64,000 nt of DNA from Promicromonospora citrea (GTDB lineage Bacteria; Actinomycetota; Actinomycetes; Actinomycetales; Cellulomonadaceae): the NCBI RefSeq assembly GCF_013004695.1, contig NZ_JABEMG010000005.1:1-64000 (forward strand). Reading direction: 5' to 3'. Numbering within the stretch: the first letter of the stretch is position 1; each line of letters begins with the position of its first letter. The notes under the pieces are model-generated. The model saw only the letters and a program-made list of their open reading frames with translations. It had not been told where the DNA came from and ran no database searches. Made by a program: the position numbers and the translations under genes. Below, one piece after another: positions 1-64,000 of this stretch.

Positions 1-2160
1 GCCGAGTCCGCGAACGCGGCCGCGGCTGCCGGTGCCGCGCACGCGGAGGTGGCTGAGGCACGACGTGCGGCGGCCGAGGCCGCCGCTGCGGCAGACCTGG
101 CCCGACGTGCGGCAGCCACCACCCAGCGGCTCGCCGACAGAGCCAAGGCGGCGGCGCGGGAGGCCCGCGTCCGAGCCCGCTCCGCGGGCGAGCACTGCCT
201 GGCCGCGGGCGCAGCAGCAGAGGAAGCCGCCGACCACGCGTGGGACGCTGCACAGTTCGCCCAGCGGTCCCAGGCCGCGGCCGACGCGGCGGTCGAGGCT
301 GCGACAGCGGCCGTCGAGGCCGTCGAGGAAGCCCGTGCGGTGGAGGCGGAAGCGCGAGAGGCCGAGACGTCACGGCTCGCCATCGAGAAGGAGGCCGCCA
401 TCACCGTGGCCCGGGTCAGCGCGCTGGCGGAGGCGGAGCTCCTGGAACGCGTGCGACGCGAGCAGACCCGGGAGTCCTGGTACTCCGACGAGGTCCTGGC
501 GCTGATCGCCGCGGCGGAGGAGGCGCTGCAGGCGGACGCCGTCGACGAAGCCGTTCGGGCAGCACGGGAGGCGGCCGTCAAGATCACTGCGGCGACCTCG
601 ACACCGGGCGCGTGGACGCGGGCAGCCGCCGAGCTCGCCCTGGCCGGCACGGACGACGACATGGTCCGCTGGATCACCGAGGGCCGGGCGGCCGCGCAGG
701 GGCAGGACGACCAGATGGTCGTCGCGGGCCTCGGCGAGACGTCGACGCAGCGTGTCAGGTCCGCCGCGCTGGCCGTGCTCCAGACGGAGGATCCGGACGA
801 GGCTCGGGCCTTTCTCACGCACGGTGTGGTCCAGGCGGCCGCGGAGGACAACCGGGCAGCGATCCTGCAGATCCTCGGCGCCTCACCCGGGACCGCCGTG
901 CGAGGCGCGGCGGAGGCAGCACTCGACGACGGCTCCGCCGAGGCGCTGAAGACCTTCTTCACCACCGACCTCGCCGAGGCCGTGACCGCCGACGACACCG
1001 CGGAGGCCTTCCGGATCCTCGACTCCGGCGGGATCTATGCCCAGGCCGCCGCGGAGGTGGCGCTCGAGGGGACACATGCGTCCCGACGACGGTTCGTCGC
1101 CAGCCTGCGGTACCAGGCGGAGCTCCTCGACCACGACCGGGAGTCGCACGTCAACGCGATCCGGGCCTCGATCAACAGAGCCGCTGATCTGGCGAACACC
1201 GCGATGCGGGACGCCGCCAAGGCCTGCGAGGCGGCCCGGATCGCCAACGACGCACGGGACGAGGCCCAGCAGTGGGCGCAGCGGGCGAACGAGTCGTACG
1301 AGGCCGCCCGCGCTGCGAAGGCCGAGGCCCAGCGGCTCGCCGACCTCGCGACGCGGTCGGCGACACGCGCCCAGGAGCTGGCGGTCACAGCGAAGGACGC
1401 CGCGGCAACGGCGCGAGCCGCCGCCGTCGCGGCGGACGGCTCGGTGATGCGCGCCATGAGATCGGCCGGGCGGGCGTCCGCGTTCGCCTGGTCGGCGCGC
1501 GCCTCGGCGACCCGCGCCCACGCGGACGCCATCGCGGCCGGTCAGGACGCCGTCGCGGCGCGGCGGGCCGCGGACGAGGCCTGGGTCTATACGATCGGTC
1601 TCGCGTTCCAGCAGTTCCAGGAGGTGCTCGCCGGCTCACCGCCCGCAGAGGAGGGCGAGTACGCCGACCCCTTCGGCATCATCCCCAAGGACGTGACCAA
1701 CCCGCGGGACTGGGCCTGGGTCGCCGACAACGTCAGCTCGACGGCCGGGGGCTTCAGCGCCTGGCTCGCCTGGGTCCCCAAGGTCGGCTTCGGTGCGCCG
1801 GCTGCGCTGATCGGCCAGGCACTGGGCACGATCTCCACGGTGGCCGGACTCGGCGAGATCATCGCCCGCGCCCAGTACACCGATTACCACAGCGCTGCGA
1901 TGAAGCAGGAGATCGGCACCTGGGCGATCTCGACGGCGATCAGCAAGCTCCCGTACCCCGCCAGCGCCGTCACCCTGCTGCACGACGACCCCCTGCGGGG
2001 CAGCTGGAACTCGGCGTTCGAGACGCTGACCGGCTGGGACTTCGACGTCGACCACCCGCTGCCCGACGTGACGTCGGACGCGGACACGACCGCGGTCGGC
2101 GGCTGGGTGGTTCGCGCGTACGACGAGATCACGGGCTTCCTCCGCGAGCTCGTGGGCTGA
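1..2160 (+). CDS. ALF-repeat, alanine-rich coiled-coil protein (5' partial)
   Basis: The frame is open from base 1 to the stop at 2160, so this is the C-terminal 719 residues of a longer protein; the GTG at 49 is only an internal candidate. Residues about 1-165 are an Ala/Glu/Arg-rich helical region. Residues about 195-385 contain repeated blocks of the type AAAELALAG...D...F/W-I/L-T.G, which match the short ALF repeats (Ala-Leu-Phe rich, function unknown) of large actinobacterial proteins. A second Ala-rich helical stretch follows to about residue 530. The last 180 residues differ: less charged, with a Gly/Ala/Trp-rich hydrophobic stretch at about 581-625 and an acidic end. ALF proteins are often large, surface-associated or toxin-like, but no toxin domain is recognised here. 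A strong hairpin follows the stop. Confidence 0.75.
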   Translation, partial: AESANAAAAAGAAHAEVAEARRAAAEAAAAADLARRAAATTQRLADRAKAAAREARVRARSAGEHCLAAGAAAEEAADHAWDAAQFAQRSQAAADAAVEAATAAVEAVEEARAVEAEAREAETSRLAIEKEAAITVARVSALAEAELLERVRREQTRESWYSDEVLALIAAAEEALQADAVDEAVRAAREAAVKITAATSTPGAWTRAAAELALAGTDDDMVRWITEGRAAAQGQDDQMVVAGLGETSTQRVRSAALAVLQTEDPDEARAFLTHGVVQAAAEDNRAAILQILGASPGTAVRGAAEAALDDGSAEALKTFFTTDLAEAVTADDTAEAFRILDSGGIYAQAAAEVALEGTHASRRRFVASLRYQAELLDHDRESHVNAIRASINRAADLANTAMRDAAKACEAARIANDARDEAQQWAQRANESYEAARAAKAEAQRLADLATRSATRAQELAVTAKDAAATARAAAVAADGSVMRAMRSAGRASAFAWSARASATRAHADAIAAGQDAVAARRAADEAWVYTIGLAFQQFQEVLAGSPPAEEGEYADPFGIIPKDVTNPRDWAWVADNVSSTAGGFSAWLAWVPKVGFGAPAALIGQALGTISTVAGLGEIIARAQYTDYHSAAMKQEIGTWAISTAISKLPYPASAVTLLHDDPLRGSWNSAFETLTGWDFDVDHPLPDVTSDADTTAVGGWVVRAYDEITGFLRELVG

Positions 2161-2162
2161 CC

Positions 2163-2202
2163 CGATCGTCCGCCTGGTCGTGATCGGCCAGGCGGACGAT
2201 CG
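2163..2202 (+). terminator. Hairpin terminator after the ALF-repeat gene
   Basis: A perfect 15-bp stem (2163-2177 with 2188-2202) and a 10-nt loop begin 2 bp after the stop codon. There is no clear T-tract, which is usual for high-G+C actinobacterial terminators. It separates the ALF gene from the downstream regulator. Confidence 0.7.
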
Positions 2203-2269
2203 CCCCGGCACCATATTTGCGGCGTCCGACTTTTCGCCCCGCTAGAGTCGTGCGGGGGACGGGACGTCT

Positions 2270-3103
2270 GTGTCGGGGGTGGTCACGATGGTCGGTACAG
2301 CGACAGCACAGGGGGCAGGCGGCTGGCCGGCCTTCTCTCTCGACTTCTCCGCCTACACGGGTACGGGCACCCTGTCGTGGCAGCGGACCCAGCGCGTCTT
2401 CGAGGCGATGGCGCACCTGCAGGAGGAGCGCGCCCGGATCGTCGGCGCCCTCGAGCGCCGTCAACGGGTCGCCGCGCGCATCGTGGGTCGCGGCCCGAAG
2501 GGGATCAACCAGGCCCTCGTCCGCACCGCGAGCACCTGGCGGACGCTCGAGTCCATCCGCCACTCGGGCACCGTCGGCCAGCTCAGGACCAGCCTGCCGA
2601 ACAACGCGATCCTCCTCGACGCGGGCCTGCGCATGACCAGCGTCTGGAACCACTCCGGCCTCGACCCGGACGCCCGCCTGGTCCTGGCCGGCGAGGACCC
2701 GTCCGTCTACCTCTTCGGCTTCGCGCCCCTCCAGATGAAGATCATCGACGGCACCAGCGTGCTCCTCGACGGGCCAACGGTCTGCGGCAGCCCGACCGTC
2801 ATCGACGTCCGCGACGCCGGCTGCCTCACCGCGGCGCGCGCCTACTGGGACGCCGTCCTCGCCACCACCTACCCCTGCGACGCCGAGACCGCCGCCCTGA
2901 CCGAGCTCACCCCGCGCCAGCGCCGCATCGTCACCCTCATGCTGACCAGCTCCACCGACGAGGAGATCGCCCACCGGCTCGACGTCAGCGTCCGCACCGT
3001 GCGCGCCGACATCGCGACGGTGCTCGAGCTCCTGGACGCGCCCACCCGCTTCGCGGCGGGGGTCCGCCTCCGCGAGCGCCTCGGGATGCCCGCCGCGCAG
3101 TAG
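2270..3103 (+). CDS. LuxR-type HTH regulator with TrmB-like effector region
   Basis: 277 residues from GTG 2270; ATG 2288 is an alternative start. Residues about 210-275 form a GerE/LuxR DNA-binding domain (LTPRQRRIVTLML, then EEIAHRLDVSVRTVRADI). No receiver domain is present. The N-terminal part begins with a helix around the ALERRQ segment, and its middle part (FAPLQMKIIDGTSVLLDG, then a block ending in AARAYWDAVLATTYP) resembles the TrmB-like sensor region found in many actinobacterial LuxR solos. It lies 110 bp downstream of the ALF gene but behind a terminator, so cotranscription is unlikely. Its target is unknown; local autoregulation or control of the adjacent SDR are only guesses. 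Confidence 0.75.
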   Translation: MSGVVTMVGTATAQGAGGWPAFSLDFSAYTGTGTLSWQRTQRVFEAMAHLQEERARIVGALERRQRVAARIVGRGPKGINQALVRTASTWRTLESIRHSGTVGQLRTSLPNNAILLDAGLRMTSVWNHSGLDPDARLVLAGEDPSVYLFGFAPLQMKIIDGTSVLLDGPTVCGSPTVIDVRDAGCLTAARAYWDAVLATTYPCDAETAALTELTPRQRRIVTLMLTSSTDEEIAHRLDVSVRTVRADIATVLELLDAPTRFAAGVRLRERLGMPAAQ

Positions 3104-3148
3104 CCCGGGTCGCCGTCGTCCGGACGCGCCCGCGCCTACCATCGAGGC

Positions 3149-3892
3149 ATGGACCATGCGACGGTGCGCCGGATCCTCGTCACCGGCTCGGCCGACGGGC
3201 TGGGCCGCCTCGCGGCCGAGACCCTCCTGGGCGACGGGTACGACGTCGTCGTCCACGCGCGCAACCCGGACCGAGCGCGGGCGCTGGACCCGCTCGTCGA
3301 CCGGGGCGCCCGGCTCGTCGTGGCGGACCTGGCCGACCGGAGGTCCGTCCACGAGCTCGCCGCGACCCTGGCCGACGGCGAGCCGCTCGACGCCGTGATC
3401 CACAACGCCGGTGTCTACCGCGGTCCGGCGATCATGCCCGTCAACGTCGTCGCGCCGTACCTGCTCACGGCCCTGGTGCCGGGGCCGCGCCGCCTCGTCT
3501 ACCTGAGCAGCGGCTCGCACTTCAGCGGCCGCCCGGTGCTCGACGGCGTCGACTGGGAGGGCCGCACACCGGGTTCCTACGGTGACAGCAAGCTGTTCGT
3601 GACGGCGCTCGCGCTCGCCGTCGCGCGGCTGCGCCCGGGCGTGCTGAGCAACGCCGTCGACCCGGGCTGGGTGCCGACGCGGATGGGCGGAGCGGGCGCG
3701 CCGGACGATCTCGACCTGGGCCACGTCACGCAGGAGTGGCTGGCGACGAGCGACGACGCCGCGGCGCTGACGGCGGGCGGCTACTGGTACCACCAGGAGC
3801 GTGAGGAACCGCACGCCTCCGCCCTCGACGTCGCCTTCCAGAACCGCCTGGTGGCCGCGCTGGAGCGCGAGACGGGCGTGGCCCTGCGCTGA
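3149..3892 (+). CDS. SDR-family NAD(P)-dependent oxidoreductase
   Basis: 247 residues. Rossmann motif TGSADGLG at about 12-19, HNAGVY at about 90, Ser in YLSSGS at about 118, and the active-site YGDSK at about 144-148 make a complete classical short-chain dehydrogenase with the Ser-Tyr-Lys set. It sits 45 bp after the LuxR-type regulator in the same direction. A TACCAT hexamer at 3137-3142, six bases before the ATG, suggests its own leaderless promoter. The substrate cannot be told from sequence. Confidence 0.85.
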   Translation: MDHATVRRILVTGSADGLGRLAAETLLGDGYDVVVHARNPDRARALDPLVDRGARLVVADLADRRSVHELAATLADGEPLDAVIHNAGVYRGPAIMPVNVVAPYLLTALVPGPRRLVYLSSGSHFSGRPVLDGVDWEGRTPGSYGDSKLFVTALALAVARLRPGVLSNAVDPGWVPTRMGGAGAPDDLDLGHVTQEWLATSDDAAALTAGGYWYHQEREEPHASALDVAFQNRLVAALERETGVALR

Positions 3893-4062
3893 GACGCGGG
3901 TGGCGCGCTCGTCGGACGCCGGGCGACACGCCGGCCACGGCACGGGCTCCATCGAACGATGCAACCCCCGCGGACCATCCGAAGGCCCGTAGAGCCTGCT
4001 GCGCGCCGTCCATAGCGTCGGTGGAGGAAGAAAGACGTCCTCCTCACCGAAAGGTCGCTCCG

Positions 4063-4815
4063 ATGACCGCGATCGACACACCGCCCCGGCTCGACACCGC
4101 CGTGCGCCTCGACCAGCTCACCAAGACCTACCCGAACGGCCCCGAGCAGGTGGCCGCGCTGCGGGGCGTGTCGCTCGCCGTCCGGCCCGGCGCGTTCACC
4201 GCGATCATGGGGCCCTCCGGCTCGGGCAAGTCGACGTTCCTCAACGTCGCCGCGGGCCTCGACACGCCGACGAGCGGGCGGGTGCACATCGGCGACACCG
4301 ACCTCACCGCCCTGTCGGCCGACGCCGTCACGCGCTTCCGCCGCCGGAACATCGGCTTCGTGTTCCAGGCGTACAACCTCGTCGGCCACCTCACGGTCGC
4401 CGAGAACGTCCAGCTCCCGCTGCTGCTCGACGGGCGCCGCCCGGACCCGAGGTGGCAGGACACGTTGCTCGAGTCCGTCGGGCTGGCGGGCATGGCCGAC
4501 CGCCTGCCGCGCGAGCTGTCCGGCGGGCAGGCGCAGCGCGTGGCGATCGCCCGCGCGCTCGTCACGCGGCCGACCGTCGTCTTCGCCGACGAGCCCACCG
4601 GCGCCCTCGACCGCCGCACCGGCGACCAGGTGCTCGACGTGCTCCGCGGCACCGCCAAGCAGCTCGGCCAGACGCTGGTCGTCGTGACGCACGACCCGTC
4701 CGTGGCCGTCGCCGCCGACGACGTGCTCTTCCTCGCCGACGGCCTGCTCGCCGGCGGGCTCGTCGCGCCGACCACCGACCAGGTCGTCGCCCGCCTCGTC
4801 GAGCTGGGGCGGTGA
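4063..4815 (+). CDS. ABC transporter ATP-binding protein, MacB/LolD type
   Basis: 250 residues from ATG 4063, preceded by GAAAGG at 4049; an in-frame GTG at 4021 would add an unconserved tail. Walker A GPSGSGKST at about 49-57, signature LSGGQ at about 151, Walker B VVFADEPTG at about 173, followed by an H-loop VVVTHD. The pattern DEPTGALDRRTG is typical of ATPases that drive FtsX/MacB permeases, used for antimicrobial peptide, lipid or lipoprotein export rather than nutrient import. It overlaps the downstream permease start by 4 bp. No regulator or sensor kinase is directly adjacent. Confidence 0.9.
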   Translation: MTAIDTPPRLDTAVRLDQLTKTYPNGPEQVAALRGVSLAVRPGAFTAIMGPSGSGKSTFLNVAAGLDTPTSGRVHIGDTDLTALSADAVTRFRRRNIGFVFQAYNLVGHLTVAENVQLPLLLDGRRPDPRWQDTLLESVGLAGMADRLPRELSGGQAQRVAIARALVTRPTVVFADEPTGALDRRTGDQVLDVLRGTAKQLGQTLVVVTHDPSVAVAADDVLFLADGLLAGGLVAPTTDQVVARLVELGR

Positions 4816-6644
4816 CGACCATGTGGTCCTTCGCCCGCTCCGCGGTCCGCGCCAACCCGGCGAGCTTCGCCGGAAGCTTCCTCGTCGTCGTGGCCGCCGC
4901 CGCGCTCCTCGCCGCGAACGGTGTGCTCATGGAGAGCGGTCTGCGCGCCGACGCCCCGATGCTCACCACGGTCGCCGGCTCGTTCGCCGGCACGGCCGTC
5001 CTCGTCGTTGTGCTCGTCGTCGCCTCCACGTTCGCCGCGGCGCTGCGCCGCCGCACCGAGCAGTACGCACTCCTGCGCGCCGTCGGCGCCACTCCCGCGC
5101 AGGTGCGCTCGATGGTGACGGCGGAGGTCGGCCTCGTGTTCGCCGTCGCGGCCCCCGTCGGCGCCGTGCCCGGCCTGTTCGCCGCGCACCTGTTCACGCC
5201 GCTGCTCGCGTCGGGCGGCATCGTGCCCGAAGGGCTCGACCTGGTCGTCACGCCCCTGCCCGTGCTCGGCGCACTGGCCCTGCTCTTCCCGACGGCGCTG
5301 CTCGCGGCGCGGCTCGTCGCCCGGTCGGTCACGAGCGTCAGCCCGACGGCAGCCGTGCGCGGCACCGCCGCCGAGCCCGCCGGGCTGTCGGCCGCGCGGC
5401 GCGCGTGGGCCGTCGTCCTGCTGGTCTCGGGCCTGCTCCTGGCCGGCACGCCGTTCGTCCTGCCCGGCCTCCTGGGCAGCGCGGCGGGCGCGACGTCGGC
5501 GTTCCTGCTCATCAGCGCCGCCGCCCTGGCGGGACCCGCGCTGGTCGGGGCGGCGGCCCGTCGGGCGGTCGACGCCTCCCGGACGTCACGGCACGCCGCG
5601 ACACTGCTCGCGCTGCTCAACAGCCGTGGCTTCGCCCGCCGCCTCACGACGGCGATCGTGCCGCTCGCCCTGTTCCTCGCGCTGGGCACGGTGCAGACGG
5701 GGGTGAACGGCAGCATCGTCGACGCCGCAGCCGCACAGCTCCGCACGGGGGTCTCCGCCGACGCCGTGGTCACCGCGCCCGGCAGCCTCACGCCGGAGCA
5801 GGTGGACGCCGTCACGACGACGCCGGGTGTCGAGGCCGTGCTCGCGACCGCGTCGGTCCCCGCCGAGGTGCGGACGGACCCGGACGACGACCTCGGCGGC
5901 CTGGCGTGGGAGCCGTCGGCCCTCACGGCCCTCTCCGGGGACGCCGCCGGCCTGGTCGACGTCGGCGTGACCGCGGGTTCCCTGTCCGACCTGACCGGCC
6001 CCGGCACGGTCGCGGTCAGCGCGGAGAGCCTGTTCGCGACGGGCAAGGGCGTGGGCGACACCGTGGACGTGCGGCTCGGCGACAGCGAGACCTCGCCGAC
6101 GATCGTCGCCGTCTACGACCGTGGCCTGGGCTTCGGGGACTACCTGGTGGACGCCGTGGCGCTCCCGGAGCCGGTCCCCGCGGCCGCGCTGTACGTGCGC
6201 GGTCCCGCCGATTTCGCCGTCGCGGGACTGGAGGTGCTCACCGTGGACGAGTACGTCGACACGACCGTGTCCGGCGCGGCGGCACAGCAGGAGCTCGGCA
6301 CCGTGCTGCTGCTCGTGCTCATCGTGTTCATCGCGGTCGCCGCGGCGAACACCCTGGTCATGCTGACCAGCGCACGCCGTCCGGAGCTCGCCCTGCTGCG
6401 CCGGGTCGGCGCGACGCGGCGCCAGCTCACGGCGATGGTCGGCGTCGAGTCGGCGTTCGTCGCCGGGACGGCCCTGGTGCTGGGGACGCTGGCCGTGCTG
6501 CCGGCGCTGGTCGGCGTCGCGTACGGGATGCTGGGCACCGCCGTCCCGGCGTTCGACTGGTCTGTCTACGGCGCCCTGGCGGCGGCGGTCGTGCTCATCG
6601 CGACCGCGGCGACCCTCGTCCCGACCCGCCTGACAACCCGCTAG
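4812..6644 (+). CDS. FtsX-like ABC transporter permease
   Basis: 610 residues from GTG 4812, which overlaps the ATPase stop (GTGA); ATG 4821 is an alternative giving a 607-residue protein. Two FtsX-type halves are visible: an N-terminal transmembrane segment, then a block with QYALLRAVGATPAQVRSMV, and a C-terminal block with ELALLRRVGATRRQLTAMV. Each RA/RVGAT motif is the hallmark cytoplasmic coupling helix of this permease class. A 160-residue extracytoplasmic domain precedes the last transmembrane set. With the ATPase it forms a complete exporter, substrate unknown. The gene ends immediately before a long inverted repeat array. Confidence 0.88.
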   Translation: MTTMWSFARSAVRANPASFAGSFLVVVAAAALLAANGVLMESGLRADAPMLTTVAGSFAGTAVLVVVLVVASTFAAALRRRTEQYALLRAVGATPAQVRSMVTAEVGLVFAVAAPVGAVPGLFAAHLFTPLLASGGIVPEGLDLVVTPLPVLGALALLFPTALLAARLVARSVTSVSPTAAVRGTAAEPAGLSAARRAWAVVLLVSGLLLAGTPFVLPGLLGSAAGATSAFLLISAAALAGPALVGAAARRAVDASRTSRHAATLLALLNSRGFARRLTTAIVPLALFLALGTVQTGVNGSIVDAAAAQLRTGVSADAVVTAPGSLTPEQVDAVTTTPGVEAVLATASVPAEVRTDPDDDLGGLAWEPSALTALSGDAAGLVDVGVTAGSLSDLTGPGTVAVSAESLFATGKGVGDTVDVRLGDSETSPTIVAVYDRGLGFGDYLVDAVALPEPVPAAALYVRGPADFAVAGLEVLTVDEYVDTTVSGAAAQQELGTVLLLVLIVFIAVAAANTLVMLTSARRPELALLRRVGATRRQLTAMVGVESAFVAGTALVLGTLAVLPALVGVAYGMLGTAVPAFDWSVYGALAAAVVLIATAATLVPTRLTTR

Positions 6645-6651
6645 CCCCCTG

Positions 6652-6756
6652 CCGAGGTAGTCAGTTGGCGAGGTAGTCACGTGGCGAGGTAGTACTACTT
6701 CGCTACGTGACTACCTCGCCTAGTGACTACCTCGCCAACTGACTACCTCGGCGGGG
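6652..6756. repeat. GACTACCTCG repeat array, inverted arms (locus 1)
   Basis: Seven copies, two of them degenerate, of a 10-bp core. On the left arm it reads CGAGGTAGTC (6653, 6669, 6685), and on the right arm GACTACCTCG (6693 degenerate, 6709, 6725, 6741). Within each arm spacing is exactly 16 bp. The arms can fold into one long hairpin. It lies between two convergent genes (stops at 6644 and 6766), so a bidirectional terminator is a plausible role. The same core recurs near 18.1, 19.3 and 52.8 kb. Confidence 0.9.
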
Positions 6757-6765
6757 CGCGCGGGG

Positions 6766-7482
6766 TCAGGCTGTGCGGGGGTGGACGCCCATGCCACCGG
6801 AGACCACGAGGTCCTCGCCCGTGACGTAGCCCGCGGCGTCGGACGCGAGGTAGGCGACCGCCTCCGCGACGTCCGTCGTCGTGCCGACACGGCCGAGCGG
6901 CACCTCCGCACCCCAGGCCGCGAGCGCCTCGGGCGCCATGCCCATCCGGCTGTACACCGGGGTGTCGATGACGCCGGGACTCACCGCGTTGACGCGGATC
7001 CCGCGGGGCGCGAGCTCGAGCGCGAGCGAGCGCATGAGCGGCAGCAGCGAGTTCTTGGCGGCCATCATGGCGGCGCCGGTCCCCTCCCCCGCGCCGACGG
7101 TGAAGACGACCGACGACCCCTCGCCGAGGAGAGGCAGCGTCCGCTGCAGCGTGAAGAAGCTGCCCTTGACGTTGACGTCGAAGACGACGTCGAAGTCCTC
7201 CTCCGACGTCGACTCGAACGGCCCGCTGCGGAACGCCGCGGCGTTGAGGAACAGCAGCCCGATCGAGCCGAGGTGCTCGCGCGCCTGCTCGGCGGCTGCG
7301 TCGATGTCGCTCAGCGACGCCAGGTCGGCACGGACGGCGCGCACGCCGTCGGGCAGGTCGGCGTCGCCGACGTGGGTCACGCCGGTGACCATGACGCGCC
7401 AGCCGCGCGCATGGAGCAGCTCCGCCGTCGCCTTGCCGATGCCGCTGGTCCCGCCGGTGATGAATGCGGTCTTCGTGCTCAT
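6766..7482 (-). CDS. SDR-family oxidoreductase lacking the catalytic tyrosine
   Basis: 238 residues from ATG 7482. TGGTSGIG at about 8-15 is the glycine-rich cofactor loop, NAAA takes the NNAG position, and PGVIDTP and [11 protein letters not shown] are typical C-terminal SDR motifs. The active site is odd: where classical SDRs have YxxxK, this protein reads MMAAK, so the tyrosine is methionine; the preceding serine position is also not conserved. It may be a non-catalytic or altered family member. It is divergent from a TetR gene, with a palindrome overlapping its promoter, and is probably repressed by that TetR protein. Confidence 0.82.
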
Positions 7483-7515
7483 GTCGTGTCCTTCGCTCGG
7501 AGGGTGGTGCGTGGC

Positions 7516-7545
7516 AGCGTACGCCTCTGTGGCAGCGACTGCCAA
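7516..7545 (-). promoter_or_regulatory. Promoter of the divergent SDR with overlapping TetR-type operator
   Basis: Read on the minus strand: -35 TTGGCA (7545-7540), 18-bp spacer, -10 TACGCT (7521-7516). The palindrome TGGCAGCGACTGCCA (7530-7544) overlaps the -35. The gene on the other side encodes a TetR repressor, so this is its most likely operator. Confidence 0.6.
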
Positions 7546-7581
7546 CTAGTCATTGACCGCCACGGGCGTTACGCTGCCGCC

Positions 7582-8172
7582 ATGAACCTGCGCGACCGCA
7601 CGCGGCAGCTCGCCGTCCAGGAGATCCTCGACACCGCGCTGCGCCTGTTCACCGAGCAGGGCTTCGAGGCGACGACCATCGCCCAGGTCGCCCACGAGGC
7701 CGGCGTCTCGCAGCGCACCCTCTTCCGTTACTTCGGCACCAAGGAGGACCTGGTCGGCGGGGCGCAGGACGAGTTCGTCGCGCTCGTCGGCACCACGCTC
7801 CGCGAGCAGCCCGACGACGTCGACGCCTGGACCGCCCTGCGCGAGGCCCTCGCGGCCGCGCTGTCGGTGCACGCCACACCGCTCGACGCGCTCGCGCGGT
7901 TCCGGCTGATCCACACCACGGCATCCCTGCGCGCCGCCTATCTCGGCAAGCGCGTGCGCCTGCAGGAGGAGCTCGTCCCGCTCGTCGAGGCGCGGCTCGA
8001 CGGGTCCGTCCCGGCCGCGGGCTCCGCCACGACCCGGGCGCGCGCCGTCCTCGGCACGGTCTTCGGCTGCTTCGACGCCGCCATGGCCACCTGGCTCGAC
8101 CACGACGGCGAGGGCGATCTCCTCGACCTCTACGACGAGGCGGTCGCGGCCGTGCGCGGCGCTCGCGCGTGA
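7582..8172 (+). CDS. TetR/AcrR-family regulator
   Basis: 196 residues. The N-terminal 60 residues are a canonical TetR HTH ([21 protein letters not shown], then [19 protein letters not shown]); the C-terminal ligand domain is of the MftR/SACE_7040-like length class. A TACGCT hexamer at 7570-7575 precedes the ATG by six bases, suggesting a leaderless transcript. It is divergent from the tyrosine-less SDR, and a 15-bp palindrome lies between them, so autoregulation and repression of the SDR are likely. Its stop overlaps a possible upstream GTG of the CutA gene. Confidence 0.88.
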
Positions 8173-8204
8173 CGACGGCCTCTGCGCCGGTACGCTTCGT
8201 CGGC

Positions 8205-8564
8205 ATGGAGTGGCGTGACGTCGAGCTCGTGCAGGTGGCGACCACCGTCGACACCGTGGAGGCGGCGCAGGCGATCGCCTCGTCGGCGGTCGGGAGACGG
8301 CTGGCGGCGTGCGCGCAGACCGAGGGCCCGATCACGAGCGTGTACCGCTGGGACGGCGCCGTGCAGACCGACACGGAGTGGCGCGTCGTCCTCAAGACGA
8401 CGGCGGCCCTGGCCGAACGCCTCACCGAGCACCTCGTCCGTGAGCACTCGTACGAGGTGCCGGAGGTCGTGGTGACGCCCCTGATCGGCGGCAACCCCGA
8501 GTACCTGCGTTGGATCCGCGACGAGACCGCGGACGGGACCGCCCCCGAGCCACGGGACGCGTGA
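8205..8564 (+). CDS. cutA: Divalent-cation tolerance protein CutA
   Basis: 119 residues from ATG 8205, which has a TACGCT hexamer at 8191-8196. A GTG at 8169 overlapping the TetR stop would extend it to 131 residues. CutA1 hallmarks: a first strand VQVATTVDTVEAAQAIASSAV, then RRLAACAQ, ITSVYRWDGAVQTDTEWRVV, and LIGGNPEYLRWI near the end. CutA1 is a trimeric, ferredoxin-like protein linked to copper and other divalent metal tolerance, though its precise role is uncertain. The length fits the family. Confidence 0.88.
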   Translation: MEWRDVELVQVATTVDTVEAAQAIASSAVGRRLAACAQTEGPITSVYRWDGAVQTDTEWRVVLKTTAALAERLTEHLVREHSYEVPEVVVTPLIGGNPEYLRWIRDETADGTAPEPRDA

Positions 8565-8687
8565 CGTCCGGGATGCCCGTCGCGCCCGTCACAGGGAGGA
8601 GACAACGGCTGCTCGGAGCAACAGCGCTGCGGCGAGGTCGCGCGGACTTCACGGGCACCGGCACGCCGTCCCCCCTATGGTGGGCCC

Positions 8688-8975
8688 ATGACCACCCACG
8701 AACCCGGCACAGGTCCCGACCCCGGCGGCCGACCGGCCCGGCCCTGGTCACCCTGGGTCTGGGGAGCGATCATCGGGATCGGCATCGGACTCGCGTTCGT
8801 CCCGTCGCTCGGCCCGGTGGGCATCGGCATCGGCCTCGCCCTGGCGCCCTCTTCGGCCCCGGGCACGACCGGCACCACCACGACCGGCACCACGGAGCAC
8901 CGCTCCGACGACCGCCCGGACGACACCGCCCCTGACCAGCCCGGTACCCCCGACACCCCCGACCAGGACCAGTGA
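8688..8975 (+). CDS. Small glycine-rich membrane protein
   Basis: 95 residues, not recognised as a named family. A Pro-rich N-terminus is followed by one hydrophobic segment made of two near repeats (IGIGIGLAFVPS and VGIGIGLALAPS), then a Thr/Asp/Pro-rich tail, probably outside the membrane. TATGGT at 8676-8681 precedes the ATG by six bases. Its stop overlaps the start of the downstream hydrolase, so the two are translationally coupled and may act together at the membrane. Confidence 0.55.
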   Translation: MTTHEPGTGPDPGGRPARPWSPWVWGAIIGIGIGLAFVPSLGPVGIGIGLALAPSSAPGTTGTTTTGTTEHRSDDRPDDTAPDQPGTPDTPDQDQ

Positions 8976-10114
8976 CCATCACAGCTCCCACCGCCACAGC
9001 CCGCCCTCGTCGACGCCTGGTTCGCCGCGTGCTCCTGATCGCCCTCGGGGTGGTCGTCGCCCTCGTCGTCCTCGCCGTCGCCGGGTACCTCTGGAACAAC
9101 GCGACGGCACGCGACCGCGAGACCGCGGCCGTCCGGGACGCCGGGTTCACCGAGCAGCAGGCGACCGTCGACGACCTGGCGCTCACCTACGGCGAGGGCC
9201 CCGACAACGGCTCGCCGCTGGTGCTCGTGCACGGTCAGGGTTCCCGCTGGGAGGACCACGCGCTCGTGCTGCCCGACCTCGCCGAGCGGCACCACGTGTT
9301 CGCCGTCGACGTGCCGGGCCACGGCGGCTCCGGCCGTCTCCCCGCGGAGCGCTACACCAACGCCGAGGTCGCGGAGATCCTCGCGAGGTTCGTCGACGAG
9401 GTGGTCGGCGAGCCCGCCCTGCTCTCCGGCCACTCGTCCGGCGGCCTGCTCGTGCTCCAGGTCGCGGCCGAGCACCCGGACCTCGTCACCGGCCTGCTGC
9501 TCGAGGACCCGCCACTGTTCTCGTCGGAGATGCCACGCCTGCTCGAGACCACGGGCGGCGGGCTGCCGACCATCGCCCGGGACTACCTCGCCGAGCACCC
9601 CGACGGCGCCGGCGGCACGGACTTCCAGCGCTGGTTCGTCGAGCGCAGCGACTACTTCGCGTTCTTCGGCCCGGCCGAGGGGCCGATCGTCGACTACTCG
9701 CTGCGGTGGATCGACGACCACCCGGACGAGCCGCTGCGGGTCTTCTACCTGCCGCCGCTGGTCAGCGTCTACTTCGAGGGTCTCGTCGAGTACGACCCTG
9801 CGTTCGGCGCCGCCTGGGTCGCGGACCGCTGGTACGACGGGTTCGACGCCGCGGCGAGCCTCGCCGCCGTGGACGTGCCCACCACGCTGATCCACACGAA
9901 CTACTTCGAGCAGGCCCGCGGCAGCGCCTACCAGGACGGCATCCTCATGGCCGCCATGGACGCCGACGACGCCGACCGGGCGCTCACCCTGCTGCCGGAC
10001 GCCGAGCTCGTGCAGGTCGCCTCCGGCCACCTGGTGCACTACGAGCGTCCTGACGTCTACCTCGACGCCGAGCGTGCCCTCACCGAACGGTCCGCCACGG
10101 CGCCGAGGTCGTGA
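8972..10114 (+). CDS. Membrane-anchored alpha/beta hydrolase
   Basis: 380 residues from GTG 8972 (4-bp overlap). Arg-rich N-terminus and one transmembrane helix at about 20-42 give an N-in anchor with the enzyme outside. The hydrolase domain shows the oxyanion HGQG at about 87, DVPGHGGSG, and the nucleophile elbow GHSSGG at about 155-160; a late HLVHYERP supplies the catalytic histidine. Substrate unknown; lipase/esterase or lactonase roles are possible. Confidence 0.8.
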   Translation: MTITAPTATARPRRRLVRRVLLIALGVVVALVVLAVAGYLWNNATARDRETAAVRDAGFTEQQATVDDLALTYGEGPDNGSPLVLVHGQGSRWEDHALVLPDLAERHHVFAVDVPGHGGSGRLPAERYTNAEVAEILARFVDEVVGEPALLSGHSSGGLLVLQVAAEHPDLVTGLLLEDPPLFSSEMPRLLETTGGGLPTIARDYLAEHPDGAGGTDFQRWFVERSDYFAFFGPAEGPIVDYSLRWIDDHPDEPLRVFYLPPLVSVYFEGLVEYDPAFGAAWVADRWYDGFDAAASLAAVDVPTTLIHTNYFEQARGSAYQDGILMAAMDADDADRALTLLPDAELVQVASGHLVHYERPDVYLDAERALTERSATAPRS

Positions 10115-10121
10115 CGTCGGC

Positions 10122-11081
10122 TCAGGCCGGCGACGGGCCCAGGGTGCGCAGCAGGCGGCCCATCTCGCTGTAGGCCTTGTTGCGGTAGGCCACCAGCGCC
10201 TTGACCTCCTCCGGCGTGTAGTCCTTCGTGAGGCCCTTGCCGTTCTTCACGCCCTTGCGGTCGTTCTCGACGGCCTCCTGCACGAGGCGCGGCGTGGCCA
10301 GCCGCTCGCCGAAGTTCTCCTCGAACGTGCGGAACCCGCCCGCGTAGACGTCGAGCCCCGCCTGGTCGGCGATCGCGAACGGGCCGAAGAACCCGAGACG
10401 GAACCCGAACGTCGTGCGGACGACGGTGTCGATGTCCTCGGGCGAGGCGATGCCCTCCTCGGCGATCGACATCGCCTCCTTGAGCAGCACGTACTGCAGG
10501 CGGTTGAGCACGAATCCCGGCACGTCCGCCACGAGGGCACCCTGCCGGTCCGCCTTGCCCAGCAGCTCGCGCACCACGGGCACGACGGCGGGGTCGGTGC
10601 TCTCGCTCGGCACCAGCTCGACGCCGGGGATGAACGGCGCAGGGTTGGAGAAGTGCACGGTGAGGAACCGCTCGGGGTTCGTCACGGCCGTGGCCAGCAC
10701 GCGCGCGGGGATCGTCGAGGTGTTGCTGCCGATGATCGCATCGGGGCGCGCCGCCGCGGAGATGCGGCCCAGCACGTCGTGCTTGACCTCGACCGACTCG
10801 AAGACGGCCTCCTCGACGAAGTCGACGTCCGCCACGGCCTCCTCGATCGAGGCCGCGGTGCGCAGGTTGCCGCGGATCGCCTCCGTCGCACCCGCGTCGT
10901 ACAGGCCCTCGTCCTCGAACTCCTGCGACTCCGCCAGGAGCCGCTCGTAGGCGGCCTGCGTGGCGTCGGCCGAGGCGTCGGCGATCGTGACGGGCAGCCC
11001 GGCCAGCGCGAACGACTGCGCGATGCCCCCGCCCATGTACCCGGCGCCGACGACGGCGACGGAGGTGATGCTCGTGACCAT
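10122..11081 (-). CDS. 3-hydroxyacyl-CoA-dehydrogenase-like NAD-dependent oxidoreductase
   Basis: 319 residues. N-terminal Rossmann fold with GAGYMGGGIAQ at about 12-22; SNTSTIPAR and the catalytic HFSNP follow, then the all-alpha C-terminal domain with NRLQYVLLKEAM. The family includes beta-hydroxyacyl-CoA, L-gulonate and L-carnitine dehydrogenases. It is the last gene of a minus-strand sugar operon with a tetrulose-type kinase, RpiB and a TIM-barrel enzyme, so a small hydroxyacid or sugar acid is more likely than an acyl-CoA. 34 bp separate it from rpiB. Confidence 0.85.
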   Translation of the reverse strand: MVTSITSVAVVGAGYMGGGIAQSFALAGLPVTIADASADATQAAYERLLAESQEFEDEGLYDAGATEAIRGNLRTAASIEEAVADVDFVEEAVFESVEVKHDVLGRISAAARPDAIIGSNTSTIPARVLATAVTNPERFLTVHFSNPAPFIPGVELVPSESTDPAVVPVVRELLGKADRQGALVADVPGFVLNRLQYVLLKEAMSIAEEGIASPEDIDTVVRTTFGFRLGFFGPFAIADQAGLDVYAGGFRTFEENFGERLATPRLVQEAVENDRKGVKNGKGLTKDYTPEEVKALVAYRNKAYSEMGRLLRTLGPSPA

Positions 11082-11115
11082 GATGTCCTTCCTGGAACGT
11101 GTGGGGTGACGGGAG

Positions 11116-11613
11116 TCAGCAGGAGGCGCCGGGCGTGACCTCGCCCTCGACCAGGCCCTCCTCGATCTCCCCGATCGCGGCGACCTTGGGGGCCGACGCC
11201 GAGCTCGGGTCGAACCGGTACCCCAGCCACTCCCGGGCGAGGCGCCGGGCCAGCTCGATGCCGACCACGCGCTGGCCGAAGCACAGCACCTGCGCGTCGT
11301 TGGAGAGCACGGAGCGCTCGACCGAGAACGAGTCGTGCGCCGTGACCGCGCGTACGCCGGGCACCTTGTTCGCGGAGATCGCGACGCCGAGGCCCGTACC
11401 GCACACGAGCAGCGCCCGGTCGGCCTCGCCCGCTGCGACGAGCCGCGCGGCCGCCGCCCCGATCTTCGGGTACACGGTGTGCTCGTCGTCGCCCACGCCG
11501 ACGTCGACCACCGACGCCACCCGCGGGTCCGCCTCGAGGTCCCGCTTGAGGATCTCCTTGTACTCGTAGCCGGCGTCGTCCGCGCCGACCACCAGCCGCA
11601 GCCCGTCCGTCAT
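11116..11613 (-). CDS. rpiB: RpiB/LacAB-family sugar-phosphate isomerase
   Basis: 165 residues. The RpiB core motif [20 protein letters not shown] at about 70-89 carries the catalytic cysteine, followed by [21 protein letters not shown]. The family interconverts aldose and ketose phosphates such as ribose/ribulose 5-phosphate, and in polyol pathways D-erythrulose 4-phosphate and D-erythrose 4-phosphate (EryI-type). The ATG overlaps the kinase stop (ATGA), so it is translationally coupled to the DhaK-DhaL kinase. In this context a tetrose-phosphate substrate is the better guess, but ribose-5-phosphate isomerase cannot be excluded. Confidence 0.88.
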
Positions 11614-13352
11614 GAGTCCACCTCCGTCGTCGTGGGGGCAGGGACACCGGCCTCGGCGCCCGCCTCCTTCAGCAGCAGGGCGAGCGACGTCGCCCCCGGG
11701 TCCGGGACGCCGAGGCTCTTGTCGCCCAGCACCCGTGCGCGACCCCGGCGGGCCGCGATGTCCTTCGTCGCCTCGACGCCCTGGTCCGCCGCCTCGATCG
11801 TGGCACGCCACGCGTCGGCGGGCGCCGCGCCTCCCGCGACGGCCGCGGCGAGCGCCTCGGCGGCCGGGTGCAGCGCGTCGACGAGCGTCTTGTCGCCGAC
11901 GCGCGCGCCGCCGACCTCCTGGATCTGGTCCCGCGCCGCCACGATGCCCGCGGCGACGTGCTCGATCGTGAGCGCCGCGTCGGCGGGCAGCGCGTCGGCG
12001 AGGGCCAGCAGGCCGACGCCCCACAGCGCGCCCGAGGTGCCGCCCGCCTTGTCGGCCCACGCGTCGGCCGCGCGGCGCAGCACGGACGGGGCGTCTCCCC
12101 CGGCGCGGACGGCGTCGTCGGCGGCCGCGACGGCGGCGTCGATCCCGCGGCACATGCCGCGGCCGTGGTCGCCGTCGGCGGCGACGGCGTCGAGGTCGCC
12201 GAGCACCTGCTCGGCGTCGTGCAGCGCGACCTGGGCGCGGTGGAACAGGCTCGCGACGGTACCCGCAGCGGCGATGCCCTCGGGCGTGGTGGCGCGCACG
12301 AGCTCGGTCTCGGGCTCGCTCGGCAGGGGCGCGGGCGTCGTGGCAGGCGCGGGCCGCCAGCTGCCGTGGTGGAAGCCGGGCGCGTCGGCGGGTGCGAGCC
12401 AGAGGCGCTCGAGCTCGTCGTCGAGCCACGTGACCGTGAGCGAGCAGCCGGCCATGTCGAGGCTGGTCACGTACTCGCCGACCAGCGGGGCGACGATCGT
12501 GACGCCGCGCTCGACGAGCAGGTCGTGCACCGTGTCCCAGAGGACGAACAGCTCCTCGTACTTGACGTTGCCGAGCCCGTTGAGCAGCACGGCGGCGCGG
12601 CCGTCGGCGTCGGCGGGGCGCTCGGCGAGCACGCGGTCGACGAGCTCGGTGGCCAGCGCGGCGGCGCTGGGCCGGGCCTCCTCGCCGATGCCCGGCTCGC
12701 CGTGGATGCCGAGGCCCCAGGCCGCGACGCCCGGCTCGAGCGTGAACAGCGGGTGGTCGTGGCCGGGCAGCGTGCAGCCGTCGAAGGCGACGCCGAACGA
12801 GCGGGTGCGGTCGTTGCCGTGGGCGGCGAGGCGGTTGACCTCGGCCAGGTCGGCGCCCTCCTCCGCGGCAGCGCCCGCGAGCTTGAACACCACGAGGTCT
12901 CCCGCGACGCCGCGGCGGTCGTGGTGCCGGTCGGCGGGCGCGGAGGCGACGTCGTCGGTCACCAGGAGGATGGTGACGTCCGTGCCCTGGGCGCGCAGGC
13001 GGCTGGCGGCCGCACCGAAGTTGAGCACGTCGCCGGCGTAGTTGCCGAACGTGACGAAGACGCCTGCGCCCGCGTCGGCGGCGCGGCACACGTCGAGCAC
13101 CTGGCGGGTCGACGGGGACGTGAAGATGTCGCCGCAGACGGCGGCGTCGGCCAGGCCGTCGCCGACCAGGCCGGCGAAGGCCGGGTAGTGCCCGGACCCG
13201 CCGCCGACGACGACGGCGACCTTGCCCGGGCGGGTGCCGTCCGCGCGGGCGATGCCGCCGGGGACGGCACGGAGCCTGCCCGGGTGGGCCTTGACGAGAC
13301 CGCTCAGGGCCTCGGGGACGAAGTTTTCCGGTCGGTTGTGGACGAAGGTCAT
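11610..13352 (-). CDS. Dihydroxyacetone-kinase-family protein, DhaK-DhaL fusion
   Basis: 580 residues. DhaK part (about 1-330): [14 protein letters not shown] and [11 protein letters not shown] for sugar binding, and GIHGEPG with the histidine that covalently binds the ketose. DhaL part (about 375-575): the Mg-ATP motif DGDHGRGM and the GGTSGALWG and DPGATS loops. The fusion is ATP-dependent, not PEP-dependent. Family members phosphorylate dihydroxyacetone or, in erythritol/threitol pathways, L- or D-erythrulose (LerK/DerK type). Neighbouring rpiB and a TIM-barrel enzyme favour erythrulose. Confidence 0.9.
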
Positions 13353-13392
13353 CTCACCTGCACCTTTGCTCGGGAACCTGGGGGTTGCGGGG

Positions 13393-14322
13393 TCAGCGCC
13401 CGGCGCCGCGGAGCACCTCGCGGATGTACTCGCGGTTGATGGCGGCGACGCCGAGGCTGTCGGAGCCGTAGTGCTCGCACACGAAGACCCCCTCGAAGCC
13501 CAGCTCGAGGGCCCGGCGGATCACGGCGCGGTAGTTCACGACGCCCTGGACCAGGGGCGTCGGGTGCGTGGCGTACGAACCCGTCGCCGGGTCCTCGTCC
13601 CGCGTGTAGTTCTTGATGTGCCAGAAGTTGGTCAGCGGCAGGACCTTCTCGAACATCGTCGGGATGTCCTCGATGGGACGGTGCAGGCGTACCAGGTTAC
13701 CGAGGTCGGGGTTGATACCGACGTTGTCGCGGTCGACGTCCTGCACGAACCGCACCGCCAGGTCGGGCGTCCCGATGTACGTGTCCTCGTACATCTCGAG
13801 GCTGACCTGCACGCCGACCTCGCCGGCGTGGTCGGCGAGCTCCCGGATGCGGGCCACGGCCAGGTCGTAGCCCTCCTTGTCGTCGAGGTCGTCGTGGTGC
13901 CCCTCGGCGAGCCAGAACCACAGCGCCTTCTCCTGGGCAGGCGTGAGCGCCTGCATGAACCCGAAGTTGACGACCTCGGCGCCGAGCGCGGGGGCGCGGT
14001 CGATGATGGTGTGGCCGAAGCGCAGGTAGTCCTCGCCGCGCTCGGCGTCGACGACGCTGCGGCGGGTGGTCGAGACCGACGGGACCGTGAGCCCCGTCTC
14101 CTGCAGCACGGTGAGCAGCTCCTCGAACCGGGCGTCGCTCAGCTCGCCGATCGACAGCCAGGCGTCGGTGGGGTCGACGTGGGCGAAGCCCAGGTCGGCG
14201 ACCTGCTGGAGCTGGCCGCGCCAGGACTCGGCGGGGGCGTCGACGTTGGGGGTGCCGTCCGGCGTCGTCGACCCGAAGGAAAGCATGTTGGCCGCGATGG
14301 GCCAGTCGTCGGCTGTGCGCAT
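13393..14322 (-). CDS. Xylose-isomerase-like TIM-barrel sugar isomerase/epimerase
   Basis: 309 residues from ATG 14322, with a GGAG ribosome site. Xylose-isomerase-like TIM barrel: candidate metal ligands are Glu in SLEMYEDTYIG, Asp in NPDLGN, His in WHIKN and Glu in VCEHYGSD. Members include hydroxypyruvate isomerase, L-erythrulose-1-phosphate isomerase (LerI) and decarboxylases such as that for 3-oxo-isoapionate (OiaC). It begins the structural part of the minus-strand operon, 40 bp before the kinase. The neighbourhood suggests a tetrulose or apiose-derived substrate; the exact reaction is not determined. Confidence 0.82.
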   Translation of the reverse strand: MRTADDWPIAANMLSFGSTTPDGTPNVDAPAESWRGQLQQVADLGFAHVDPTDAWLSIGELSDARFEELLTVLQETGLTVPSVSTTRRSVVDAERGEDYLRFGHTIIDRAPALGAEVVNFGFMQALTPAQEKALWFWLAEGHHDDLDDKEGYDLAVARIRELADHAGEVGVQVSLEMYEDTYIGTPDLAVRFVQDVDRDNVGINPDLGNLVRLHRPIEDIPTMFEKVLPLTNFWHIKNYTRDEDPATGSYATHPTPLVQGVVNYRAVIRRALELGFEGVFVCEHYGSDSLGVAAINREYIREVLRGAGR

Positions 14323-14445
14323 GGTGATCTCCGTCGATCGGGGACGTCGTGCGGCTGCCCGCACGGCGTCTCGGTCGGTCCGCCGGACCGGTACGCCCGG
14401 CGGCTGGTCGTGGGTGCCCGCCGGTGCCGTGGCCCCGGCGGCTGG

Positions 14446-15501
14446 TCAGCCCCGCGCGGTGCGGAGCAGGGTGGTGCGGGGTTCTGCGGTCGAGTCACGC
14501 ACGACGAACGTGGTGGCGATCTCGATGTGGTGGGAGTCGACGGGCCTGCCCTCGTGGAGCTGCTGGACCGTGTGCACGGCGCGCCGCCCGATCTCCTCGA
14601 GCGGCTGGCGTACCGCGGTCAGCGGCGGGTTGGCCCACGAGGCGAGCGGCGTGTCGTCGTACGCGACGAGGCTGACGTCCTGCGGGACCCGCAGCTCCGC
14701 GCGGCGGGCGGCCTCGAGGACACCCATCGCCTGGGCGTCGCTGCCCGCGAACACCGCCGTGGGCGGGTCCGGCCGGCGGAACCAGCGCTCGGCGACCTCG
14801 ACGGCCTGGTCGTGGTCGAACCGGATGGGCCGCACGAGCTCGGGGTCGACCTCGACGCCCCTCTGCCGGCAGTAGGTGAGGAAGCCGTCCAGACGCGCGA
14901 CCGCGCTCAGCGACTCCGCGGGCCCCGCGACCACGGCGATGTGCCGGTGCCCCAGGCCGACCAGGTGCTCGGCGGCGCTGCGCCCGCCGAGCCAGTTGGT
15001 CGAGCCGACCGAGACGACGCCCTCCTGCGTGAAGTCCAGGGGGTCGATGACGACGACGGGCAGCCGGGCGCGCGCGAGGCTGCCGTAGACGTCGGGGCCG
15101 AGACCCGAGGTCAGCACGATCGCTCCGACGCGCTCGGCGGCGGCGAGGCGCTGCGCCCACGCGGCGCTCGACTCCGGCACGCCGCGCGCGGACCGCCGGC
15201 GCACGCGGCCCACGACGACGTCGAGGTCGAGCTCCTCGGCCGCCAGCACGACGCCACGCAGGATCTGCGTCGCGTAGGTGGTGTCCAGCACGTCGACCAT
15301 GAGCTCGACGGTGGTCGCCGTACTGACCCGGGTGGGGCCGCGGTAGCCGAGCTCGGCGATGGCGCGCTCGACGCGCTCGCGCGTGCCCTCGGCGACGTCC
15401 GGGCGACCGTTGACGACCTTGGAGGCGGTCGCGGTGGACACGCCGGCGTGCGCGGCGACGGCCGCCAGGTTGGGGCGCGGGGCCCCGGTCTTCTTCGTCA
15501 C
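14446..15501 (-). CDS. LacI-family transcriptional regulator of the sugar locus
   Basis: 351 residues from GTG 15501, which follows GGAGGG at good spacing. HTH NLAAVAAHAGVSTATASKVV at about 10-29 and the hinge that follows are typical LacI; the rest is a periplasmic-binding-protein-like effector domain. It is first in the minus-strand cluster, 123 bp upstream of the TIM-barrel gene, and divergent from the Gfo/Idh/MocA pair. It most likely represses both arms, relieved by a pathway sugar. Confidence 0.9.
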   Translation of the reverse strand: MTKKTGAPRPNLAAVAAHAGVSTATASKVVNGRPDVAEGTRERVERAIAELGYRGPTRVSTATTVELMVDVLDTTYATQILRGVVLAAEELDLDVVVGRVRRRSARGVPESSAAWAQRLAAAERVGAIVLTSGLGPDVYGSLARARLPVVVIDPLDFTQEGVVSVGSTNWLGGRSAAEHLVGLGHRHIAVVAGPAESLSAVARLDGFLTYCRQRGVEVDPELVRPIRFDHDQAVEVAERWFRRPDPPTAVFAGSDAQAMGVLEAARRAELRVPQDVSLVAYDDTPLASWANPPLTAVRQPLEEIGRRAVHTVQQLHEGRPVDSHHIEIATTFVVRDSTAEPRTTLLRTARG

Positions 15502-15524
15502 GCCAGCCCTCCTCGTCCGGTCAG

Positions 15525-15553
15525 TTTGTATCCCGGATCCTCGAAAATCACAA
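15525..15553 (-). promoter_or_regulatory. Promoter of the LacI-type regulator gene
   Basis: Minus-strand reading: -35 TTGTGA (15553-15548), 17-bp spacer, -10 TACAAA (15530-15525), 24 bp before the GTG. The surrounding 15535-15690 region is noticeably more A+T-rich than the coding DNA. Confidence 0.6.
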
Positions 15554-15612
15554 GAGTCGCAAGCGCCTCCGCCAGCGGGCCGCCCCGGCCACCTCGGACC
15601 GATTCGAGGCCC

Positions 15613-15682
15613 TTTACAGCGGAACAACGGGCCGTTAGCGTACAACGCGGTTTCTGCCGGATCCTGAAATTTTTCGGCGAAA
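15613..15682 (+). promoter_or_regulatory. Promoter and candidate LacI operator of the Gfo/Idh/MocA operon
   Basis: -35 TTTACA (15613-15618), 17-bp spacer, -10 TAGCGT (15636-15641), leaving a leader of about 115 nt. The palindrome TTTCGGCGAAA at 15672-15682, inside an A+T-rich patch just downstream of the start site, is well placed as a repressor roadblock for the LacI-type protein encoded divergently. Confidence 0.5.
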
Positions 15683-15764
15683 TGTTTCGACAGCGACGGT
15701 GGAGGTGGACGGTGCGGTCCGCACGGGCTCCCGGGCACCCCGGCGTCAGAACCGAGGAGCACGC

Positions 15765-16922
15765 ATGCTGAACGTCGCCCTGGTGGGCACCGGAAACATC
15801 TCCGCCTCCCACCTGCGGGCCTACCTGCAGTTCCCCGAGCGGTGCCGCGTGGTCGCCCTGTGCGACGTCGTGCCCGAGCGGGCCGAGGCGAGGAAGCAGG
15901 AGCTCGGGCTCGACGACGCCGTCGTGGTCGCCTCGCACGAGGAGCTGCTGGACCGGCAGGACATCGACCTGGTGAGCGTGTGCACGCCGCCGTCCACGCA
16001 CGCGCCGATCACGATCGACCTGCTGCGCTCGGGCAAGAACGTCCTGGTCGAGAAGCCGATGGCGCCCTCGCTCACCGACTGCGACGCGATGCTCCGGGCC
16101 GAGCGCGAGAGCGGCAAGGTCCTGTCCGTCGTGGCGCAGAACCGGTTCCGCGACGACATCGCCGTGCTCAAGGAGGCGCTCGACTCCGGCCTTCTCGGGC
16201 CCGTCGCCCACCTGCGTACCGACTCGGCGTGGTGGCGCGGCGTGCCGTACTACGACCTGTCCTGGCGCGGCACGTGGCAGTCGGAGGGCGGCGGCCCCAC
16301 GCTCAACCACGCGATCCACCACATCGACCTCATGCTCTGGATGCTCGGGGCGCCGCAGGCCGTGGCCGCGATGATGACCAACGCGTGGCACGACAACGCC
16401 GAGGTCGAGGACCTCTCGGTCGCGCTGCTGCAGTACGACCGCGCCGTCGCCCAGCTCACGAGCTCGGTCGTGCACCACGGCGAGGAGCAGGAGATCGTGG
16501 TCCAGGGCCGCGACGCGTCCGTCGCGCAGCCCTGGAAGGTGCGCTCGGAGACCACCCAGCCCAACGGCTTCCCGACGTCCAACGGCGACACCGCGCTCGT
16601 CGCGCGCCTCGAGGAGCTCGCGGCCGCCCACGAGAAGCTGGCCCACCTCGGCCACACGGGCCAGGTCGACGACGTGCTCGCCGCGCTGGAGACCGGCCGC
16701 GCGCCCGCGATCGGCGGCGCCGACGGCCGCCGCACCGTCGAGGTCGTCACCGCGATCTACCAGGCGGCGATCGAGCGCCGCACCGTCGACCTGCCGATCC
16801 CCGCGGACAGCCCGTACTACACGGGCGAGGGCGTGCTGGAGAACGCCCCGCGCTACTTCACCAAGGCGCGGTCGATCGACGACCTCGAGGGCACCATCTC
16901 CGTCGGCGGCGAGGCGCGCTGA
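15765..16922 (+). CDS. Gfo/Idh/MocA-family oxidoreductase (first of pair)
   Basis: 385 residues, ATG 15765 behind GAGGAG. Rossmann motif VGTGNISASH at about 6-15, and the family sugar-binding signature with the catalytic lysine in VLVEKPMAPS at about 93-102; a HAIHHIDL segment lies in the C-terminal domain. These enzymes oxidise or reduce the hydroxyls of free sugars, inositols and glycosides with NAD(P). It is followed 39 bp later by a second family member, and the pair faces the LacI-kinase-isomerase arm, so they likely make the ketose or lactone intermediate of the pathway. Confidence 0.9.
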   Translation: MLNVALVGTGNISASHLRAYLQFPERCRVVALCDVVPERAEARKQELGLDDAVVVASHEELLDRQDIDLVSVCTPPSTHAPITIDLLRSGKNVLVEKPMAPSLTDCDAMLRAERESGKVLSVVAQNRFRDDIAVLKEALDSGLLGPVAHLRTDSAWWRGVPYYDLSWRGTWQSEGGGPTLNHAIHHIDLMLWMLGAPQAVAAMMTNAWHDNAEVEDLSVALLQYDRAVAQLTSSVVHHGEEQEIVVQGRDASVAQPWKVRSETTQPNGFPTSNGDTALVARLEELAAAHEKLAHLGHTGQVDDVLAALETGRAPAIGGADGRRTVEVVTAIYQAAIERRTVDLPIPADSPYYTGEGVLENAPRYFTKARSIDDLEGTISVGGEAR

Positions 16923-16961
16923 CGCGCCCCGGCCCCACCACCCACCGAGCGAAAGAGACCC

Positions 16962-18050
16962 ATGAGCACAGCATTCGGCGGCACCTACTCCCCCGACGCC
17001 ATGCCGGCGCCCGTCGTCGGCCCCGGCGAGTTCGTCATCGCGGCGGTCGGCCTCGACCACGGCCACATCTACGGCATGTGCGAGGGCCTGATCGGCGCGG
17101 GCGCGACCCTCAAGTGGGTCTACGACCCCGACCCGGCCAAGGTCGAGCAGTTCGTCCAGCGGTTCGGCGACGTCCGGGTGGCCCGCAGCGAGCAGGAGGT
17201 CCTCGACGACGACGCGGTCCACCTCGTGGCCGGTGCCGCCGTGACGTCCGAGCGCGCCGCCCTCGGCCTGCGCGTCATCGCCGCGGGCAAGGACTACTTC
17301 ACCGACAAGGCCCCGCTCACCACGCTCGACCAGCTCGCCGCCGTCCGCGAGGCGACGGCGACCACGGGCCGCAAGTACGCCGTCTACTACTCCGAGCGGA
17401 TCCACGTGGAGACGGCGGTCTTCGCATCGCAGCTCATCGAGGCAGGCGCCATCGGTCGTGTCGTGCAGGTCATGGGCACCGGCCCGCACCGCCTGTCCGC
17501 CGGGTCGCGGCCCGCGTGGTTCTTCGAGAAGGAGAAGTACGGCGGCATCCTGTGCGACATCGGCAGCCACCAGATCGAGCAGATCCTGCACTACACCGGC
17601 GCCTCCGACGCGACGGTGGTGCGCAGCCAGATCGCCAACTACGCCAACCCGGACCACCCCGGTCTCGACGACTTCGGCGACGCGATGCTCACCACCGACA
17701 CCGGCGCGACGGGCTACTTCCGCTGCGACTGGTTCACGCCGGACGGTCTGCAGACCTGGGGCGACGGCCGCACCTTCATCCTCGGCACCGAGGGCTTCAT
17801 CGAGCAGCGCAAGTACATGAACCTCGGCACGCAGGACGGCCCGGGGCACCTCTTCCTGGCCAACGGTGAGGAGGAGACGCACTTCGACGTGCACGGCAAG
17901 GTCGGGTACCCGTACTTCGGCCAGCTCGTGCTCGACTGCCTGGAGCGGACCGAGAACGCGATGACGCAGGAGCACGCGCTCAAGGCCGCGGAGCTGGCGG
18001 TCCGCGCCCAGCTCCAGGCGGAAGACCTCCTCCCCCGCCCCTCCCGCTGA
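16962..18050 (+). CDS. Gfo/Idh/MocA-family oxidoreductase (second of pair)
   Basis: 362 residues. N-terminal NAD domain begins near VIAAVGLDHGHIYGMCEGL, with a less regular glycine loop than its neighbour; the lysine of the EKP motif is replaced by the context YFTDKAPLTT, where DK-P keeps the lysine. CDIGSHQIEQILHYTGA is the family C-terminal motif. Probably cotranscribed with the first member. Its stop codon TGA at 18048-18050 overlaps the first unit of repeat locus 2. Confidence 0.86.
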   Translation: MSTAFGGTYSPDAMPAPVVGPGEFVIAAVGLDHGHIYGMCEGLIGAGATLKWVYDPDPAKVEQFVQRFGDVRVARSEQEVLDDDAVHLVAGAAVTSERAALGLRVIAAGKDYFTDKAPLTTLDQLAAVREATATTGRKYAVYYSERIHVETAVFASQLIEAGAIGRVVQVMGTGPHRLSAGSRPAWFFEKEKYGGILCDIGSHQIEQILHYTGASDATVVRSQIANYANPDHPGLDDFGDAMLTTDTGATGYFRCDWFTPDGLQTWGDGRTFILGTEGFIEQRKYMNLGTQDGPGHLFLANGEEETHFDVHGKVGYPYFGQLVLDCLERTENAMTQEHALKAAELAVRAQLQAEDLLPRPSR

Positions 18051-18187
18051 GGTAGTCATGTGGCGAGGTAGTCACGTGGCGAGGTAGTCACGTGGCGCTC
18101 GCTGGGCGACTACCTCGCTATGTGACTACCTCGCTATGTGACTACCTCGCTACGTGACTACCTCGCCAGCTGACTACCTCGGCGGGG
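18049..18187. repeat. GACTACCTCG repeat array, inverted arms (locus 2)
   Basis: Three left-arm units read GAGGTAGTC and five right-arm units read GACTACCTCG, all at 16-bp spacing, with six-base linkers CTATGT, CTATGT, CTACGT, CCAGCT and a terminal GCGGGG. The arms can pair into a hairpin of more than 40 bp around 18106. The left end includes the TGA stop of the upstream oxidoreductase. The right end carries the TAG stop of the convergent TetR gene. Confidence 0.92.
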
Positions 18188-18752
18188 CGAGGCGGGCGAT
18201 CAGGAGGGTCAGGCGCTCGTCGTGCGCCTGTTCCGGGAGCCTGCCGCTGCGTTCGAGCAGCGCGAGCCCGTGCAGGCCGGCCCAGAACGTCTCGGCGAGG
18301 AGGCCGGGGGCGTCATCCCCCGCGACCGGCCCGACCACCTCGAGGAACTCGGCGAAGCCCGCCTGCAGCGCATCGGGCGCGTCCGGGCTGGCGAACCGGA
18401 GCTCGACGGCGTGCGTGAACATCGCGTCGTAGAGCGCCGGCCGCTCGCGCGCGAAGTCCGTGTACGCCCGTGCGACGGCGGCGAGCGACGCCCGCACGCC
18501 CGACACCGCCGTCCGCGCCGTGCGCAGCGCGACCGCGAGCTCCTCGAAGCCTTCGGCCGCGACCGCCGTCATGATCGCGGCCTTGCCGCTGAAGTGGCTG
18601 TAGAGCACGGGCTGGCTGTACTCGATCTCGGCGGCGAGGCGTCGGGTCGTGACGGCGTCCCAGCCCTCGGCCTCGGCGAGCTCGCGTGCCGCGCGGACGA
18701 TCATCTGCTCGCGCTGCGCACGTTCGCGCTCGCGCCGGTTGCCTGTCGCCAT
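18174..18752 (-). CDS. TetR-family regulator with stop codon inside a repeat
   Basis: 192 residues. Basic N-terminus followed by a TetR HTH (IVRAARELAEAEGWDAVTTR, then EIEYSQPVLYSHFSGKAAIM) and a C-terminal WHG-type ligand domain (HAVELRF, ETFWAGLHGLALLERSG). The TAG stop at 18176-18174 is part of the terminal unit of repeat locus 2, so the final residues (LAPPR) border inserted-looking DNA. It is divergent from a DUF4267 gene; two copies of a 12-bp operator-like sequence lie between. Confidence 0.88.
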   Translation of the reverse strand: MATGNRRERERAQREQMIVRAARELAEAEGWDAVTTRRLAAEIEYSQPVLYSHFSGKAAIMTAVAAEGFEELAVALRTARTAVSGVRASLAAVARAYTDFARERPALYDAMFTHAVELRFASPDAPDALQAGFAEFLEVVGPVAGDDAPGLLAETFWAGLHGLALLERSGRLPEQAHDERLTLLIARLAPPR

Positions 18753-18760
18753 GCGCCCAT

Positions 18761-18805
18761 CCTAGCAACGCTAGGAATCCTACCGACGCTCTGCTAGCGT
18801 TGCTA
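18761..18805. promoter_or_regulatory. Paired TetR-type operators between tetR and the DUF4267 gene
   Basis: TAGCAACGCTAG at 18763-18774, within palindrome CCTAGCAACGCTAGG (18761-18775), and its exact reverse complement CTAGCGTTGCTA at 18794-18805. A further GCTAGC half-site lies at 18820. Two identical sites in opposite orientation between divergent genes fit a repressor controlling both. Confidence 0.65.
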
Positions 18806-18836
18806 TCAACACTGTCACCGCTAGCAGGGAGTCTCC

Positions 18837-19199
18837 ATGACCATCGCCGCCTACACGCTCGCCGCCGTCCTCAACGTCTTCATCCTGTTCATCGGCGTGC
18901 GCTTCCTGCTGCAGCCCTTCGCGGCGGCCGCCGGCTACGGCGTCCCCGCTACGCAGGACCGCGCCTACCTGGAGATCAAGGGCGTGCGGGACACGACGTT
19001 CGGCGTCGTAGGCCTCGTGCTGCTGATCTTCGCCGGGGCGCAGGCCGAGGCCTGGTACATGCTCGCCGTCGCGCTGGCACCGATCGGCGACACCTTCATC
19101 GTGCTGCGCCACGGCGGGTCGAAGGCCGTCGCGTTCGGCGTGCACCTCGCCACCGCCGCCGTCGTCCTGATCAGCTCGGCCCTCCTGTTCCTCGCCTGA
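18837..19199 (+). CDS. DUF4267-type small membrane protein
   Basis: 120 residues with four predicted transmembrane segments (about 5-25, 48-68, 72-88, 97-118). The DUF4267 pattern is clear: GVRFLLQP near the N-terminus, then YLEIKGVRDTTFGVVGLVLL, APIGDTFIVLRHGGSKAVAFGVH. Function unknown; such genes are commonly next to a TetR repressor, as here, and are thought to be induced by small hydrophobic compounds. A Shine-Dalgarno AGGGAG lies 8 bases before the ATG. Confidence 0.8.
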   Translation: MTIAAYTLAAVLNVFILFIGVRFLLQPFAAAAGYGVPATQDRAYLEIKGVRDTTFGVVGLVLLIFAGAQAEAWYMLAVALAPIGDTFIVLRHGGSKAVAFGVHLATAAVVLISSALLFLA

Positions 19200-19300
19200 C
19201 GGAGCGGGGCGAGGCCCGGCGCAGGCCGAGAGCCTCGCCTGCGCTCTGCCTCGCGCCGGCCCTGACAGCCATACCCCGGCGGCAGGATCACCACACAGGT

Positions 19301-19358
19301 GACTACCTCGCTGCGTGACTACCTCGCCAACTGACTACCTCGCCAGGTGACTACCTCG
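19301..19358. repeat. GACTACCTCG repeat array, single orientation (locus 3)
   Basis: Four exact cores at 19301, 19317, 19333 and 19349, 16 bp apart, with linkers CTGCGT, CCAACT, CCAGGT and terminal GCGGCT. There is no facing arm. It lies in the 286-bp gap between the DUF4267 gene and a zinc-finger gene; otherwise I see no feature in that gap. Confidence 0.9.
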
Positions 19359-19485
19359 GCGGCTGGTGGCGGGTCGGGGCGGCTCTTGAGCAAGCGCATA
19401 TCGCGAACCGCATATCACAAGGGCATTTCGATGCATCCACATCGACGGCGAGAATGATGCCAGCCGGTCCAAACCGGGTGATTGC

Positions 19486-19764
19486 GTGCACAGGGGGCAG
19501 ATCCGGGTGACTGCGGGCCATACCAGACCGCGCGAGGCACGATCGTCGCGCGACGCCGTCGTCCACGACCTGCGGGATGTCGAGTGCCGCTCCACGCGCG
19601 CCGTCATGCACGACTACCTCGACCGGCGCCTGCCGGCCCGGCGCGTGCGCCGGTTCGAGTCGCACATGGACGGCTGCCCACGCTGCATCCGCGCGTTCAT
19701 CGACGCGCGGCAGACGGCGTGGACGCGCAAGGCAGCGGCGCGGGTCCGGGTCAGGAGCGGATGA
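19486..19764 (+). CDS. Small zinc-finger (anti-sigma-like, zf-HC2) protein
   Basis: 92 residues from GTG 19486 (start uncertain; GTG 19507 is also possible). The C-terminal half has the anti-sigma zinc-binding pattern: [23 protein letters not shown] (HxxxCxxC), then [10 protein letters not shown]. No transmembrane helix and no sigma-factor gene adjacent, so it would be a soluble orphan anti-sigma-like protein. Its 3' end overlaps the 3' end of the convergent hydrolase by 14 bp. Confidence 0.6.
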
Positions 19765-20575
19765 AGTCCAACAGGTCGGCGTTGATCACCTCGGCATGCG
19801 TGGTCGGCATACCGTGCGGGAACCCCTCGTACGTCCGCAGGGTCCCGTTCGGCAGCAGCTCGGCCGACTTCGGACCCGCGTTCGCGTACGGCACGATCTG
19901 GTCGTCATCACCGTGCATGACCAGCACCGGCACCTGCACCACCCGGAGGTCCTCGGTGAAGTCGGTCTCCGAGAACGCCGCGATGCCGTCGTAGTGCGCC
20001 TTCGCACCACCGGCCATCCCCTGCCGCCACCAGTTCAGCACCAGCGGCTCACGCAGCTCCACCCCCGGCCGGTTGAACCCGTAGAACGGACCCGCCGACA
20101 GGTTCCAGTAGAACTCCGACCGGTTCGCCGCCAGCTGCGACCGCAGGTCGTCGAACACCCCGATCGGCAACCCGTCCGGGTTGACGTCCGTCTGCACCAT
20201 CAACGGCGGGACGGCGGCGATGATCGCCGCCTTGGCCACCCGCGCATCACCGTGCCGCGCGATGTAGCGGATCACCTCACCACCACCGGTCGAGTGCCCC
20301 ACGTGCACGGCGTCGTGCAGGTCCAGGTGGGCCGTCAGCGCCGCCAGGTCGTCCGCGTAGTGGTCCATGTCGTGCCCGTCAGCCACCTGGGTCGAACGGC
20401 CGTGACCCCGCCGGTCGTGCGCGATGACCCGGAAGCCCTGCCGGACGAAGAACAACATCTGCGAGTCCCAGTCGTCCGACGACAACGGCCAGCCGTGACT
20501 GAACACGATCGGCTGCCCGCTCCCCCAGTCCTTGTAGAAGATCTCCACCCCGTCGTTCGTGACAATGCTCGGCAT
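19751..20575 (-). CDS. Alpha/beta hydrolase, cofactor-free chloroperoxidase/arylesterase type
   Basis: 274 residues, the usual length. [13 protein letters not shown] (oxyanion region), DRRGHGRS, nucleophile elbow GHSTGGGE at about 97-104, catalytic Asp in [10 protein letters not shown] and His in [10 protein letters not shown] complete the triad. This is the classic signature of the non-heme, cofactor-free bacterial haloperoxidases, which physiologically act as esterases or perhydrolases. Gene tail overlaps the zinc-finger gene. The 168 bp upstream contain no recognised gene. Confidence 0.92.
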
Positions 20576-20743
20576 ATCTGACTCCGTTCACGGGTGCGGG
20601 GGCGCGGCCCCCGCAGCGAAAGCTGCCCCAGATCCAGCGACGTGCATGGACCCGGCCCCCTCCAGCCAGGATGGAGCCACGACCGGCCGGGCGCGCGCCG
20701 GGTGCGGGAAATACCCGGGTGATTCGGCCGGGAACTCCGCGCC

Positions 20744-21796
20744 TCAGACGGCGTACACCGTGATCTCCGCGGCCTTGACGACGAAGCAGACGCGCGCGCC
20801 CGGGGCGAGGTCGAGCTCCGCGGCGGCCTGCGGCGTGATGTCGGCGCTGAGCTCCGCCGTCCGCACCCGCACCTGGCCGGCGTGGGGCTCGAGCTGGGTG
20901 GGCGTGACGCGCAGGACGTTGCGCGGACTGCCGCCCGGGGGCTCACGGAACACCGACACCGCGCGCGGCGGGAACACCGCGACGACGGCGTCGCCCGGCT
21001 GCGGGTCGCCGTCGGGCATGCCCTCGAGGCGCAGGCCGGAGGCGGTGCGTACCGCGCCGTCCTGCCACGTGCCGGTGACCATGTTGAGGCCCGCGAGCTG
21101 CGCGGTGAACCTGCTGCGGGGCTGGGACAGCACGCGCGCGGTCTCGCCGTGGTCCACGACGCGGCCGCCCTCGAGGACGGCGACCCGGTCGGCGAGCACG
21201 AGGGCGTCGAGCGCGTCGTGGGTGACCAGGAGCACCGTCCGGTCGGCGAGCACGCGGCGCAGCGTGCGGCGCAGGTCGGGTGTGACGGCGACGTCGAGCG
21301 CCGCCATCGGCTCGTCGAGGAGCAGCAGGCCCGGGTCGGCCGCCAGCGCGCGGGCCACCGCCGCACGCTGCGCCTGCCCGCCCGAGACCTGGGCGGGACG
21401 GCGGTCCGCGAGCTCCTCGACGCCGACCTCGGCGAGCCAGTGGCGAGCCGTCGCGCGCGCGGCGGCGCGGCTCGCGCCCCGGCTGCGAGGCCCGAACGCG
21501 ACGTTGTCGAGCACGCTGAGGTGCGGGAACAGCAGGGGTTCCTGGGACAGCAGGGCGATCTGCCGGTCGTGCGGCGGCACGTGCACCGCGCGCCGTCCAG
21601 CCCCGCTCACGGTCAGCGGACGCCCGTCGAGCTCGACACGTGCGGAGTCGGGGCGCAGCAGGCCCGCGGCGACGGCCAGCACCGTGGACTTGCCCGCGCC
21701 GTTCGGGCCCAGCAGCGCGAGCGTCTCGCCGCGCTCGATCTCGAGGGCAACGTCGACGTCGCGGGCGGCCACGGCGGCGTCGTACCGGAAGCTCAC
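20744..21796 (-). CDS. modC: Molybdate ABC transporter ATP-binding protein ModC
   Basis: 350 residues from GTG 21796. Walker [10 protein letters not shown] at about 31-39, signature VSGGQAQR (V in place of L), Walker [12 protein letters not shown], and H-loop THD. The C-terminal 100 residues end in a TOBE/molybdate-binding-like region ([14 protein letters not shown]...[13 protein letters not shown]). It overlaps modB by 4 bp. It energises molybdate (or tungstate) import with ModA and ModB. Confidence 0.9.
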
Positions 21797-22584
21797 GGTC
21801 CCGTCCTCCCCTGACGGGTGAGGCCGATGACCAGCACGGCCACCACGACGAGCACGAGCGAGAGGGCGACGGCGGCCGGGGCGTCCGTCTCACGGCGGAC
21901 ATAGATCTCGAGCGGGAGGGTGCGGGTGACACCCTGCAGGCTGCCCGCGAACGTGATCGTGGCGCCGAACTCGCCCAGGGACCGGGCGAACGCGAGCACC
22001 GCGCCCGAGACCAGGCCGGGCAGCACGAGCGGGAGGGTCACGCGGCAAAAGACGGTGGTCGGGCTCGCACCCAGGGTGGCGGCGACAACCTCGTACCGCT
22101 GCCCGGCGGTCCGCAGCGCGCCCTCGAGGCTGACCACGAGGAACGGCAGCGCCACGAACGTCTGGGCGAGCACGACCGCCGTCGTCGAGAACGCCACCTG
22201 CACGCCCAGCACCTCGAACGTCCGCCCGAGCAGCCCGCGCCGGCCGAACGTGTACAGCAGCGCGATGCCGCCGACCACGGGCGGCAGCACGAGCGGAAGG
22301 AGCACGAGCGAGCGCAGCACGCCCTGCCCGCGGAAGCTCGTCCGGGCCAGGACGAGCGCCATCGGCACGCCGAGCAGCACGCACAGCACCGTGCTCGTGG
22401 CGGAGGTCCGCAGGCTGAGCGCGAGCGCGTCGGCGGAGGCGGGCGACAGGAGCAGGTCGAGGAACCGGCTCCACGGGGTGCGGAGCACGATCGCGACGAG
22501 CGGGAGCAGCACGAACGCCGCCCCCGCGACGGCGGGGACGACGATCCAGGCGGGGACGCCGACCCGGCCGGGCGAGCTCGACAT
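21793..22584 (-). CDS. modB: Molybdate ABC transporter permease ModB
   Basis: 263 residues with six to seven hydrophobic segments. The EAA loop reads [23 protein letters not shown], followed by [16 protein letters not shown], the characteristic ModB/CysT signature. ATG overlaps the modA stop by one base (TGATG) and its stop overlaps modC, so translation of the three is coupled. Confidence 0.92.
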
Positions 22585-23342
22585 CAGGGTGCGGGCGCGA
22601 ACCCGGCGTCGCGCAGGATGCGCTGCCCGGGCCCGGCGCGGACGAGGTCGACGAACTCTGCGGCCAGCTCGGCGTGCGGGCTCCCCGCGACGGCCGCGAT
22701 CGGGTACACGTTCACCGCCGCGGCCGCCTCGGGGAACGCGACGCCCTCGACCGCGCCGCCCGCCGCGGCGACGTCGGTGACGTACACCAGGCCCGCGTCG
22801 GCCTCGCCGGTCGTCACCTTGGCCAGCACGTCGGTGACGGACCGCTCCTCGCTGACCGGGGACAGCTCGACGCCCGCCCGCCGCGCGACCCGTTGCGTGG
22901 CGGCGCCGCACGGTACCTCCGGGGCGCAGACGACGACGTCGAGGTCGCCGGCCAGGTCCGCGAGGCCGGACACGTCGGCCGGGTTGCCCGCCGGCACGGC
23001 GATCCGGAGCGTGTTGGACGCGAAGGCCACCGGGTCGGCGCCCGCCAGCCCGTCGGCGGTCAGCCGCTCCATGGTCGCCTCGTCGGCCGACGCGACCAGG
23101 TCGGCCGGCGCGCCCTCCTGGACCTGCGCGACCAGGTCCGACGACCCGGCGAAGCTGAACGCCACCTCGACACCCTCGTGGGTGCGCTCGAACTCCTCGC
23201 CGATCTCCTCGAACGTCGCCGTCAGGGACGCCGCGGCGAACACGGTCAGCGTGGTCTCGCCGGTGGCGGCGTCGGCGTCGCCGGACGCGCACCCCGCGGT
23301 GAGCAGCAGGACCGCCGTCGCGGCCGGCACGACGCGCCTCAT
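22584..23342 (-). CDS. modA: Molybdate-binding lipoprotein ModA
   Basis: 252 residues. Signal peptide with lipobox LLTAGC at about 14-19, giving a lipid-anchored extracytoplasmic protein. Mature sequence: [19 protein letters not shown], then [25 protein letters not shown], the family ligand-binding segments with the two serines that hold the oxyanion. C-terminal [19 protein letters not shown] is also typical. Captures molybdate for ModBC. Confidence 0.93.
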
Positions 23343-23743
23343 GACTCCTCCGCCGCGGTCTCGACGATGACGGTCGTCGACTTGATGACCGCCACCGCGA
23401 CCGAGCCGAGCTCGAGCCGCAGGTCGCGCACCGCCTCGCTGCTCATGAGCGACACCACGCGGAACGGACCGCACTGGAGCTCGACCTGGGCCATCACGGT
23501 GTCGACCCGCAGGTCGGTGACGATGCCGACGAACCGGTTGCGCGCCGAGCTGGCCACCCCGCCGGGCGGACCGGGCGGCGTCGCCTGCTCGCGTGCGACC
23601 AACGCCACCTCGTAGCCGTCGACCACCTTGCGGCCCGACGCGTCGGTGCCCGCGGTGAGCATGCCGCGGTCGATCCAGCGGCGCACGGTGTCGTCGCTGA
23701 CGCCGAGGTAGGTGGCGGCGTCGCGGATCCTCATCTGCGGCAT
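23339..23743 (-). CDS. MerR-type HTH plus TOBE (molbindin) regulator of the mod operon
   Basis: 134 residues. Residues about 5-45 are an excisionase/MerR-type helix-turn-helix ([22 protein letters not shown]). Residues about 70-134 are a TOBE/Mop molybdate-binding domain ([22 protein letters not shown] ends near [15 protein letters not shown]). It thus does the job of ModE with a different HTH. The stop overlaps the modA start (ATGA). I chose ATG 23743, which is preceded by TAGCAT (23756-23751); ATG 23752 and 23734 are alternatives. Confidence 0.85.
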
Positions 23744-23858
23744 GGAAAGCATGCTAGACCCGCCGCTGCGGTCAGCGGGAGGCCGGAGCGCCGATCATGC
23801 GGAGGGTCACCGCGGTTCGGACTGTCGCGATCTCTTCGCCCGCTGCGACGCTGGGCGA

Positions 23859-24599
23859 ATGAGTACTGACCACCAGACCCGGACCGCGTGGGCCGCGGCG
23901 GCGCGCAAGTACGAGGACGAGTACGCCGCACACCTCGAAGCCGCCCGAACCGCCGTACTCCTTCCCCCTGAGCTGGACGCCCTTGCGGATATCGTGCCGG
24001 GCGCGGACGTGGTTCACCCGCTCAGCGGTCACGGCCTGGACGACGCTGCCCTCGTCCGCCTCGGCGCACGCACGGTGCATGGTCTCGACTACAGCGAGGC
24101 CGCCGTCTCGAGCGCCCAGCGGCGAGCGAACGAGCTCGGCCTTCCGTGCCGCTACACGCAGTCGACACTGCCGAACAGCGGCCTGCCGGACGCGTGCGCC
24201 GACCTCGTCTACACGGGCAAGGGCGCACTCATCTGGCTCGCCGATCTCGACGCCTTCCTCGCGGAGACGTACCGCCTGCTGCGCCCAGGTGGTCGGCTCT
24301 ACGTCTACGAGGCGCATCCCTTGGTCCCGCTGTGGACCTGGGACGCCGATGAACCACGGATCCGACCCGACCGCGGGTACTTCGCCGCCTCGCACGTCAA
24401 CGACACGTTTCCCGGGCGGGGTGCGGTTGAGCAGCAGCACACCCTTGCGGACATCGTCACGGCAGGCCTCCGCTCGGGATTCCTGCTCGAGAACCTCGCG
24501 GAGCACCCCGAGCCGTTCTGGCGGCCCGGCGGCGTTGACGCCGCCGCGTGGGATGGGCGGCTCCCGAACTCGTTCAGCATGCTGGCGCGCCGTGCGTGA
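23859..24599 (+). CDS. Class I SAM-dependent methyltransferase
   Basis: 246 residues. Motif I region reads VVHPLSGHGLDDAALVRLGA, followed by VHGLDYSEAAVSSAQRRA (motif II acidic residue region), LVYTGKGALIWLADLDAFL and LLRPGGRLYVYEAHPL (motif IV/post-IV). Substrate not identifiable. Codon use is slightly less G+C-rich than neighbours. The gene is 12 bp upstream of a membrane protein gene, likely one transcript. Confidence 0.82.
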   Translation: MSTDHQTRTAWAAAARKYEDEYAAHLEAARTAVLLPPELDALADIVPGADVVHPLSGHGLDDAALVRLGARTVHGLDYSEAAVSSAQRRANELGLPCRYTQSTLPNSGLPDACADLVYTGKGALIWLADLDAFLAETYRLLRPGGRLYVYEAHPLVPLWTWDADEPRIRPDRGYFAASHVNDTFPGRGAVEQQHTLADIVTAGLRSGFLLENLAEHPEPFWRPGGVDAAAWDGRLPNSFSMLARRA

Positions 24600-24611
24600 C
24601 GGTTCGCAGCC

Positions 24612-25226
24612 ATGACCAGCAGGCACACGGCGAGCCTTCGCCGGACCGTCCTCGTCGTGGCCGCGCTGAACCTCGCGTACTTCGTGGTCGAGCTGACCGT
24701 GGCGCTCGGCGCCGGATCGGTCGCCCTCCTGGCGGACAGCGTCGACTTCCTCGAGGACACCGCGATCAACCTGCTCGTCGCGCTCGCTCTCACGTGGCCC
24801 CTCGCCCGGCGCGCCCGCATGGGCCGGGTCATGGCCGCGCTGATCCTGCTGCCCGCCGCGGCGGCAGCGTGGGAGGCCGTGCAGCGCTTCGGGTCGCCGA
24901 CGCCGCCCGACGCGCTCCCCCTGGTCGTGGCCTCGGCCGGCGCGATCGTCGTCAACGGCGTGAGCGCCTGGCTCCTGGCACGGAGCCACCACCAGGGCGG
25001 GGCCCTCGGCCGCGCCGCCTTCCTCTCCGCACGGAACGACGTGGTGGTCAACGTGGCGATCATCGCGATGGGTCTGCTCACCGCACAGACCGGATCGGGC
25101 TGGCCCGACCTGGTGCTGGGCTGCGCGATCATCCTGCTCGCCCTGCATGCGAGCCACGAGGTGTGGGAGGTCGGCGAGGAGGAGAGGCTGGCGGCGAAGG
25201 CCATCGTGGGCGACGACCTCGGCTGA
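24612..25226 (+). CDS. Cation-efflux (CDF)-type membrane protein without cytoplasmic domain
   Basis: 204 residues, six hydrophobic segments. The first half matches the CDF transporter fold: YFVVELTVALGAGSVALLADSVDFLEDT, where CDF proteins carry metal-binding Asp/His on TM2, and SARNDVVVNVAIIAMGLL, matching TM5. The usual cytoplasmic metallochaperone-like C-terminal domain is missing, so the protein is about 100 residues shorter than ZitB/CzcD. Candidate substrate: a divalent cation such as Zn or Co. Confidence 0.72.
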   Translation: MTSRHTASLRRTVLVVAALNLAYFVVELTVALGAGSVALLADSVDFLEDTAINLLVALALTWPLARRARMGRVMAALILLPAAAAAWEAVQRFGSPTPPDALPLVVASAGAIVVNGVSAWLLARSHHQGGALGRAAFLSARNDVVVNVAIIAMGLLTAQTGSGWPDLVLGCAIILLALHASHEVWEVGEEERLAAKAIVGDDLG

Positions 25227-25240
25227 GCCGCGCACCGCGC

Positions 25241-25269
25241 TTGTGCCGGGACGCTCCTCACCGTAGAGT
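25241..25269 (+). promoter_or_regulatory. Promoter of the Ohr-family gene
   Basis: -35 TTGTGC (25241-25246), 17-bp spacer, -10 TAGAGT (25264-25269), 45 bp before the ATG. No OhrR gene is adjacent. Confidence 0.6.
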
Positions 25270-25314
25270 GGACGTACTAGTTCGTCTACAAGCGACGCGA
25301 CCAAGGAGCGGAAC

Positions 25315-25743
<429 letters not shown>

Positions 25744-25840
25744 CGCGTCGGCGTCGCCCCCGCCTCGAGGTCGGCGTCTCTCGGTCCTGCGTGCTCGCGG
25801 ACCCGGGAGGCGCCGGCCTCGAGGCACGTTCGCGACAGGA

Positions 25841-26842
25841 TCAGCCGCCGCCCGACGACGCCGCGCGGCTCGCCCGGACCGCCACGTCCGCGAACGCCGC
25901 GCGGAGCTCGGGCGGGCCGACCACCTCGACGTCGGCGTCGAACCGCAGCAGGCTCGCGGCCAGCGCCGCCCAGCTCCAGGCACCCGCCACGAGCCGTGTC
26001 CGGTCAGGGCCGAGCGCCTCGACGACGCCGTCCTGCGCGAACGGTGCCACCCGCTCGACGGGCAGGTCGAGCACCACCTCGCCGCGGCACGCCCACCCCG
26101 CGGCGCGGGGCCCGGGGTCACCCGAACCCGTGAAGCGCGCCGTCAGGAAGGCCGCGACGTCCCCGCCGGGCACCTCCCGCGGCGTGAACCGGGGGCCGTT
26201 GGGCACGCGGAGCTCCATCCGGTCGACGCGGTAGACCCGCCAGTCGTCCCGCGCGGGCGACCAGCCGACGACGTACCAGCGCCCGTCGCGGGCCACGACG
26301 TGGTGCGGCTGGACCCGGCGCGGCGGGCCGTCGCCGTCGTCCGGGCGGCCGGGCGCGCGGTAGTCGAACCGCACCTCCTCCCGACGGCGGACGGCGGCGC
26401 TCAGCGCGACGAGGACGTCGGTGCCGACGGACACACCGGCCGGGCGGCCCGCCGACAGCTCGAGCGCGTCGACCCGCTGCCGCAGCCTCGACGGCAGCAC
26501 CTGGCGCAACGTCGCGAGCGCGCGGGCGGCGGCGTCCTCGACGTCGGCCCCCGTGGTCACGGCGGTCCGGAGGGCGACGGCGAGGGCGACGGCCTGCTCG
26601 TCGTCGAACAGGAGGGGCGGGACCTCGGAACCGGCACCGAGCCGGTAACCGCCCTCCGGCCCTCTGGTCGCCTGGACCGGGTAGCCGAGCTCGCGCAGCC
26701 GGTCGACGTCGCGGCGCACGGTGCGTTCGCTCACGCCGAGCCGGCCGGCGAGGCGCTCCGCCGGCCAGTCCCGGCGCGCCTGCAGCAGAGACAGCAGGGC
26801 GAGCAGGCGGGACGACGTCGTGGTCGCGTCGGCGATCGGCAT
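25841..26842 (-). CDS. WYL-domain transcriptional regulator (DeoR-type HTH)
   Basis: 333 residues. N-terminal winged HTH (RLLALLSLLQARRDWPAERL, then VSERTVRRDVDRLRELGYPV) and a WYL domain around VARDGRWYVVGWSPARDDWRVYRVDRM, followed by the WCX segment. It is divergent from a VOC-family gene (112 bp between starts) and most likely controls it. WYL regulators respond to nucleic acid or small ligands; the effector here is unknown. Confidence 0.9.
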   Translation of the reverse strand: MPIADATTTSSRLLALLSLLQARRDWPAERLAGRLGVSERTVRRDVDRLRELGYPVQATRGPEGGYRLGAGSEVPPLLFDDEQAVALAVALRTAVTTGADVEDAAARALATLRQVLPSRLRQRVDALELSAGRPAGVSVGTDVLVALSAAVRRREEVRFDYRAPGRPDDGDGPPRRVQPHHVVARDGRWYVVGWSPARDDWRVYRVDRMELRVPNGPRFTPREVPGGDVAAFLTARFTGSGDPGPRAAGWACRGEVVLDLPVERVAPFAQDGVVEALGPDRTRLVAGAWSWAALAASLLRFDADVEVVGPPELRAAFADVAVRASRAASSGGG

Positions 26843-26953
26843 GCCGTCCAGACTGTCACGAGTACCGGACGTTCCCTGTCCGGAACTGCCGGGAGGGTGG
26901 GTCTGTCGCCGGGACCTCCGGCGGCGTCCCCCTCTCCGCAAAGGACGGTCGAC

Positions 26954-27412
26954 ATGTCGATCACCACCGTGCCCCACCTGAACTTCCGCGGTCAGGCCCG
27001 GGCAGCCCTCGAGCACTACCACGCCGTGTTCGGGGGGCAGCTGCTCGTCACCACCTACGGCGACGTCGGCGTGCCCGCGGACGCGCCCGGCGCCGACAGG
27101 GTCGTGTTCGGCCAGGTCGTCGCCGAGAACGGCTTCCGCATCATGGCCTACGACGTCCCGGGCGAGGACCGCCCCGTCGGCACGCCGACGACCCGCCGCG
27201 AGAACGGCGCGACCCTCACCGACGAGCCGTTCTTCGTGTCGGTACGGGGCGACGGTGTCGAGGAGGTCGGCGCGCTGTGGAAGGGCCTGGCCGAGGGCGC
27301 GACCGTCGTCGAGGAGTACGGGCCGTCGGCATGGGCGCCGGCGTCGGGCATGCTCACGGACCGCTTCGGCGTGACGTGGATCCTGGACGTGGCGGCGGAC
27401 CGGCCCGCCTGA
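26954..27412 (+). CDS. VOC/PhnB-like (3-demethylubiquinone-9 methyltransferase-type fold) protein
   Basis: 152 residues. HLNFRGQARAALEHYHAVFGG opens the PhnB-like VOC fold; FFVSVRGDGVEEVGALWKGL, ASGMLTDRFGVTWILDV closes it. Metal ligands typical of glyoxalase are not all conserved, as usual for PhnB-like proteins. Divergent from the WYL regulator, and ended by a 27-bp hairpin. Confidence 0.82.
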   Translation: MSITTVPHLNFRGQARAALEHYHAVFGGQLLVTTYGDVGVPADAPGADRVVFGQVVAENGFRIMAYDVPGEDRPVGTPTTRRENGATLTDEPFFVSVRGDGVEEVGALWKGLAEGATVVEEYGPSAWAPASGMLTDRFGVTWILDVAADRPA

Positions 27413-27439
27413 CGCAGCGGGCGGCTGCCGCTGATCGCT

Positions 27440-27499
27440 TTCGAGACCGACGTTGCTCGGCTTTGAGCGTCGTCAAAGCCGAGCAACGTCGGTCTCGAA
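27440..27499. terminator. Perfect 27-bp hairpin between convergent genes
   Basis: 27440-27466 pairs perfectly with 27473-27499 around a 6-nt loop. It lies between convergent stops (27412 and 27529), so it can terminate both. The arm start TTTCGAGACCGAC is nearly the same as the arm of the hairpin near 37.8 kb. Confidence 0.8.
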
Positions 27500-27528
27500 G
27501 ACGATCCAGGGAGGTCGAAGGCCGCAGC

Positions 27529-27999
27529 TCAGCGCTGGGGGGCCTCCCTGCTCCAGCGCTCGATGTCCTCCTGCGTCACCTCGACCGGACCCCGCGCCGG
27601 CTCGGTGAGGCGGATGTGGTTGCCGAACGGGTCGCGCAGCGCGGCGTCGATGCCGTAGGGCTGCCGGGTCGGCAGCTCGGTGAACTCGACGCCGAGCGCG
27701 GTGAGGCGCTCGTACTCGGCCTGGCAGTCGTCGGTGTTGAGGATGCAGGCGGCGCCGAGGGCGCCCCGGGTGAGCAGGTCACGGACCTGTGCGGCCGAGT
27801 CCTCGCTCAGCGCGGGCGGCGCGGGTACCTCCAGGAGCAGGTGGCGGTCGGGGTCGGCGGGCAGCGAGATCGTGAGCCAGCGCATGAAGCCCATGTCGAC
27901 GTCGGCGCTCACCTCGAACCCGAGCTTGCCGACGTAGAAGTCGAGGGCCTCCTGCTGGTCGAGCACGCGAACTGGGGTGATGGCGATGGAAGTCAGCAT
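27529..27999 (-). CDS. VOC-family (glyoxalase/bleomycin-resistance) protein
   Basis: 156 residues. VRVLDQQEALDFYVGKLGFEVSADV and YGIDAALRDPFGNHIRLTEP are the paired beta-alpha-beta-beta-beta motifs of the VOC superfamily. Likely cotranscribed with the AraC-type gene 62 bp upstream, a common pairing in actinobacteria and proteobacteria. Specific activity unknown. Confidence 0.85.
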   Translation of the reverse strand: MLTSIAITPVRVLDQQEALDFYVGKLGFEVSADVDMGFMRWLTISLPADPDRHLLLEVPAPPALSEDSAAQVRDLLTRGALGAACILNTDDCQAEYERLTALGVEFTELPTRQPYGIDAALRDPFGNHIRLTEPARGPVEVTQEDIERWSREAPQR

Positions 28000-28061
28000 G
28001 GGCCCATCGTGGTCGCAGCCGGGCCGGGGCGCTTCTCCGAAACTGCTCGATCCCGCGCCCG

Positions 28062-28487
28062 TCAGCCCCGCGCGGTTCCCGTCGCCGGACGGGTCCAGGC
28101 GCGCGTGAAGCAGCCCGGCGCGAGCAGCGGCGCGGCGGTCCGGCGGTACGTGGTGGGCGACGAACCGACGATCTCGCTGAACGTTCGGCTGAACGTACCG
28201 AGGCTCTGGAACCCCACCGCGAACGCCACCTCGGTCACGGGCGTGGCCGTCTCGCGCAGCAGCGCCATGGCCCGCTCGATCCGACGCCGCTGCAGATACC
28301 GGTGCGGCGTCTCCCCGAAGGCGGCCTTGAACGCGCGGATGAGGTGCGACGGCGACACGTGCGCGACGGCGGCCAGCGCCGCCACATCGAGCGGCTCCGC
28401 GTAGCCCCGGTCGATGGCGTCGCGGACCCGGAGCAGGCGCAGGTTGTCCGCCTCGCGCGGCGTGGCGGCACGGGAGGGGATCCCCAT
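28062..28487 (-). CDS. AraC-family regulator (HTH-only)
   Basis: 141 residues from ATG 28487. Two AraC helix-turn-helix units: DVAALAAVAHVSPSHLIRAF with KAAFGETPHRYLQRRRIERA, and VTEVAFAVGFQSLGTFSRTF. There is no separate sensor domain, only short tails. It precedes the VOC gene in the same direction and is probably its regulator. Confidence 0.88.
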   Translation of the reverse strand: MGIPSRAATPREADNLRLLRVRDAIDRGYAEPLDVAALAAVAHVSPSHLIRAFKAAFGETPHRYLQRRRIERAMALLRETATPVTEVAFAVGFQSLGTFSRTFSEIVGSSPTTYRRTAAPLLAPGCFTRAWTRPATGTARG

Positions 28488-28519
28488 GCGCTCAGCGTAC
28501 GGGGGCACGGCACCCTCGG

Positions 28520-28900
28520 TCAGTCCGGGAGGGAGCGGCGGGTGGCGACCGGGGTGCTCGCCGCGGGGAACGCCAGGGTGCCCGCGGCGACCCACCACTC
28601 CATGACGTCGTAGACCAGCCGGCCCGCGACGACCGACGGGTCGGCCTCCGACAGACGTGCCGCCTCGGCGGGACCGCACGCGAAGATCGACATGCCGCGG
28701 TACGCCTCGTCGCTCTGCTCGCCGAACGGGCCGTTCGCGACGAGCACCCCGCCCCGGACCAGCTCCGCCCGGTACGCGAGGTGCTCGGCCTGGAGCGTGT
28801 CGAGCGCGGTGTCGGACATCGCGGGCGCGTCGGCGGGACGCCGCAGGACGACGACGGTCACGACGTCGAACGCGTCCGGGATGTGGGGATCACGGCCCAT
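28520..28900 (-). CDS. YciI-like protein
   Basis: 126 residues. YCII fold: FDVVTVVVLRRPAD, LQAEHLAYRAELVRGGVLVANGPFG, and a C-terminal segment with SEADPSVVAGRLVYDVMEWWVAAG. The conserved His-Asp pair of the family is partly present (EHL, SEADP). Function in this family is mostly unknown. It is 32 bp upstream of the AraC gene, so it may head a yciI-araC-VOC transcript. Confidence 0.8.
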   Translation of the reverse strand: MGRDPHIPDAFDVVTVVVLRRPADAPAMSDTALDTLQAEHLAYRAELVRGGVLVANGPFGEQSDEAYRGMSIFACGPAEAARLSEADPSVVAGRLVYDVMEWWVAAGTLAFPAASTPVATRRSLPD

Positions 28901-28946
28901 CTTCTGACGATAGCCCTCGCCGCGCTTCGCGCTCCGTCGCTGAGGC

Positions 28947-29843
28947 TCAGCCCGCCGTGTACGCGCCCGCGGCGATGTCCTCCAGCAGCGTCGGGCCGGT
29001 GGGCTCCCAGCCGAGCTGCTGCCGTGTCGTCGTGCTCGTGGCGCGCAGGTCCTGGCCGAAGAACGCGCCGATCCACCCGAAGTGCTCGGTCGCCTGCTCC
29101 TGCGGCACCGACGCGACGGGCAGGTCGAGCGCGCGGCCGATCGCCTCGGCGATCTCCCGGGTCGGCACGCCCACCTCGGCGGTCGCGTGCAGCCTGGCGC
29201 CGGCGGGCGCCTTGGACAGCGCGAGCGAGACGAGCCGGGCGGCGTCGGACCGGTGGACGGCGGCCCACGCGTCGGTGCCGTCGCCCACGTAGGCGGCGAC
29301 GCCGGTGCGGCGCGCGGTGTCGTGCAGCACCGCCATGAACCCGTGGTCGAGGACACCGTGCACGGTCGGCGCGAACCGCAGCGCGACGGCGTGCACGTCC
29401 TGCTCGACCATCTCGAGCGCGAGGTTCTCGCTGCCGCCGCGCGGAGAGTCCGGGCCGTGGAAGGGCGAGGCGTCCGCCTCGGTGGCCGGACGGCCCTGCA
29501 CGACCCCCGCGATGCCCGCCGCCACGAGGAAGGGGCGGCCGCTGCCGGTGAGCGCGTCGCCGAGCGTCTGGACGGCGGCCCGCTCGGCCGCGTTCGTGGC
29601 AGCCGGGTTCGCGAAGTCGTGCTTGTTCGCGAGGTGCAGCACGGCGTCGGCGGCGTCGGCCCCGCGGCGCAGGACCTCGAGCTGGTCCAGGTCGCCGCGG
29701 AGCACGGTGGCGCCCTTGGCCTCCAGGGCCGACGCCGACGCGTCCGACCGGGCGAGCGCCGTCACGGTGTGGCCGTCGGTGAGGAGCTGGTCCACGGACG
29801 CGGAGCCGATCCAGCCGGAGCCTCCGGTGACGAATACATGCAT
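28947..29843 (-). CDS. NAD-dependent epimerase/dehydratase-like SDR protein
   Basis: 298 residues from ATG 29843; GGAGGT is 7 bases upstream of this ATG and too close to the ATG at 29849. Extended-SDR Rossmann loop TGGSGWIG at about 6-13; downstream residues lack a clear YxxxK (SENLALEMV sits in that region), so a reductase of the NmrA/atypical type is possible. It is divergent from a TetR gene, with a perfect 28-bp palindrome in between; likely the main target of that TetR protein. Confidence 0.83.
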   Translation of the reverse strand: MHVFVTGGSGWIGSASVDQLLTDGHTVTALARSDASASALEAKGATVLRGDLDQLEVLRRGADAADAVLHLANKHDFANPAATNAAERAAVQTLGDALTGSGRPFLVAAGIAGVVQGRPATEADASPFHGPDSPRGGSENLALEMVEQDVHAVALRFAPTVHGVLDHGFMAVLHDTARRTGVAAYVGDGTDAWAAVHRSDAARLVSLALSKAPAGARLHATAEVGVPTREIAEAIGRALDLPVASVPQEQATEHFGWIGAFFGQDLRATSTTTRQQLGWEPTGPTLLEDIAAGAYTAG

Positions 29844-29860
29844 GGTCATACCTCCGGTGA

Positions 29861-29888
29861 TGTCTGTGACTGACGTCAGTCACAGACA
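29861..29888. promoter_or_regulatory. 28-bp perfect palindrome, TetR-type operator
   Basis: Positions 29861-29874 are the exact reverse complement of 29875-29888 (half-site TGTCTGTGACTGAC). A further half-site GTCAGTCAC lies at 29905-29913, next to the TAGACT -10 (29924-29929) of the TetR gene. It sits 17 bp upstream of the epimerase start. Confidence 0.75.
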
Positions 29889-29935
29889 TGACTGTACGCC
29901 TCAAGTCAGTCACTGTCATCACATAGACTGGACCC

Positions 29936-30508
29936 ATGGCCCGATGGCAACCCGGAACGCGCGGACGACTGCAGGACGCCGCCCTCGACCTCTTCGTGAG
30001 CCGCGGCTACGAGCAGACGACGGCGGCGGACATCGCCGCGGCGGTCGGTCTCACGGAACGCACGTTCTTCCGGCACTTCGCGGACAAGCGCGAGGTCCTC
30101 TTCGACGGGCAGGAGATGCTCGGCGCGGCCTTCCTGCGCGGCATCGACGAGTCCCCGGACGGCGCGACGCCGTGGGAGCTGATCGAGGCAGCGATCGCCT
30201 CGGCGGCGACCGTGTTCACCGACGAGATGCGGCCCCGCTCGCGGCGGCGGCAGACCGTCATCGACCAGCACTCCGCGCTGCAGGAGCGCGAGCAGCACAA
30301 GATGTCGCACGTCGCCGCGGAGATCCGCGACGCCCTGCACGCCCGCGGCGTCGAGGAGACCGCCGCCCGGCTGGCCGCCGAGTCGGCGAGCACCGCGTTC
30401 GCCGTCGCGTTCGCCCAGTGGTTGCGCGACGGCGAGGAGCGCCCCCTCACCGAGATCGCGAGCGCGGTGCTGGCCGAGCTGCGCCGGCTGGCGACGCCCG
30501 CAGGCTGA
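29936..30508 (+). CDS. TetR-family regulator
   Basis: 190 residues. HTH: RLQDAALDLFVSRGYEQTTA followed by AAAVGLTERTFFRHFADKREVLF. The remainder is a TetR ligand domain. The ATG lies six bases after a TAGACT hexamer, so probably leaderless. It is divergent from the epimerase-like gene across a 28-bp palindrome; autoregulation plus control of the epimerase is expected. Confidence 0.9.
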   Translation: MARWQPGTRGRLQDAALDLFVSRGYEQTTAADIAAAVGLTERTFFRHFADKREVLFDGQEMLGAAFLRGIDESPDGATPWELIEAAIASAATVFTDEMRPRSRRRQTVIDQHSALQEREQHKMSHVAAEIRDALHARGVEETAARLAAESASTAFAVAFAQWLRDGEERPLTEIASAVLAELRRLATPAG

Positions 30509-30526
30509 CCGGGGGCGCTCCCCCGG

Positions 30527-30814
30527 TCAGCGCCGAGCGGCCAGCTCCGCGGTCGAGATCGTCTCCTCGTCCACGTAGCACCAGCCCCAGCCCTCGCCGG
30601 GCTCCACCGACCGCATGAGCGGATGGCGGGTCTTCTCGTAGTGGCCGGTCGCGTGCTTGCCGGGCGACGAGTCGCAGCAGCCGACCTGCCCGCACACGAG
30701 GCAGGCGCGCAGGTGCACCCAGGTACCGCCCACGGCGACGCACTCCGGGCAGTCCCCGGTGCTCTCGGGCTCCGGCACGGCGATCTGGTCGAGGTGCGTG
30801 CAGTCGGTGCTCAT
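30527..30814 (-). CDS. UBP-type zinc-finger protein
   Basis: 95 residues from ATG 30814. ZnF-UBP pattern: CTHLDQI, CPECVAVGGTWVHLRACLVCGQVGCCDSSPGKHATGHYEKTRHP with the Cys/His ligands (CxxC, CxxCGxxxCC, HxxGH...H). In eukaryotes the fold binds the ubiquitin C-terminus; bacterial stand-alone copies are widespread in actinobacteria but their role is unknown. Convergent with the TetR gene, 18 bp between stops. Confidence 0.88.
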   Translation of the reverse strand: MSTDCTHLDQIAVPEPESTGDCPECVAVGGTWVHLRACLVCGQVGCCDSSPGKHATGHYEKTRHPLMRSVEPGEGWGWCYVDEETISTAELAARR

Positions 30815-30871
30815 CGTTCGCGTCCTCACGTCGGGCCGGCGGGCGGCGGCGTCGCCGTCACTGACGCGATT

Positions 30872-31918
30872 CTAGGCCTCGCCGCCGGTGAGGCTTTCGG
30901 TGAAGAGGCCGCTGTACGCGTTGAGCGCGGGCTGCCCGCCCAGGTGGGCGTAGAGCACGGTGCTGCCGGCGGGGACCTCGCCCGCTGTCACGAGGTCGAC
31001 GAGGCCGGCCATCGACTTGCCCTCGTACACCGGGTCGAGGATGACGCCCTCGAGCCGCCCGGTGAGCCGGATGGCCTCGAGGGTGGACTCGACGGGGATG
31101 CCGTACGCGTTCCCGGCCCAGCCGGACAGCACGGTGATCTCGTCCTCCCGCAGCGGCCGCCCCACACCGATGAGCTCCGCGGTCGCGCGCGCGATCCGCG
31201 CCACCTGGTCGCGCGTCTCCTCCGGCTTCGCGCTCGCATCGATGCCGACGACCCGGCGCGGCGGGCCGCCGGCCTCCTCGAGCGCGGCGAACCCGGCGAT
31301 CATGCCCGCCTGCGTGGAGCCCGTGACCGCGCACACCACGATCGTGTCGAAGAAGACGCCGAGCTCGCGCTCCTGCTCCTGCACCTCGTACGCCCATCGC
31401 GCGAAGCCGAGGCCCCCGAGCCGGTGGTCCGACGCGCCGGCCGGGATGGCGTACGGCGTGCCGCCTCGCTCGGTCACCTCCGCGACGGCGCGCGCCCACG
31501 AGTCCTTGAACCCGATGCCGAAGCCGGCAGGGTCCAGCCGCACCTCGGCGCCCATGACGCGGCTGAGCAGGATGTTGCCCACGCGGTCGGCGACCGTGTC
31601 GGGCCAGTCGACCCAGTTCTCCTGCACGAGCACCGCCCGCAGCCCCAGCGACGCGGCGACGGCGGCAACCTGCCGCGTGTGGTTGGACTGGTAGCCGCCG
31701 ATCGAGACGAGGGTGTCGGCGCCCTGCGCGAGCGCGTCGGGCACGAGGTACTCGAGCTTGCGGGTCTTGTTGCCGCCGTAGGCGAGCCCGGCGTTGCAGT
31801 CCTCGCGCTTGGCCCAGATCTCGACGCCGCCGCCGAGGTGCGCGGTGAGGCGCGGCATCGGATGCACGGGGCTGGGCCCGAACGTGAGCGGGTGACGGGG
31901 GAAGTCGGACAGGGCCAT
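30872..31918 (-). CDS. acdS: 1-aminocyclopropane-1-carboxylate (ACC) deaminase
   Basis: 348 residues. PLP-dependent (fold type II) with the Schiff-base lysine in [11 protein letters not shown] at about 49-59, [40 protein letters not shown] for phosphate binding, [21 protein letters not shown], and [15 protein letters not shown] near the end. The Glu in STLEAIRL and the Leu in HLGGQPALN match true ACC deaminases rather than D-cysteine desulfhydrases. It degrades the plant ethylene precursor ACC to 2-oxobutyrate and ammonia, a trait of plant-associated bacteria. AGGAG lies before the ATG and an 18-bp palindrome 24 bp upstream. Confidence 0.9.
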
Positions 31919-31942
31919 AGGTGCTCCTCCGGGTCGGCGACA

Positions 31943-31960
31943 CATGCAATATATTGCATG
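31943..31960. promoter_or_regulatory. 18-bp palindromic operator upstream of ACC deaminase
   Basis: CATGCAATATATTGCATG is a perfect palindrome. The central A+T-rich TATATT can serve as the -10 of the minus-strand gene, so a bound regulator would block RNA polymerase. No regulator gene adjoins it; the form resembles GntR-family sites. Confidence 0.65.
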
Positions 31961-31980
31961 CGGGAGCGCGGGTGGAAGGT

Positions 31981-33576
31981 CTACGCACCGTGCCGCAGCG
32001 CCTGCCCGGGCCGCGCCGTGGTGCGCGCCCCGTCCTCGATCACCGGTGTGCCGCCCACGAGCACCCACGGGATGCCCGCAGCGGTCCGGCGCGGCTCGTC
32101 CGGCGTCGCCCGGTCGGCCACCGTGTCGGGATCGAAGACGACCAGGTCGGCGACGAACCCTTCCGCGACCCGCCCTCGGTCGCCCAGCCCGAGGCGCGCG
32201 GCCGGGCGCGTCGCGAGGTGGACGACCATCTCCGCGAGCGACAGCACCCCTTCCTCGCGCACGTACCGACCGAGGTAGCGCGGAAAGGTCCCGGCGGCAC
32301 GCGGGTGCGGCTTGGCGCCGACGAGGATGCCGTCGCTGCCGCCCGTGTGCCGACGGTGCCCCATGATCTCTCGGACGTTCTGCTCGTCACCGACATGCTG
32401 CAGGATGCTCGTGCCGAGCCGGTCGGCGAGCAGCAGGTCGAAGAACACCTCGACGGGCGGCCGCTGCTCGTCGCGTGCGAGCGCCGCGACCGTCCGGCCC
32501 ACCCGGCCGCCCAGCGCGGGATCTCGCACCCCGGCGATCTCGATCGTGTCCCAGTCGACCGGCACGCCGTGGCAGCCGTCGCTCCCCGCCACCTCGACCT
32601 CGTGCGCGATCCACGCGCGCTCGGCCGGGTCGCGCAGCCGGTCCAGGGTCCGCTCGGGTCCGCCCACCGCCGCGCGGCTGGGCAGGAGCGCCGAGAGCGT
32701 GGTGGACCCCGGGAGGTAGGGGTAGGTGTCGAGCGTGACGTCGACGCCGTCCTCGAGCGCACGGTCGACGAGCGCCAGCAGCTCACCGGCCCGGCCGCGG
32801 TTCTCGGGAAAGTTCATCGTGGCGTGGGTCAGGTGCAGCGCGCAGCCGGCCCGGCGGGCGACGTCGACCATCTCGGCGTAGGCGTCCAGCGCACCCGCGC
32901 CGTAGGAGCGCTGGTGGGGCGCGTAGAACCCGCCGTGCCGCGCGACCACCTCGGCGAGCGCGACCAGCTCGTCGGTGTCGGCGAAGATCCCTGGCACGTA
33001 GGTGAGTCCCGACGACAGACCGAACGCCCCCTCACGCATGCCCTGGTCGACCTGGGCGCGCATGCGCTCGATCTCGTCCGGCGTGGCCCGGCGGTCCTCC
33101 GTGCCCACGACGTTCATCCGGACGGTCCCCTGCGGCACGAGGTAGGCCACGTTGGTCGCGCTCCCCCGCCGGTCGACCTCGGCGAGGTACTCCGCCACCG
33201 TGCGCCAGGCGAAGTCCACCCCCGGGGGCTCGCCGTTCCAGCCGGCGATCTGCGCGCGCAGCGTGGCCATGCTCGTGTCCGTGACCGGCGCGTACGACAG
33301 CCCGTCCTGCCCCACCACCTCCGTGGTCACGCCTTGCGTCACCTTGGCGAGGTGCTCGCTGTCCGCGAGGACCGCGAGATCGGAGTGCGCGTGCATGTCC
33401 ACGAAGCCCGGGGCGACGGCCAGCCCGTCGGCGTCGACCACGCGCGCGCCGGGCGCGTCGGCACGGCCGCCCACCTGCGCTATGCGTCCGCCGCGCACGA
33501 GCACGTCGCCGCGCGCCGGCTCGCGTCCGCTCCCGTCGACCACCAGGCCCCCGCGCAGCACCAACTCGTCGTTCAT
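31981..33576 (-). CDS. N-acyl-D-amino-acid deacylase-like amidohydrolase
   Basis: 531 residues. Amidohydrolase superfamily: [10 protein letters not shown] metal motif at about 60-69, [15 protein letters not shown] where D-aminoacylases usually have an NCG motif with a metal-binding Cys, [33 protein letters not shown] and a late [13 protein letters not shown]. The overall order matches N-acyl-D-amino acid deacylases, but the missing Cys leaves substrate class less sure. Its stop is 62 bp upstream of the ACC deaminase start, with the palindrome between, so they are probably separate units. Confidence 0.82.
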
Positions 33577-33610
33577 CGGACCATCGTCCACGACGTGCGT
33601 CGCCGTCACG

Positions 33611-34408
33611 TCACGACCACCGGAAGAACGTCGCGGCGATGCCCGAGCCGAGCACCACGGTCGCCGCGAGCGCGAGCAGGTGCGCCGGGTCGACGGGTGC
33701 GCCCACCCAGGCGGAGCCGAGGGCTGCGACCGTGGCACCGAACGGCAGCCACTCGCCCACGGTCGCGAGCGGAGCAGGGAGGCTCGACACGCCGCCGAAC
33801 ATGCCGCCGAGGGCCCCGAGGGCGAAGAAGGCGACGAGACCGATCGCGACCGCGGCGTTCGGCGTCGGGGCGAGCGCCGCCACGACCATGCCCACGGCGT
33901 ACATCGCACCCATCGCGAGGAGGTAGACGGCGACGGCGGTGCCGAGGTGGGCGGGACGGTGCGCGCCGAAGACGCCGAACGCGACGGCGAGCGCCCCGGC
34001 GAGCCCGATCAGCGCCTGCACCGCGCTCACCGCCACCTGGGCGACGAGCACCATGGCCGGGGAGGCCGGTGTCGCCGAGAGCCTGCGCAGGATGCCGGTG
34101 CGCCGGTAGTAGGCGAGGAAGCTCGGCATGTTGATGACGCCGATGGTGCCGAGCACGACCGTCAGCACGAGCGGCAGCACGTAGACGTCCAGGGCCGTGT
34201 AGCCACCCGTGACAGGCTGGTCGGCCGCCGGTGCCGCGCTCATCACGAGGATCAGGAGCGGCAGCACCAGGGGGACCACCAGGCCCGCGGTGTCGCGCAC
34301 GACCATCTTCGCCTCGCAGACGGTCAGGACGAGCCAGGACCGGAGCCCCGGCCGCCACGCGGGCGGGGTGCCGGACACCGTCGTGGTGTGCGGGTGGGTG
34401 GTGCTCAT
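33611..34408 (-). CDS. ABC-2-type transporter permease
   Basis: 265 residues, six hydrophobic segments. ABC-2 exporters' pattern: SFLAYYRRTGILRRLSATPASP precedes the core segments, and FFALGALGGMFGG precedes the last helix. The start overlaps the ATPase stop (ATGA). With the ATPase it makes a DrrAB-type exporter; drug, lipid or signal molecule export is possible. The adjacent two-component system is likely its regulator. Confidence 0.86.
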   Translation of the reverse strand: MSTTHPHTTTVSGTPPAWRPGLRSWLVLTVCEAKMVVRDTAGLVVPLVLPLLILVMSAAPAADQPVTGGYTALDVYVLPLVLTVVLGTIGVINMPSFLAYYRRTGILRRLSATPASPAMVLVAQVAVSAVQALIGLAGALAVAFGVFGAHRPAHLGTAVAVYLLAMGAMYAVGMVVAALAPTPNAAVAIGLVAFFALGALGGMFGGVSSLPAPLATVGEWLPFGATVAALGSAWVGAPVDPAHLLALAATVVLGSGIAATFFRWS

Positions 34409-35151
34409 TCGACGACCTCCAGGCTCTTTCCGGTGAGGGCGACGAAGGCGTCGTCGAGGGTGTCCGCACCCGACGACGCGACGAGGCCCGCCGGGGTGTC
34501 CGACGCGACGACGCGGCCCGCGTCCAGGAGCAGCACGCGGTCGCAGAGGCGTTCGACCTCTTCCATGGTGTGGCTGACGAGCAGGACGGTGACCGCCTCG
34601 TCGCGCAGGCTCTCCACGGCGGCCCACATCCGGCGCCTCGCCCGGGGGTCCAGGCCGGTCGTGAGCTCGTCGAGCACCACGACGCGCGGCCTGCCGGCGA
34701 GCGCCAGCGCGATGGAGAGCCGCTGCTGCTGACCGCCGGACAGCCTCTCGAACCGGACGGTCCGCTGCTCGGTCAGGCCGACGAGCTCGAGCAGCTCGGC
34801 GGTGGGTCGTGGCTGCGGGTAGAAGGTGCGGTACAGGCCGACCAGCTCGGCGACGGTGAGCGCGGCGTGCAGGGAGGCATGCTGGAGCTGGACGCCGAGT
34901 ACCTGGCGGACGCGGCCGCGTTCGCGGTGCGGGTCGAGGCCCAGCACCCGGACGCTGCCGCTGTCGGGTCGGCGCAGCCCGGCGACGAGCTCGACGGTGG
35001 TGGTCTTGCCCGCGCCGTTGACGCCGAGCACGCCCACGACCTCGCCCTGCTCGATCCGCAGGCTGACGTCGTCGACCGCCGTCGTGCCGCCGTAGCGCTT
35101 GCGGAGCCGTGTGGCGACGACGGCCGGTGTGCTGGTGTCCGGTGTGCTCAT
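34405..35151 (-). CDS. ABC transporter ATP-binding protein (DrrA/CcmA type)
   Basis: 248 residues from ATG 35151. Walker A GVNGAGKTTT at about 38-47, LSGGQQQR, Walker B VVVLDELTTGLDP (a Leu-Thr variant of the DEPT motif), SHTMEEVERLCDRV. The C-terminal tail is typical of drug-type exporters. Divergent from a histidine kinase/response regulator pair (112 bp between starts). Confidence 0.9.
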   Translation of the reverse strand: MSTPDTSTPAVVATRLRKRYGGTTAVDDVSLRIEQGEVVGVLGVNGAGKTTTVELVAGLRRPDSGSVRVLGLDPHRERGRVRQVLGVQLQHASLHAALTVAELVGLYRTFYPQPRPTAELLELVGLTEQRTVRFERLSGGQQQRLSIALALAGRPRVVVLDELTTGLDPRARRRMWAAVESLRDEAVTVLLVSHTMEEVERLCDRVLLLDAGRVVASDTPAGLVASSGADTLDDAFVALTGKSLEVVE

Positions 35152-35263
35152 GGCGGCGACGCTATGTGGCGGGGAGCGCCCTCCACCTGTGCCGATGGTC
35201 AGGTATCCACAGCATGACTTTTGGCACCTGCCGACGGGCGCCGGCGACCGTACGGTTGTCGGC

Positions 35264-36361
35264 ATGCGACGACTGACGACGGACGAGTGGTCGGGACTGG
35301 CCATGCTGGCCGTCTCGGTCGGGGTCGGCGCGCCGGCGTTGTTCGGCGCGGTGGACCTCGCGATCCCGCGCGCCGCGTGGACGCTGCTGTTCGGCGTCCT
35401 GATCCTCGCCCTGCTGGTCTCGATCGTGCTCGAGAAGGGGCGGGCCCGGTACGTCGTGTTCGGGGTGGGCGTGGTCGCGGCCTGGGCGGTGGTGCTCACC
35501 GCGCCGCGGCTGGGGCTGCTCCCGATCCTCCTGGTCGTCGTCGCGGCGCTGAGCGTGTACGTCGTGCCGCTGCGGGTCGGGTTCGTGGTGGCGGGGCTGA
35601 GCACGGTGGTGATCGCGACGGCCATGGTGCGCGCGGACCGGGACCCGCTCGACACGCTGGTCACGGTCGGCTTCTACCTGCTGATCCAGGTCGCGACGAT
35701 GCTGAGCTCGGCGACCCTCCTCCGGGAGCAGCGGCTGCGGCAGGAGCTGACGCGGGCGCACGTGGACCTGCGTGCGGCGACGGTGCTGCTCGCGGAGTCG
35801 GCACGGACGGCGGAGCGCCTGCGCATCTCGCGCGACCTGCACGATCTCCTGGGTCACCAGCTCACGGTGCTCACCCTCGAGCTGGAGGCCGCACGGCACC
35901 GGGAGGGTGAGCAGGCGCGTGCGCACGTCGACCGCGCGAACCAGGTGGCGCGCGACCTGCTCGCCGACGTGCGGCACACCGTCAGCGAGCTGCGGGCCGC
36001 GTCGTCCGACCTGCGGGAGGCACTGCACGAGGTGGTGCGCGACCTGCCGGACCTGGAGGTGAGCGTCGACGTCGAGCCGGAGGTGCGGGCGGACGAGGAG
36101 CAGACGTCCGCGGTGGTCCGCGCGGTCCAGGAGATCGTCACGAACACCTTGCGGCACGCCGAGGCCCGGGCGCTGCGGATCGAGGTCGCGGCACGCCCGC
36201 CCGGTCTGGTGCTGACCGCGGCGGACGACGGTCGTGGGTTCCACGACCTGACACCGGGCAACGGCCTACGGGGCATGACCGAGCGCTTCGAGGCGCTGGG
36301 CGGCGCGGTGGAGCTCGACGGCTCGGACGGTTTCCGGGTCACCGCGCGGGTGCCGACGTGA
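35264..36361 (+). CDS. Sensor histidine kinase, NarL/DesK-type (HisKA_3)
   Basis: 365 residues. Five to six N-terminal transmembrane helices form the sensor (no large extracellular loop, suggesting membrane or intramembrane sensing). The phospho-accepting His lies in SRDLHDLLGHQLTVL; HATPase motifs are EIVTNTLRHAEA, ADDGRGF and GNGLRGMTERF. TACGGT at 35251-35256 suggests a leaderless start. Overlaps its response regulator by 4 bp. Divergent from the exporter operon, which it probably controls. Confidence 0.92.
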   Translation: MRRLTTDEWSGLAMLAVSVGVGAPALFGAVDLAIPRAAWTLLFGVLILALLVSIVLEKGRARYVVFGVGVVAAWAVVLTAPRLGLLPILLVVVAALSVYVVPLRVGFVVAGLSTVVIATAMVRADRDPLDTLVTVGFYLLIQVATMLSSATLLREQRLRQELTRAHVDLRAATVLLAESARTAERLRISRDLHDLLGHQLTVLTLELEAARHREGEQARAHVDRANQVARDLLADVRHTVSELRAASSDLREALHEVVRDLPDLEVSVDVEPEVRADEEQTSAVVRAVQEIVTNTLRHAEARALRIEVAARPPGLVLTAADDGRGFHDLTPGNGLRGMTERFEALGGAVELDGSDGFRVTARVPT

Positions 36362-36999
36362 CCCGGGTGGTGCTCGTCGACGACCACACGCTGGTGCGGC
36401 ACGGCATCCGCACCCTGCTGGAGATCGCCGAGGTCGAGGTCGTCGGCGAGGCGGACGACGGCCAGGCCGGTCTGGAGGTCGTCGCGGCGACGCAGCCCGA
36501 CGTCGTGCTGCTGGACCTGCGCATGCCGCGCTACGACGGGCTCTGGATGCTGAACACCCTGCAGGAGCGAGGCGTCGAGGTGCCCGTGCTGGTGCTCACG
36601 ACGTTCGACGACGACACGCTCGTGCTGGACGCCCTGCGGGCGGGCGCGCGCGGGTACCTGCTCAAGGACGTGACGGTCGATCAGCTCACGCGCGCGGTCC
36701 GCACGCTGGCCGACGGCGGGACCCTCGTCGCGCCGTCGATCACGAGCCGCATGCTGCGCGCCCTGCGCTCCCGGCCGACGACAGCGGACGACGCGCCCGC
36801 GGCCCAGCCGCTCACGGAGCGGGAGCTCGAGGTGCTCCGCCTGGTGGCCGAGGGGTTGTCGAACCGCGAGATCTCACGGGCGCTCTGCCTGGTCGAGGGG
36901 ACGGTCAAGAACCATGTCTCTGCCATCCTGCTCAAGCTCGCGGCACGGGATCGCACCAACGCCGTCCTCCGCGCGCTCCATCTGGGGATCCTCGGCTGA
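36358..36999 (+). CDS. NarL/FixJ-family response regulator
   Basis: 213 residues from GTG 36358 (GTGA overlap). Receiver: VDDHTLVRHGI acidic pocket, phospho-acceptor Asp in VVLLDLRMPRYDG at about 53-55, KD in YLLKDVT. DNA-binding LuxR domain: LTERELEVLRLVAEGLSNREI followed by EGTVKNHVSAIL. Pairs with the upstream kinase; the divergent ABC exporter is its likely target. Confidence 0.94.
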   Translation: MTRVVLVDDHTLVRHGIRTLLEIAEVEVVGEADDGQAGLEVVAATQPDVVLLDLRMPRYDGLWMLNTLQERGVEVPVLVLTTFDDDTLVLDALRAGARGYLLKDVTVDQLTRAVRTLADGGTLVAPSITSRMLRALRSRPTTADDAPAAQPLTERELEVLRLVAEGLSNREISRALCLVEGTVKNHVSAILLKLAARDRTNAVLRALHLGILG

Positions 37000-37028
37000 C
37001 GTCGCGCGCGTGCCCTAGGGTCGCGTGC

Positions 37029-37757
37029 GTGCGTATCGAGACCGACGGCCGCCCCGCCGCACCGGAGGACCTGTTCGGCACCTACGGCCACTTCACCGCG
37101 ATGCAGGTGCGCGGCGGCGCGGTGCAGGGCCTCGAGCACCACCTCGACCGGCTCGACACCGCGCACCGCGAGCTGTTCGCTCGGCCGCTGCCGGGCGACC
37201 GCGTCCGGGGCCTCGTGCGACACGCGCTGGCGGGCACGGCGGACGCCTCGGTGCGCGTGATGCTGCGCGACGCCGAGCATGTCGTCGTGTCCGTCGCTGC
37301 GCCCCACGAGCCGCCCACGGCGCCGCAGCGGCTGCGGACCGTGCCCTACCTGCGCCCCTTTCCCCACCTCAAGCACCTCGGCTCGTTCGCCCAGCTCGAG
37401 TGGGCCCGCCGTGCGCGCCAGGAGGGGTTCGACGATGCGCTGCTCACCGCGCCCGACGGTGCCGTCGCCGAGTCCTCGATCGCCAACATCGGGTTCCTGG
37501 AGGCGAACGGCTCGGTGGTCTGGCCGGACGGCCCGCAGCTGCACGGCACGGCGATGCGCCTCGTCGAGGCCACGACCCCGTCGTCCCGCCGCCGCGTGCT
37601 GCCCGCGGACCTGCCGGGCTTCGCCGGGGCGTTCCTCGTCAACTCGATCGGCGTGGTCCCGGTCGCCTCGGTCGACGACGTGCCCCTCCCCGACCCGGCC
37701 CGCCATCTGGCCCCGCTGACCGCCCGCCTGGCCGCGGTCCCCTGGGACGCGATCTAG
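37029..37757 (+). CDS. Class IV aminotransferase family protein
   Basis: 242 residues from GTG 37029 (TAGGGT at 37016-37021; GTG 37025 is out of frame). PLP fold type IV: the Schiff-base lysine lies in FPHLKHLGSFAQLEW, and AVAESSIANIGFLE carries the family glutamate. This class covers branched-chain aminotransferases, D-amino acid transaminases and aminodeoxychorismate lyase; small size and pattern fit the ADC-lyase-like group, but the substrate is not settled. Confidence 0.8.
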   Translation: MRIETDGRPAAPEDLFGTYGHFTAMQVRGGAVQGLEHHLDRLDTAHRELFARPLPGDRVRGLVRHALAGTADASVRVMLRDAEHVVVSVAAPHEPPTAPQRLRTVPYLRPFPHLKHLGSFAQLEWARRARQEGFDDALLTAPDGAVAESSIANIGFLEANGSVVWPDGPQLHGTAMRLVEATTPSSRRRVLPADLPGFAGAFLVNSIGVVPVASVDDVPLPDPARHLAPLTARLAAVPWDAI

Positions 37758-37773
37758 CCGTCCTCACCCGGTA

Positions 37774-37849
37774 CGGTCCGTTTCGAGAACGACCTGGGGG
37801 ACGCTCGGGGCCCGAAACCTGTCCCTGAGGTCGTTCTCGAAGCGGACCG
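37774..37849. terminator. Long hairpin between convergent genes (37.8 kb)
   Basis: 37774-37795 pairs with 37828-37849 (22 bp, one T-G wobble). It sits between convergent stops (37757 and 37934). The arm includes TTTCGAGAACGAC, nearly the same as the 27.4-kb hairpin (TTTCGAGACCGAC), suggesting a shared element. Confidence 0.75.
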
Positions 37850-37933
37850 GCGGAGCCGACGGACAAGGCGCGGCCCCGGGGTCAAGCCCCCCGGGCCGCG
37901 CCCTGATGCAGCAGAGCTCAGCGCACGCGACGG

Positions 37934-40900
37934 TCAGCCGCAGTACTCGTCGAGCTCGAAGTCGTGCACGACCGTCTGCCCCTTGACGATGCGCGCGTTC
38001 TTCGACTCCGGCGGGTACCCCGTCGCCGAGCTGAGCAGGCTCAGCCGGTTGTTGGAGACGCCCATCCAGCGGGCGTACCCGCCGTCAGGGCCGGTCACGA
38101 GCGTCACGTCGTACTCCGACCCGTCGATGACCACGAACGCGCCCTCGAGCGGGACGGTCTCGTCGTCACAGGTCACGCCCGTGACCGTGCCGGCGATCTT
38201 GCCCCAGCTCGGCGGCGGCGTGACGGTCAGCGACACGTCGACGCGCGGCTCCGAGTACGGCGTGCCGCCATCGGCCACGACCCCCGAGGTGTAGGTGCCC
38301 GGCTGGTCGACCCGGCTGCTGTCGAGGTCGACGAGCACGGTGGCCGACTCGCCCGGCTCGAGCGAGAACGCCGGGGGCTGGACGTCGAGCCACGGCACGT
38401 CGACCGTCGTCTCGCCGGTCACGTTCATGACGGTGTGCATGTCCGGGAACCCGAGGTCGGCGACCTCGGTCGGCTCCGGCGTGCCGCAGTCGTCCGAGGC
38501 GATGTACGACGGGGCGGTCTCCGGCTCGGCGTTGGACCCGATGAACCAGGCACCGGCCTCGTCGACGACCTCCACGACGAGCGTGCTGCCCGCCGACGCC
38601 GTCCCGGTGACCGGCACGTCGACCATCGTGAGCTCCTGCGGCTCCAGGGAGACGTCGGCCGTGCCGAGGAGCTCCATGTTGGCGTACTCGAAGTCGCCGT
38701 CGAGCTCGTAGAGGTTGACGGTCCCCTCGGTCGCGGAGAACACGGTCTCCACGCCGAACGACACGTTCGTCACCGCGAACTCACCCTGGATGTCGAAGTC
38801 CTCCAGGGTGAACGTCCGCAGCCACTTCGTCTGGCCGCCCGTACAGGCCACGGAGTTGCCCGGCGCGACGTCCTGCGAGGACGAGTGGGTGATCGTCGTG
38901 CCGTCGGCCAGCAGCGACGGCGGCGCGGCCGGCGTCACCGCCTGCCCCGCCGTGCCGTGCCGGCCGAACCCGTCGGTACCCCGTGCGGCCCTGGACGACG
39001 TGCCGGACGTCGCCGTGCTCACCTCGGTCACGTCCTGCGTGGCGCCCTGGATGACGCCGGTGCGGGACGTCGACCCGAGGATCTCGAAGTCGGACGACCG
39101 CGGTGCCACCTCGACGTCCGCGGGAGCGGTGCCCTCGTTCGTCACGGTGAACCGGCCCGAGCGGGTGCCGCCCAGCCGGACCTCACGCTCGATCGAGCCC
39201 GGCGAGACGCTCAGCAGCGGGGCGGCGAGCTCCACGTCCTGGCGCGTGATCGCGTCGGCGGTCACGGTGACCGTCGCCGCGCCGTCGGTGTAGTCCTTGG
39301 CCGCGTAGGTGACCTGCTGCTCGCCCGCGGGCGTGAACAGCGAGTAGTAGCCCGAGCCCACGCCCGGGTTCTCCGGGTCGGACGACGTCGTGCTCGCCTC
39401 GCCCGCGGTCACCGTGGCGTCGTCGACGCCGTCGCCCGTGTTGAGGTCGTTGACGAAACCGGCCACGAGGCCACCCTCGACCGGCTCGCACGAGCCGATC
39501 CCGACGTTGTCGATCTGCCACCACAGGGCCCAGGCGCCGTCGCCGTAGTGGAACCGCACCTGCACGTCGGACCGGCCGCCCGCGCCGGGGAGCGCCACCA
39601 CGGTGCGCCCGAGCGCGTCGGACGTCTGGTGCAGCACCGTCTCCCAGGTCTCCCCGCCGTCGAGGCTGAGGTCGACGTCGGCGAAGTCGCCGAGCGCACC
39701 GTACGACTGGTCGAACGTCAGCAGCGGCTTCTCGAGCCCGCTCATGTCGAAGGACGGCGACGTGAGCGTCGTGTCCTGCGTCCCGTCCGGGCCGTAGCCG
39801 TCACTGTTCACCTCGGCGAAGAGACCCTCGCCGCCGGTCTGGTTGGTCGCACCGAACCGGTCGTCGAACGTCCAGACCTGCTCGGTGCCCTCGAGGTCCT
39901 CGACCGTCCAGCCCTCGGGCACGTCACCCGACTCGAACTCCTCGGTGGCACCGGCACCCGTCATGGCGTAGCCCGGCGCGGTGCACTCGGCGAGCGCCTC
40001 GGGCGCGACGTCGGCGGTGGTCGGCTCGGTGCCCACCGCGACCTCGGTCGTGAGGGTCCCGTACCCCGTCACGGCGGGGCGCACCACGAGGGTGTGGGTG
40101 GCCGACTGCGGCAGCTCGATCGAGTACTCGCCGGTGAACGGGTCCGTCCAGGCGGCGACGCTGCTCGGCGCACCCTGCACGGTGACCTGCGCGTCGAGCG
40201 GCCAGCCGTGCCCGGAGCCGTCGGTGACGGTGCCGGTCACGGTCGTGGTGGGCGCGGTCTCCAGGGCGACGTCGAGCGTGGTCTCCTCGCCCTCGACGAC
40301 CTCGACGGTCTCGGTCGCGTCGAGGAAGCCGAACGCGGACACCGTCACCTCGTGCGAGCCCTCCTCGAGCCCGAGCCGGAACGCGCCGGCCGCGTCGGTC
40401 GTGTCGGAGCGCTCGCCGACCAGGACGCTCGCGCCGGCGACGGGCTCGCCGTCGGCGTCGGTCACGGTGCCGGTGAGGAAGCCGAAGCCGTCGATCGGCG
40501 CGTTCGAGACGAGAGCCTCGACGTCCAGCTTGCCCTCGCCCCACACGTTGTTGTCCGCGGGCGTGCCGCCGCAGGAGTCGTCGTCGACGTCGACGGCCGT
40601 CGAGTCGAGCAGGGCCTGCGTGCCCTCGATGTCGCCGATCAGGGCCGGTGCCGCGCTCCACAGCAGCGCCACGGCGCCCGCCAGGTGCGGCGAGGCCATC
40701 GACGTCCCGCTGAACTCGGCGTAGTCACCGCCGGGCACCGACGAGCGCACGCCGTCGCCGGGGGCCGCGATGTTCGGCTTGGTCTCGCCGTCCTCACCCG
40801 GGCCGCGTGACGAGAAGGTCGCGATCTCGCCGTCGGGTCCGAACGCGCCCGACGCGTAGGTGGCCAGGTTCGCACCGGGGGACGACGTCGACTGGCAGCC

Positions 40901-41983
40901 CGCCTCGCCGGCGTTGCCCGCTGCCCAGGCGCCGAAGATGCCCGCGGCCTCCCAGGCGTCGATCTCCTCGGACATGAAGTCGTCGATGAGGCCCGGCTGC
41001 ACCTGGCCCCACGAGTTGTTCACGATGTGCGGGCGCTGCGCCGGGTCCGGGTCGGAGCCGTCGGCGCGCGTCGGCGCGAGGATCCACTGCCCGGAGGCGA
41101 GCAGGTCGGTGTCCGAGCAGCTCGCGCAGCCGTTGGCCGCGATCCAGTCCGCGTCGGGAGCGACGCCGATCTGGTTGCCCTCGCCGTCGTCGCCCACCAT
41201 GGTGCCCATGACGTGCGTGCCGTGCGCGTCGACGTCGCAGGGCGCGCCGTCGCAGAAGCCGCCCGCGTCGAACCAGTTGTAGTCGTTGCTCAGCCCGTCG
41301 TCGCCCAGGTAGCCGCGGTAGTGCTGCAGCAGCGCCGGGTGCTCGACGTCGACGCCCGAGTCGATGTTGGCCACGGTGATGCCCTCACCCGTGTAGCCCT
41401 GCGCCCACACGTCGGGCGCGTTGATCGCGTCGAGACCCCACTCGGTGGCCAGCGGCGCGTTCTTCGTCGGCTCCTTGCGCTCGACCGGCTCGATCTGCTG
41501 GGCGGAGAAGCGCTCGTGCACCTGCTCCACCTCGCGGCTGCCCGCGACCTTCGTGGCGAGCTTCGCCGTGCCGTCCTCGACGAGGATGGCGTTGGTGATC
41601 CAGTAGGACTCGTACTCGACGCCCGCGGCCTCGAGGTCCGCGACGACACCGGCCTGGGACTCCTTGGCGGTGCTGGTCAGCGCGTCGTAGACGAACTGCC
41701 CGCGCTCGGCCCAGTCCGCGATGTCCTTGGCGGGCGCCAGGTCGGGCGTGTCGGCGAACTGGATCCAGAAGTCGCTGGACCGCTTCGCCTCGAACCGCTG
41801 CTGGACCGCCGGCGAGATCTTGTCGGCGGCCCGCTCGGGGACGTCCGTGGCGACGGCGGGCTGGGGGCTCGCCGTCGAGGGTGTGCTCGCGAGCGCAGGT
41901 GCCACGCCCACTGTCGTCGCGACAAGAGCGCCGACCGCCACGAGGGCGATCGGCGCGCTTCTGGCTGACATGCGACTGTGCAT
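37934..41983 (-). CDS. Secreted subtilisin-like (S8) serine protease, multidomain
   Basis: 1349 residues from ATG 41983 (GGAGG six bases upstream). Sec signal peptide at about 1-33, propeptide to about 190. S8 triad: Asp in VANIDSGVD, His in DAHGTHVMG, Ser in FSGTSMASPHLAG, with oxyanion Asn in AAGNAGE. After the catalytic domain come carboxypeptidase-regulatory-like beta domains (GFGFLTGTVTDADGEPVAGA and a second copy), a choice-of-anchor/MAM-like jelly-roll (GWTVEDLEG to IDNVGIGSC), another regulatory-like copy, an Ig-like ASPM/CARDB-type stretch, and a final regulatory-like domain. No sortase motif, so released or cell-wall-retained by domain binding. Confidence 0.9.
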   Translation of the reverse strand: MHSRMSARSAPIALVAVGALVATTVGVAPALASTPSTASPQPAVATDVPERAADKISPAVQQRFEAKRSSDFWIQFADTPDLAPAKDIADWAERGQFVYDALTSTAKESQAGVVADLEAAGVEYESYWITNAILVEDGTAKLATKVAGSREVEQVHERFSAQQIEPVERKEPTKNAPLATEWGLDAINAPDVWAQGYTGEGITVANIDSGVDVEHPALLQHYRGYLGDDGLSNDYNWFDAGGFCDGAPCDVDAHGTHVMGTMVGDDGEGNQIGVAPDADWIAANGCASCSDTDLLASGQWILAPTRADGSDPDPAQRPHIVNNSWGQVQPGLIDDFMSEEIDAWEAAGIFGAWAAGNAGEAGCQSTSSPGANLATYASGAFGPDGEIATFSSRGPGEDGETKPNIAAPGDGVRSSVPGGDYAEFSGTSMASPHLAGAVALLWSAAPALIGDIEGTQALLDSTAVDVDDDSCGGTPADNNVWGEGKLDVEALVSNAPIDGFGFLTGTVTDADGEPVAGASVLVGERSDTTDAAGAFRLGLEEGSHEVTVSAFGFLDATETVEVVEGEETTLDVALETAPTTTVTGTVTDGSGHGWPLDAQVTVQGAPSSVAAWTDPFTGEYSIELPQSATHTLVVRPAVTGYGTLTTEVAVGTEPTTADVAPEALAECTAPGYAMTGAGATEEFESGDVPEGWTVEDLEGTEQVWTFDDRFGATNQTGGEGLFAEVNSDGYGPDGTQDTTLTSPSFDMSGLEKPLLTFDQSYGALGDFADVDLSLDGGETWETVLHQTSDALGRTVVALPGAGGRSDVQVRFHYGDGAWALWWQIDNVGIGSCEPVEGGLVAGFVNDLNTGDGVDDATVTAGEASTTSSDPENPGVGSGYYSLFTPAGEQQVTYAAKDYTDGAATVTVTADAITRQDVELAAPLLSVSPGSIEREVRLGGTRSGRFTVTNEGTAPADVEVAPRSSDFEILGSTSRTGVIQGATQDVTEVSTATSGTSSRAARGTDGFGRHGTAGQAVTPAAPPSLLADGTTITHSSSQDVAPGNSVACTGGQTKWLRTFTLEDFDIQGEFAVTNVSFGVETVFSATEGTVNLYELDGDFEYANMELLGTADVSLEPQELTMVDVPVTGTASAGSTLVVEVVDEAGAWFIGSNAEPETAPSYIASDDCGTPEPTEVADLGFPDMHTVMNVTGETTVDVPWLDVQPPAFSLEPGESATVLVDLDSSRVDQPGTYTSGVVADGGTPYSEPRVDVSLTVTPPPSWGKIAGTVTGVTCDDETVPLEGAFVVIDGSEYDVTLVTGPDGGYARWMGVSNNRLSLLSSATGYPPESKNARIVKGQTVVHDFELDEYCG

Positions 41984-42158
41984 TCTTGCCTCCGGGGTGC
42001 AAGCGCGCCCGAGCGGGAGCGCAACCACAGGCCCACGAGCGTGGTGCCTGGACACAGCCTGGAGAGGGCGGGCGAAAAGGGCAACGAAAGTCAGGGATCC
42101 ACCCCTACGCATCGAGCGGGCCGGGATGAAGCCTGCCGACAGGGGTGTTGGCGACGGC

Positions 42159-42566
42159 ATGGACTTCAACCAGCAGATCATCGACACGTTCCGGGCCAAC
42201 AACGGCCACGTGGACAACCCCCCGTTCGGCGACGGCCTCGTGCTCGTGCACGTGCCGCGCAAGGACGGCACGATCCGGGTCGCGCCGCTCGCCGGCCTGC
42301 GGCAGGACGGCGCCTACCACGTGGTGGGCTCCGCCGGCGGCTCGCCCAAGGACCCGGCCTGGGTGCACGGCCTGCGCCGTGCGGAGAAGGTCGACATCGA
42401 GGTGCCCGGCGAGCCCGTGCAGACGCTGCAGGCCACGGTCGAGGAGGTCACCGGCGCGGAGCGGGACACGCTGTGGGAGCAGTTCAAGGTGATGTCGAGC
42501 GGTTTCGCCGAGTACGAGAAGACGGCGGAGGGTCGTGTGTTCCCGATCTTCCGGCTCCGGCCCTGA
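42159..42566 (+). CDS. Deazaflavin-dependent nitroreductase-like (Ddn) protein
   Basis: 135 residues. Split-barrel pattern of F420-dependent Ddn/nitroreductase proteins: a DGTIRVAPLAG strand, the VVGSAGGSPKDPAWVHGLR loop that contacts the deazaflavin phosphate, VDIEVPGEPVQTLQATVEEV and WEQFKVMSSGFAEYEK. The family reduces quinones or nitro-compounds with F420H2. Length fits. It is divergent from the protease gene. Confidence 0.85.
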   Translation: MDFNQQIIDTFRANNGHVDNPPFGDGLVLVHVPRKDGTIRVAPLAGLRQDGAYHVVGSAGGSPKDPAWVHGLRRAEKVDIEVPGEPVQTLQATVEEVTGAERDTLWEQFKVMSSGFAEYEKTAEGRVFPIFRLRP

Positions 42567-42641
42567 CGTCCGGGGCGGCGCAGGGGGCGTGTCGCGCGGC
42601 GGGGCGTAGCCTGCGGGTTCGGGCTCTCGGAGGAGGACGTC

Positions 42642-43499
42642 ATCAGCAATCTGCAGCGTGTTCTCGTGACCGGCGCGGCGGGGCGGATCGGGCGGGGCGT
42701 CCTCGACGTCCTCGCTCGCGAGCGCGTCGCCGCGACCGCCCTCGTCCTGGAGGATCCCGGCGACCTGGCGGCTGACCGGGTCGTCGTGGGCGACGCCGGG
42801 TCCCCCGCGGTGGCGGCGCGCGCGGTGGAGGGTGCGGACGCCGTCGTGCACCTCGCCGCGATCCCGACGCCGATGCACGACCCGGCGGACGTGGTGTTCG
42901 GCACCAACACCCTGGCGACGTTCGCGGTGCTCGACGCCGCGGGCCGCGCCGGGGTGCGCCACGCCGTCATCGCGAGCAGCCAGTCCGCGTGGGGCACCGC
43001 CTTCGCGCCGTTCGAGCTGCACCCCGTCTCCCTCCCGGTCGACGCCGACACCCCCGACCAGGCCGCCGACCCGTACGCGCTGTCCAAGCGCACCGACGAG
43101 CTCACCGCCGACATGGTGGCGCGCCGGTACGGGCTGTCCGTGGTGGCGCTGCGGTACCCGTTCGTGGGCGGCGTCGACGAGCGGCTGCAGGCGCGGGCGG
43201 ACGAGGTCGCGCGCGACCCCGGGCTCGGCGCACGCAACCTCTGGGCCTACCTCGAGACGCGGGACGCCGCCGAGGCCGCGTGGCTCGCGCTGCGGTACGA
43301 CGGCGGCGGTGCCCGCGTGGTCTACGTGGCCGCGCCCGACACCCTGTCCCCGGTGCCGACCGCCGAGCTCGTGCGGCGGTACCACCCGGACGTGCCGCTG
43401 ACCCGTCCGCTCGTGGGGCACGAGGTGCCGATCGACCTCGCGCCCGCCGAGCGCCTGCTGGGCTTCCGGGCCCGGCACCTGGTGGTCGGCAGGGCCTGA
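42642..43499 (+). CDS. NAD-dependent epimerase/dehydratase with no standard start codon
   Basis: Extended SDR: RVLVTGAAGRIG Rossmann loop, VVHLAAIPTP, SSQSAWG, and the active-site YALSKRTDE (YxxxK), so likely active. The first ATG/GTG in frame, GTG 42666, falls inside the Rossmann loop and would delete the first strand. Upstream, GGAGGAGG (42629-42636) is followed at five bases by ATC 42642, then AGC AAT CTG CAG, which encodes the missing strand. I therefore mark ATC 42642 as the start: 285 residues. Either a rare ATC start or a sequence error (ATG expected). Confidence 0.7.
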   Translation: MSNLQRVLVTGAAGRIGRGVLDVLARERVAATALVLEDPGDLAADRVVVGDAGSPAVAARAVEGADAVVHLAAIPTPMHDPADVVFGTNTLATFAVLDAAGRAGVRHAVIASSQSAWGTAFAPFELHPVSLPVDADTPDQAADPYALSKRTDELTADMVARRYGLSVVALRYPFVGGVDERLQARADEVARDPGLGARNLWAYLETRDAAEAAWLALRYDGGGARVVYVAAPDTLSPVPTAELVRRYHPDVPLTRPLVGHEVPIDLAPAERLLGFRARHLVVGRA

Positions 43500-43517
43500 G
43501 CCTGTCGGTCGGTGACG

Positions 43518-44798
43518 TCAGGCCGACGTCGGCGACGTCTCCGGGCGGACCCCGTTCACCTCGGGCGTGATCCGCCGTCCGACGGCGAACGACATGGCGC
43601 CGATGCCGAGGCACCCGACCACGACCACGCCGATGAACCCGCCGGCCAGGCCGTGCTCGAGGAGGAACCCCGCCGCGACCGGGCCCACGATGGTGCCGGC
43701 CTGGAACGCGCCGGACCCGAGCGCGTTGTACCGGCCGCGCAGGTGCGGGGGCGCGATGTCGTTGGTGAGGGCGGGCAGGGTCGACTGCATGAGCGTCTCG
43801 CCCAGCCCGAAGATGCCGTGGAAGGCGAGCACGATGACGACCGCCGTCGTGCCGCCGGGGAAGATCCCCGTGACGCCGAGCAGCAGCCACGCGAGCGCCC
43901 ACACCCCGGCCATGACGGCGAGCACGCGGGTGCGGCGGCGTCCGCTGACGCGGTTCATGACCCAGAACTGCAGCGCCACGATGGCGACCGTGTTGACCAC
44001 GAACGCGAACCCGACGGTGCGGGTCGAGACCTCGGCGACCTGGCGCGCGAAAGCCGGGAAGCCGCCCTCCATCTGCCCGTAGCCGACGAACGCGGCGAGC
44101 AGCCCGAGGCCCGACAGCCACAGCACCTCGGGGCGCCGCAGGATCGTCAGGTAGCCCTCGGCCGGTGCGGCGTCGTCGGGCCGCTCGACGCGGCCGTCCA
44201 GGTGGCGCAGCGGGCCCAGCAGCACGACGACGGGCGCGAGGAAGGTCGCGGCGTTCACGAGGAAGGCGGCGACGAACGTGCCGGGCCGCTCGACGTCGAC
44301 GACGAGCCCGCCGACCACGCCGCCCACGCCGACCCCGAGGTTGAGCAGCGCGAAGTTGACGCCGTAGTACCGCTGCCGCAGGTCGCCCTCGACGATGGTC
44401 GCCACGAGCGTGTTGACCGACGGCCACCCGATGCCGAGCTGCACGCCGAACAGCGCGAGGCCGGCCGCCGCGACCCACGGCGTGGTGGCGAACGCGAGCA
44501 CCGAGTACCCCGCGACGGCGAACGCCAGGCCGAAGAGCATCACGCGCCGTGCGCCGTACCGGTCCACGAGGGCGCCGGCCGGCCCGGTGATCAGCAGGCC
44601 GACGACCGCGATCAGGCCCATCAGCGTGCCCGAGAGACCGAGCGAGAAGCCGCGGACCTCGTGCAGGTAGATGATCGTGAACGGGAGCGTCAGACCGCGG
44701 CCGAAGAACTGGACGACCACGGTCGAGAGCAGCCAGCGGCCGTCGGTCGGGAGGTTCGACCAGAAGGCCAGGGCGCCGGAGCGGGGAGAGGATGTCAC
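43518..44798 (-). CDS. MFS transporter (drug-efflux-like)
   Basis: 426 residues from GTG 44798. Twelve transmembrane helices. The motif-A-like loop GALVDRYGARRVMLFG follows TM2. TM5-TM6 and the central cytoplasmic loop (LRHLDGRVERPDDAA) are typical of 12-TM major facilitators. PALTNDIAPPHLRGRYNALGSG is the second-half loop. The protein resembles multidrug exporters, but the substrate is unknown. Confidence 0.9.
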   Translation of the reverse strand: MTSSPRSGALAFWSNLPTDGRWLLSTVVVQFFGRGLTLPFTIIYLHEVRGFSLGLSGTLMGLIAVVGLLITGPAGALVDRYGARRVMLFGLAFAVAGYSVLAFATTPWVAAAGLALFGVQLGIGWPSVNTLVATIVEGDLRQRYYGVNFALLNLGVGVGGVVGGLVVDVERPGTFVAAFLVNAATFLAPVVVLLGPLRHLDGRVERPDDAAPAEGYLTILRRPEVLWLSGLGLLAAFVGYGQMEGGFPAFARQVAEVSTRTVGFAFVVNTVAIVALQFWVMNRVSGRRRTRVLAVMAGVWALAWLLLGVTGIFPGGTTAVVIVLAFHGIFGLGETLMQSTLPALTNDIAPPHLRGRYNALGSGAFQAGTIVGPVAAGFLLEHGLAGGFIGVVVVGCLGIGAMSFAVGRRITPEVNGVRPETSPTSA

Positions 44799-44854
44799 GG
44801 GTCGATCCTCGCCCCGTGCGGGGTGGGACGGCTAGCGGATTCCGGACGAGGGTG

Positions 44855-45391
44855 TCACCCGTGCGCCAGCAGCTTCAGCGCCACGACCCCCACGGCCAGC
44901 AGCGCGAGCACCCCGAGCGCGAGGACCCGCGCCGGGAACGGCACCTGCACCCGTCGCACGCCGAGCCACGAGATGAGCACGAGCGAGGCGATCAGCACGC
45001 CCGTGCCGACGCGGAGCGCCGTCGTCACCTCCCACCACCCGAGACCCGCGCCCGCGAGCGCCAGCAGTGGCGCCACCAGGGTGACGAGCGCGCCGGCGCT
45101 GGTGCGGGTCATGGCCACGAGGTGCGCGCGGTCGGGGAACCCGCCGTGCGCGGCGAGCTGGGCGATGAGCTGCGCCAGCCAGGCGGCGGCGACGGTGCCG
45201 ACGGCGGTGATGGTCAGCGACGTCGCCGCGGTGCCTGCCGTGAGCCCGTGGGCGTGGGCGAGGAGCGTGAGGACGACGGCGAGCACCGCGAACGTCACGT
45301 AGACACGTTCCCTGAGCCGCTCGGCGAGCTCCTCCTTCTCGGCGTCGCTGAGGTTGGCGGGGTCCTGGCGGCGTGACCGGCGACGAGGCAT
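44855..45391 (-). CDS. Hypothetical membrane protein
   Basis: 178 residues from ATG 45391. A basic N-terminus (PRRRSRRQDP) is followed by a short acidic helix (LSDAEKEELAERLRERVYVTF) and then five to six hydrophobic segments. I recognise no specific family. It is 57 bp downstream of the MFS gene end and probably independent. Confidence 0.65.
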   Translation of the reverse strand: MPRRRSRRQDPANLSDAEKEELAERLRERVYVTFAVLAVVLTLLAHAHGLTAGTAATSLTITAVGTVAAAWLAQLIAQLAAHGGFPDRAHLVAMTRTSAGALVTLVAPLLALAGAGLGWWEVTTALRVGTGVLIASLVLISWLGVRRVQVPFPARVLALGVLALLAVGVVALKLLAHG

Positions 45392-45419
45392 GGCGCCTAT
45401 TGTCGACCCGCGTGCCGCC

Positions 45420-46238
45420 TCACGACGCGGTACGCCACGCCTCCGCGAGCGCGGCGACGGACGGCCACCGCTCCTCCCGGCGCGGGCGCAGCGCCCGCGC
45501 CGCGACCTCGAGCTGCGCGGACGAACCCGCCCAGGCCGAGCGGTCCTTGGTCGCGTCGTCGCCGAGGAAGGTGTGCGCGAGCGCCCCGAGGGTGTGGGCG
45601 GTGGTCGCCTCGTCGAGGACGGCGCCGAGCTCGAGCTCCTCGGGCGCCATGAACCGCGTCGAACCCCACATGCGACCCATGCGGTTGACGAGCGGTGCGC
45701 GCTCGTAGAAGTCCAGGTCGCACAGCACGACGCGGCCGTGGGCGACGTCGAGCAGCACGGACCCGTCATAGAGGTCGACGGCGACCCATCCACGTGCCGC
45801 CGCGTGCACGTGGAAGTCGTAGACCTGCTGGACGCAGTCCGTCCGGACGGAGGTCGGGAGGGTGCGCACCACGGCGCTGCGCCCGTACTGGCGTCCCAAC
45901 GGTGTCGCGTCGGTCCAGTCGAAGACGAGCGCGTGCCCCGCGCCGACGTCGACCGCCTCGCGCAGCGGGACGAGCGTGGGGTGGGCCAGGTCGCGGTAGA
46001 CGTGGCCGGCCCGGCGCAGGCGGGCCACGGCGGTGGCGACGTCGCCGTCGTAGCGGGCGGTGGGTGCGCCCGCGTACTTCACGAAGACACGGCCCTCGGG
46101 GCCGTCGACACCGAGGCAGAGGTTGCCGGAGTCCTGCTGGTCGAGCACGGCGAAGGCGGTGCCCCAGCGTGCGGTGAACGAGAGGTCGTGGGGCTCCCGC
46201 AGCCGCACGGGCAGCCCGTCGAGCGCGGTGACGATCAC
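45420..46238 (-). CDS. Protein-kinase-fold protein with atypical catalytic motifs
   Basis: 272 residues. The VAIK-type lysine is in VFVKYAGAP. The catalytic loop reads WVAVDLYDGSVLLD: Asp is kept but the His-Arg of HRD is not. The metal-binding loop reads LCDLDFYERAP in place of DFG. An activation-segment motif GRMWGSTRFMAPEELELG follows. This same motif set (DFYDGS, CDIDFY, MGRMWGS.RFM.PEE) recurs in a family annotated as serine/threonine kinases in other bacteria, so it is probably a distinct family rather than a dead copy. Substrate unknown. Confidence 0.75.
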   Translation of the reverse strand: MIVTALDGLPVRLREPHDLSFTARWGTAFAVLDQQDSGNLCLGVDGPEGRVFVKYAGAPTARYDGDVATAVARLRRAGHVYRDLAHPTLVPLREAVDVGAGHALVFDWTDATPLGRQYGRSAVVRTLPTSVRTDCVQQVYDFHVHAAARGWVAVDLYDGSVLLDVAHGRVVLCDLDFYERAPLVNRMGRMWGSTRFMAPEELELGAVLDEATTAHTLGALAHTFLGDDATKDRSAWAGSSAQLEVAARALRPRREERWPSVAALAEAWRTAS

Positions 46239-46301
46239 GGGCGCCGAGCCTACGGCCTGCCCAGTGCCTGACCTGGTCGCGGGGGACCTTCTGGGGCCGG
46301 G

Positions 46302-46868
46302 TCAGGCGTGGAGGTCCCGGTGGCCGCGCCGCGCGTCGCGGTCGAAGATCGCGACGATCTCGCACGGCCCGCCCTCGGCCCCGATCGCGTGCGGCAGCAT
46401 CGTCGGGAACTCGGCGGCCTGGTCGGTCTCGACCCGCAGGCGGCGGTTGCCGAGCAGCAGGATCGCCGTCCCGCTGAGGACGACGAGCCACTCCCGCCCG
46501 GGGTGGGCGCGCAGTCGCGAGGCGTCGGCCGGGGCGGGCCGGGTGAGCCGCTGCCGCACGACGGTCAGGCCGGGGTCGGCCCGGACGGGCCAGCGCTTGA
46601 GGTCGCGGGCGGCGTCGATCGTGGGGTTGACGACGACGTCGTCGGTGCCCGTCTCGACGAGCTGGTCGAGGGAGGTGTCGAGGGCGCGGGCCAGGGTGAC
46701 GAGCTGGTCGAGGGCCAGCCGACGCTGCCCGTTCTCGATGCGGCTGAGCGTGGACTGGCTGACCCGGGCCCGGCGGGCCAGCTCCTCCAGCGACCAGCCC
46801 TGCGCGAGCCGCAGCCCGCGTATCCGCTTGCGCACGAGGCTGTCCAGCTCGCCATCTTCTTGCGTCAT
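46302..46868 (-). CDS. XRE-family HTH regulator with C-terminal cupin
   Basis: 188 residues from ATG 46868. XRE HTH (LRLAQGWSLEELARRARVSQ, STLSRIENGQRRLALDQL) at about 18-60 and a cupin domain (HPGREWLVVLSGTAILLLGNRRL) at about 125-170. Cupin-XRE regulators sense small organic ligands. It is divergent from the thioredoxin-reductase-like gene; an 8-bp-arm palindrome covers its own start codon. Confidence 0.9.
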   Translation of the reverse strand: MTQEDGELDSLVRKRIRGLRLAQGWSLEELARRARVSQSTLSRIENGQRRLALDQLVTLARALDTSLDQLVETGTDDVVVNPTIDAARDLKRWPVRADPGLTVVRQRLTRPAPADASRLRAHPGREWLVVLSGTAILLLGNRRLRVETDQAAEFPTMLPHAIGAEGGPCEIVAIFDRDARRGHRDLHA

Positions 46869-46876
46869 ACGCAAGA
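46858..46876. promoter_or_regulatory. Palindromic operator over the start codon of the XRE-cupin gene
   Basis: TCTTGCGTCATACGCAAGA: 8-bp inverted arms (46858-46865, 46869-46876) with a 3-base centre. The centre contains the minus-strand ATG (46868-46866). It points to autoregulation at the leaderless start, and to control of the divergent oxidoreductase at 46960. Confidence 0.65.
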
Positions 46877-46959
46877 GACTATGTTCCTGCGGCAATGCGC
46901 GCCTACCGTCGACCGTGTCCCCGCGCCCACCCCGAGCGCCCGGACCCGAGAGGAGAGAC

Positions 46960-47916
46960 ATGCCTGAGACCACCCTCGTCGACGCCGTGGTCATCGGCGG
47001 CGGCGCCGCCGGGCTGAACGGTGCCCTGATGCTCGCCCGGTCCCGCCGGTCCGTGGTCGTGATCGACGGCGGCGAGCCACGCAACGCCCCTGCCGCGGCG
47101 GTGCACGGCCTGCTCGCCCGCGACGGCACGCCCCCGGCCGAGCTGCTCGAGCAGGGTCGCGCCGAGGTCCGCCGGTACGGCGGTGTCATCCGGTCCGGTG
47201 AGGTCGTCAAGGCCGAGCCCGCCGCGCCCGGGCCGGACGGCGACCTGCGCTTCAGCATCACCCTGGCCGACGGCGACACGCTCACCGCCCGCCGCCTCCT
47301 GGTCGCCACCGGCCTGCGCGACGTGCTGCCCGACGTGCCGGGGCTCGCCGCCCACTGGGGCGGCGCCGTCGTGCACTGCCCGTACTGCCACGGCTGGGAG
47401 GTGCGCGACGAGCCGATCGGCGTGCTGGCGATCGGCCCGGCGTCGGTGCACCAGGCGCTGCTGTTCAGCCAGCTCACCGACGATCTCGTCTACCTGGCGA
47501 ACGGCACGCCGCTCGACGACGACGCCCGCGCGCGACTGGCCGCCCGCCGCGTCCGGATCGTGGAGACGCCGGTCGACCGCGTGCTGTCCGACGCCGAGGG
47601 CCGGCTCGCCGGCGTCGTCCTCGCCGACGGGCAGCTCGTGGCGCGGCGCGTGCTCGCCGTCGCCACGCGGATGCACGCGCGCCTGGACGGGCTCGAGGCG
47701 CTCGGGCTGCCGGTGCAGGACCTGCCGGACGACCTGGGCAGCCACGTCGTCAGCGGCCAGGCGGGCACCACCGAGGTGCCGGGCGTGTGGGTCGCGGGCA
47801 ACGTGACCGACCCGTCCGCGCAGGTGGGCTCGTCGGCGGCGGCCGGAGCCCTCGCGGGCGCCCACATCAACGCACACCTGGTCACGGCGGAGACGGAGGC
47901 GGCGCTGCGGGGCTGA
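46960..47916 (+). CDS. Thioredoxin-reductase-like NAD(P)/FAD oxidoreductase
   Basis: 318 residues, ATG behind AGGAGA. FAD loop VIGGGAAGLNGALMLARS at about 12-28, redox pair in VVHCPYCHGWEV (CxxC), NADPH-site region GVLAIGPASVHQALL, and the second FAD site VPGVWVAGNVTDPSAQVGSS. Most similar in layout to the low-molecular-weight thioredoxin reductase family; the partner thioredoxin is not nearby, so it may be a dedicated reductase. Divergent from the XRE-cupin regulator, which probably controls it. Confidence 0.9.
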   Translation: MPETTLVDAVVIGGGAAGLNGALMLARSRRSVVVIDGGEPRNAPAAAVHGLLARDGTPPAELLEQGRAEVRRYGGVIRSGEVVKAEPAAPGPDGDLRFSITLADGDTLTARRLLVATGLRDVLPDVPGLAAHWGGAVVHCPYCHGWEVRDEPIGVLAIGPASVHQALLFSQLTDDLVYLANGTPLDDDARARLAARRVRIVETPVDRVLSDAEGRLAGVVLADGQLVARRVLAVATRMHARLDGLEALGLPVQDLPDDLGSHVVSGQAGTTEVPGVWVAGNVTDPSAQVGSSAAAGALAGAHINAHLVTAETEAALRG

Positions 47917-47926
47917 GCCGCCCCCC

Positions 47927-48577
47927 TCACTCCCGCCGCGCCGCCTCCGCGCGGCTGGTCCGGAGGTGCTCCCGCGCCAGGCGTGCCGCGCCCTCGGCGT
48001 CGCCGTCCCGCACCGCCTCCAGCAGCGCGCGGTGCTCGTCGGCGACGGCGACGAGATCCGCGTGCTGCGCCAGCAGCCAGCGCACCCGGCTCGCGGTCAC
48101 GGCGTGGAGCTCGGCGAGCACCGGGTTCCCGGCCGCCCGCACCGCGGCCTCGTGGAAGTCCGCCGCGGCACGGCGCGCCGCCGGGGCGTCACCGCGGCGG
48201 GCGGCGTCGGCCTCGCGCTCCCACGCGGTCGTGAGGTCGGCGAGCTGGTCCGGCGTGCGGCGCAGCGCGGCGAGGCGGAAGTGCAGCGGGTCGGTCGCCT
48301 CGCGGACCTCCTGGAGCTGCTCGACGTCGGCGTCGGTGAACTCACGCACCACCGCCCAGCTCCGCGGACGCGGCGTGACCAGCCCCTCCGCGACGAGCGT
48401 GCGCAGCGCGTCGCGCACGGGGATCCGGCTCACGCCGAGCTCGGCGGCCAGGTCCCGCTCGACCAGCCGGCTGCCCGGCGGGCGGGTGCCGTCGACGATC
48501 TGCTCGCGCACGACGCCCGCCACGCGCACCGACTCGGGCGCGAACCCGTCGTCCGGCAGGGGCGTCGACGTGGGCAT
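47927..48577 (-). CDS. GntR-family regulator (FCD type)
   Basis: 216 residues. N-terminal winged HTH (VVREQIVDGTRPPGSRLVER, LGVSRIPVRDALRTL) and an all-helical FCD domain. It is divergent from an amidohydrolase gene with TGGTATACCA between them; this is the usual GntR-type site. It is probably repressing both genes in response to a pathway metabolite. Confidence 0.92.
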   Translation of the reverse strand: MPTSTPLPDDGFAPESVRVAGVVREQIVDGTRPPGSRLVERDLAAELGVSRIPVRDALRTLVAEGLVTPRPRSWAVVREFTDADVEQLQEVREATDPLHFRLAALRRTPDQLADLTTAWEREADAARRGDAPAARRAAADFHEAAVRAAGNPVLAELHAVTASRVRWLLAQHADLVAVADEHRALLEAVRDGDAEGAARLAREHLRTSRAEAARRE

Positions 48578-48615
48578 GCAGCCATCCTCCCAGACCTCCG
48601 GGGCCGACAGGCATT

Positions 48616-48625
48616 TGGTATACCA
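48616..48625. promoter_or_regulatory. GntR-type operator TGGTATACCA
   Basis: Perfect 10-bp palindrome, 7 bp upstream of the amidohydrolase ATG. It overlaps the hexamer TACCAT (48621-48626), whose six-base spacing to ATG 48633 fits a leaderless -10. Binding would block transcription start. Confidence 0.7.
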
Positions 48626-48632
48626 TCGTGCC

Positions 48633-49829
48633 ATGCCCTCCTCCCCCACCGTCCTGCGCGACGTCCGCCCCTGGGGTGGCGACCGGTCCGACGTCCACCT
48701 CGCCGACGGGGTCATCACCGCCGTCGTGCCGCACGACCCGGCCGCCGCGGCGTCGGGCACCGACCTCGACGGCCACGGCCTGCTCGCCCTGCCCGGCCTG
48801 GTCAACGCCCACGCCCACGTCGACAAGTCGTGGTGGGGCAAGCCCTGGGTGAGCTACGGCGGCGAGCCGGGCACGCAGGGCCGCATCGCGCACGAGCGCG
48901 CGCACCGCGACGAGCTCGGCATCCCGGGCGTCGAGGTGACGCTCGCCGTCCTGCGCGAATTCGTCCGCACCGGCACGACGGCGGTCCGCACCCACGTCGA
49001 CGTCGACCTCGGCGTCGGGCTGCGCGGCATCGAGGTGGTGCGCGAGGCGCTCGCCACGCTCGACGGTGCCGTGCACGCCGAGATCGTCGCGTTCCCGCAG
49101 GACGGCGTGCTGCGCCGCCCGGGCGTGCTCGACCTGCTCGACGAGGCGGCCGCCGCCGGCGCCGACCACGTCGGCGGCCTCGACCCCGCCTCGATCGACC
49201 GTGACCCCGTGGGCCAGCTCGACGGCCTGTTCGGCATCGCGGAGCGGCACGGCGTCGGCGTCGACGTCCACCTGCACGACGGCGGCGAGCTCGGCGCGTT
49301 CCAGATCGAGCTGATCGTCGAGCGCACCCTGCGCGCGGGCCTCCAGGGGCGGGTCAACGTGGCCCACGGGTTCGCCGTCGGCCAGCTCGCGCCGGCACGG
49401 CAGGCCGACCTGGTCGCCGCGATGGGCGAGGCGGGCGTCACGATGACCACGGTCGCCCCGATCGGCGCGGCACCCCTGCCCCTGCACGCGCTGCGTGACG
49501 CCGGCGTCGCCGTCGGCCTGGGGACCGACGGCATCCGCGACCTGTGGTCGCCGTACGGCACGGGCGACCTGCTCGCCCTCACCACGCAGCTCGCGCGCCT
49601 GTCCGGCTTCCGGTACGACGGCGACCTGACGACCGCCGCCGAGGTCGCGACCCGCGACGCCGCCCGGTTCGTCGGCCGGGACGTGCACGACCTGGTCCCG
49701 GGCGCGCCGGCCGACGTCGTCCTGGTCGACGCCGAGAACGTGCCCGACGCCGTGGTGCGCGCCCCGCGCCGGGCCCTGGTCCTCGCACGGGGCCGCGTGG
49801 TCGCCCGCGACGGCGAGATCTTCGTCTGA
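48633..49829 (+). CDS. Cytosine-deaminase-like amidohydrolase
   Basis: 398 residues. Amidohydrolase with metal motif VNAHAHVDK at about 55-63, EIVAFPQDG, HLHDGGEL (metal His), NVAHGFAVG and GTDGIRDLWSPYG (catalytic Asp). The order matches the cytosine deaminase/ N-isopropylammelide-type group: deamination of a pyrimidine or related ring. Likely the target of the GntR regulator next to it. Substrate not certain. Confidence 0.85.
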   Translation: MPSSPTVLRDVRPWGGDRSDVHLADGVITAVVPHDPAAAASGTDLDGHGLLALPGLVNAHAHVDKSWWGKPWVSYGGEPGTQGRIAHERAHRDELGIPGVEVTLAVLREFVRTGTTAVRTHVDVDLGVGLRGIEVVREALATLDGAVHAEIVAFPQDGVLRRPGVLDLLDEAAAAGADHVGGLDPASIDRDPVGQLDGLFGIAERHGVGVDVHLHDGGELGAFQIELIVERTLRAGLQGRVNVAHGFAVGQLAPARQADLVAAMGEAGVTMTTVAPIGAAPLPLHALRDAGVAVGLGTDGIRDLWSPYGTGDLLALTTQLARLSGFRYDGDLTTAAEVATRDAARFVGRDVHDLVPGAPADVVLVDAENVPDAVVRAPRRALVLARGRVVARDGEIFV

Positions 49830-49868
49830 CCTGCCACTAGGCTGACCGACGGAGTCGTCGGACCGGGG

Positions 49869-50638
49869 TGGAGGCGCACGTGGCGGAGCTGTGGTCGACC
49901 CAGGAGGGGCCGCCGGACGGACCGGTGATGCTCCTGCTGCACGGTGCCGGCGTCGGCGCATGGATGTGGCGCGACCAGGTCGCGGTGCTCCGCGAGCGGT
50001 ACCGGGTGATCGCGCCCGACCTGCCCGGACACGACCACAGCGCCGGGGTCCCCTTCACCTCGTCGGCCGAGCTGGTCGAGGACCTGGCGCGCCTCGTCCG
50101 CGCCCACGCGCGGGGGCGGGAGGTCGCCGTCGTCGGGTTCTCGTACGGCGCCCAGCTCGCCCTCGCGCTCGCGACGTCGCACCCCGACCTGGTGCGGCAC
50201 GTGGTCGCGGTGAGCGCGCTCACCGCGGCGATGCCGCTCGAGGCCGCGAGCCGCGCCCTGGTGCGCGCCGCGGCGCCGCTCGGCAGGCAGCGCTGGTTCG
50301 CGCGGCTCCAGGCGCGGTCGATGTTCGTGCCGGACGACCTCGTCGACGACTACCTCCGGACGGTGCGCGCCCTGCCGACGCGCGACCTCGTCGCGGTGCT
50401 CGCGGCGAACGCCGCGTTCCGAGCCCCGCAGACGTGGTCGGCCTACCCCGGCAGGGCGCTCCTGCTCGCCGGGGACCGCGAGGTGAAGCCGCTCGTCCGC
50501 GGCTTGCGGGCCCTCCAGGAGCAGCTGCCCGGCGCCGAGCTGGAGATCGTCCCCGGCGCAGGCCACGGCCTGCCGCTGGAGCGCCCCACCTGGTTCACGA
50601 CTCGCCTCCTGGCCTTCCTCGACCCCACCACCCGCTGA
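49869..50638 (+). CDS. Alpha/beta hydrolase
   Basis: 256 residues from GTG 49869 (GTG 49881 possible). HGAGVGAWMWRDQ oxyanion region, DLPGHDHSAG, nucleophile GFSYGAQ at about 96-102, Asp in LLAGDREVKP and His in GAGHGLPLE complete the triad. 39 bp downstream of the amidohydrolase and in line with it, so possibly one transcript, but it is separated by its own TAGGCT hexamer at 49837. Substrate unknown. Confidence 0.8.
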
Positions 50639-50656
50639 CTGCGGGGCCTAGGATGA

Positions 50657-50670
50657 TGACGTAGACGTCA
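50657..50670. promoter_or_regulatory. Palindrome upstream of the MerR gene
   Basis: TGACGTAGACGTCA: 6-bp arms with a 2-base centre, 29 bp before the MerR ATG. Position and form fit an autoregulatory MerR-type site; a TAGGAT hexamer precedes it at 50649. Confidence 0.5.
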
Positions 50671-50698
50671 GAGGTAGGGCCAGCAGGAGGGTGCGGGC

Positions 50699-51100
50699 AT
50701 GACCATCGTGGAGACCGCGGCCGGGCGGAGGGACGCACCGGCCGACGAGCGGCTGATCCGTATCGGCGAGGTCGCGCGGGGCGCAGGGGTGTCGGTGCGT
50801 GCGGTGCGGTACTACGAGGAGCAGGGCCTGCTCACCGCCCGGCGCAGCCCGTCGGGCCAACGGCTCTACCTGCGCCAGGCCATCGAGAACGTGCGGTTCT
50901 TCCAGCAGATGTACGCCGCGGGCCTGACCAGCAAGAACATCGCCGAGCTGCTGCCGTGCCTCGACACCGGCCACACCGACGCCGAGCAGCGCGCGATGCT
51001 GCACACCGAGCGAGACCGCATCCGCGGCAAGATCGCCGAGCTCCAGGTCGCGCTGGATCACCTCGACTCGATCATCGAGGTCACCTCGACGCACCCGTGA
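50699..51100 (+). CDS. MerR-family regulator
   Basis: 133 residues, ATG behind AGGAGG. HTH (RIGEVARGAGVSVRAVRYYEEQGLL) at about 21-45, wing LRQAIENVRFFQQM, then a long dimerisation helix ending in LQVALDHLDSII. No cysteine-rich metal-sensing end beyond a single Cys in LLPCLDTG, so it is more like the drug- or redox-sensing branch. Convergent with the SulP gene, 15 bp between stops. Confidence 0.88.
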   Translation: MTIVETAAGRRDAPADERLIRIGEVARGAGVSVRAVRYYEEQGLLTARRSPSGQRLYLRQAIENVRFFQQMYAAGLTSKNIAELLPCLDTGHTDAEQRAMLHTERDRIRGKIAELQVALDHLDSIIEVTSTHP

Positions 51101-51115
51101 CGCGGGCGCCGGCCC

Positions 51116-52630
51116 TCAGTGCCCGGCGCCCAGCACCGCGGCCACGCGCTCGTGGCGAGCGGCCGAGTCGTCGTTCATCCCGGTGACGACCACGGTCTTG
51201 CCCCGGGCCGCGTAGCGGGTGCGCACCGCGTCGAGGGCCGCGACGGTCGACGCGTCCCAGACGTGGGCCGCGCTGAGGTCGATCACGACCTCGTCGGGGT
51301 CGCCGGCGTAGTCGAACCGGTCGGCGAGGTCGTTGGACGAGGCGAAGAACAGCTCGCCGCGCACGACGTAGACCTGGCGACCCTCGGCGTCGGGCCGCTG
51401 CTCGCGCATCACCGTGGTGAGCCCGGCGACGCGGCGGGCGAACAGCGCCGTCGCGACGAGCACGCCGACCACGACGCCGTACGCGAGGTTGTGCGTCGCC
51501 ACCGTCACGCCGACGGTCGCGAGCATGACGGCGGTCTCCGACCGGGGCATCCGGCGCAGGGTCGAGGGCCGGACCGAGTGCCAGTCGAACGTGCCGACCG
51601 AGACCATGATCATGACGGCGACGAGCGCGGCCATCGGCATGATCGCGACCACGTCACCGAGCCCCACGACGAGCACGAGCAGGAAGACGCCGGCCAGCAG
51701 CGTCGACAGGCGGGTGCGCGCGCCGGAGGCCTTCACGTTGATCATGGTCTGGCCGATCATGGCGCAGCCGCCCATGCCGCCGAACAGCCCGGTGACGACG
51801 TTGGCGACGCCCTGGCCCCAGGCCTCGCGCCTCTTGTCGGAGGGGGTGTCGGTGATGTCGTCGACCAGCTTGGCGGTGAGCAGCGACTCCAGCAGCCCGA
51901 CGAGCGCCATGGCCAGCGCGTACGGCGCGATGACGCGCAGGGTCTCGAGCGTGACCGGCACGTCGGGCAGCACGAGGCTCGGCAGCGACTCCGGCAGCGC
52001 GCCCTCGTCACCCACCGTCGGCACGTCGATGCCCGCCAGCACGACGGCGCCCGTGAGCAGCACGATCGCGACCAGGGGCGCGGGGACGACGGTGGTCCAG
52101 CGCGGCAGCAGCACGATGATCGCGATGCCGGCGGCGACCAGCGGGTAGACGATCCACGGCACGCCGACCAGGTGTGTCACCTGGGACAGGAAGATCAGCA
52201 CCGCGAGGGCGTTGACGAACCCGACCATCACCGACCGCGGGATGAACCGCATGAGCCGCGCGACGCCGAGCAGCCCCAGCGCCACCTGGATGACGCCGGC
52301 CAGCAGCACGGTCGCGATCAGGTGGTCGACGCCGTGGTCGCGCACCACGGGCGCGACCACGAGTGCGACGGCGCCGGTCGCTGCCGAGATCATCGCGGGG
52401 CGCCCGCCGAGGAACGCCACGGTGACAGCCATCGTGAACGACGCGAACAGGCCGACCCGCGGGTCGACGCCGGCGATGATCGAGAACGCGATCGCCTCGG
52501 GGATGAGCGCGAGCGCCACCACGAGCCCGCCGAGCACCTCGGTGCGCAGGGTCCGCGCGGAGCGGAACGCGGCACGGAACGAGCCGGGCGCGGGCGTGCG
52601 AACGGGGGCGTCTGGAGCGGAGTCGGACAC
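51116..52630 (-). CDS. SulP-family anion transporter with STAS domain
   Basis: 504 residues from GTG 52630. About eleven hydrophobic segments, with ALIPEAIAFSIIAGVDPRVGL and AMIGQTMINVKASGARTRLS (SulP signatures, the second being the usual GxxGGxGCGAMIGQTxINV-like block). A C-terminal STAS domain (VVIDLSAAHVWDASTVAALD) at about 425-500 follows. The family moves sulfate, bicarbonate or other anions; substrate not decided. 216 bp upstream to the next gene contain repeat locus 4. Confidence 0.92.
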   Translation of the reverse strand: MSDSAPDAPVRTPAPGSFRAAFRSARTLRTEVLGGLVVALALIPEAIAFSIIAGVDPRVGLFASFTMAVTVAFLGGRPAMISAATGAVALVVAPVVRDHGVDHLIATVLLAGVIQVALGLLGVARLMRFIPRSVMVGFVNALAVLIFLSQVTHLVGVPWIVYPLVAAGIAIIVLLPRWTTVVPAPLVAIVLLTGAVVLAGIDVPTVGDEGALPESLPSLVLPDVPVTLETLRVIAPYALAMALVGLLESLLTAKLVDDITDTPSDKRREAWGQGVANVVTGLFGGMGGCAMIGQTMINVKASGARTRLSTLLAGVFLLVLVVGLGDVVAIMPMAALVAVMIMVSVGTFDWHSVRPSTLRRMPRSETAVMLATVGVTVATHNLAYGVVVGVLVATALFARRVAGLTTVMREQRPDAEGRQVYVVRGELFFASSNDLADRFDYAGDPDEVVIDLSAAHVWDASTVAALDAVRTRYAARGKTVVVTGMNDDSAARHERVAAVLGAGH

Positions 52631-52809
52631 GCGGTTCCTCCGGGCGGGTCAGGGCGCGCACGCCCCGGGGACCGCGGCCGCGAGGCCCGGTCCCGGGTGG
52701 ACAGGACGGAGCACGCGGCACTGCGCACGAGGTGAGGGAGGCCGCGTCGGCAGGACGCGGGCCGCAGGAGACTCTACCCGGCGGGGCGGCCTGCCGAGGC
52801 GCCCCGCAT

Positions 52810-52835
52810 GACTACCTCGCCAGGTGACTACCTCG
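52810..52835. repeat. GACTACCTCG repeats, single orientation (locus 4)
   Basis: Two exact cores at 52810 and 52826, 16 bp apart, with linker CCAGGT and terminal GTGGGT. They lie 11 bp beyond the stop of the minus-strand AI-2E-family gene (52847), and 180 bp upstream of the SulP gene start. The rest of this gap shows no gene. Confidence 0.85.
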
Positions 52836-52846
52836 GTGGGTGGGGG

Positions 52847-53980
52847 TCAGTCTCCGCGGACCGACTCCGGGTCGTGCAACATGTGCGACTCGATGAGCTC
52901 GTGCCGCTGGAAGTACGTGGTCGCGACGGCCTGGATCGTCGCGGCGACGGGCAGCGCGAGGAACGCCCCGAGCACGCCGAAGACGGCGCCGAACGCGAGC
53001 ACGACGAGCAGGCTGACCGCGGCGTTCATCTCGAGGGCCCGCGCCGACACCTTGGGCGCGAGGTACAGGTTCTCGAACTGCTGGTAGGCGATGACGAACG
53101 CGAGCACAGCGACCGCCTGCGGCCAGCCCTGGGCCGTGAGCGCCACCATGGTGGGCAGCGCGCCGCCGAGGTACGCGCCGATGGTGGGCACGAACTGCGA
53201 CACCACGCCGACGAAGACGGCGAGCGGCACGGCGTACGGCGTCTGCAGGATCGCGAGGAAGACGAAGGTCACCACGGTCGAGACGGCGGCGAGCAGCACG
53301 CGCGAGCCGATGTAGTCCGACACCTTGCCCTGCGTGACCTCCCAGAGGTGCAGCACCTCCTGCTGCCGCGCGGGCGTGAGCCACCCGCAGACGGCGACCC
53401 GGAACCGCGGTCCGGCGGCCAGCAGGTAGTACGACACGAGCAGGATGGTCAGGGTCGCGAGCAGGCCGCCGACCAGCGTCGTGCCGACGAGGAGCGCCCC
53501 GGAGGCGACGTCGTCCCCGAACTCGTCGATCGCCTGGCGGAGCAGGTTGTCGGAGCTCGGCACCACGATGTCGAACCGCTCGGCGACGAACGTCTGCAGG
53601 CCGGCGTAGAGCCGCGGCACGGACTGCGCGAGCGCCACGAGCTGCTGCACGAACAGGTTGCCGAACAGCACGATCAGCACGATCACCACGACGAGCGAGC
53701 CGAGGAGCGTCGTCGCGGCGGCGAGCCCCCTGCGCCAGCCCTGCCGCACGAGCCACACGGTCGGCGGCTCGAGCGCCAGCGCGATGAACACGGCGATGAG
53801 CACGTTGACGAACAGCCCCTCGAGGGCGCCCATCGCGTTCCACACGAAGATGCCGAGGAACACGGCGACGACCGCCATGACGAGCGCGCGCGGCAGCCAG
53901 CGCGGCGGGCGGGCGGAGCCGGGCGTGCCCGGCGGCGGCTCGGCCGCGGGCCGGTACGGCGTCGGGTGGGGCGTCGTCAT
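52847..53980 (-). CDS. AI-2E-family (UPF0118) membrane protein
   Basis: 377 residues with seven to eight hydrophobic segments. The family signature is intact: an N-terminal pair of helices, a large soluble loop (about 130-170), then SQFVPTIGAYLGGALPTMVAL and AYQQFENLYLAPKVSARALEMNAAVSLLVV. Members are implicated in AI-2 release, Na/Li-H antiport or other exchange; the true substrate varies. The 3' end is adjacent to repeat locus 4. Confidence 0.9.
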   Translation of the reverse strand: MTTPHPTPYRPAAEPPPGTPGSARPPRWLPRALVMAVVAVFLGIFVWNAMGALEGLFVNVLIAVFIALALEPPTVWLVRQGWRRGLAAATTLLGSLVVVIVLIVLFGNLFVQQLVALAQSVPRLYAGLQTFVAERFDIVVPSSDNLLRQAIDEFGDDVASGALLVGTTLVGGLLATLTILLVSYYLLAAGPRFRVAVCGWLTPARQQEVLHLWEVTQGKVSDYIGSRVLLAAVSTVVTFVFLAILQTPYAVPLAVFVGVVSQFVPTIGAYLGGALPTMVALTAQGWPQAVAVLAFVIAYQQFENLYLAPKVSARALEMNAAVSLLVVLAFGAVFGVLGAFLALPVAATIQAVATTYFQRHELIESHMLHDPESVRGD

Positions 53981-54045
53981 GGCACGACCGTAGTGCGCAC
54001 CACCGACACGCCACGGCAGGCAGGGCCGGACGCGCCGGGCCCGGG

Positions 54046-55638
54046 TCAGACCCCGCTGGCCACCAGCGGGATCAGCGGCACGCCGGGGTGCGCGCGCTCG
54101 AACGCGCGGGCGTGCCAGACGTCGCGCAGCAGCACGAGCGGCGTGCCGTCGCCACGACGCACGACCTCGACGCCCGGGTAGGCGGCCACCGTGTCCAGGT
54201 CGGCCGGGGCGACCTCACGGGCGAGGCCCAGCCCGAGCGTCTCCATCCGGATGGGCGCGGAGAACTCGTGCTCCATACGGAACGTCGCGACCTCGAACTG
54301 CAGGGGGCCGACGGCCGCGAGGATCGGGTTGCCGTCGCCGCGCACCTCCGAGACGAGCACCTGCACCACGCCCTCCTGCTCGAGCTGCGTGATGCCCTTG
54401 CGGAACTGCTTCGACCGCCCCGGGTCGGCGACGCGCGCGGCCGCGAAGTGCTCGGGCGCGAACACCGGCATGGGCGGGAACGCGACCTTGGGGCCGGCCG
54501 GGTCGTACACCGTGTCGCCGACGGCCAGCGAGCTCGCGTTGACCAGGCCGACGACGTCGCCGGGATACGCGTCCTCGACCGTCGACCGCTCCCGCCCGAA
54601 CACCGACAGCGCGTACTTCGTGGCGAACGGCCGCCCGGTGCGCTCGTGGGTCACGACCATGCCGCGCTCGAACCGGCCCGAGCACACGCGCAGGAACGCG
54701 ACGTGGTCGCGGTGGTGCGGGTCCATGCCCGCCTGCATCTTGAACACGAACCCGCTGAACGGCTGGTCGACGTCGCGCGGCGCGCCGGCGACGTCGGGCC
54801 GGGCGCCCGGGGCGGGCGCGAGCGCGACGACGGCGTCCAGGAGCTGGCGGACGCCGATGTTGGCCAGCGCCGCGCCGAACAGCATGGGCGAGGTGGTGCC
54901 GGCCAGGAACGACTCCCGGTCGACGGGGTCGAGGAGCTGCACGCTCTCGACGGCCTCGGTGTGGTCGTCACCCAGCTCGCGTGCGGCGGCGTCGGGGGTC
55001 AGCAGGGTCTCCTCGGCGATCGACGCGCCGCCCGGCGCGCGCCGGTAGGTGCGCACCTCGCCCGAGGCGCGGTCGAGCAGGCCGACGAACCGGCCCGCCT
55101 CGCCGAGCGGCCACGTCAGGGGCGTCGGGCGCAGGTCGATCCGCTCCTCGAGCTCGTCGCACAGCTCGAGCGCCTCGCGGCCGGGCCGGTCCCACTTGTT
55201 CACGAAGGTGATGACGGGGACCCCGCGGCGGCGGCACACCTCGAACAGCTTGAGCGTCTGCGGCTCGAGGCCCTTGGCGGCGTCGAGCAGCATGACGGCG
55301 GCGTCGACGGCGGTCAGGACCCGGTAGGTGTCCTCGGAGAAGTCGGCGTGGCCCGGGGTGTCGAGCAGGTTGATCACGACGTCGCCGTAGGCGAACTGCA
55401 GCGCGGCCGAGGTGATGGAGATACCGCGCTTCTGCTCCATCTCGAGCCAGTCGGACACGACGCCGGCGCGGTTGCCCTTGCCGTGCACGGCGCCCGCCTC
55501 CTCGATGGCGTGCGCGTGCAGCGCGAGGGCCTCGGTGAGGGTCGACTTGCCCGCGTCCGGGTGGGAGATGACGGCGATGCTACGGCGCCGCGCCGCCTCG
55601 GCCGCGACCGGCCGGGCGTCGGAGGTCAGGACGGTCAC
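54046..55638 (-). CDS. prfC: Peptide chain release factor 3
   Basis: 530 residues from GTG 55638, matching E. coli RF3 (529). A GTG at 55683 would add a 15-residue non-family tail; TATCGT at 55652-55647 supports the shorter start. GTPase motifs: SHPDAGKSTLTE (P-loop), DTPGHADFSEDTYR (G3), FVNKWDRPGR (G4-type NKxD). EMEQKRGISIT is the switch I region. RF3 recycles RF1/RF2 after peptide release. Good match throughout to the C-terminus. Confidence 0.95.
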   Translation of the reverse strand: MTVLTSDARPVAAEAARRRSIAVISHPDAGKSTLTEALALHAHAIEEAGAVHGKGNRAGVVSDWLEMEQKRGISITSAALQFAYGDVVINLLDTPGHADFSEDTYRVLTAVDAAVMLLDAAKGLEPQTLKLFEVCRRRGVPVITFVNKWDRPGREALELCDELEERIDLRPTPLTWPLGEAGRFVGLLDRASGEVRTYRRAPGGASIAEETLLTPDAAARELGDDHTEAVESVQLLDPVDRESFLAGTTSPMLFGAALANIGVRQLLDAVVALAPAPGARPDVAGAPRDVDQPFSGFVFKMQAGMDPHHRDHVAFLRVCSGRFERGMVVTHERTGRPFATKYALSVFGRERSTVEDAYPGDVVGLVNASSLAVGDTVYDPAGPKVAFPPMPVFAPEHFAAARVADPGRSKQFRKGITQLEQEGVVQVLVSEVRGDGNPILAAVGPLQFEVATFRMEHEFSAPIRMETLGLGLAREVAPADLDTVAAYPGVEVVRRGDGTPLVLLRDVWHARAFERAHPGVPLIPLVASGV

Positions 55639-55686
55639 GTCGGGCAACGATACCGGGCGCCGGGCGGCCGGCACGCGATTCACTCG

Positions 55687-55708
55687 GTGTATACACGGGG
55701 TGTATAGT
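55687..55708 (+). promoter_or_regulatory. PadR-type operator/promoter
   Basis: GTGTATACAC palindrome at 55687-55696, followed by a second half-site GTGTATA; TATAGT at 55703-55708 is the -10, seven bases before ATG 55716, giving a leaderless transcript. The arrangement fits PadR autorepression of the padR-ABC operon. Confidence 0.7.
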
Positions 55709-55715
55709 GCCGGGC

Positions 55716-56237
55716 ATGAGTGTTGGACGCGCCCTCCTGGGGCTCCTCGAGAACGGTCCCCGCCACGGGTACGACCTCAAGCGGTCCTACGACGAGCGGT
55801 TCGGCACCGACCGGCCGCTCGCCTACGGGCAGGTGTACTCGACGCTCGCCCGGCTGCTGAGGAACGGCTTCGTCGAGGTCGAGTCGGAGCCGGGAGCCGG
55901 CCCCGAGCGCAAGCGGTACGCGATCACGGAGGCCGGGGTGGCCGACGTCGCGTCGTGGCTCGCCCAGCCGGAGAAGCCGGAGCCGTACCTGCAGAGCACG
56001 CTCTACACCAAGGTGGTGCTCGCCCTGCTCACGGGCAACGACGCCACCACGGTGCTCGACACCCAGCGCGCCGAGCACCTGCGGCTCATGCGGGAGCTGA
56101 CGCGCCGCAAGGAGACGGGCGACCTCGCCGACCAGCTCGTCTGCGACCACGCCCTGTTCCACCTCGAGGCGGACCTGCGCTGGCTCGAGCTGACCGCCGC
56201 ACGCGTGCAGCAGCTCGCCGCGCACGTCCGCCCGTGA
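55716..56237 (+). CDS. PadR-family regulator
   Basis: 173 residues from ATG 55716. Winged HTH: RALLGLLENGPRHGYDLKRSYDE, LAYGQVYSTLARLLRNGFVE, GPERKRYAITEAG; then a helical C-terminal dimer domain. It overlaps upstream of the ABC exporter and is separated from that ATPase by 29 bp, so it heads the operon. PadR proteins repress drug-efflux or stress genes and are released by the compound itself. Confidence 0.92.
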   Translation: MSVGRALLGLLENGPRHGYDLKRSYDERFGTDRPLAYGQVYSTLARLLRNGFVEVESEPGAGPERKRYAITEAGVADVASWLAQPEKPEPYLQSTLYTKVVLALLTGNDATTVLDTQRAEHLRLMRELTRRKETGDLADQLVCDHALFHLEADLRWLELTAARVQQLAAHVRP

Positions 56238-56266
56238 CCCCGCCGTCCCCGACCCAGGAGACTCCC

Positions 56267-56950
56267 GTGCCCACCGAACCCCTGCTCGTCGCCGAGCACC
56301 TCAGGCTCTCGTTCGGCGCCACGACGGCGCTCGAGGACGCGTCCGTCGCCGTCCACGCGGGCGAGGTGCTCGCCCTCATGGGCCCGTCCGGGTCCGGCAA
56401 GTCCACCCTGCTGCACTGCCTGGGCGGCATCCTGCACCCCGACGCCGGCCGCGTCACCTACGCCGGGCGCGACCTGACCGCCATGCACGACAGCGAGCGC
56501 AGCGCGCTGCGCCGCTCGGAGCTCGGGTTCGTGTTCCAGTTCGGCCAGCTCGTCCCCGAGCTCACGTGCCTGGAGAACGTGGCCCTGCCGCTGCGGCTCA
56601 ACGGGGCGAGCCGACGCGCCGCGCACCGCAGCGCCTCGGCGTGGCTCGAGCGGCTCGAGGTGCTCGACGTGGCGGCCAAGCGCCCCGGCCAGGTCTCGGG
56701 CGGTCAGGGCCAGCGCGTCGCGGTCGCCCGCGCGCTCGTGACCCGGCCCCGCGTCGTCTTCGCCGACGAGCCGACCGGCGCCCTGGACTCCCTCAACGGC
56801 GAGCGTGTCATGCAGCTCTTCGTCGCGGCCGCCCGCGAGACCGGCGCCGCCGTCGTGCTCGTCACGCACGAGGCGCGGGTCGCCGCCTACTCGGACCGCG
56901 AGGCCGTGGTGCGCGACGGCCGCGTGCGGACCGTGGAGTACGCCCGGTGA
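56267..56950 (+). CDS. ABC transporter ATP-binding protein, MacB/LolD type
   Basis: 227 residues from GTG 56267, which has AGGAG six bases upstream; GTG 56234 overlapping the PadR stop would add an unconserved leader. Walker A GPSGSGKST at about 43-51, signature VSGGQGQR, Walker B VVFADEPTGALDS, H-loop THE. The ATPase overlaps the next permease by 4 bp. Part of the PadR-regulated exporter. Confidence 0.92.
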   Translation: MPTEPLLVAEHLRLSFGATTALEDASVAVHAGEVLALMGPSGSGKSTLLHCLGGILHPDAGRVTYAGRDLTAMHDSERSALRRSELGFVFQFGQLVPELTCLENVALPLRLNGASRRAAHRSASAWLERLEVLDVAAKRPGQVSGGQGQRVAVARALVTRPRVVFADEPTGALDSLNGERVMQLFVAAARETGAAVVLVTHEARVAAYSDREAVVRDGRVRTVEYAR

Positions 56951-59232
56951 CGGGGTGGGTCGCCGACCTGGCCCTCGGCGTGCGGCTGGGCGTCAGCGGC
57001 GGGCGCTCGGGGTGGGTGCGGCTCGCGCTGATCTCCCTCGGTGTCGGACTGGGCGTGGCGATGCTGCTGGTCGCGGCGTCGGCGCCCGCCGTCCTCGACG
57101 CCCGCGCCGACCGCGCGGCCGAGCGGTGGGTGAACAGCGACCAGGTGATCGAGCCGGGTGCGCCCACGCTGCTGACGCTGCCCGTGCGCTCGATGCACCG
57201 GGGCGAGGCGATCGAGGGCAGGCTGCTGCAGCCCGAGTCGCCGGACGCGCCGCTGCCGCCCGGTGTCGACCGGCAGCTCGCACCCGGCGAGGTCGTGCTC
57301 TCCCCCGCCCTGGAGCGGCTGCTCGCCTCGCCCGACGGCGCGGCGCTGCGCGGGCGCTGGGGCGAGCAGACCGTCGGCACCATCGGGCCGGAGGGCCTCA
57401 CGGGCCCGGACGAGCTCACCTTCTACCTCGGCACGGACCGGCTCACGGGCGAGACCGCCGTCCGGATCAGCTCCTTCGGCGGCGACCAGCAGCCCGAGGA
57501 GGGCGTGAGCCCCGTCATGGTGCTGCTCGCGCTGGTCGGCATCGTGGTGCTGCTGCTGCCCGTCGGCATCTTCGTCGCCACGGCGGTGCGGTTCGGCAGC
57601 GAGGCGCGGGACCGGCGCCTGGCCGCGCTGCGGCTGGTCGGGGCCGACGCCCGGACGACCCGCCGGGTCGCGGCGGGCGAGACGCTCACGGGCGCGGTGC
57701 TCGGCCTCGGCGTCGGGGCGCTCGTCTGGCTGCTCGTGAGCCGCGTCGCCGGCACGCTCGTCCCGGACTCCCTGAGCTTCTACCCCGCCGACGTCCGCCC
57801 GGCGCCCGCGCTCGTCGGGCTCGTGGTGGTGCTCGTGCCGCTGACGACGGTGCTGGTCACGCTCTCCGCGCTGCGCCAGGTCGTGGTGGAGCCGCTCGGC
57901 GTCGTCCGGCGCAGCGGCGCGCGCAGGCGGCGGCTGTGGTGGCGGCTGCTGTTCCCGCTGGCCGGCCTCGCGCTGCTGCACCCGCTGGTCACCGGGCTCG
58001 ACACCGCCATGGGTACCCAGGTCTCGATCGCCGCGGGCCTGGTCCTGCTGCTGACCGGCGTCGCGCTGGTGCTGCCGTGGCTCGTGGAGGCCACCGTGCA
58101 CCGGCTGGGCAACGGCCCGGTGGCGTGGGACCTCGCGGTGCGCCGCCTCCAGCTCGACAGCGGCACCGCCGTGCGCGCCGTGTCCGGCGTCGCGGTCTCG
58201 GTCGCGGGGCTGATCGCCCTGCAGGGGCTCGTGGGCGCGATCGGCGCCCTGACGGCGGGGGCCGCCGCGGACACGCGGACGTACCAGGCGAGCGTGCTGG
58301 ACATCTTCCCGGAGGACCAGGCGGGCGGCGACCCGGCGGGCACCTGGACGCGCGCCCTGTCCGCCGCTCCTGGCGTGACCGACGTCGGCGCGCTGACCTC
58401 GATCGGGGCCGAGCCGACCGGTGGCGCGCCCGAGGCCGTCGTCGAGTCCGGCCCGTGCGCCGTGCTCGCCCAGGAGGCGCAGGTCGGCGCGTGCAGGGAC
58501 GGCGACGTCTTCGTCGTCGTGCCCGAGGGCGCCGTGGCACCGCCCGCGGGCAGCGCCTGGACGCTGGGCGACGGGGTGCGGTGGACGCTGCCGGACACCG
58601 CGCGGCCGGTCGCGCCGAACCAGGGCAGCGTGTCCGCCCTCAACGGCGGCGGGCCGCCGCGGATCCTGCTCACGCCCGCGGCCCTGGGCGGTCTGCGGCC
58701 CGACGTCGTCGCCGTGACGACGTACGCGACGCTCGACCCCGCCGTGCCCGACGCGCTCGACCACCTGCGGACCGCGGCCGCGCAGGTCGACCCGCGGGCG
58801 TACGCGTCGTCGATCGCGCAGCAGGGCATCGCCTCCGCGCTCGTCACGATGCGGCAGGTGCTGCTGGTCGGCACCGTGGCGCTGCTGGTCATGGTGGGGG
58901 CGAGCCTGCTGGTCAACGTGCTGGAGCAGCTCCGCGAGCGCCGCAGGCTGCTCGCCGCGCTGGTCGCGGTCGGCACGCGCCGCCGCACCCTGAGCGGGTC
59001 GGTGCTCGTGCAGGTCGCGGTGCCCGTCGTGCTGGGTCTCGGCCTCGCCGTCCTCACGGGCAGCGTGCTCGCGCTCGGCCTGCAGACGGCGGTCGACGCC
59101 CCGCTCACGTTCGACCGGGTGGGGGTCGGCGCGACGTCGGGCGTCGCCGCGGTCGTGGTGCTGCTCACGACCGCGGCCGGGCTGCCGCTGCTGTGGCGGC
59201 TGACGCGGCCGGAGGGCCTGCGCACGGAGTAG
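56947..59232 (+). CDS. FtsX-like ABC transporter permease, large
   Basis: 761 residues from GTG 56947 (GTGA overlap). Two FtsX/MacB-type core blocks: RLAALRLVGADARTTRRVA after the first periplasmic domain, and RRLLAALVAVGTRRRTLSG near the C-terminus. A transmembrane helix at about 15-35, then large extracytoplasmic regions (about 60-185 and 430-650). Forms an exporter with the preceding ATPase. Its nearness to an Erm gene suggests macrolide or other antibiotic export; that is inference. Confidence 0.9.
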   Translation: MTGWVADLALGVRLGVSGGRSGWVRLALISLGVGLGVAMLLVAASAPAVLDARADRAAERWVNSDQVIEPGAPTLLTLPVRSMHRGEAIEGRLLQPESPDAPLPPGVDRQLAPGEVVLSPALERLLASPDGAALRGRWGEQTVGTIGPEGLTGPDELTFYLGTDRLTGETAVRISSFGGDQQPEEGVSPVMVLLALVGIVVLLLPVGIFVATAVRFGSEARDRRLAALRLVGADARTTRRVAAGETLTGAVLGLGVGALVWLLVSRVAGTLVPDSLSFYPADVRPAPALVGLVVVLVPLTTVLVTLSALRQVVVEPLGVVRRSGARRRRLWWRLLFPLAGLALLHPLVTGLDTAMGTQVSIAAGLVLLLTGVALVLPWLVEATVHRLGNGPVAWDLAVRRLQLDSGTAVRAVSGVAVSVAGLIALQGLVGAIGALTAGAAADTRTYQASVLDIFPEDQAGGDPAGTWTRALSAAPGVTDVGALTSIGAEPTGGAPEAVVESGPCAVLAQEAQVGACRDGDVFVVVPEGAVAPPAGSAWTLGDGVRWTLPDTARPVAPNQGSVSALNGGGPPRILLTPAALGGLRPDVVAVTTYATLDPAVPDALDHLRTAAAQVDPRAYASSIAQQGIASALVTMRQVLLVGTVALLVMVGASLLVNVLEQLRERRRLLAALVAVGTRRRTLSGSVLVQVAVPVVLGLGLAVLTGSVLALGLQTAVDAPLTFDRVGVGATSGVAAVVVLLTTAAGLPLLWRLTRPEGLRTE

Positions 59233-59237
59233 GACCG

Positions 59238-59279
59238 GCGCGCGGCGGCCTGGCTCGAAAAAGCCTGGCCGCCGCGCGC
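59238..59279. terminator. Hairpin terminator after the ABC permease
   Basis: Stem of 18 bp with one T-T mismatch (59238-59255 with 59262-59279), six-nt loop. It begins 6 bp after the permease stop and ends 11 bp before the Erm promoter's -10, isolating the two units. Its loop and 3' arm overlap the region where the Erm promoter's upstream elements should be. Confidence 0.75.
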
Positions 59280-59289
59280 GCCCGCCCCC

Positions 59290-59295
59290 TAGGGT
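59290..59295 (+). promoter_or_regulatory. -10 element of the Erm leader transcript
   Basis: TAGGGT at 59290-59295 is nine bases before ATG 59305 of the leader ORF, fitting a leaderless leader transcript. No consensus -35 is visible 17 bp upstream (59267-59272 is G+C-rich), but a run of five A lies at 59258-59262, just ahead of that place, as in promoters dependent on WhiB7; this link is speculative. Confidence 0.45.
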
Positions 59296-59304
59296 CGCCT
59301 CCGT

Positions 59305-59340
59305 ATGAACGCCATGATCAGGGAGCGTTCCGCCCGCTAG
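59305..59340 (+). CDS. Erm leader peptide (upstream ORF)
   Basis: Eleven codons, MNAMIRERSAR, ending in TAG at 59338-59340. It starts at the predicted transcript start, and its codons 8-10 coincide with arm 1 of the attenuator (59325-59333). Arg-rich leader peptides with R-x-R are used in Erm induction: a macrolide-bound ribosome stalls there. Too short for ORF callers; supported by position and by the alternative pairings that follow. Confidence 0.6.
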   Translation: MNAMIRERSAR

Positions 59341-59404
59341 CGGCGCGGAACGCACACCACACCCAGCGCGTGCTCCGCGCCGCCGGCATCCGCCGGGCGG
59401 CGCG
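59325..59404 (+). promoter_or_regulatory. Attenuator with alternative 1:2, 2:3 and 3:4 pairings
   Basis: Arm 1 59325-59333 pairs with arm 2 59345-59353 (9 bp). Arm 2 region 59341-59349 pairs instead with arm 3 59374-59382 (9 bp). Arm 3 59376-59384 pairs with arm 4 59396-59404 (9 bp, plus 3 inner bp). All are perfect Watson-Crick. When a ribosome stalls on the leader, arm 1 is hidden and 2:3 forms, removing 3:4. The Erm Shine-Dalgarno (TGGAG, 59438) is outside arm 4, so transcriptional attenuation by 3:4 seems likelier than RBS masking. A small hairpin (59417-59422/59432-59437) sits next to the ribosome site. Confidence 0.7.
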
Positions 59405-59448
59405 TTCGTGCTGCCCGGATTCCTGCCCGACGAATCCTGGAGCACCCG

Positions 59449-60273
59449 ATGACACGCACCCGTCCCTCCCGTCCGCCCGCGGGCGGCGCCCACGAGCTGG
59501 GCCAGAACCTGCTGGTCGACCAGCAGGTGGTCGACCGCGTGGTCGACCTCGTCCCCGACACGCCCCGACCGCTCGTCGAGTGGGCGGCGGGCCGCGGCGC
59601 CGTGACCGTCCCCCTGGCCCGGCTGGGCCGCCCCGTCGAGGCCGTCGAGATCGACGAGCGCTCCGCAGAGCGGCTGAGCCGGGTCGTCCCCGGCAACGTC
59701 ACGGTGACGCGGGGCGACATCCTGCGGCACGCGCCGCCGGCCGAGGCCTACGACCTCGTCTGCAACGTCCCGTTCCACCTCACGACCCCCGTCCTGCGCC
59801 GTCTGTTCACGCTGCCCGGCTGGCAGCGCGCCGTGCTCGTGGTGCAGTGGGAGGTCGCGCGCAAGCGCGCCGCCGTGGGCGGCGCGACCCTGCTCACGGC
59901 CCAGTGGTGGCCGTGGTTCGCCCCGCGGCTCGACCGTCGCGTCCCCGCGTCCGCGTTCCGCCCCCGCCCGAGCGTCGACGCCGGGCTGCTCGTGCTCGAC
60001 CGGCGCACCGAGCCGCTGCTGCCCACCGGGCAGCAGCGCGACTACCAGCGGTTCGCCGCCGCCGTCTTCACCGGACCGGGGCGTGGGCTGCCCGACATCC
60101 TCGTGCGGCAAGGCCTGGACCGGGGCGACGTGCGCCGCTGGGCGCGCGAGCACCGGGTACGGCCCGACGCGCTGCCCCGTGACCTCGGCGCGCCCGCCTG
60201 GGTGGCGGCGTACGGGCTGACCCGGTCCGAGCGGGGTCAGGAGCGCGCAGGGCTCCGGCGGTCGGCCCGGTAG
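59449..60273 (+). CDS. erm: Erm-type 23S rRNA adenine-N6 methyltransferase
   Basis: 274 residues. HELGQNLLVDQQVVDRVVDLV at the start, motif I VEWAAGRGAVTVPLA (E/G...AGxGxxT), acidic VEAVEIDERSAERL, and NVPFHLTTPVLRRLF (N-x-P-F, the adenine-binding motif). The block VARKRAAVGGATLLTAQWWPWF is characteristic of actinobacterial Erm proteins, as distinct from KsgA. Methylation of A2058 (E. coli numbering) gives macrolide-lincosamide-streptogramin B resistance. Regulated by the leader attenuator. An RNase-type KsgA role is unlikely given the missing NIPY pattern and the leader. Confidence 0.88.
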   Translation: MTRTRPSRPPAGGAHELGQNLLVDQQVVDRVVDLVPDTPRPLVEWAAGRGAVTVPLARLGRPVEAVEIDERSAERLSRVVPGNVTVTRGDILRHAPPAEAYDLVCNVPFHLTTPVLRRLFTLPGWQRAVLVVQWEVARKRAAVGGATLLTAQWWPWFAPRLDRRVPASAFRPRPSVDAGLLVLDRRTEPLLPTGQQRDYQRFAAAVFTGPGRGLPDILVRQGLDRGDVRRWAREHRVRPDALPRDLGAPAWVAAYGLTRSERGQERAGLRRSAR

Positions 60274-60406
60274 GTAGGCCGGTGGGCCGCCGGGCCGTCC
60301 GTCACCGGACGCCCGGCGGTCCGCGCTCCCGGATCGTGTATTCCCTCACCTGATGCCCGGCGGTTCACCACCCCTCCCGCCGATCCCTCGGGTGAAGATG
60401 GAGAGC

Positions 60407-61021
60407 ATGACCGCGAGCCCGGCCACCGCCCCCGCACCCGCCCCTGCCCGACGCCGCCGACGCGGCCTGGTGATCCTCCTGGCGCTGGGCGTCGTGGTGC
60501 TGCTCGTCGTCGCGGCCGAGGTGCTGCTGCGCGGGCTCATCGACGACCGGCTCCGGTCCGCCGAGGCCGACCTGCCGGAGGGTGTCTCGGTCGAGCGCGA
60601 CGGCACGCCCGCCCTCTGGCAGGTCGCGAGGGGTCACGCCGCGCTGCGCGTCGACGTCGCGCCCGAGGCCCTCACCGACATGGCGCGCGACGCCACCGAG
60701 CTGCCCGGCCTCGAGGTCGAGGCGGAGTCGGGCACGCTCGTGGCGCAGGTGCCGCTGCCCGTGCAGGGCTCCACCCGGACGGTCGACCTGCTGCTCGACG
60801 TCGCCGCCGAGGGGGGCCGCGCCGTGGTCCGCGCGGACACCGTGCGGTTCGCCGGCCTCAGCCTGCCCGTGGCCACGGTGGCGCAGCAGCTCGGCAGCGA
60901 GGACCTCGGCCGCCTCGCCGAGGGCGTCGCGTTCCCCGAGGGCGAGAGCGACCTCGCGATCTCGTCGGCGCGGACGACGCCGGCCGGCCTGGAGCTCGGG
61001 GCCCAGGTCGCGATGTGGTGA
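60407..61021 (+). CDS. DUF2993 / LmeA-family lipid-binding protein
   Basis: 204 residues from ATG 60407 with GGAG nearby; ATG 60398 or 60353 would lengthen the N-terminus. Pro/Ala-rich tail, basic RRRRRRG, one transmembrane helix (about 20-42), then a beta-rich extracytoplasmic region starting RSAEADLPEGVSVERDG. DUF2993 proteins bind phospholipids or lipoglycan precursors at the outer face of the cell membrane in actinobacteria (LmeA-like). Unrelated to the Erm gene in function. Confidence 0.82.
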   Translation: MTASPATAPAPAPARRRRRGLVILLALGVVVLLVVAAEVLLRGLIDDRLRSAEADLPEGVSVERDGTPALWQVARGHAALRVDVAPEALTDMARDATELPGLEVEAESGTLVAQVPLPVQGSTRTVDLLLDVAAEGGRAVVRADTVRFAGLSLPVATVAQQLGSEDLGRLAEGVAFPEGESDLAISSARTTPAGLELGAQVAMW

Positions 61022-61032
61022 GGTGAAGGCCC

Positions 61033-61359
61033 TCAGCTGAGCACGAGGCTCGCGATCTTGTCGTCCCGGAGCACGAACCGGAACGGGCCCGTGCCGTTGA
61101 ACCGGTTGCTGCGCACGGTGATCGTGACCGTCCAGGCCCCCGGCTCGTCGCCCTCCTCGGCCGAGACCAGGTCGAAGTGGCTCTTCATGCCGATGTTGTC
61201 GGTCTCGTCCCAGCTCCGCACGCCGTCGTGCCCGTGGAACTCGCGGCCCCAGTCGTTGAGGTACGCGTCGTCGGTGAACGTGGCGACGAACCGGTCGGTG
61301 TCGCCGGCGTTGGTCGCGTCGATGAACTCCTGGATGATCGCCGGGATCTCCGTGGCCAT
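61033..61359 (-). CDS. SnoaL/NTF2-like protein
   Basis: 108 residues from ATG 61359 (GGAGG just before). NTF2-like cone: FIDATNAGDTDRFVATFTDDAYLNDWGREFHG, then VRSNRFNGTGPFRFVLRDDKIASLVL. Function within this fold is diverse (isomerase, dehydratase, ligand binding). Convergent with DUF2993, 11 bp between stops. Confidence 0.82.
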   Translation of the reverse strand: MATEIPAIIQEFIDATNAGDTDRFVATFTDDAYLNDWGREFHGHDGVRSWDETDNIGMKSHFDLVSAEEGDEPGAWTVTITVRSNRFNGTGPFRFVLRDDKIASLVLS

Positions 61360-61399
61360 GGGTGCCTCCGTCGTGGTGCGGGTGGTGTGCCCCTCGACC

Positions 61400-61993
61400 C
61401 TAGGCACGCGACGCCGGGTCAGCCAGGGATCGGCGGTCCGTGCCTGCGGGTCCCTCCCCGAGGCGCAGCTCGTAGAAGCGCCACAGGTGCTGCAGCCGCT
61501 GCGGGATCTCCGACCCCGGGTACGGCGCCCGCTCGACGAACCCGCGCGAGGCGTAGAGCCGGTGCGCCCGGTCCATGAAGCGGTTGCTGTCGAGCCGCAC
61601 GAGCGGCGTGCGCAGGTCGTCACGCGCGACGGCGAGCAGCCGGTCGAGCAGCGCGGCGCCCAGGCCGGTGCCCTGGTGCTCCGGGCGCACGAACATGCGC
61701 TTGATCTCCGCGGCGCCGTCCGGCTGCACGCGCAGCGCGGCCACCCCGACCGGCTCGCCGCCCGCCTCGCCCAGCACGACGACGCCGGACGGCCGGCGGA
61801 ACTGCTCGAGGGCCGCAGCGGTGTGCCGCGCGTCGGGCGCGTCCCCGGCCGTGCCGCCCGCCGGGTCGTCGTCCATGGCGAACCCGTAGGTGCGCTCGAA
61901 GGTCGCCAGCGCCCAGGTCATGTACTCGGTCATCAGGCCGAGCACGACGGCGTCGTCCGCCGCGCCGGCCTCGCGGACCCGTGCCTCGTTCAC
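61400..61993 (-). CDS. GNAT-family N-acetyltransferase
   Basis: 197 residues from GTG 61993. Acetyl-CoA site motif MFVRPEHQGTGLGAALLDRLL (the RxxGxG/A form as QGTGLG) at about 100-120, preceded by strand VGVAALRVQPDGAAEIKR; RLDSNRFMDRAHRLYASRGFVE at the second half. Substrate unknown. It is 40 bp from the start of the NTF2-like gene and may be cotranscribed with it. Confidence 0.88.
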   Translation of the reverse strand: MNEARVREAGAADDAVVLGLMTEYMTWALATFERTYGFAMDDDPAGGTAGDAPDARHTAAALEQFRRPSGVVVLGEAGGEPVGVAALRVQPDGAAEIKRMFVRPEHQGTGLGAALLDRLLAVARDDLRTPLVRLDSNRFMDRAHRLYASRGFVERAPYPGSEIPQRLQHLWRFYELRLGEGPAGTDRRSLADPASRA

Positions 61994-62047
61994 GGTCCGA
62001 GGCTACGCCCGGCACGGCACTCCACGAGGTATCGATATGATCGATGC

Positions 62048-62088
62048 CTGAGACAGATCTTGTCTCAGAGTAGCCGGCCACGTAACCT
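62048..62088 (+). promoter_or_regulatory. cysK-cysE promoter with palindromic operator
   Basis: -35 TTGTCT (62060-62065), 17-bp spacer, -10 TAACCT (62083-62088). Palindrome with 8-bp arms CTGAGACA/TGTCTCAG (62048-62068) covers the -35. Its GAGAC...GTCTC form is close to, but not the same as, the McbR-type sulfur-regulator site. A further ATCGAT-ATG-ATCGAT symmetry lies just upstream (around 62029). Confidence 0.6.
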
Positions 62089-62164
62089 CGTCGAGGCGAG
62101 CCGCCCAGGCTTGCCACCGACCACGGACCCGGGGCGTCATCGCCGCCTCAGCAGGGAGGACGTC

Positions 62165-62263
62165 TTGAGCACCGTGCGCTCCGCACTCCCCACCGCCGTC
62201 GGACCGGCCACCGCGGTGCGCCGGACGTGCGTGTCCGACCGCGACCACCGAGGCTGTCTGTAG
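62165..62263 (+). CDS. Cysteine-containing leader ORF of the cysK-cysE operon
   Basis: 32 codons from TTG 62165, with GGGAGGACGTC directly upstream (strong Shine-Dalgarno at ideal spacing). Peptide begins [11 protein letters not shown] and ends [14 protein letters not shown], with TGC at codon 22 and TGT at codon 31, next to the stop. It lies between the promoter and a hairpin in a long (448-bp) leader of a cysteine-biosynthesis operon. This is the arrangement of cysteine-responsive attenuators in actinobacteria, although it lacks a poly-Cys run. Confidence 0.6.
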
Positions 62264-62317
62264 AGCGCTCGCGCGCGACCGCCCGGCCGCACCGGCCACG
62301 GCCGCGCGCGTGACGCT
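62264..62317 (+). terminator. Hairpin downstream of the cysteine leader ORF
   Basis: Stem of 12 bp in two segments (62264-62267 with 62314-62317, 62270-62277 with 62303-62310), starting one base after the leader stop. Placed to be opened or closed by a ribosome at the last codons of the leader. No T-tract follows; the 125 bp to cysK contain no other feature I recognise. Confidence 0.5.
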
Positions 62318-62441
62318 CCGCCCTCGACCCCTGCTCCAGACGCCCCTCGCCAGCCCTCCGGCTCGCCTCCGCGCGGCCGGGAGCCGACGTCGGGCACGCA
62401 CGACCTCAGGCCCCACCCGCCACACAGCGAAGGAAGAAACA

Positions 62442-63377
62442 ATGGCCCGCATCTACGACGACGCGACCAAGCTCATCGGCTCCACGCCGCTCGTCAGGCT
62501 CAACCGCCTGACCGAGGGCCTCGAGGCGACGGTGCTCGCCAAGCTCGAGTTCTACAACCCGGCCAACTCGGTGAAGGACCGCATCGGCGTCTCGATCATC
62601 GACGCCGCCGAGGCCTCGGGCGAGCTCAAGGAGGGCGGCACGATCGTCGAGGGCACGTCCGGCAACACGGGCATCGCCCTGGCCTGGGTCGGCGCGGCCC
62701 GCGGCTACAAGGTCGTCCTGGCGATGCCGGAGACGATGTCCAAGGAGCGCCGCGCGCTGCTGCGCGCGTTCGGCGCCGAGCTCGTGCTGACGCCGGGCTC
62801 CGAGGGCATGAAGGGTGCCGTCGCCGCGGCCGAGCGGATCGCGCAGGAGCGCCCGGGCGCCATCCTGGCCCGCCAGTTCGCCAACGAGGCCAACGTGAAG
62901 ATCCACCGCGAGACCACCGCGGAGGAGATCTGGGCCGACACCGACGGCGCCGTCGACATCGTCGTGGCCGGCATCGGCACGGGCGGCACCATCACCGGCG
63001 TCGGTCAGGTGCTCAAGGAGCGCAAGCCCGAGGTCAAGGTCGTCGCGGTGGAGCCCGAGGAGTCGCCGATCCTCAACGGCGGCGCCCCCGGACCGCACAA
63101 GATCCAGGGCATCGGCGCGAACTTCGTGCCCGAGATCCTCGACACCACGGTGTACGACGAGGTCATCGACGTGAACGTCGGCTCGGCCATCGAGCTCGCG
63201 CGCCGCGCCGCCCAGGAGGAGGGCCTGCTCGTCGGCATCTCGTCCGGCGCCGCCCTGACGGCCGCGCTCGAGGTCGCGAAGCGCCCGGAGAACGCCGGCA
63301 AGACGATCGTCGTCGTCGTGCCCGACTTCGGCGAGCGCTACCTGTCGACGCCGCTGTTCGAGGGCCTGGTCGACTGA
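62442..63377 (+). CDS. cysK: Cysteine synthase A (O-acetylserine sulfhydrylase)
   Basis: 311 residues, ATG behind GGAAG. PLP lysine in [15 protein letters not shown] at about 41-43 region, substrate loop [30 protein letters not shown] phosphate cup, and [21 protein letters not shown]. The standard bacterial CysK: O-acetylserine plus sulfide to cysteine. Stop overlaps cysE by 1 bp. Preceded by leader and hairpin that may tie expression to cysteine supply. Confidence 0.95.
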
Positions 63378-63973
63378 TGGCCGGGGTGCGCGCGCTGGTC
63401 CGGGCCCTCGTCGAGGACCTGGACGCCGCGCGCGCCCACGACCCCGCCGCACGGTCGCGCCTGGAGGTCGCGCTCGCCTACCCGGGCGTGCACGCGCTCT
63501 GGGCGCACCGTGCGGCACACCGGCTGTGGCGCAACCCCGCGCTGCGGCTGCCCGCGCGCCTGCTCTCCCAGCTCGCGCGGGCGACGACGGGCATCGAGAT
63601 CCACCCCGGCGCCCGGCTGGGCCGCCGGCTGTTCATCGACCACGGCATGGGAGTCGTGATCGGCGAGACCACGGTGGTGGGTGACGACGTCATGCTGTAC
63701 CACGGCGTGACGCTCGGCGGCCGGTCCCTGAACCGCGGCAAGCGGCACCCGACCCTGGGCGACCGCGTGACGGTCGGGGCGGGCGCCAAGGTGCTCGGGC
63801 CGGTGTGGGTCGGGGACGACGCGCAGATCGGCGCCAACGCCGTGGTGGTCAAGGACGTGCCCGCGGGAGCCGTCGCCGTCGGCATCCCCGCGCGGATCCG
63901 GGTGCCGAACGCGCCTGTCACGGAGCGCTCTCGCACGGAGGACCCGTCGGAGCTCATCGAGTACATCATCTGA
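63377..63973 (+). CDS. cysE: Serine O-acetyltransferase
   Basis: 198 residues. Short EpsC/CysE form: an N-terminal helical part, then the left-handed beta-helix with [24 protein letters not shown] (catalytic His-Gly), [30 protein letters not shown], and GIPARIRV. Makes O-acetylserine for the upstream CysK; overlap TGATG couples the two. The C-terminus is complete in the window (ends ELIEYII). Confidence 0.94.
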
Positions 63974-64000
63974 CGGCGCGCTCGTCGGATCGCTGAGATC

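Follow-up and report, generated by a model that had tools for sequence, protein, structure and literature searches.

A probable WhiB7-linked leader-peptide attenuator upstream of erm in Promicromonospora citrea, and its apparent relatives before other actinomycete resistance genes

We suggest that the erm gene of the soil bacterium Promicromonospora citrea analyzed here is very probably governed by a macrolide- or ketolide-inducible translational attenuator operating under WhiB7-type transcription. The gene lies in a stretch of 64,000 nucleotides (assembly GCF_013004695.1, contig NZ_JABEMG010000005.1, positions 1 to 64,000 of the forward strand), referred to here as the window, and upstream of it we observe a leader with an R-X-R motif, a series of pairing arms, two mutually exclusive folds, a match to a known promoter type, conservation of this arrangement and covariation of its arms. 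An original prediction, made from the letters of the DNA alone, had laid out an 11-codon leader ORF and four pairing arms within 59290-59448, and every coordinate of that layout proved correct when the sequence was re-read, including those of the ORF itself, which runs from an ATG at 59305 to a TAG stop codon at 59338-59340 and encodes the 11 residues MNAMIRERSAR. The features of the full arrangement are as follows.

59257-59262, + strand: WhiB7/WblC box GAAAAA (consensus GAAAWY), by pattern match to the consensus in PMC7157823
59266-59271, + strand: -35 element TGGCCG (TKGMNN), 3 bp past the WhiB7 box, by sequence and the consensus in PMC7157823
59290-59295, + strand: -10 element TAGGGT, 18 bp from the -35; kept in 13 related loci, in which the -35/-10 spacer is not kept
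59305-59340, + strand: leader ORF MNAMIRERSAR with its stop codon, kept in a sister genus and in all 12 Promicromonospora genomes that carry erm
59320-59328, + strand: R6-E7-R8 codons, where arrest is predicted with the P site at E7 and the A site at R8, by +X+ motif and ErmDL codon index
59325-59336, + strand: arm 1, predicted to lie beneath a ribosome stalled at E7 (folding; 13 loci vary in only one of its 12 columns)
59340-59353, + strand: arm 2, partner of arm 1 or arm 3, its first base completing the leader stop codon (no variation in its 14 columns; the 2:3 helix covaries across actinomycetes)
59374-59387, + strand: arm 3, partner of arm 2 or arm 4 (folding and conservation)
59392-59404, + strand: arm 4, partner of arm 3 or arm 5 (folding)
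59408-59422, + strand: arm 5, partner of arm 4 or arm 6 (folding; 59408-59418 invariant in 13 loci)
59432-59445, + strand: arm 6, including the erm Shine-Dalgarno GGAG at 59439-59442 (paired to arm 5 when the RNA is free)
59449-60273, + strand: erm, predicted 23S rRNA (A2058-N6) methyltransferase, 274 aa (NF000499 and Erm(38) structure match)

Judged by its sequence, the ORF at 59449-60273 encodes an Erm 23S rRNA methyltransferase, for which A2058 methylation and MLS resistance are predicted. Its product scores 224.1 bits against the Erm model NF000499 (cut-off 212) and 112.8 bits against the KsgA model, under the KsgA cut-off of 171; the top-scoring Erm subfamily models are Erm(46), Erm(55) and Erm(38), and the closest solved structure is that of Erm(38) (7f8a, E 9e-69). 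An erm gene is present in 12 of 13 Promicromonospora genomes, the window genome counted, and the relatives share 75-82% identity. One species of the genus (L009) has an Erm with an N-terminal extension of tandem SAPTSR-like repeats. Immediately adjoining erm on its upstream side, and on the same strand, are genes for an ABC-transporter ATPase and an FtsX-like permease (window 55412-59232).

Folding places all three helices of the original prediction where it had put them, with 1:2 (59325-59333/59345-59353) and 3:4 (59376-59384/59396-59404) at the predicted 9 bp, each with a further 3 bp inside, whereas 2:3 (59340-59349/59374-59383) has 10 bp and not 9. Helices 1:2 and 3:4 exclude 2:3 and are excluded by it, as in attenuators of the ermC type. 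The segment 59302-59470 folds at -77.7 kcal/mol (z = -3.0 relative to dinucleotide shuffles), a stability equaled by none of 200 shuffles. Single 9-bp stems are cheap in GC-rich DNA, and hence conservation is the more useful evidence; the outer 5 pairs of 5:6 are unvarying in 13 loci. In the folding models, the free RNA adopts 1:2, 3:4 and 5:6, and when it is masked to ~59339 by a ribosome at codon 7 it adopts 2:3 together with an alternative 4:5 hairpin (59393-59403/59408-59418; 11 bp, -23.7 kcal/mol alone). The same switch from 1:2 and 3:4 to 2:3 and 4:5 is found in 13 of 13 related sequences, with pairing probabilities of 0.62-1.0 for 1:2 in the free state and of 0.79-1.0 for 2:3 and 0.73-1.0 for 4:5 in the stalled state. 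This agrees with the earlier claim that stalling conceals arm 1, leaves arm 2 available to arm 3 and blocks 3:4. The attenuator logic originally proposed holds for arms 1 to 4; it had listed neither arms 5 and 6 nor the alternative 4:5 hairpin, and had overlooked the R-X-R motif as well as the WhiB7-type promoter. Indeed, according to the models, blocking 3:4 alone would expose no erm start, and the output step would reside in the 5:6 hairpin, which contains the Shine-Dalgarno, and in the 4:5 pairing that competes with it.

Arrest, the identity of the drug, WhiB7 binding, Shine-Dalgarno release in the cell and induction itself are steps that we infer, and we would set them out as follows. WhiB7, acting at GAAAAA, would give rise to a transcript beginning 2-3 nt ahead of the leader AUG. 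If no drug is present, the leader would be translated and released, and the RNA would settle into 1:2, 3:4 and 5:6, with the Shine-Dalgarno kept in 5:6. When a macrolide or ketolide occupies the exit tunnel, the ribosome would arrest with Glu7 in its P site because, we propose, Arg8-tRNA cannot react past Arg6. The arrested ribosome would cover the RNA up to ~59338-59340 and mask arm 1, upon which arm 2 would pair with arm 3 and arm 4 with arm 5, leaving arm 6 free and erm open to translation. A2058 methylation would then terminate induction.

Release of the Shine-Dalgarno upon stalling is plausible in the models. For the window, opening the erm start is predicted to cost 5.7 kcal/mol in the free RNA but 1.9 kcal/mol in the stalled one. 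Of 66 loci, 62 show such a gain, and the mean gain is 3.8 kcal/mol. Shuffles of 12 of the 66 loci yield mean gains of -0.6 to 4.2, and the gain is not distinct from the locus's own shuffles in 4 of these 12; for the window, the shuffles average 0.6 and 3 of 60 attain the real value. The opening cost was adopted after a first measure, the unpaired probability of the Shine-Dalgarno in free versus stalled RNA, showed no separation from shuffles over the 66 loci (12% vs 17% of cases), and of the two measures only the opening cost differs from shuffles. When 15-20 nt of erm coding sequence are added, the modelled stalled RNA pairs the Shine-Dalgarno again, and release hence probably depends on co-transcriptional timing.

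Stalling at the leader might instead, or alongside Shine-Dalgarno release, block a transcription terminator, in the manner of ermK and tlrA. We consider this unlikely for the window element, even though tlrA/ermSF of Streptomyces fradiae is reported, in work cited by PMC8546547 and PMC8274638, to be under both transcriptional (Kelemen 1994) and translational (Kamimiya and Weisblum 1988) attenuation, terminators are used by lmrC and other actinomycete ABC-F genes (PMC8546547, PMC12421871), and the 3:4 and 4:5 hairpins are GC-rich. A search of 59200-59500 for an intrinsic terminator, defined as a hairpin followed by a U-run (a definition that U-poor actinomycete terminators would escape), returned none, and for this reason translational attenuation is preferred to termination. 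Furthermore, the last conserved arm covers the Shine-Dalgarno, and the 4:5 hairpin, which is the nearest to a short U/C tract, forms when the ribosome is stalled and not when the RNA is free.

The original prediction had regarded MNAMIRERSAR as unfamiliar and its stall specificity as possibly new. This part of the prediction is not supported. The leader carries the known macrolide/ketolide +X+ (Arg-X-Arg) motif at codons 6-8, the codons at which ErmDL, with Arg6-Leu7-Arg8, arrests while codon 7 occupies the P site (PMC8298421), and R6-E7-R8 conforms to the definition of such leaders, R/K-X-R/K placed early in a short ORF before a macrolide-resistance gene; the notion of an unknown stall class was dropped on these grounds. 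The C-terminal part MI[R/K][E/Q]RSAR is present in 12 of 12 erm-bearing Promicromonospora genomes, with Q7 and K6 as the genus variants of the motif. The closest erm outside the genus (L092, in another genus of the family) has the leader MSMNAMIRLRSAR, and this sister-genus leader corresponds to MIRLRSAR, that is, to the canonical RLR with Leu at position 7. Short leaders precede ~70 more distant actinobacterial erm genes, with R-X-R in nearly all of them (for instance MSVTYIRLRIT, MCASAFTRTRRA and MGNCCMTMFVRIRRR). Glu or Gln at position X appears unusual. The N-terminal part is more variable. The window leader has a further in-frame ATG at 59314, which would yield MIRERSAR, and the leaders of some Promicromonospora bear additional N-terminal Met-Asn/Met-Thr repeats. 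Upstream of erm in L004, L005, L006, L007 and L009, the repeat-extended N-terminus contains multiple in-frame ATGs (e.g. MNAMTMNATMNAMIRERSAR), such that, in a single genus, the start codon and R-X-R lie 6 to 15 codons apart.

Because X is Glu or Gln and the residues preceding the motif are unlike those of ErmDL, the stall signal could also be a different one, either another drug of the tunnel or peptidyl-transferase center or general slow translation. Residues 4 and 5, which matter more than the RLR motif for ErmDL arrest with erythromycin (PMC8298421), are Met-Ile here, and the repeats lengthen the leader N-terminus in some species. We nevertheless hold a different signal to be quite unlikely, given that the controlled gene is an Erm, whose product protects from MLS drugs, and that the sole substitution at Arg6 or Arg8 across the genus is R6 to K, Lys being the only residue tolerated in place of either Arg when ErmDL is challenged with telithromycin (PMC8298421). 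The reading that we favor remains arrest by a macrolide or ketolide. We also note that the leaders of L098, L102 and L105 (same family, genus g4) end in ...VARPWAA, with Trp replacing the second Arg of R-X-R; this Arg-to-Trp change is reported to relieve telithromycin arrest of ErmDL, and sister species retain RPR. From these sequences, a loss or change of inducer in the three leaders is possible.

The original prediction had named homologues devoid of conserved leader or pairing as evidence against itself, and a check of the homologues found both to be conserved. Across 13 related loci, 60 of 63 columns are invariant in the arms versus 13 of 37 in the linkers (Fisher p ~8e-11), and both 1:2 and 2:3 have at least 6 bp in 95% of 84 actinobacterial erm leaders, versus 31% of shuffles. 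Within Promicromonospora the arms yield no covariation, which is uninformative because they are invariant. A joint MAFFT alignment of the genus with other genera left the arms out of register and was dropped; for that reason, a covariance model (R1) was made from 25 erm leaders, with Promicromonospora left out, and then used to find the window element. This constitutes an independent test, and R1 recovers the element at 59341-59424 with 28.3 bits and an E-value of 0.003 (R1 E-values are rough). In an alignment of 90 elements, which is biased toward the model structure and against which slid controls give lower scores, 93% of cells are paired versus 88% in shuffles, and 2:3 and 4:5 accumulate 48 two-sided changes versus 9.0 expected from shuffles, a count reached by 0 of 500 shuffles. 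The covariation includes the leader stop codon: UAG leaders have AGCGGCGG paired with CCGCCGCU, and UGA leaders have GACGGCGG paired with CCGCCGUC.

WhiB7 probably acts on erm too, at the level of transcription. The WblC (WhiB7) promoters of Streptomyces follow GAAAWY-N3-TKGMNN-N16-19-TANNNT, with a start 7-8 nt downstream (PMC7157823), and window 59257-59295 reads GAAAAA-GCC-TGGCCG-18 bp-TAGGGT, a match to this Streptomyces-derived consensus in which the box departs from GAAAWY at its final base alone. Two sites in the genome match the strict pattern, this one and one before a WhiB gene whose product bears an AT-hook at its C-terminus (whiB7), and the reversed pattern, used as a control, has none. 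From the position of the -10 element, transcription would be expected to start at ~59302-59303, 2-3 nt ahead of the AUG, making the leader nearly leaderless; a comparable promoter and leader arrangement is found in most of the 84 erm loci. That WhiB7 transcription alone is the main control, with leader and hairpins of little regulatory effect, we regard as very improbable, since, excellent as the promoter match is (one of two genome-wide), the arms and R-X-R codons are much better conserved than the linkers and promoter spacer, arms 2 and 3 covary class-wide, and 26 of 35 element loci have no strict WhiB7 promoter match.

Two further observations concern this region and its presumed regulator. 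The window genome encodes two WhiB proteins with AT-hooks (RGRP), at G000:C201:35143-35289 and C112:34044-34187 (L109 and L110), and the strict WhiB7 promoter precedes the first only. A near-perfect large inverted repeat at window 59238-59279 (GCGCGCGGCGGCCTGGCT cgaaaa AGCCTGGCCGCCGCGCGC), absent from the upstream sequences of relatives, overlaps the WhiB7 box and the -35 element and is perhaps a terminator for the FtsX-type permease gene that lies upstream, overlying the erm promoter.

We lean towards the view that the window element is one member of an RNA family that is undescribed and spread across the actinomycetes. Its members would be WhiB7-linked, nearly leaderless leader-peptide switches that evolution has put before unrelated genes for MLS resistance (Erm, ABC-F, lincosamide nucleotidyltransferase, LmrA-type and other DHA2 efflux), with the leader peptide altered for each drug and the RNA switch retained. 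A search of 395 actinomycete genomes with R1 returned 36 places in 34 genomes, followed by 14 Erm genes, 5 ABC-F ribosomal-protection genes, 1 lincosamide nucleotidyltransferase (Lnu), 6 LmrA-like lincomycin efflux genes, 8 other DHA2-type efflux genes and 2 genes of no determined class (representatives classified via NCBIfam, the others by translated likeness to the representatives). The Erm genes are partly expected, because R1 was trained on erm leaders; the non-Erm matches are not. The strict WhiB7 promoter, which lies outside the R1 model, precedes 9 of 35 matches versus 0 of 13,049 random positions. At the non-Erm loci (L121, L123, L124, L126, L129-L132, L134, L135, L137, L138, L140-L142, L145-L148), leader peptides vary with gene class, examples being MRPWTRA, MCAIAVTDLRLS, ...AVTRTLR and MPLAKELAAL. 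The window genome itself has a second copy at G000:C219:22571-22702 (L144:3072-3203, minus strand), before an LmrA-like MFS efflux gene that scores 459 bits against the Lmr(A) model, and its leader MSGASSSAACAAVTRTSR carries R-T-S-R instead of R-X-R. No Rfam 15 family matches the element above its gathering score when covariance models are compared, and we found no earlier account of a shared actinomycete element in open-access full texts. Going by these sequences, the same type of switch seems to stand before several kinds of resistance gene, as one conserved ribosome-reading sensor serving many mechanisms, and the RNA family shared among them is apparently undescribed so far.

Inducible Erm leaders have been known since the 1980s-90s in ermSF/tlrA and ermSV of Streptomyces, which, likened here by description, resemble the window in pairing an actinomycete Erm with a leader-based attenuator. 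In ermC/ermCL and ermA, a stalled ribosome hides arm 1, arm 2 pairs with arm 3 and the Shine-Dalgarno is freed. The window element has this translational attenuator logic in common with them, and differs from their IFVI and IAVV leader classes in its R-X-R motif, its six arms and its additional 4:5 anti-sequester step. The ermD/ermDL system of Bacillus is alike in its R-X-R at leader codons 6-8, its Erm output and its induction via the leader; in contrast to its RLR, position X is Glu in the window and Gln in others, the stop-to-start distance is 108 nt where the ermD intergenic region measures 276 nt, and transcription is of WhiB7 type and nearly leaderless. The Bacillus subtilis tlrB (yxjB) leader MIIQFIRYR likewise combines R-X-R with a Shine-Dalgarno-sequestering hairpin (PMC6851288), but tlrB encodes another methyltransferase, has a terminator and needs NusG pausing. 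Promoters of the WblC/WhiB7 regulon, and that of the whiB7 uORF, resemble the window in having a GAAAWY box 3 bp before the -35 and a TANNNT -10 (PMC7157823), whereas the window promoter would feed a second, drug-specific attenuator. Attenuated, ribosome-mediated actinomycete ABC-F genes with other leaders are already established (PMC8546547, PMC12421871), as are inducible R-X-R leaders of Erm and related genes (ermD, tlrB) and attenuated actinomycete erm genes (ermSF/tlrA). What is new is the R-E/Q-R leader series, the six-arm layout with WhiB7-type, nearly leaderless transcription, and evidence suggestive of a single covarying RNA family that spans several MLS-resistance classes.

Actinomycetes are the source of MLS drugs and of many resistance genes, and their inducible MLS resistance has so far been studied one gene at a time. 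If our proposal is true, one conserved, covarying element would be common to methylation, ribosome protection, inactivation and efflux, and would make it possible to study directly the tuning of drug specificity by leader peptides while the switch stays fixed. The natural series from RLR to RER, RQR and KER, in and beside one genus, offers a ready test of the residues tolerated at position X, and the coupling to WhiB7 would amount to a two-key control that pairs a general alarm with a specific drug.
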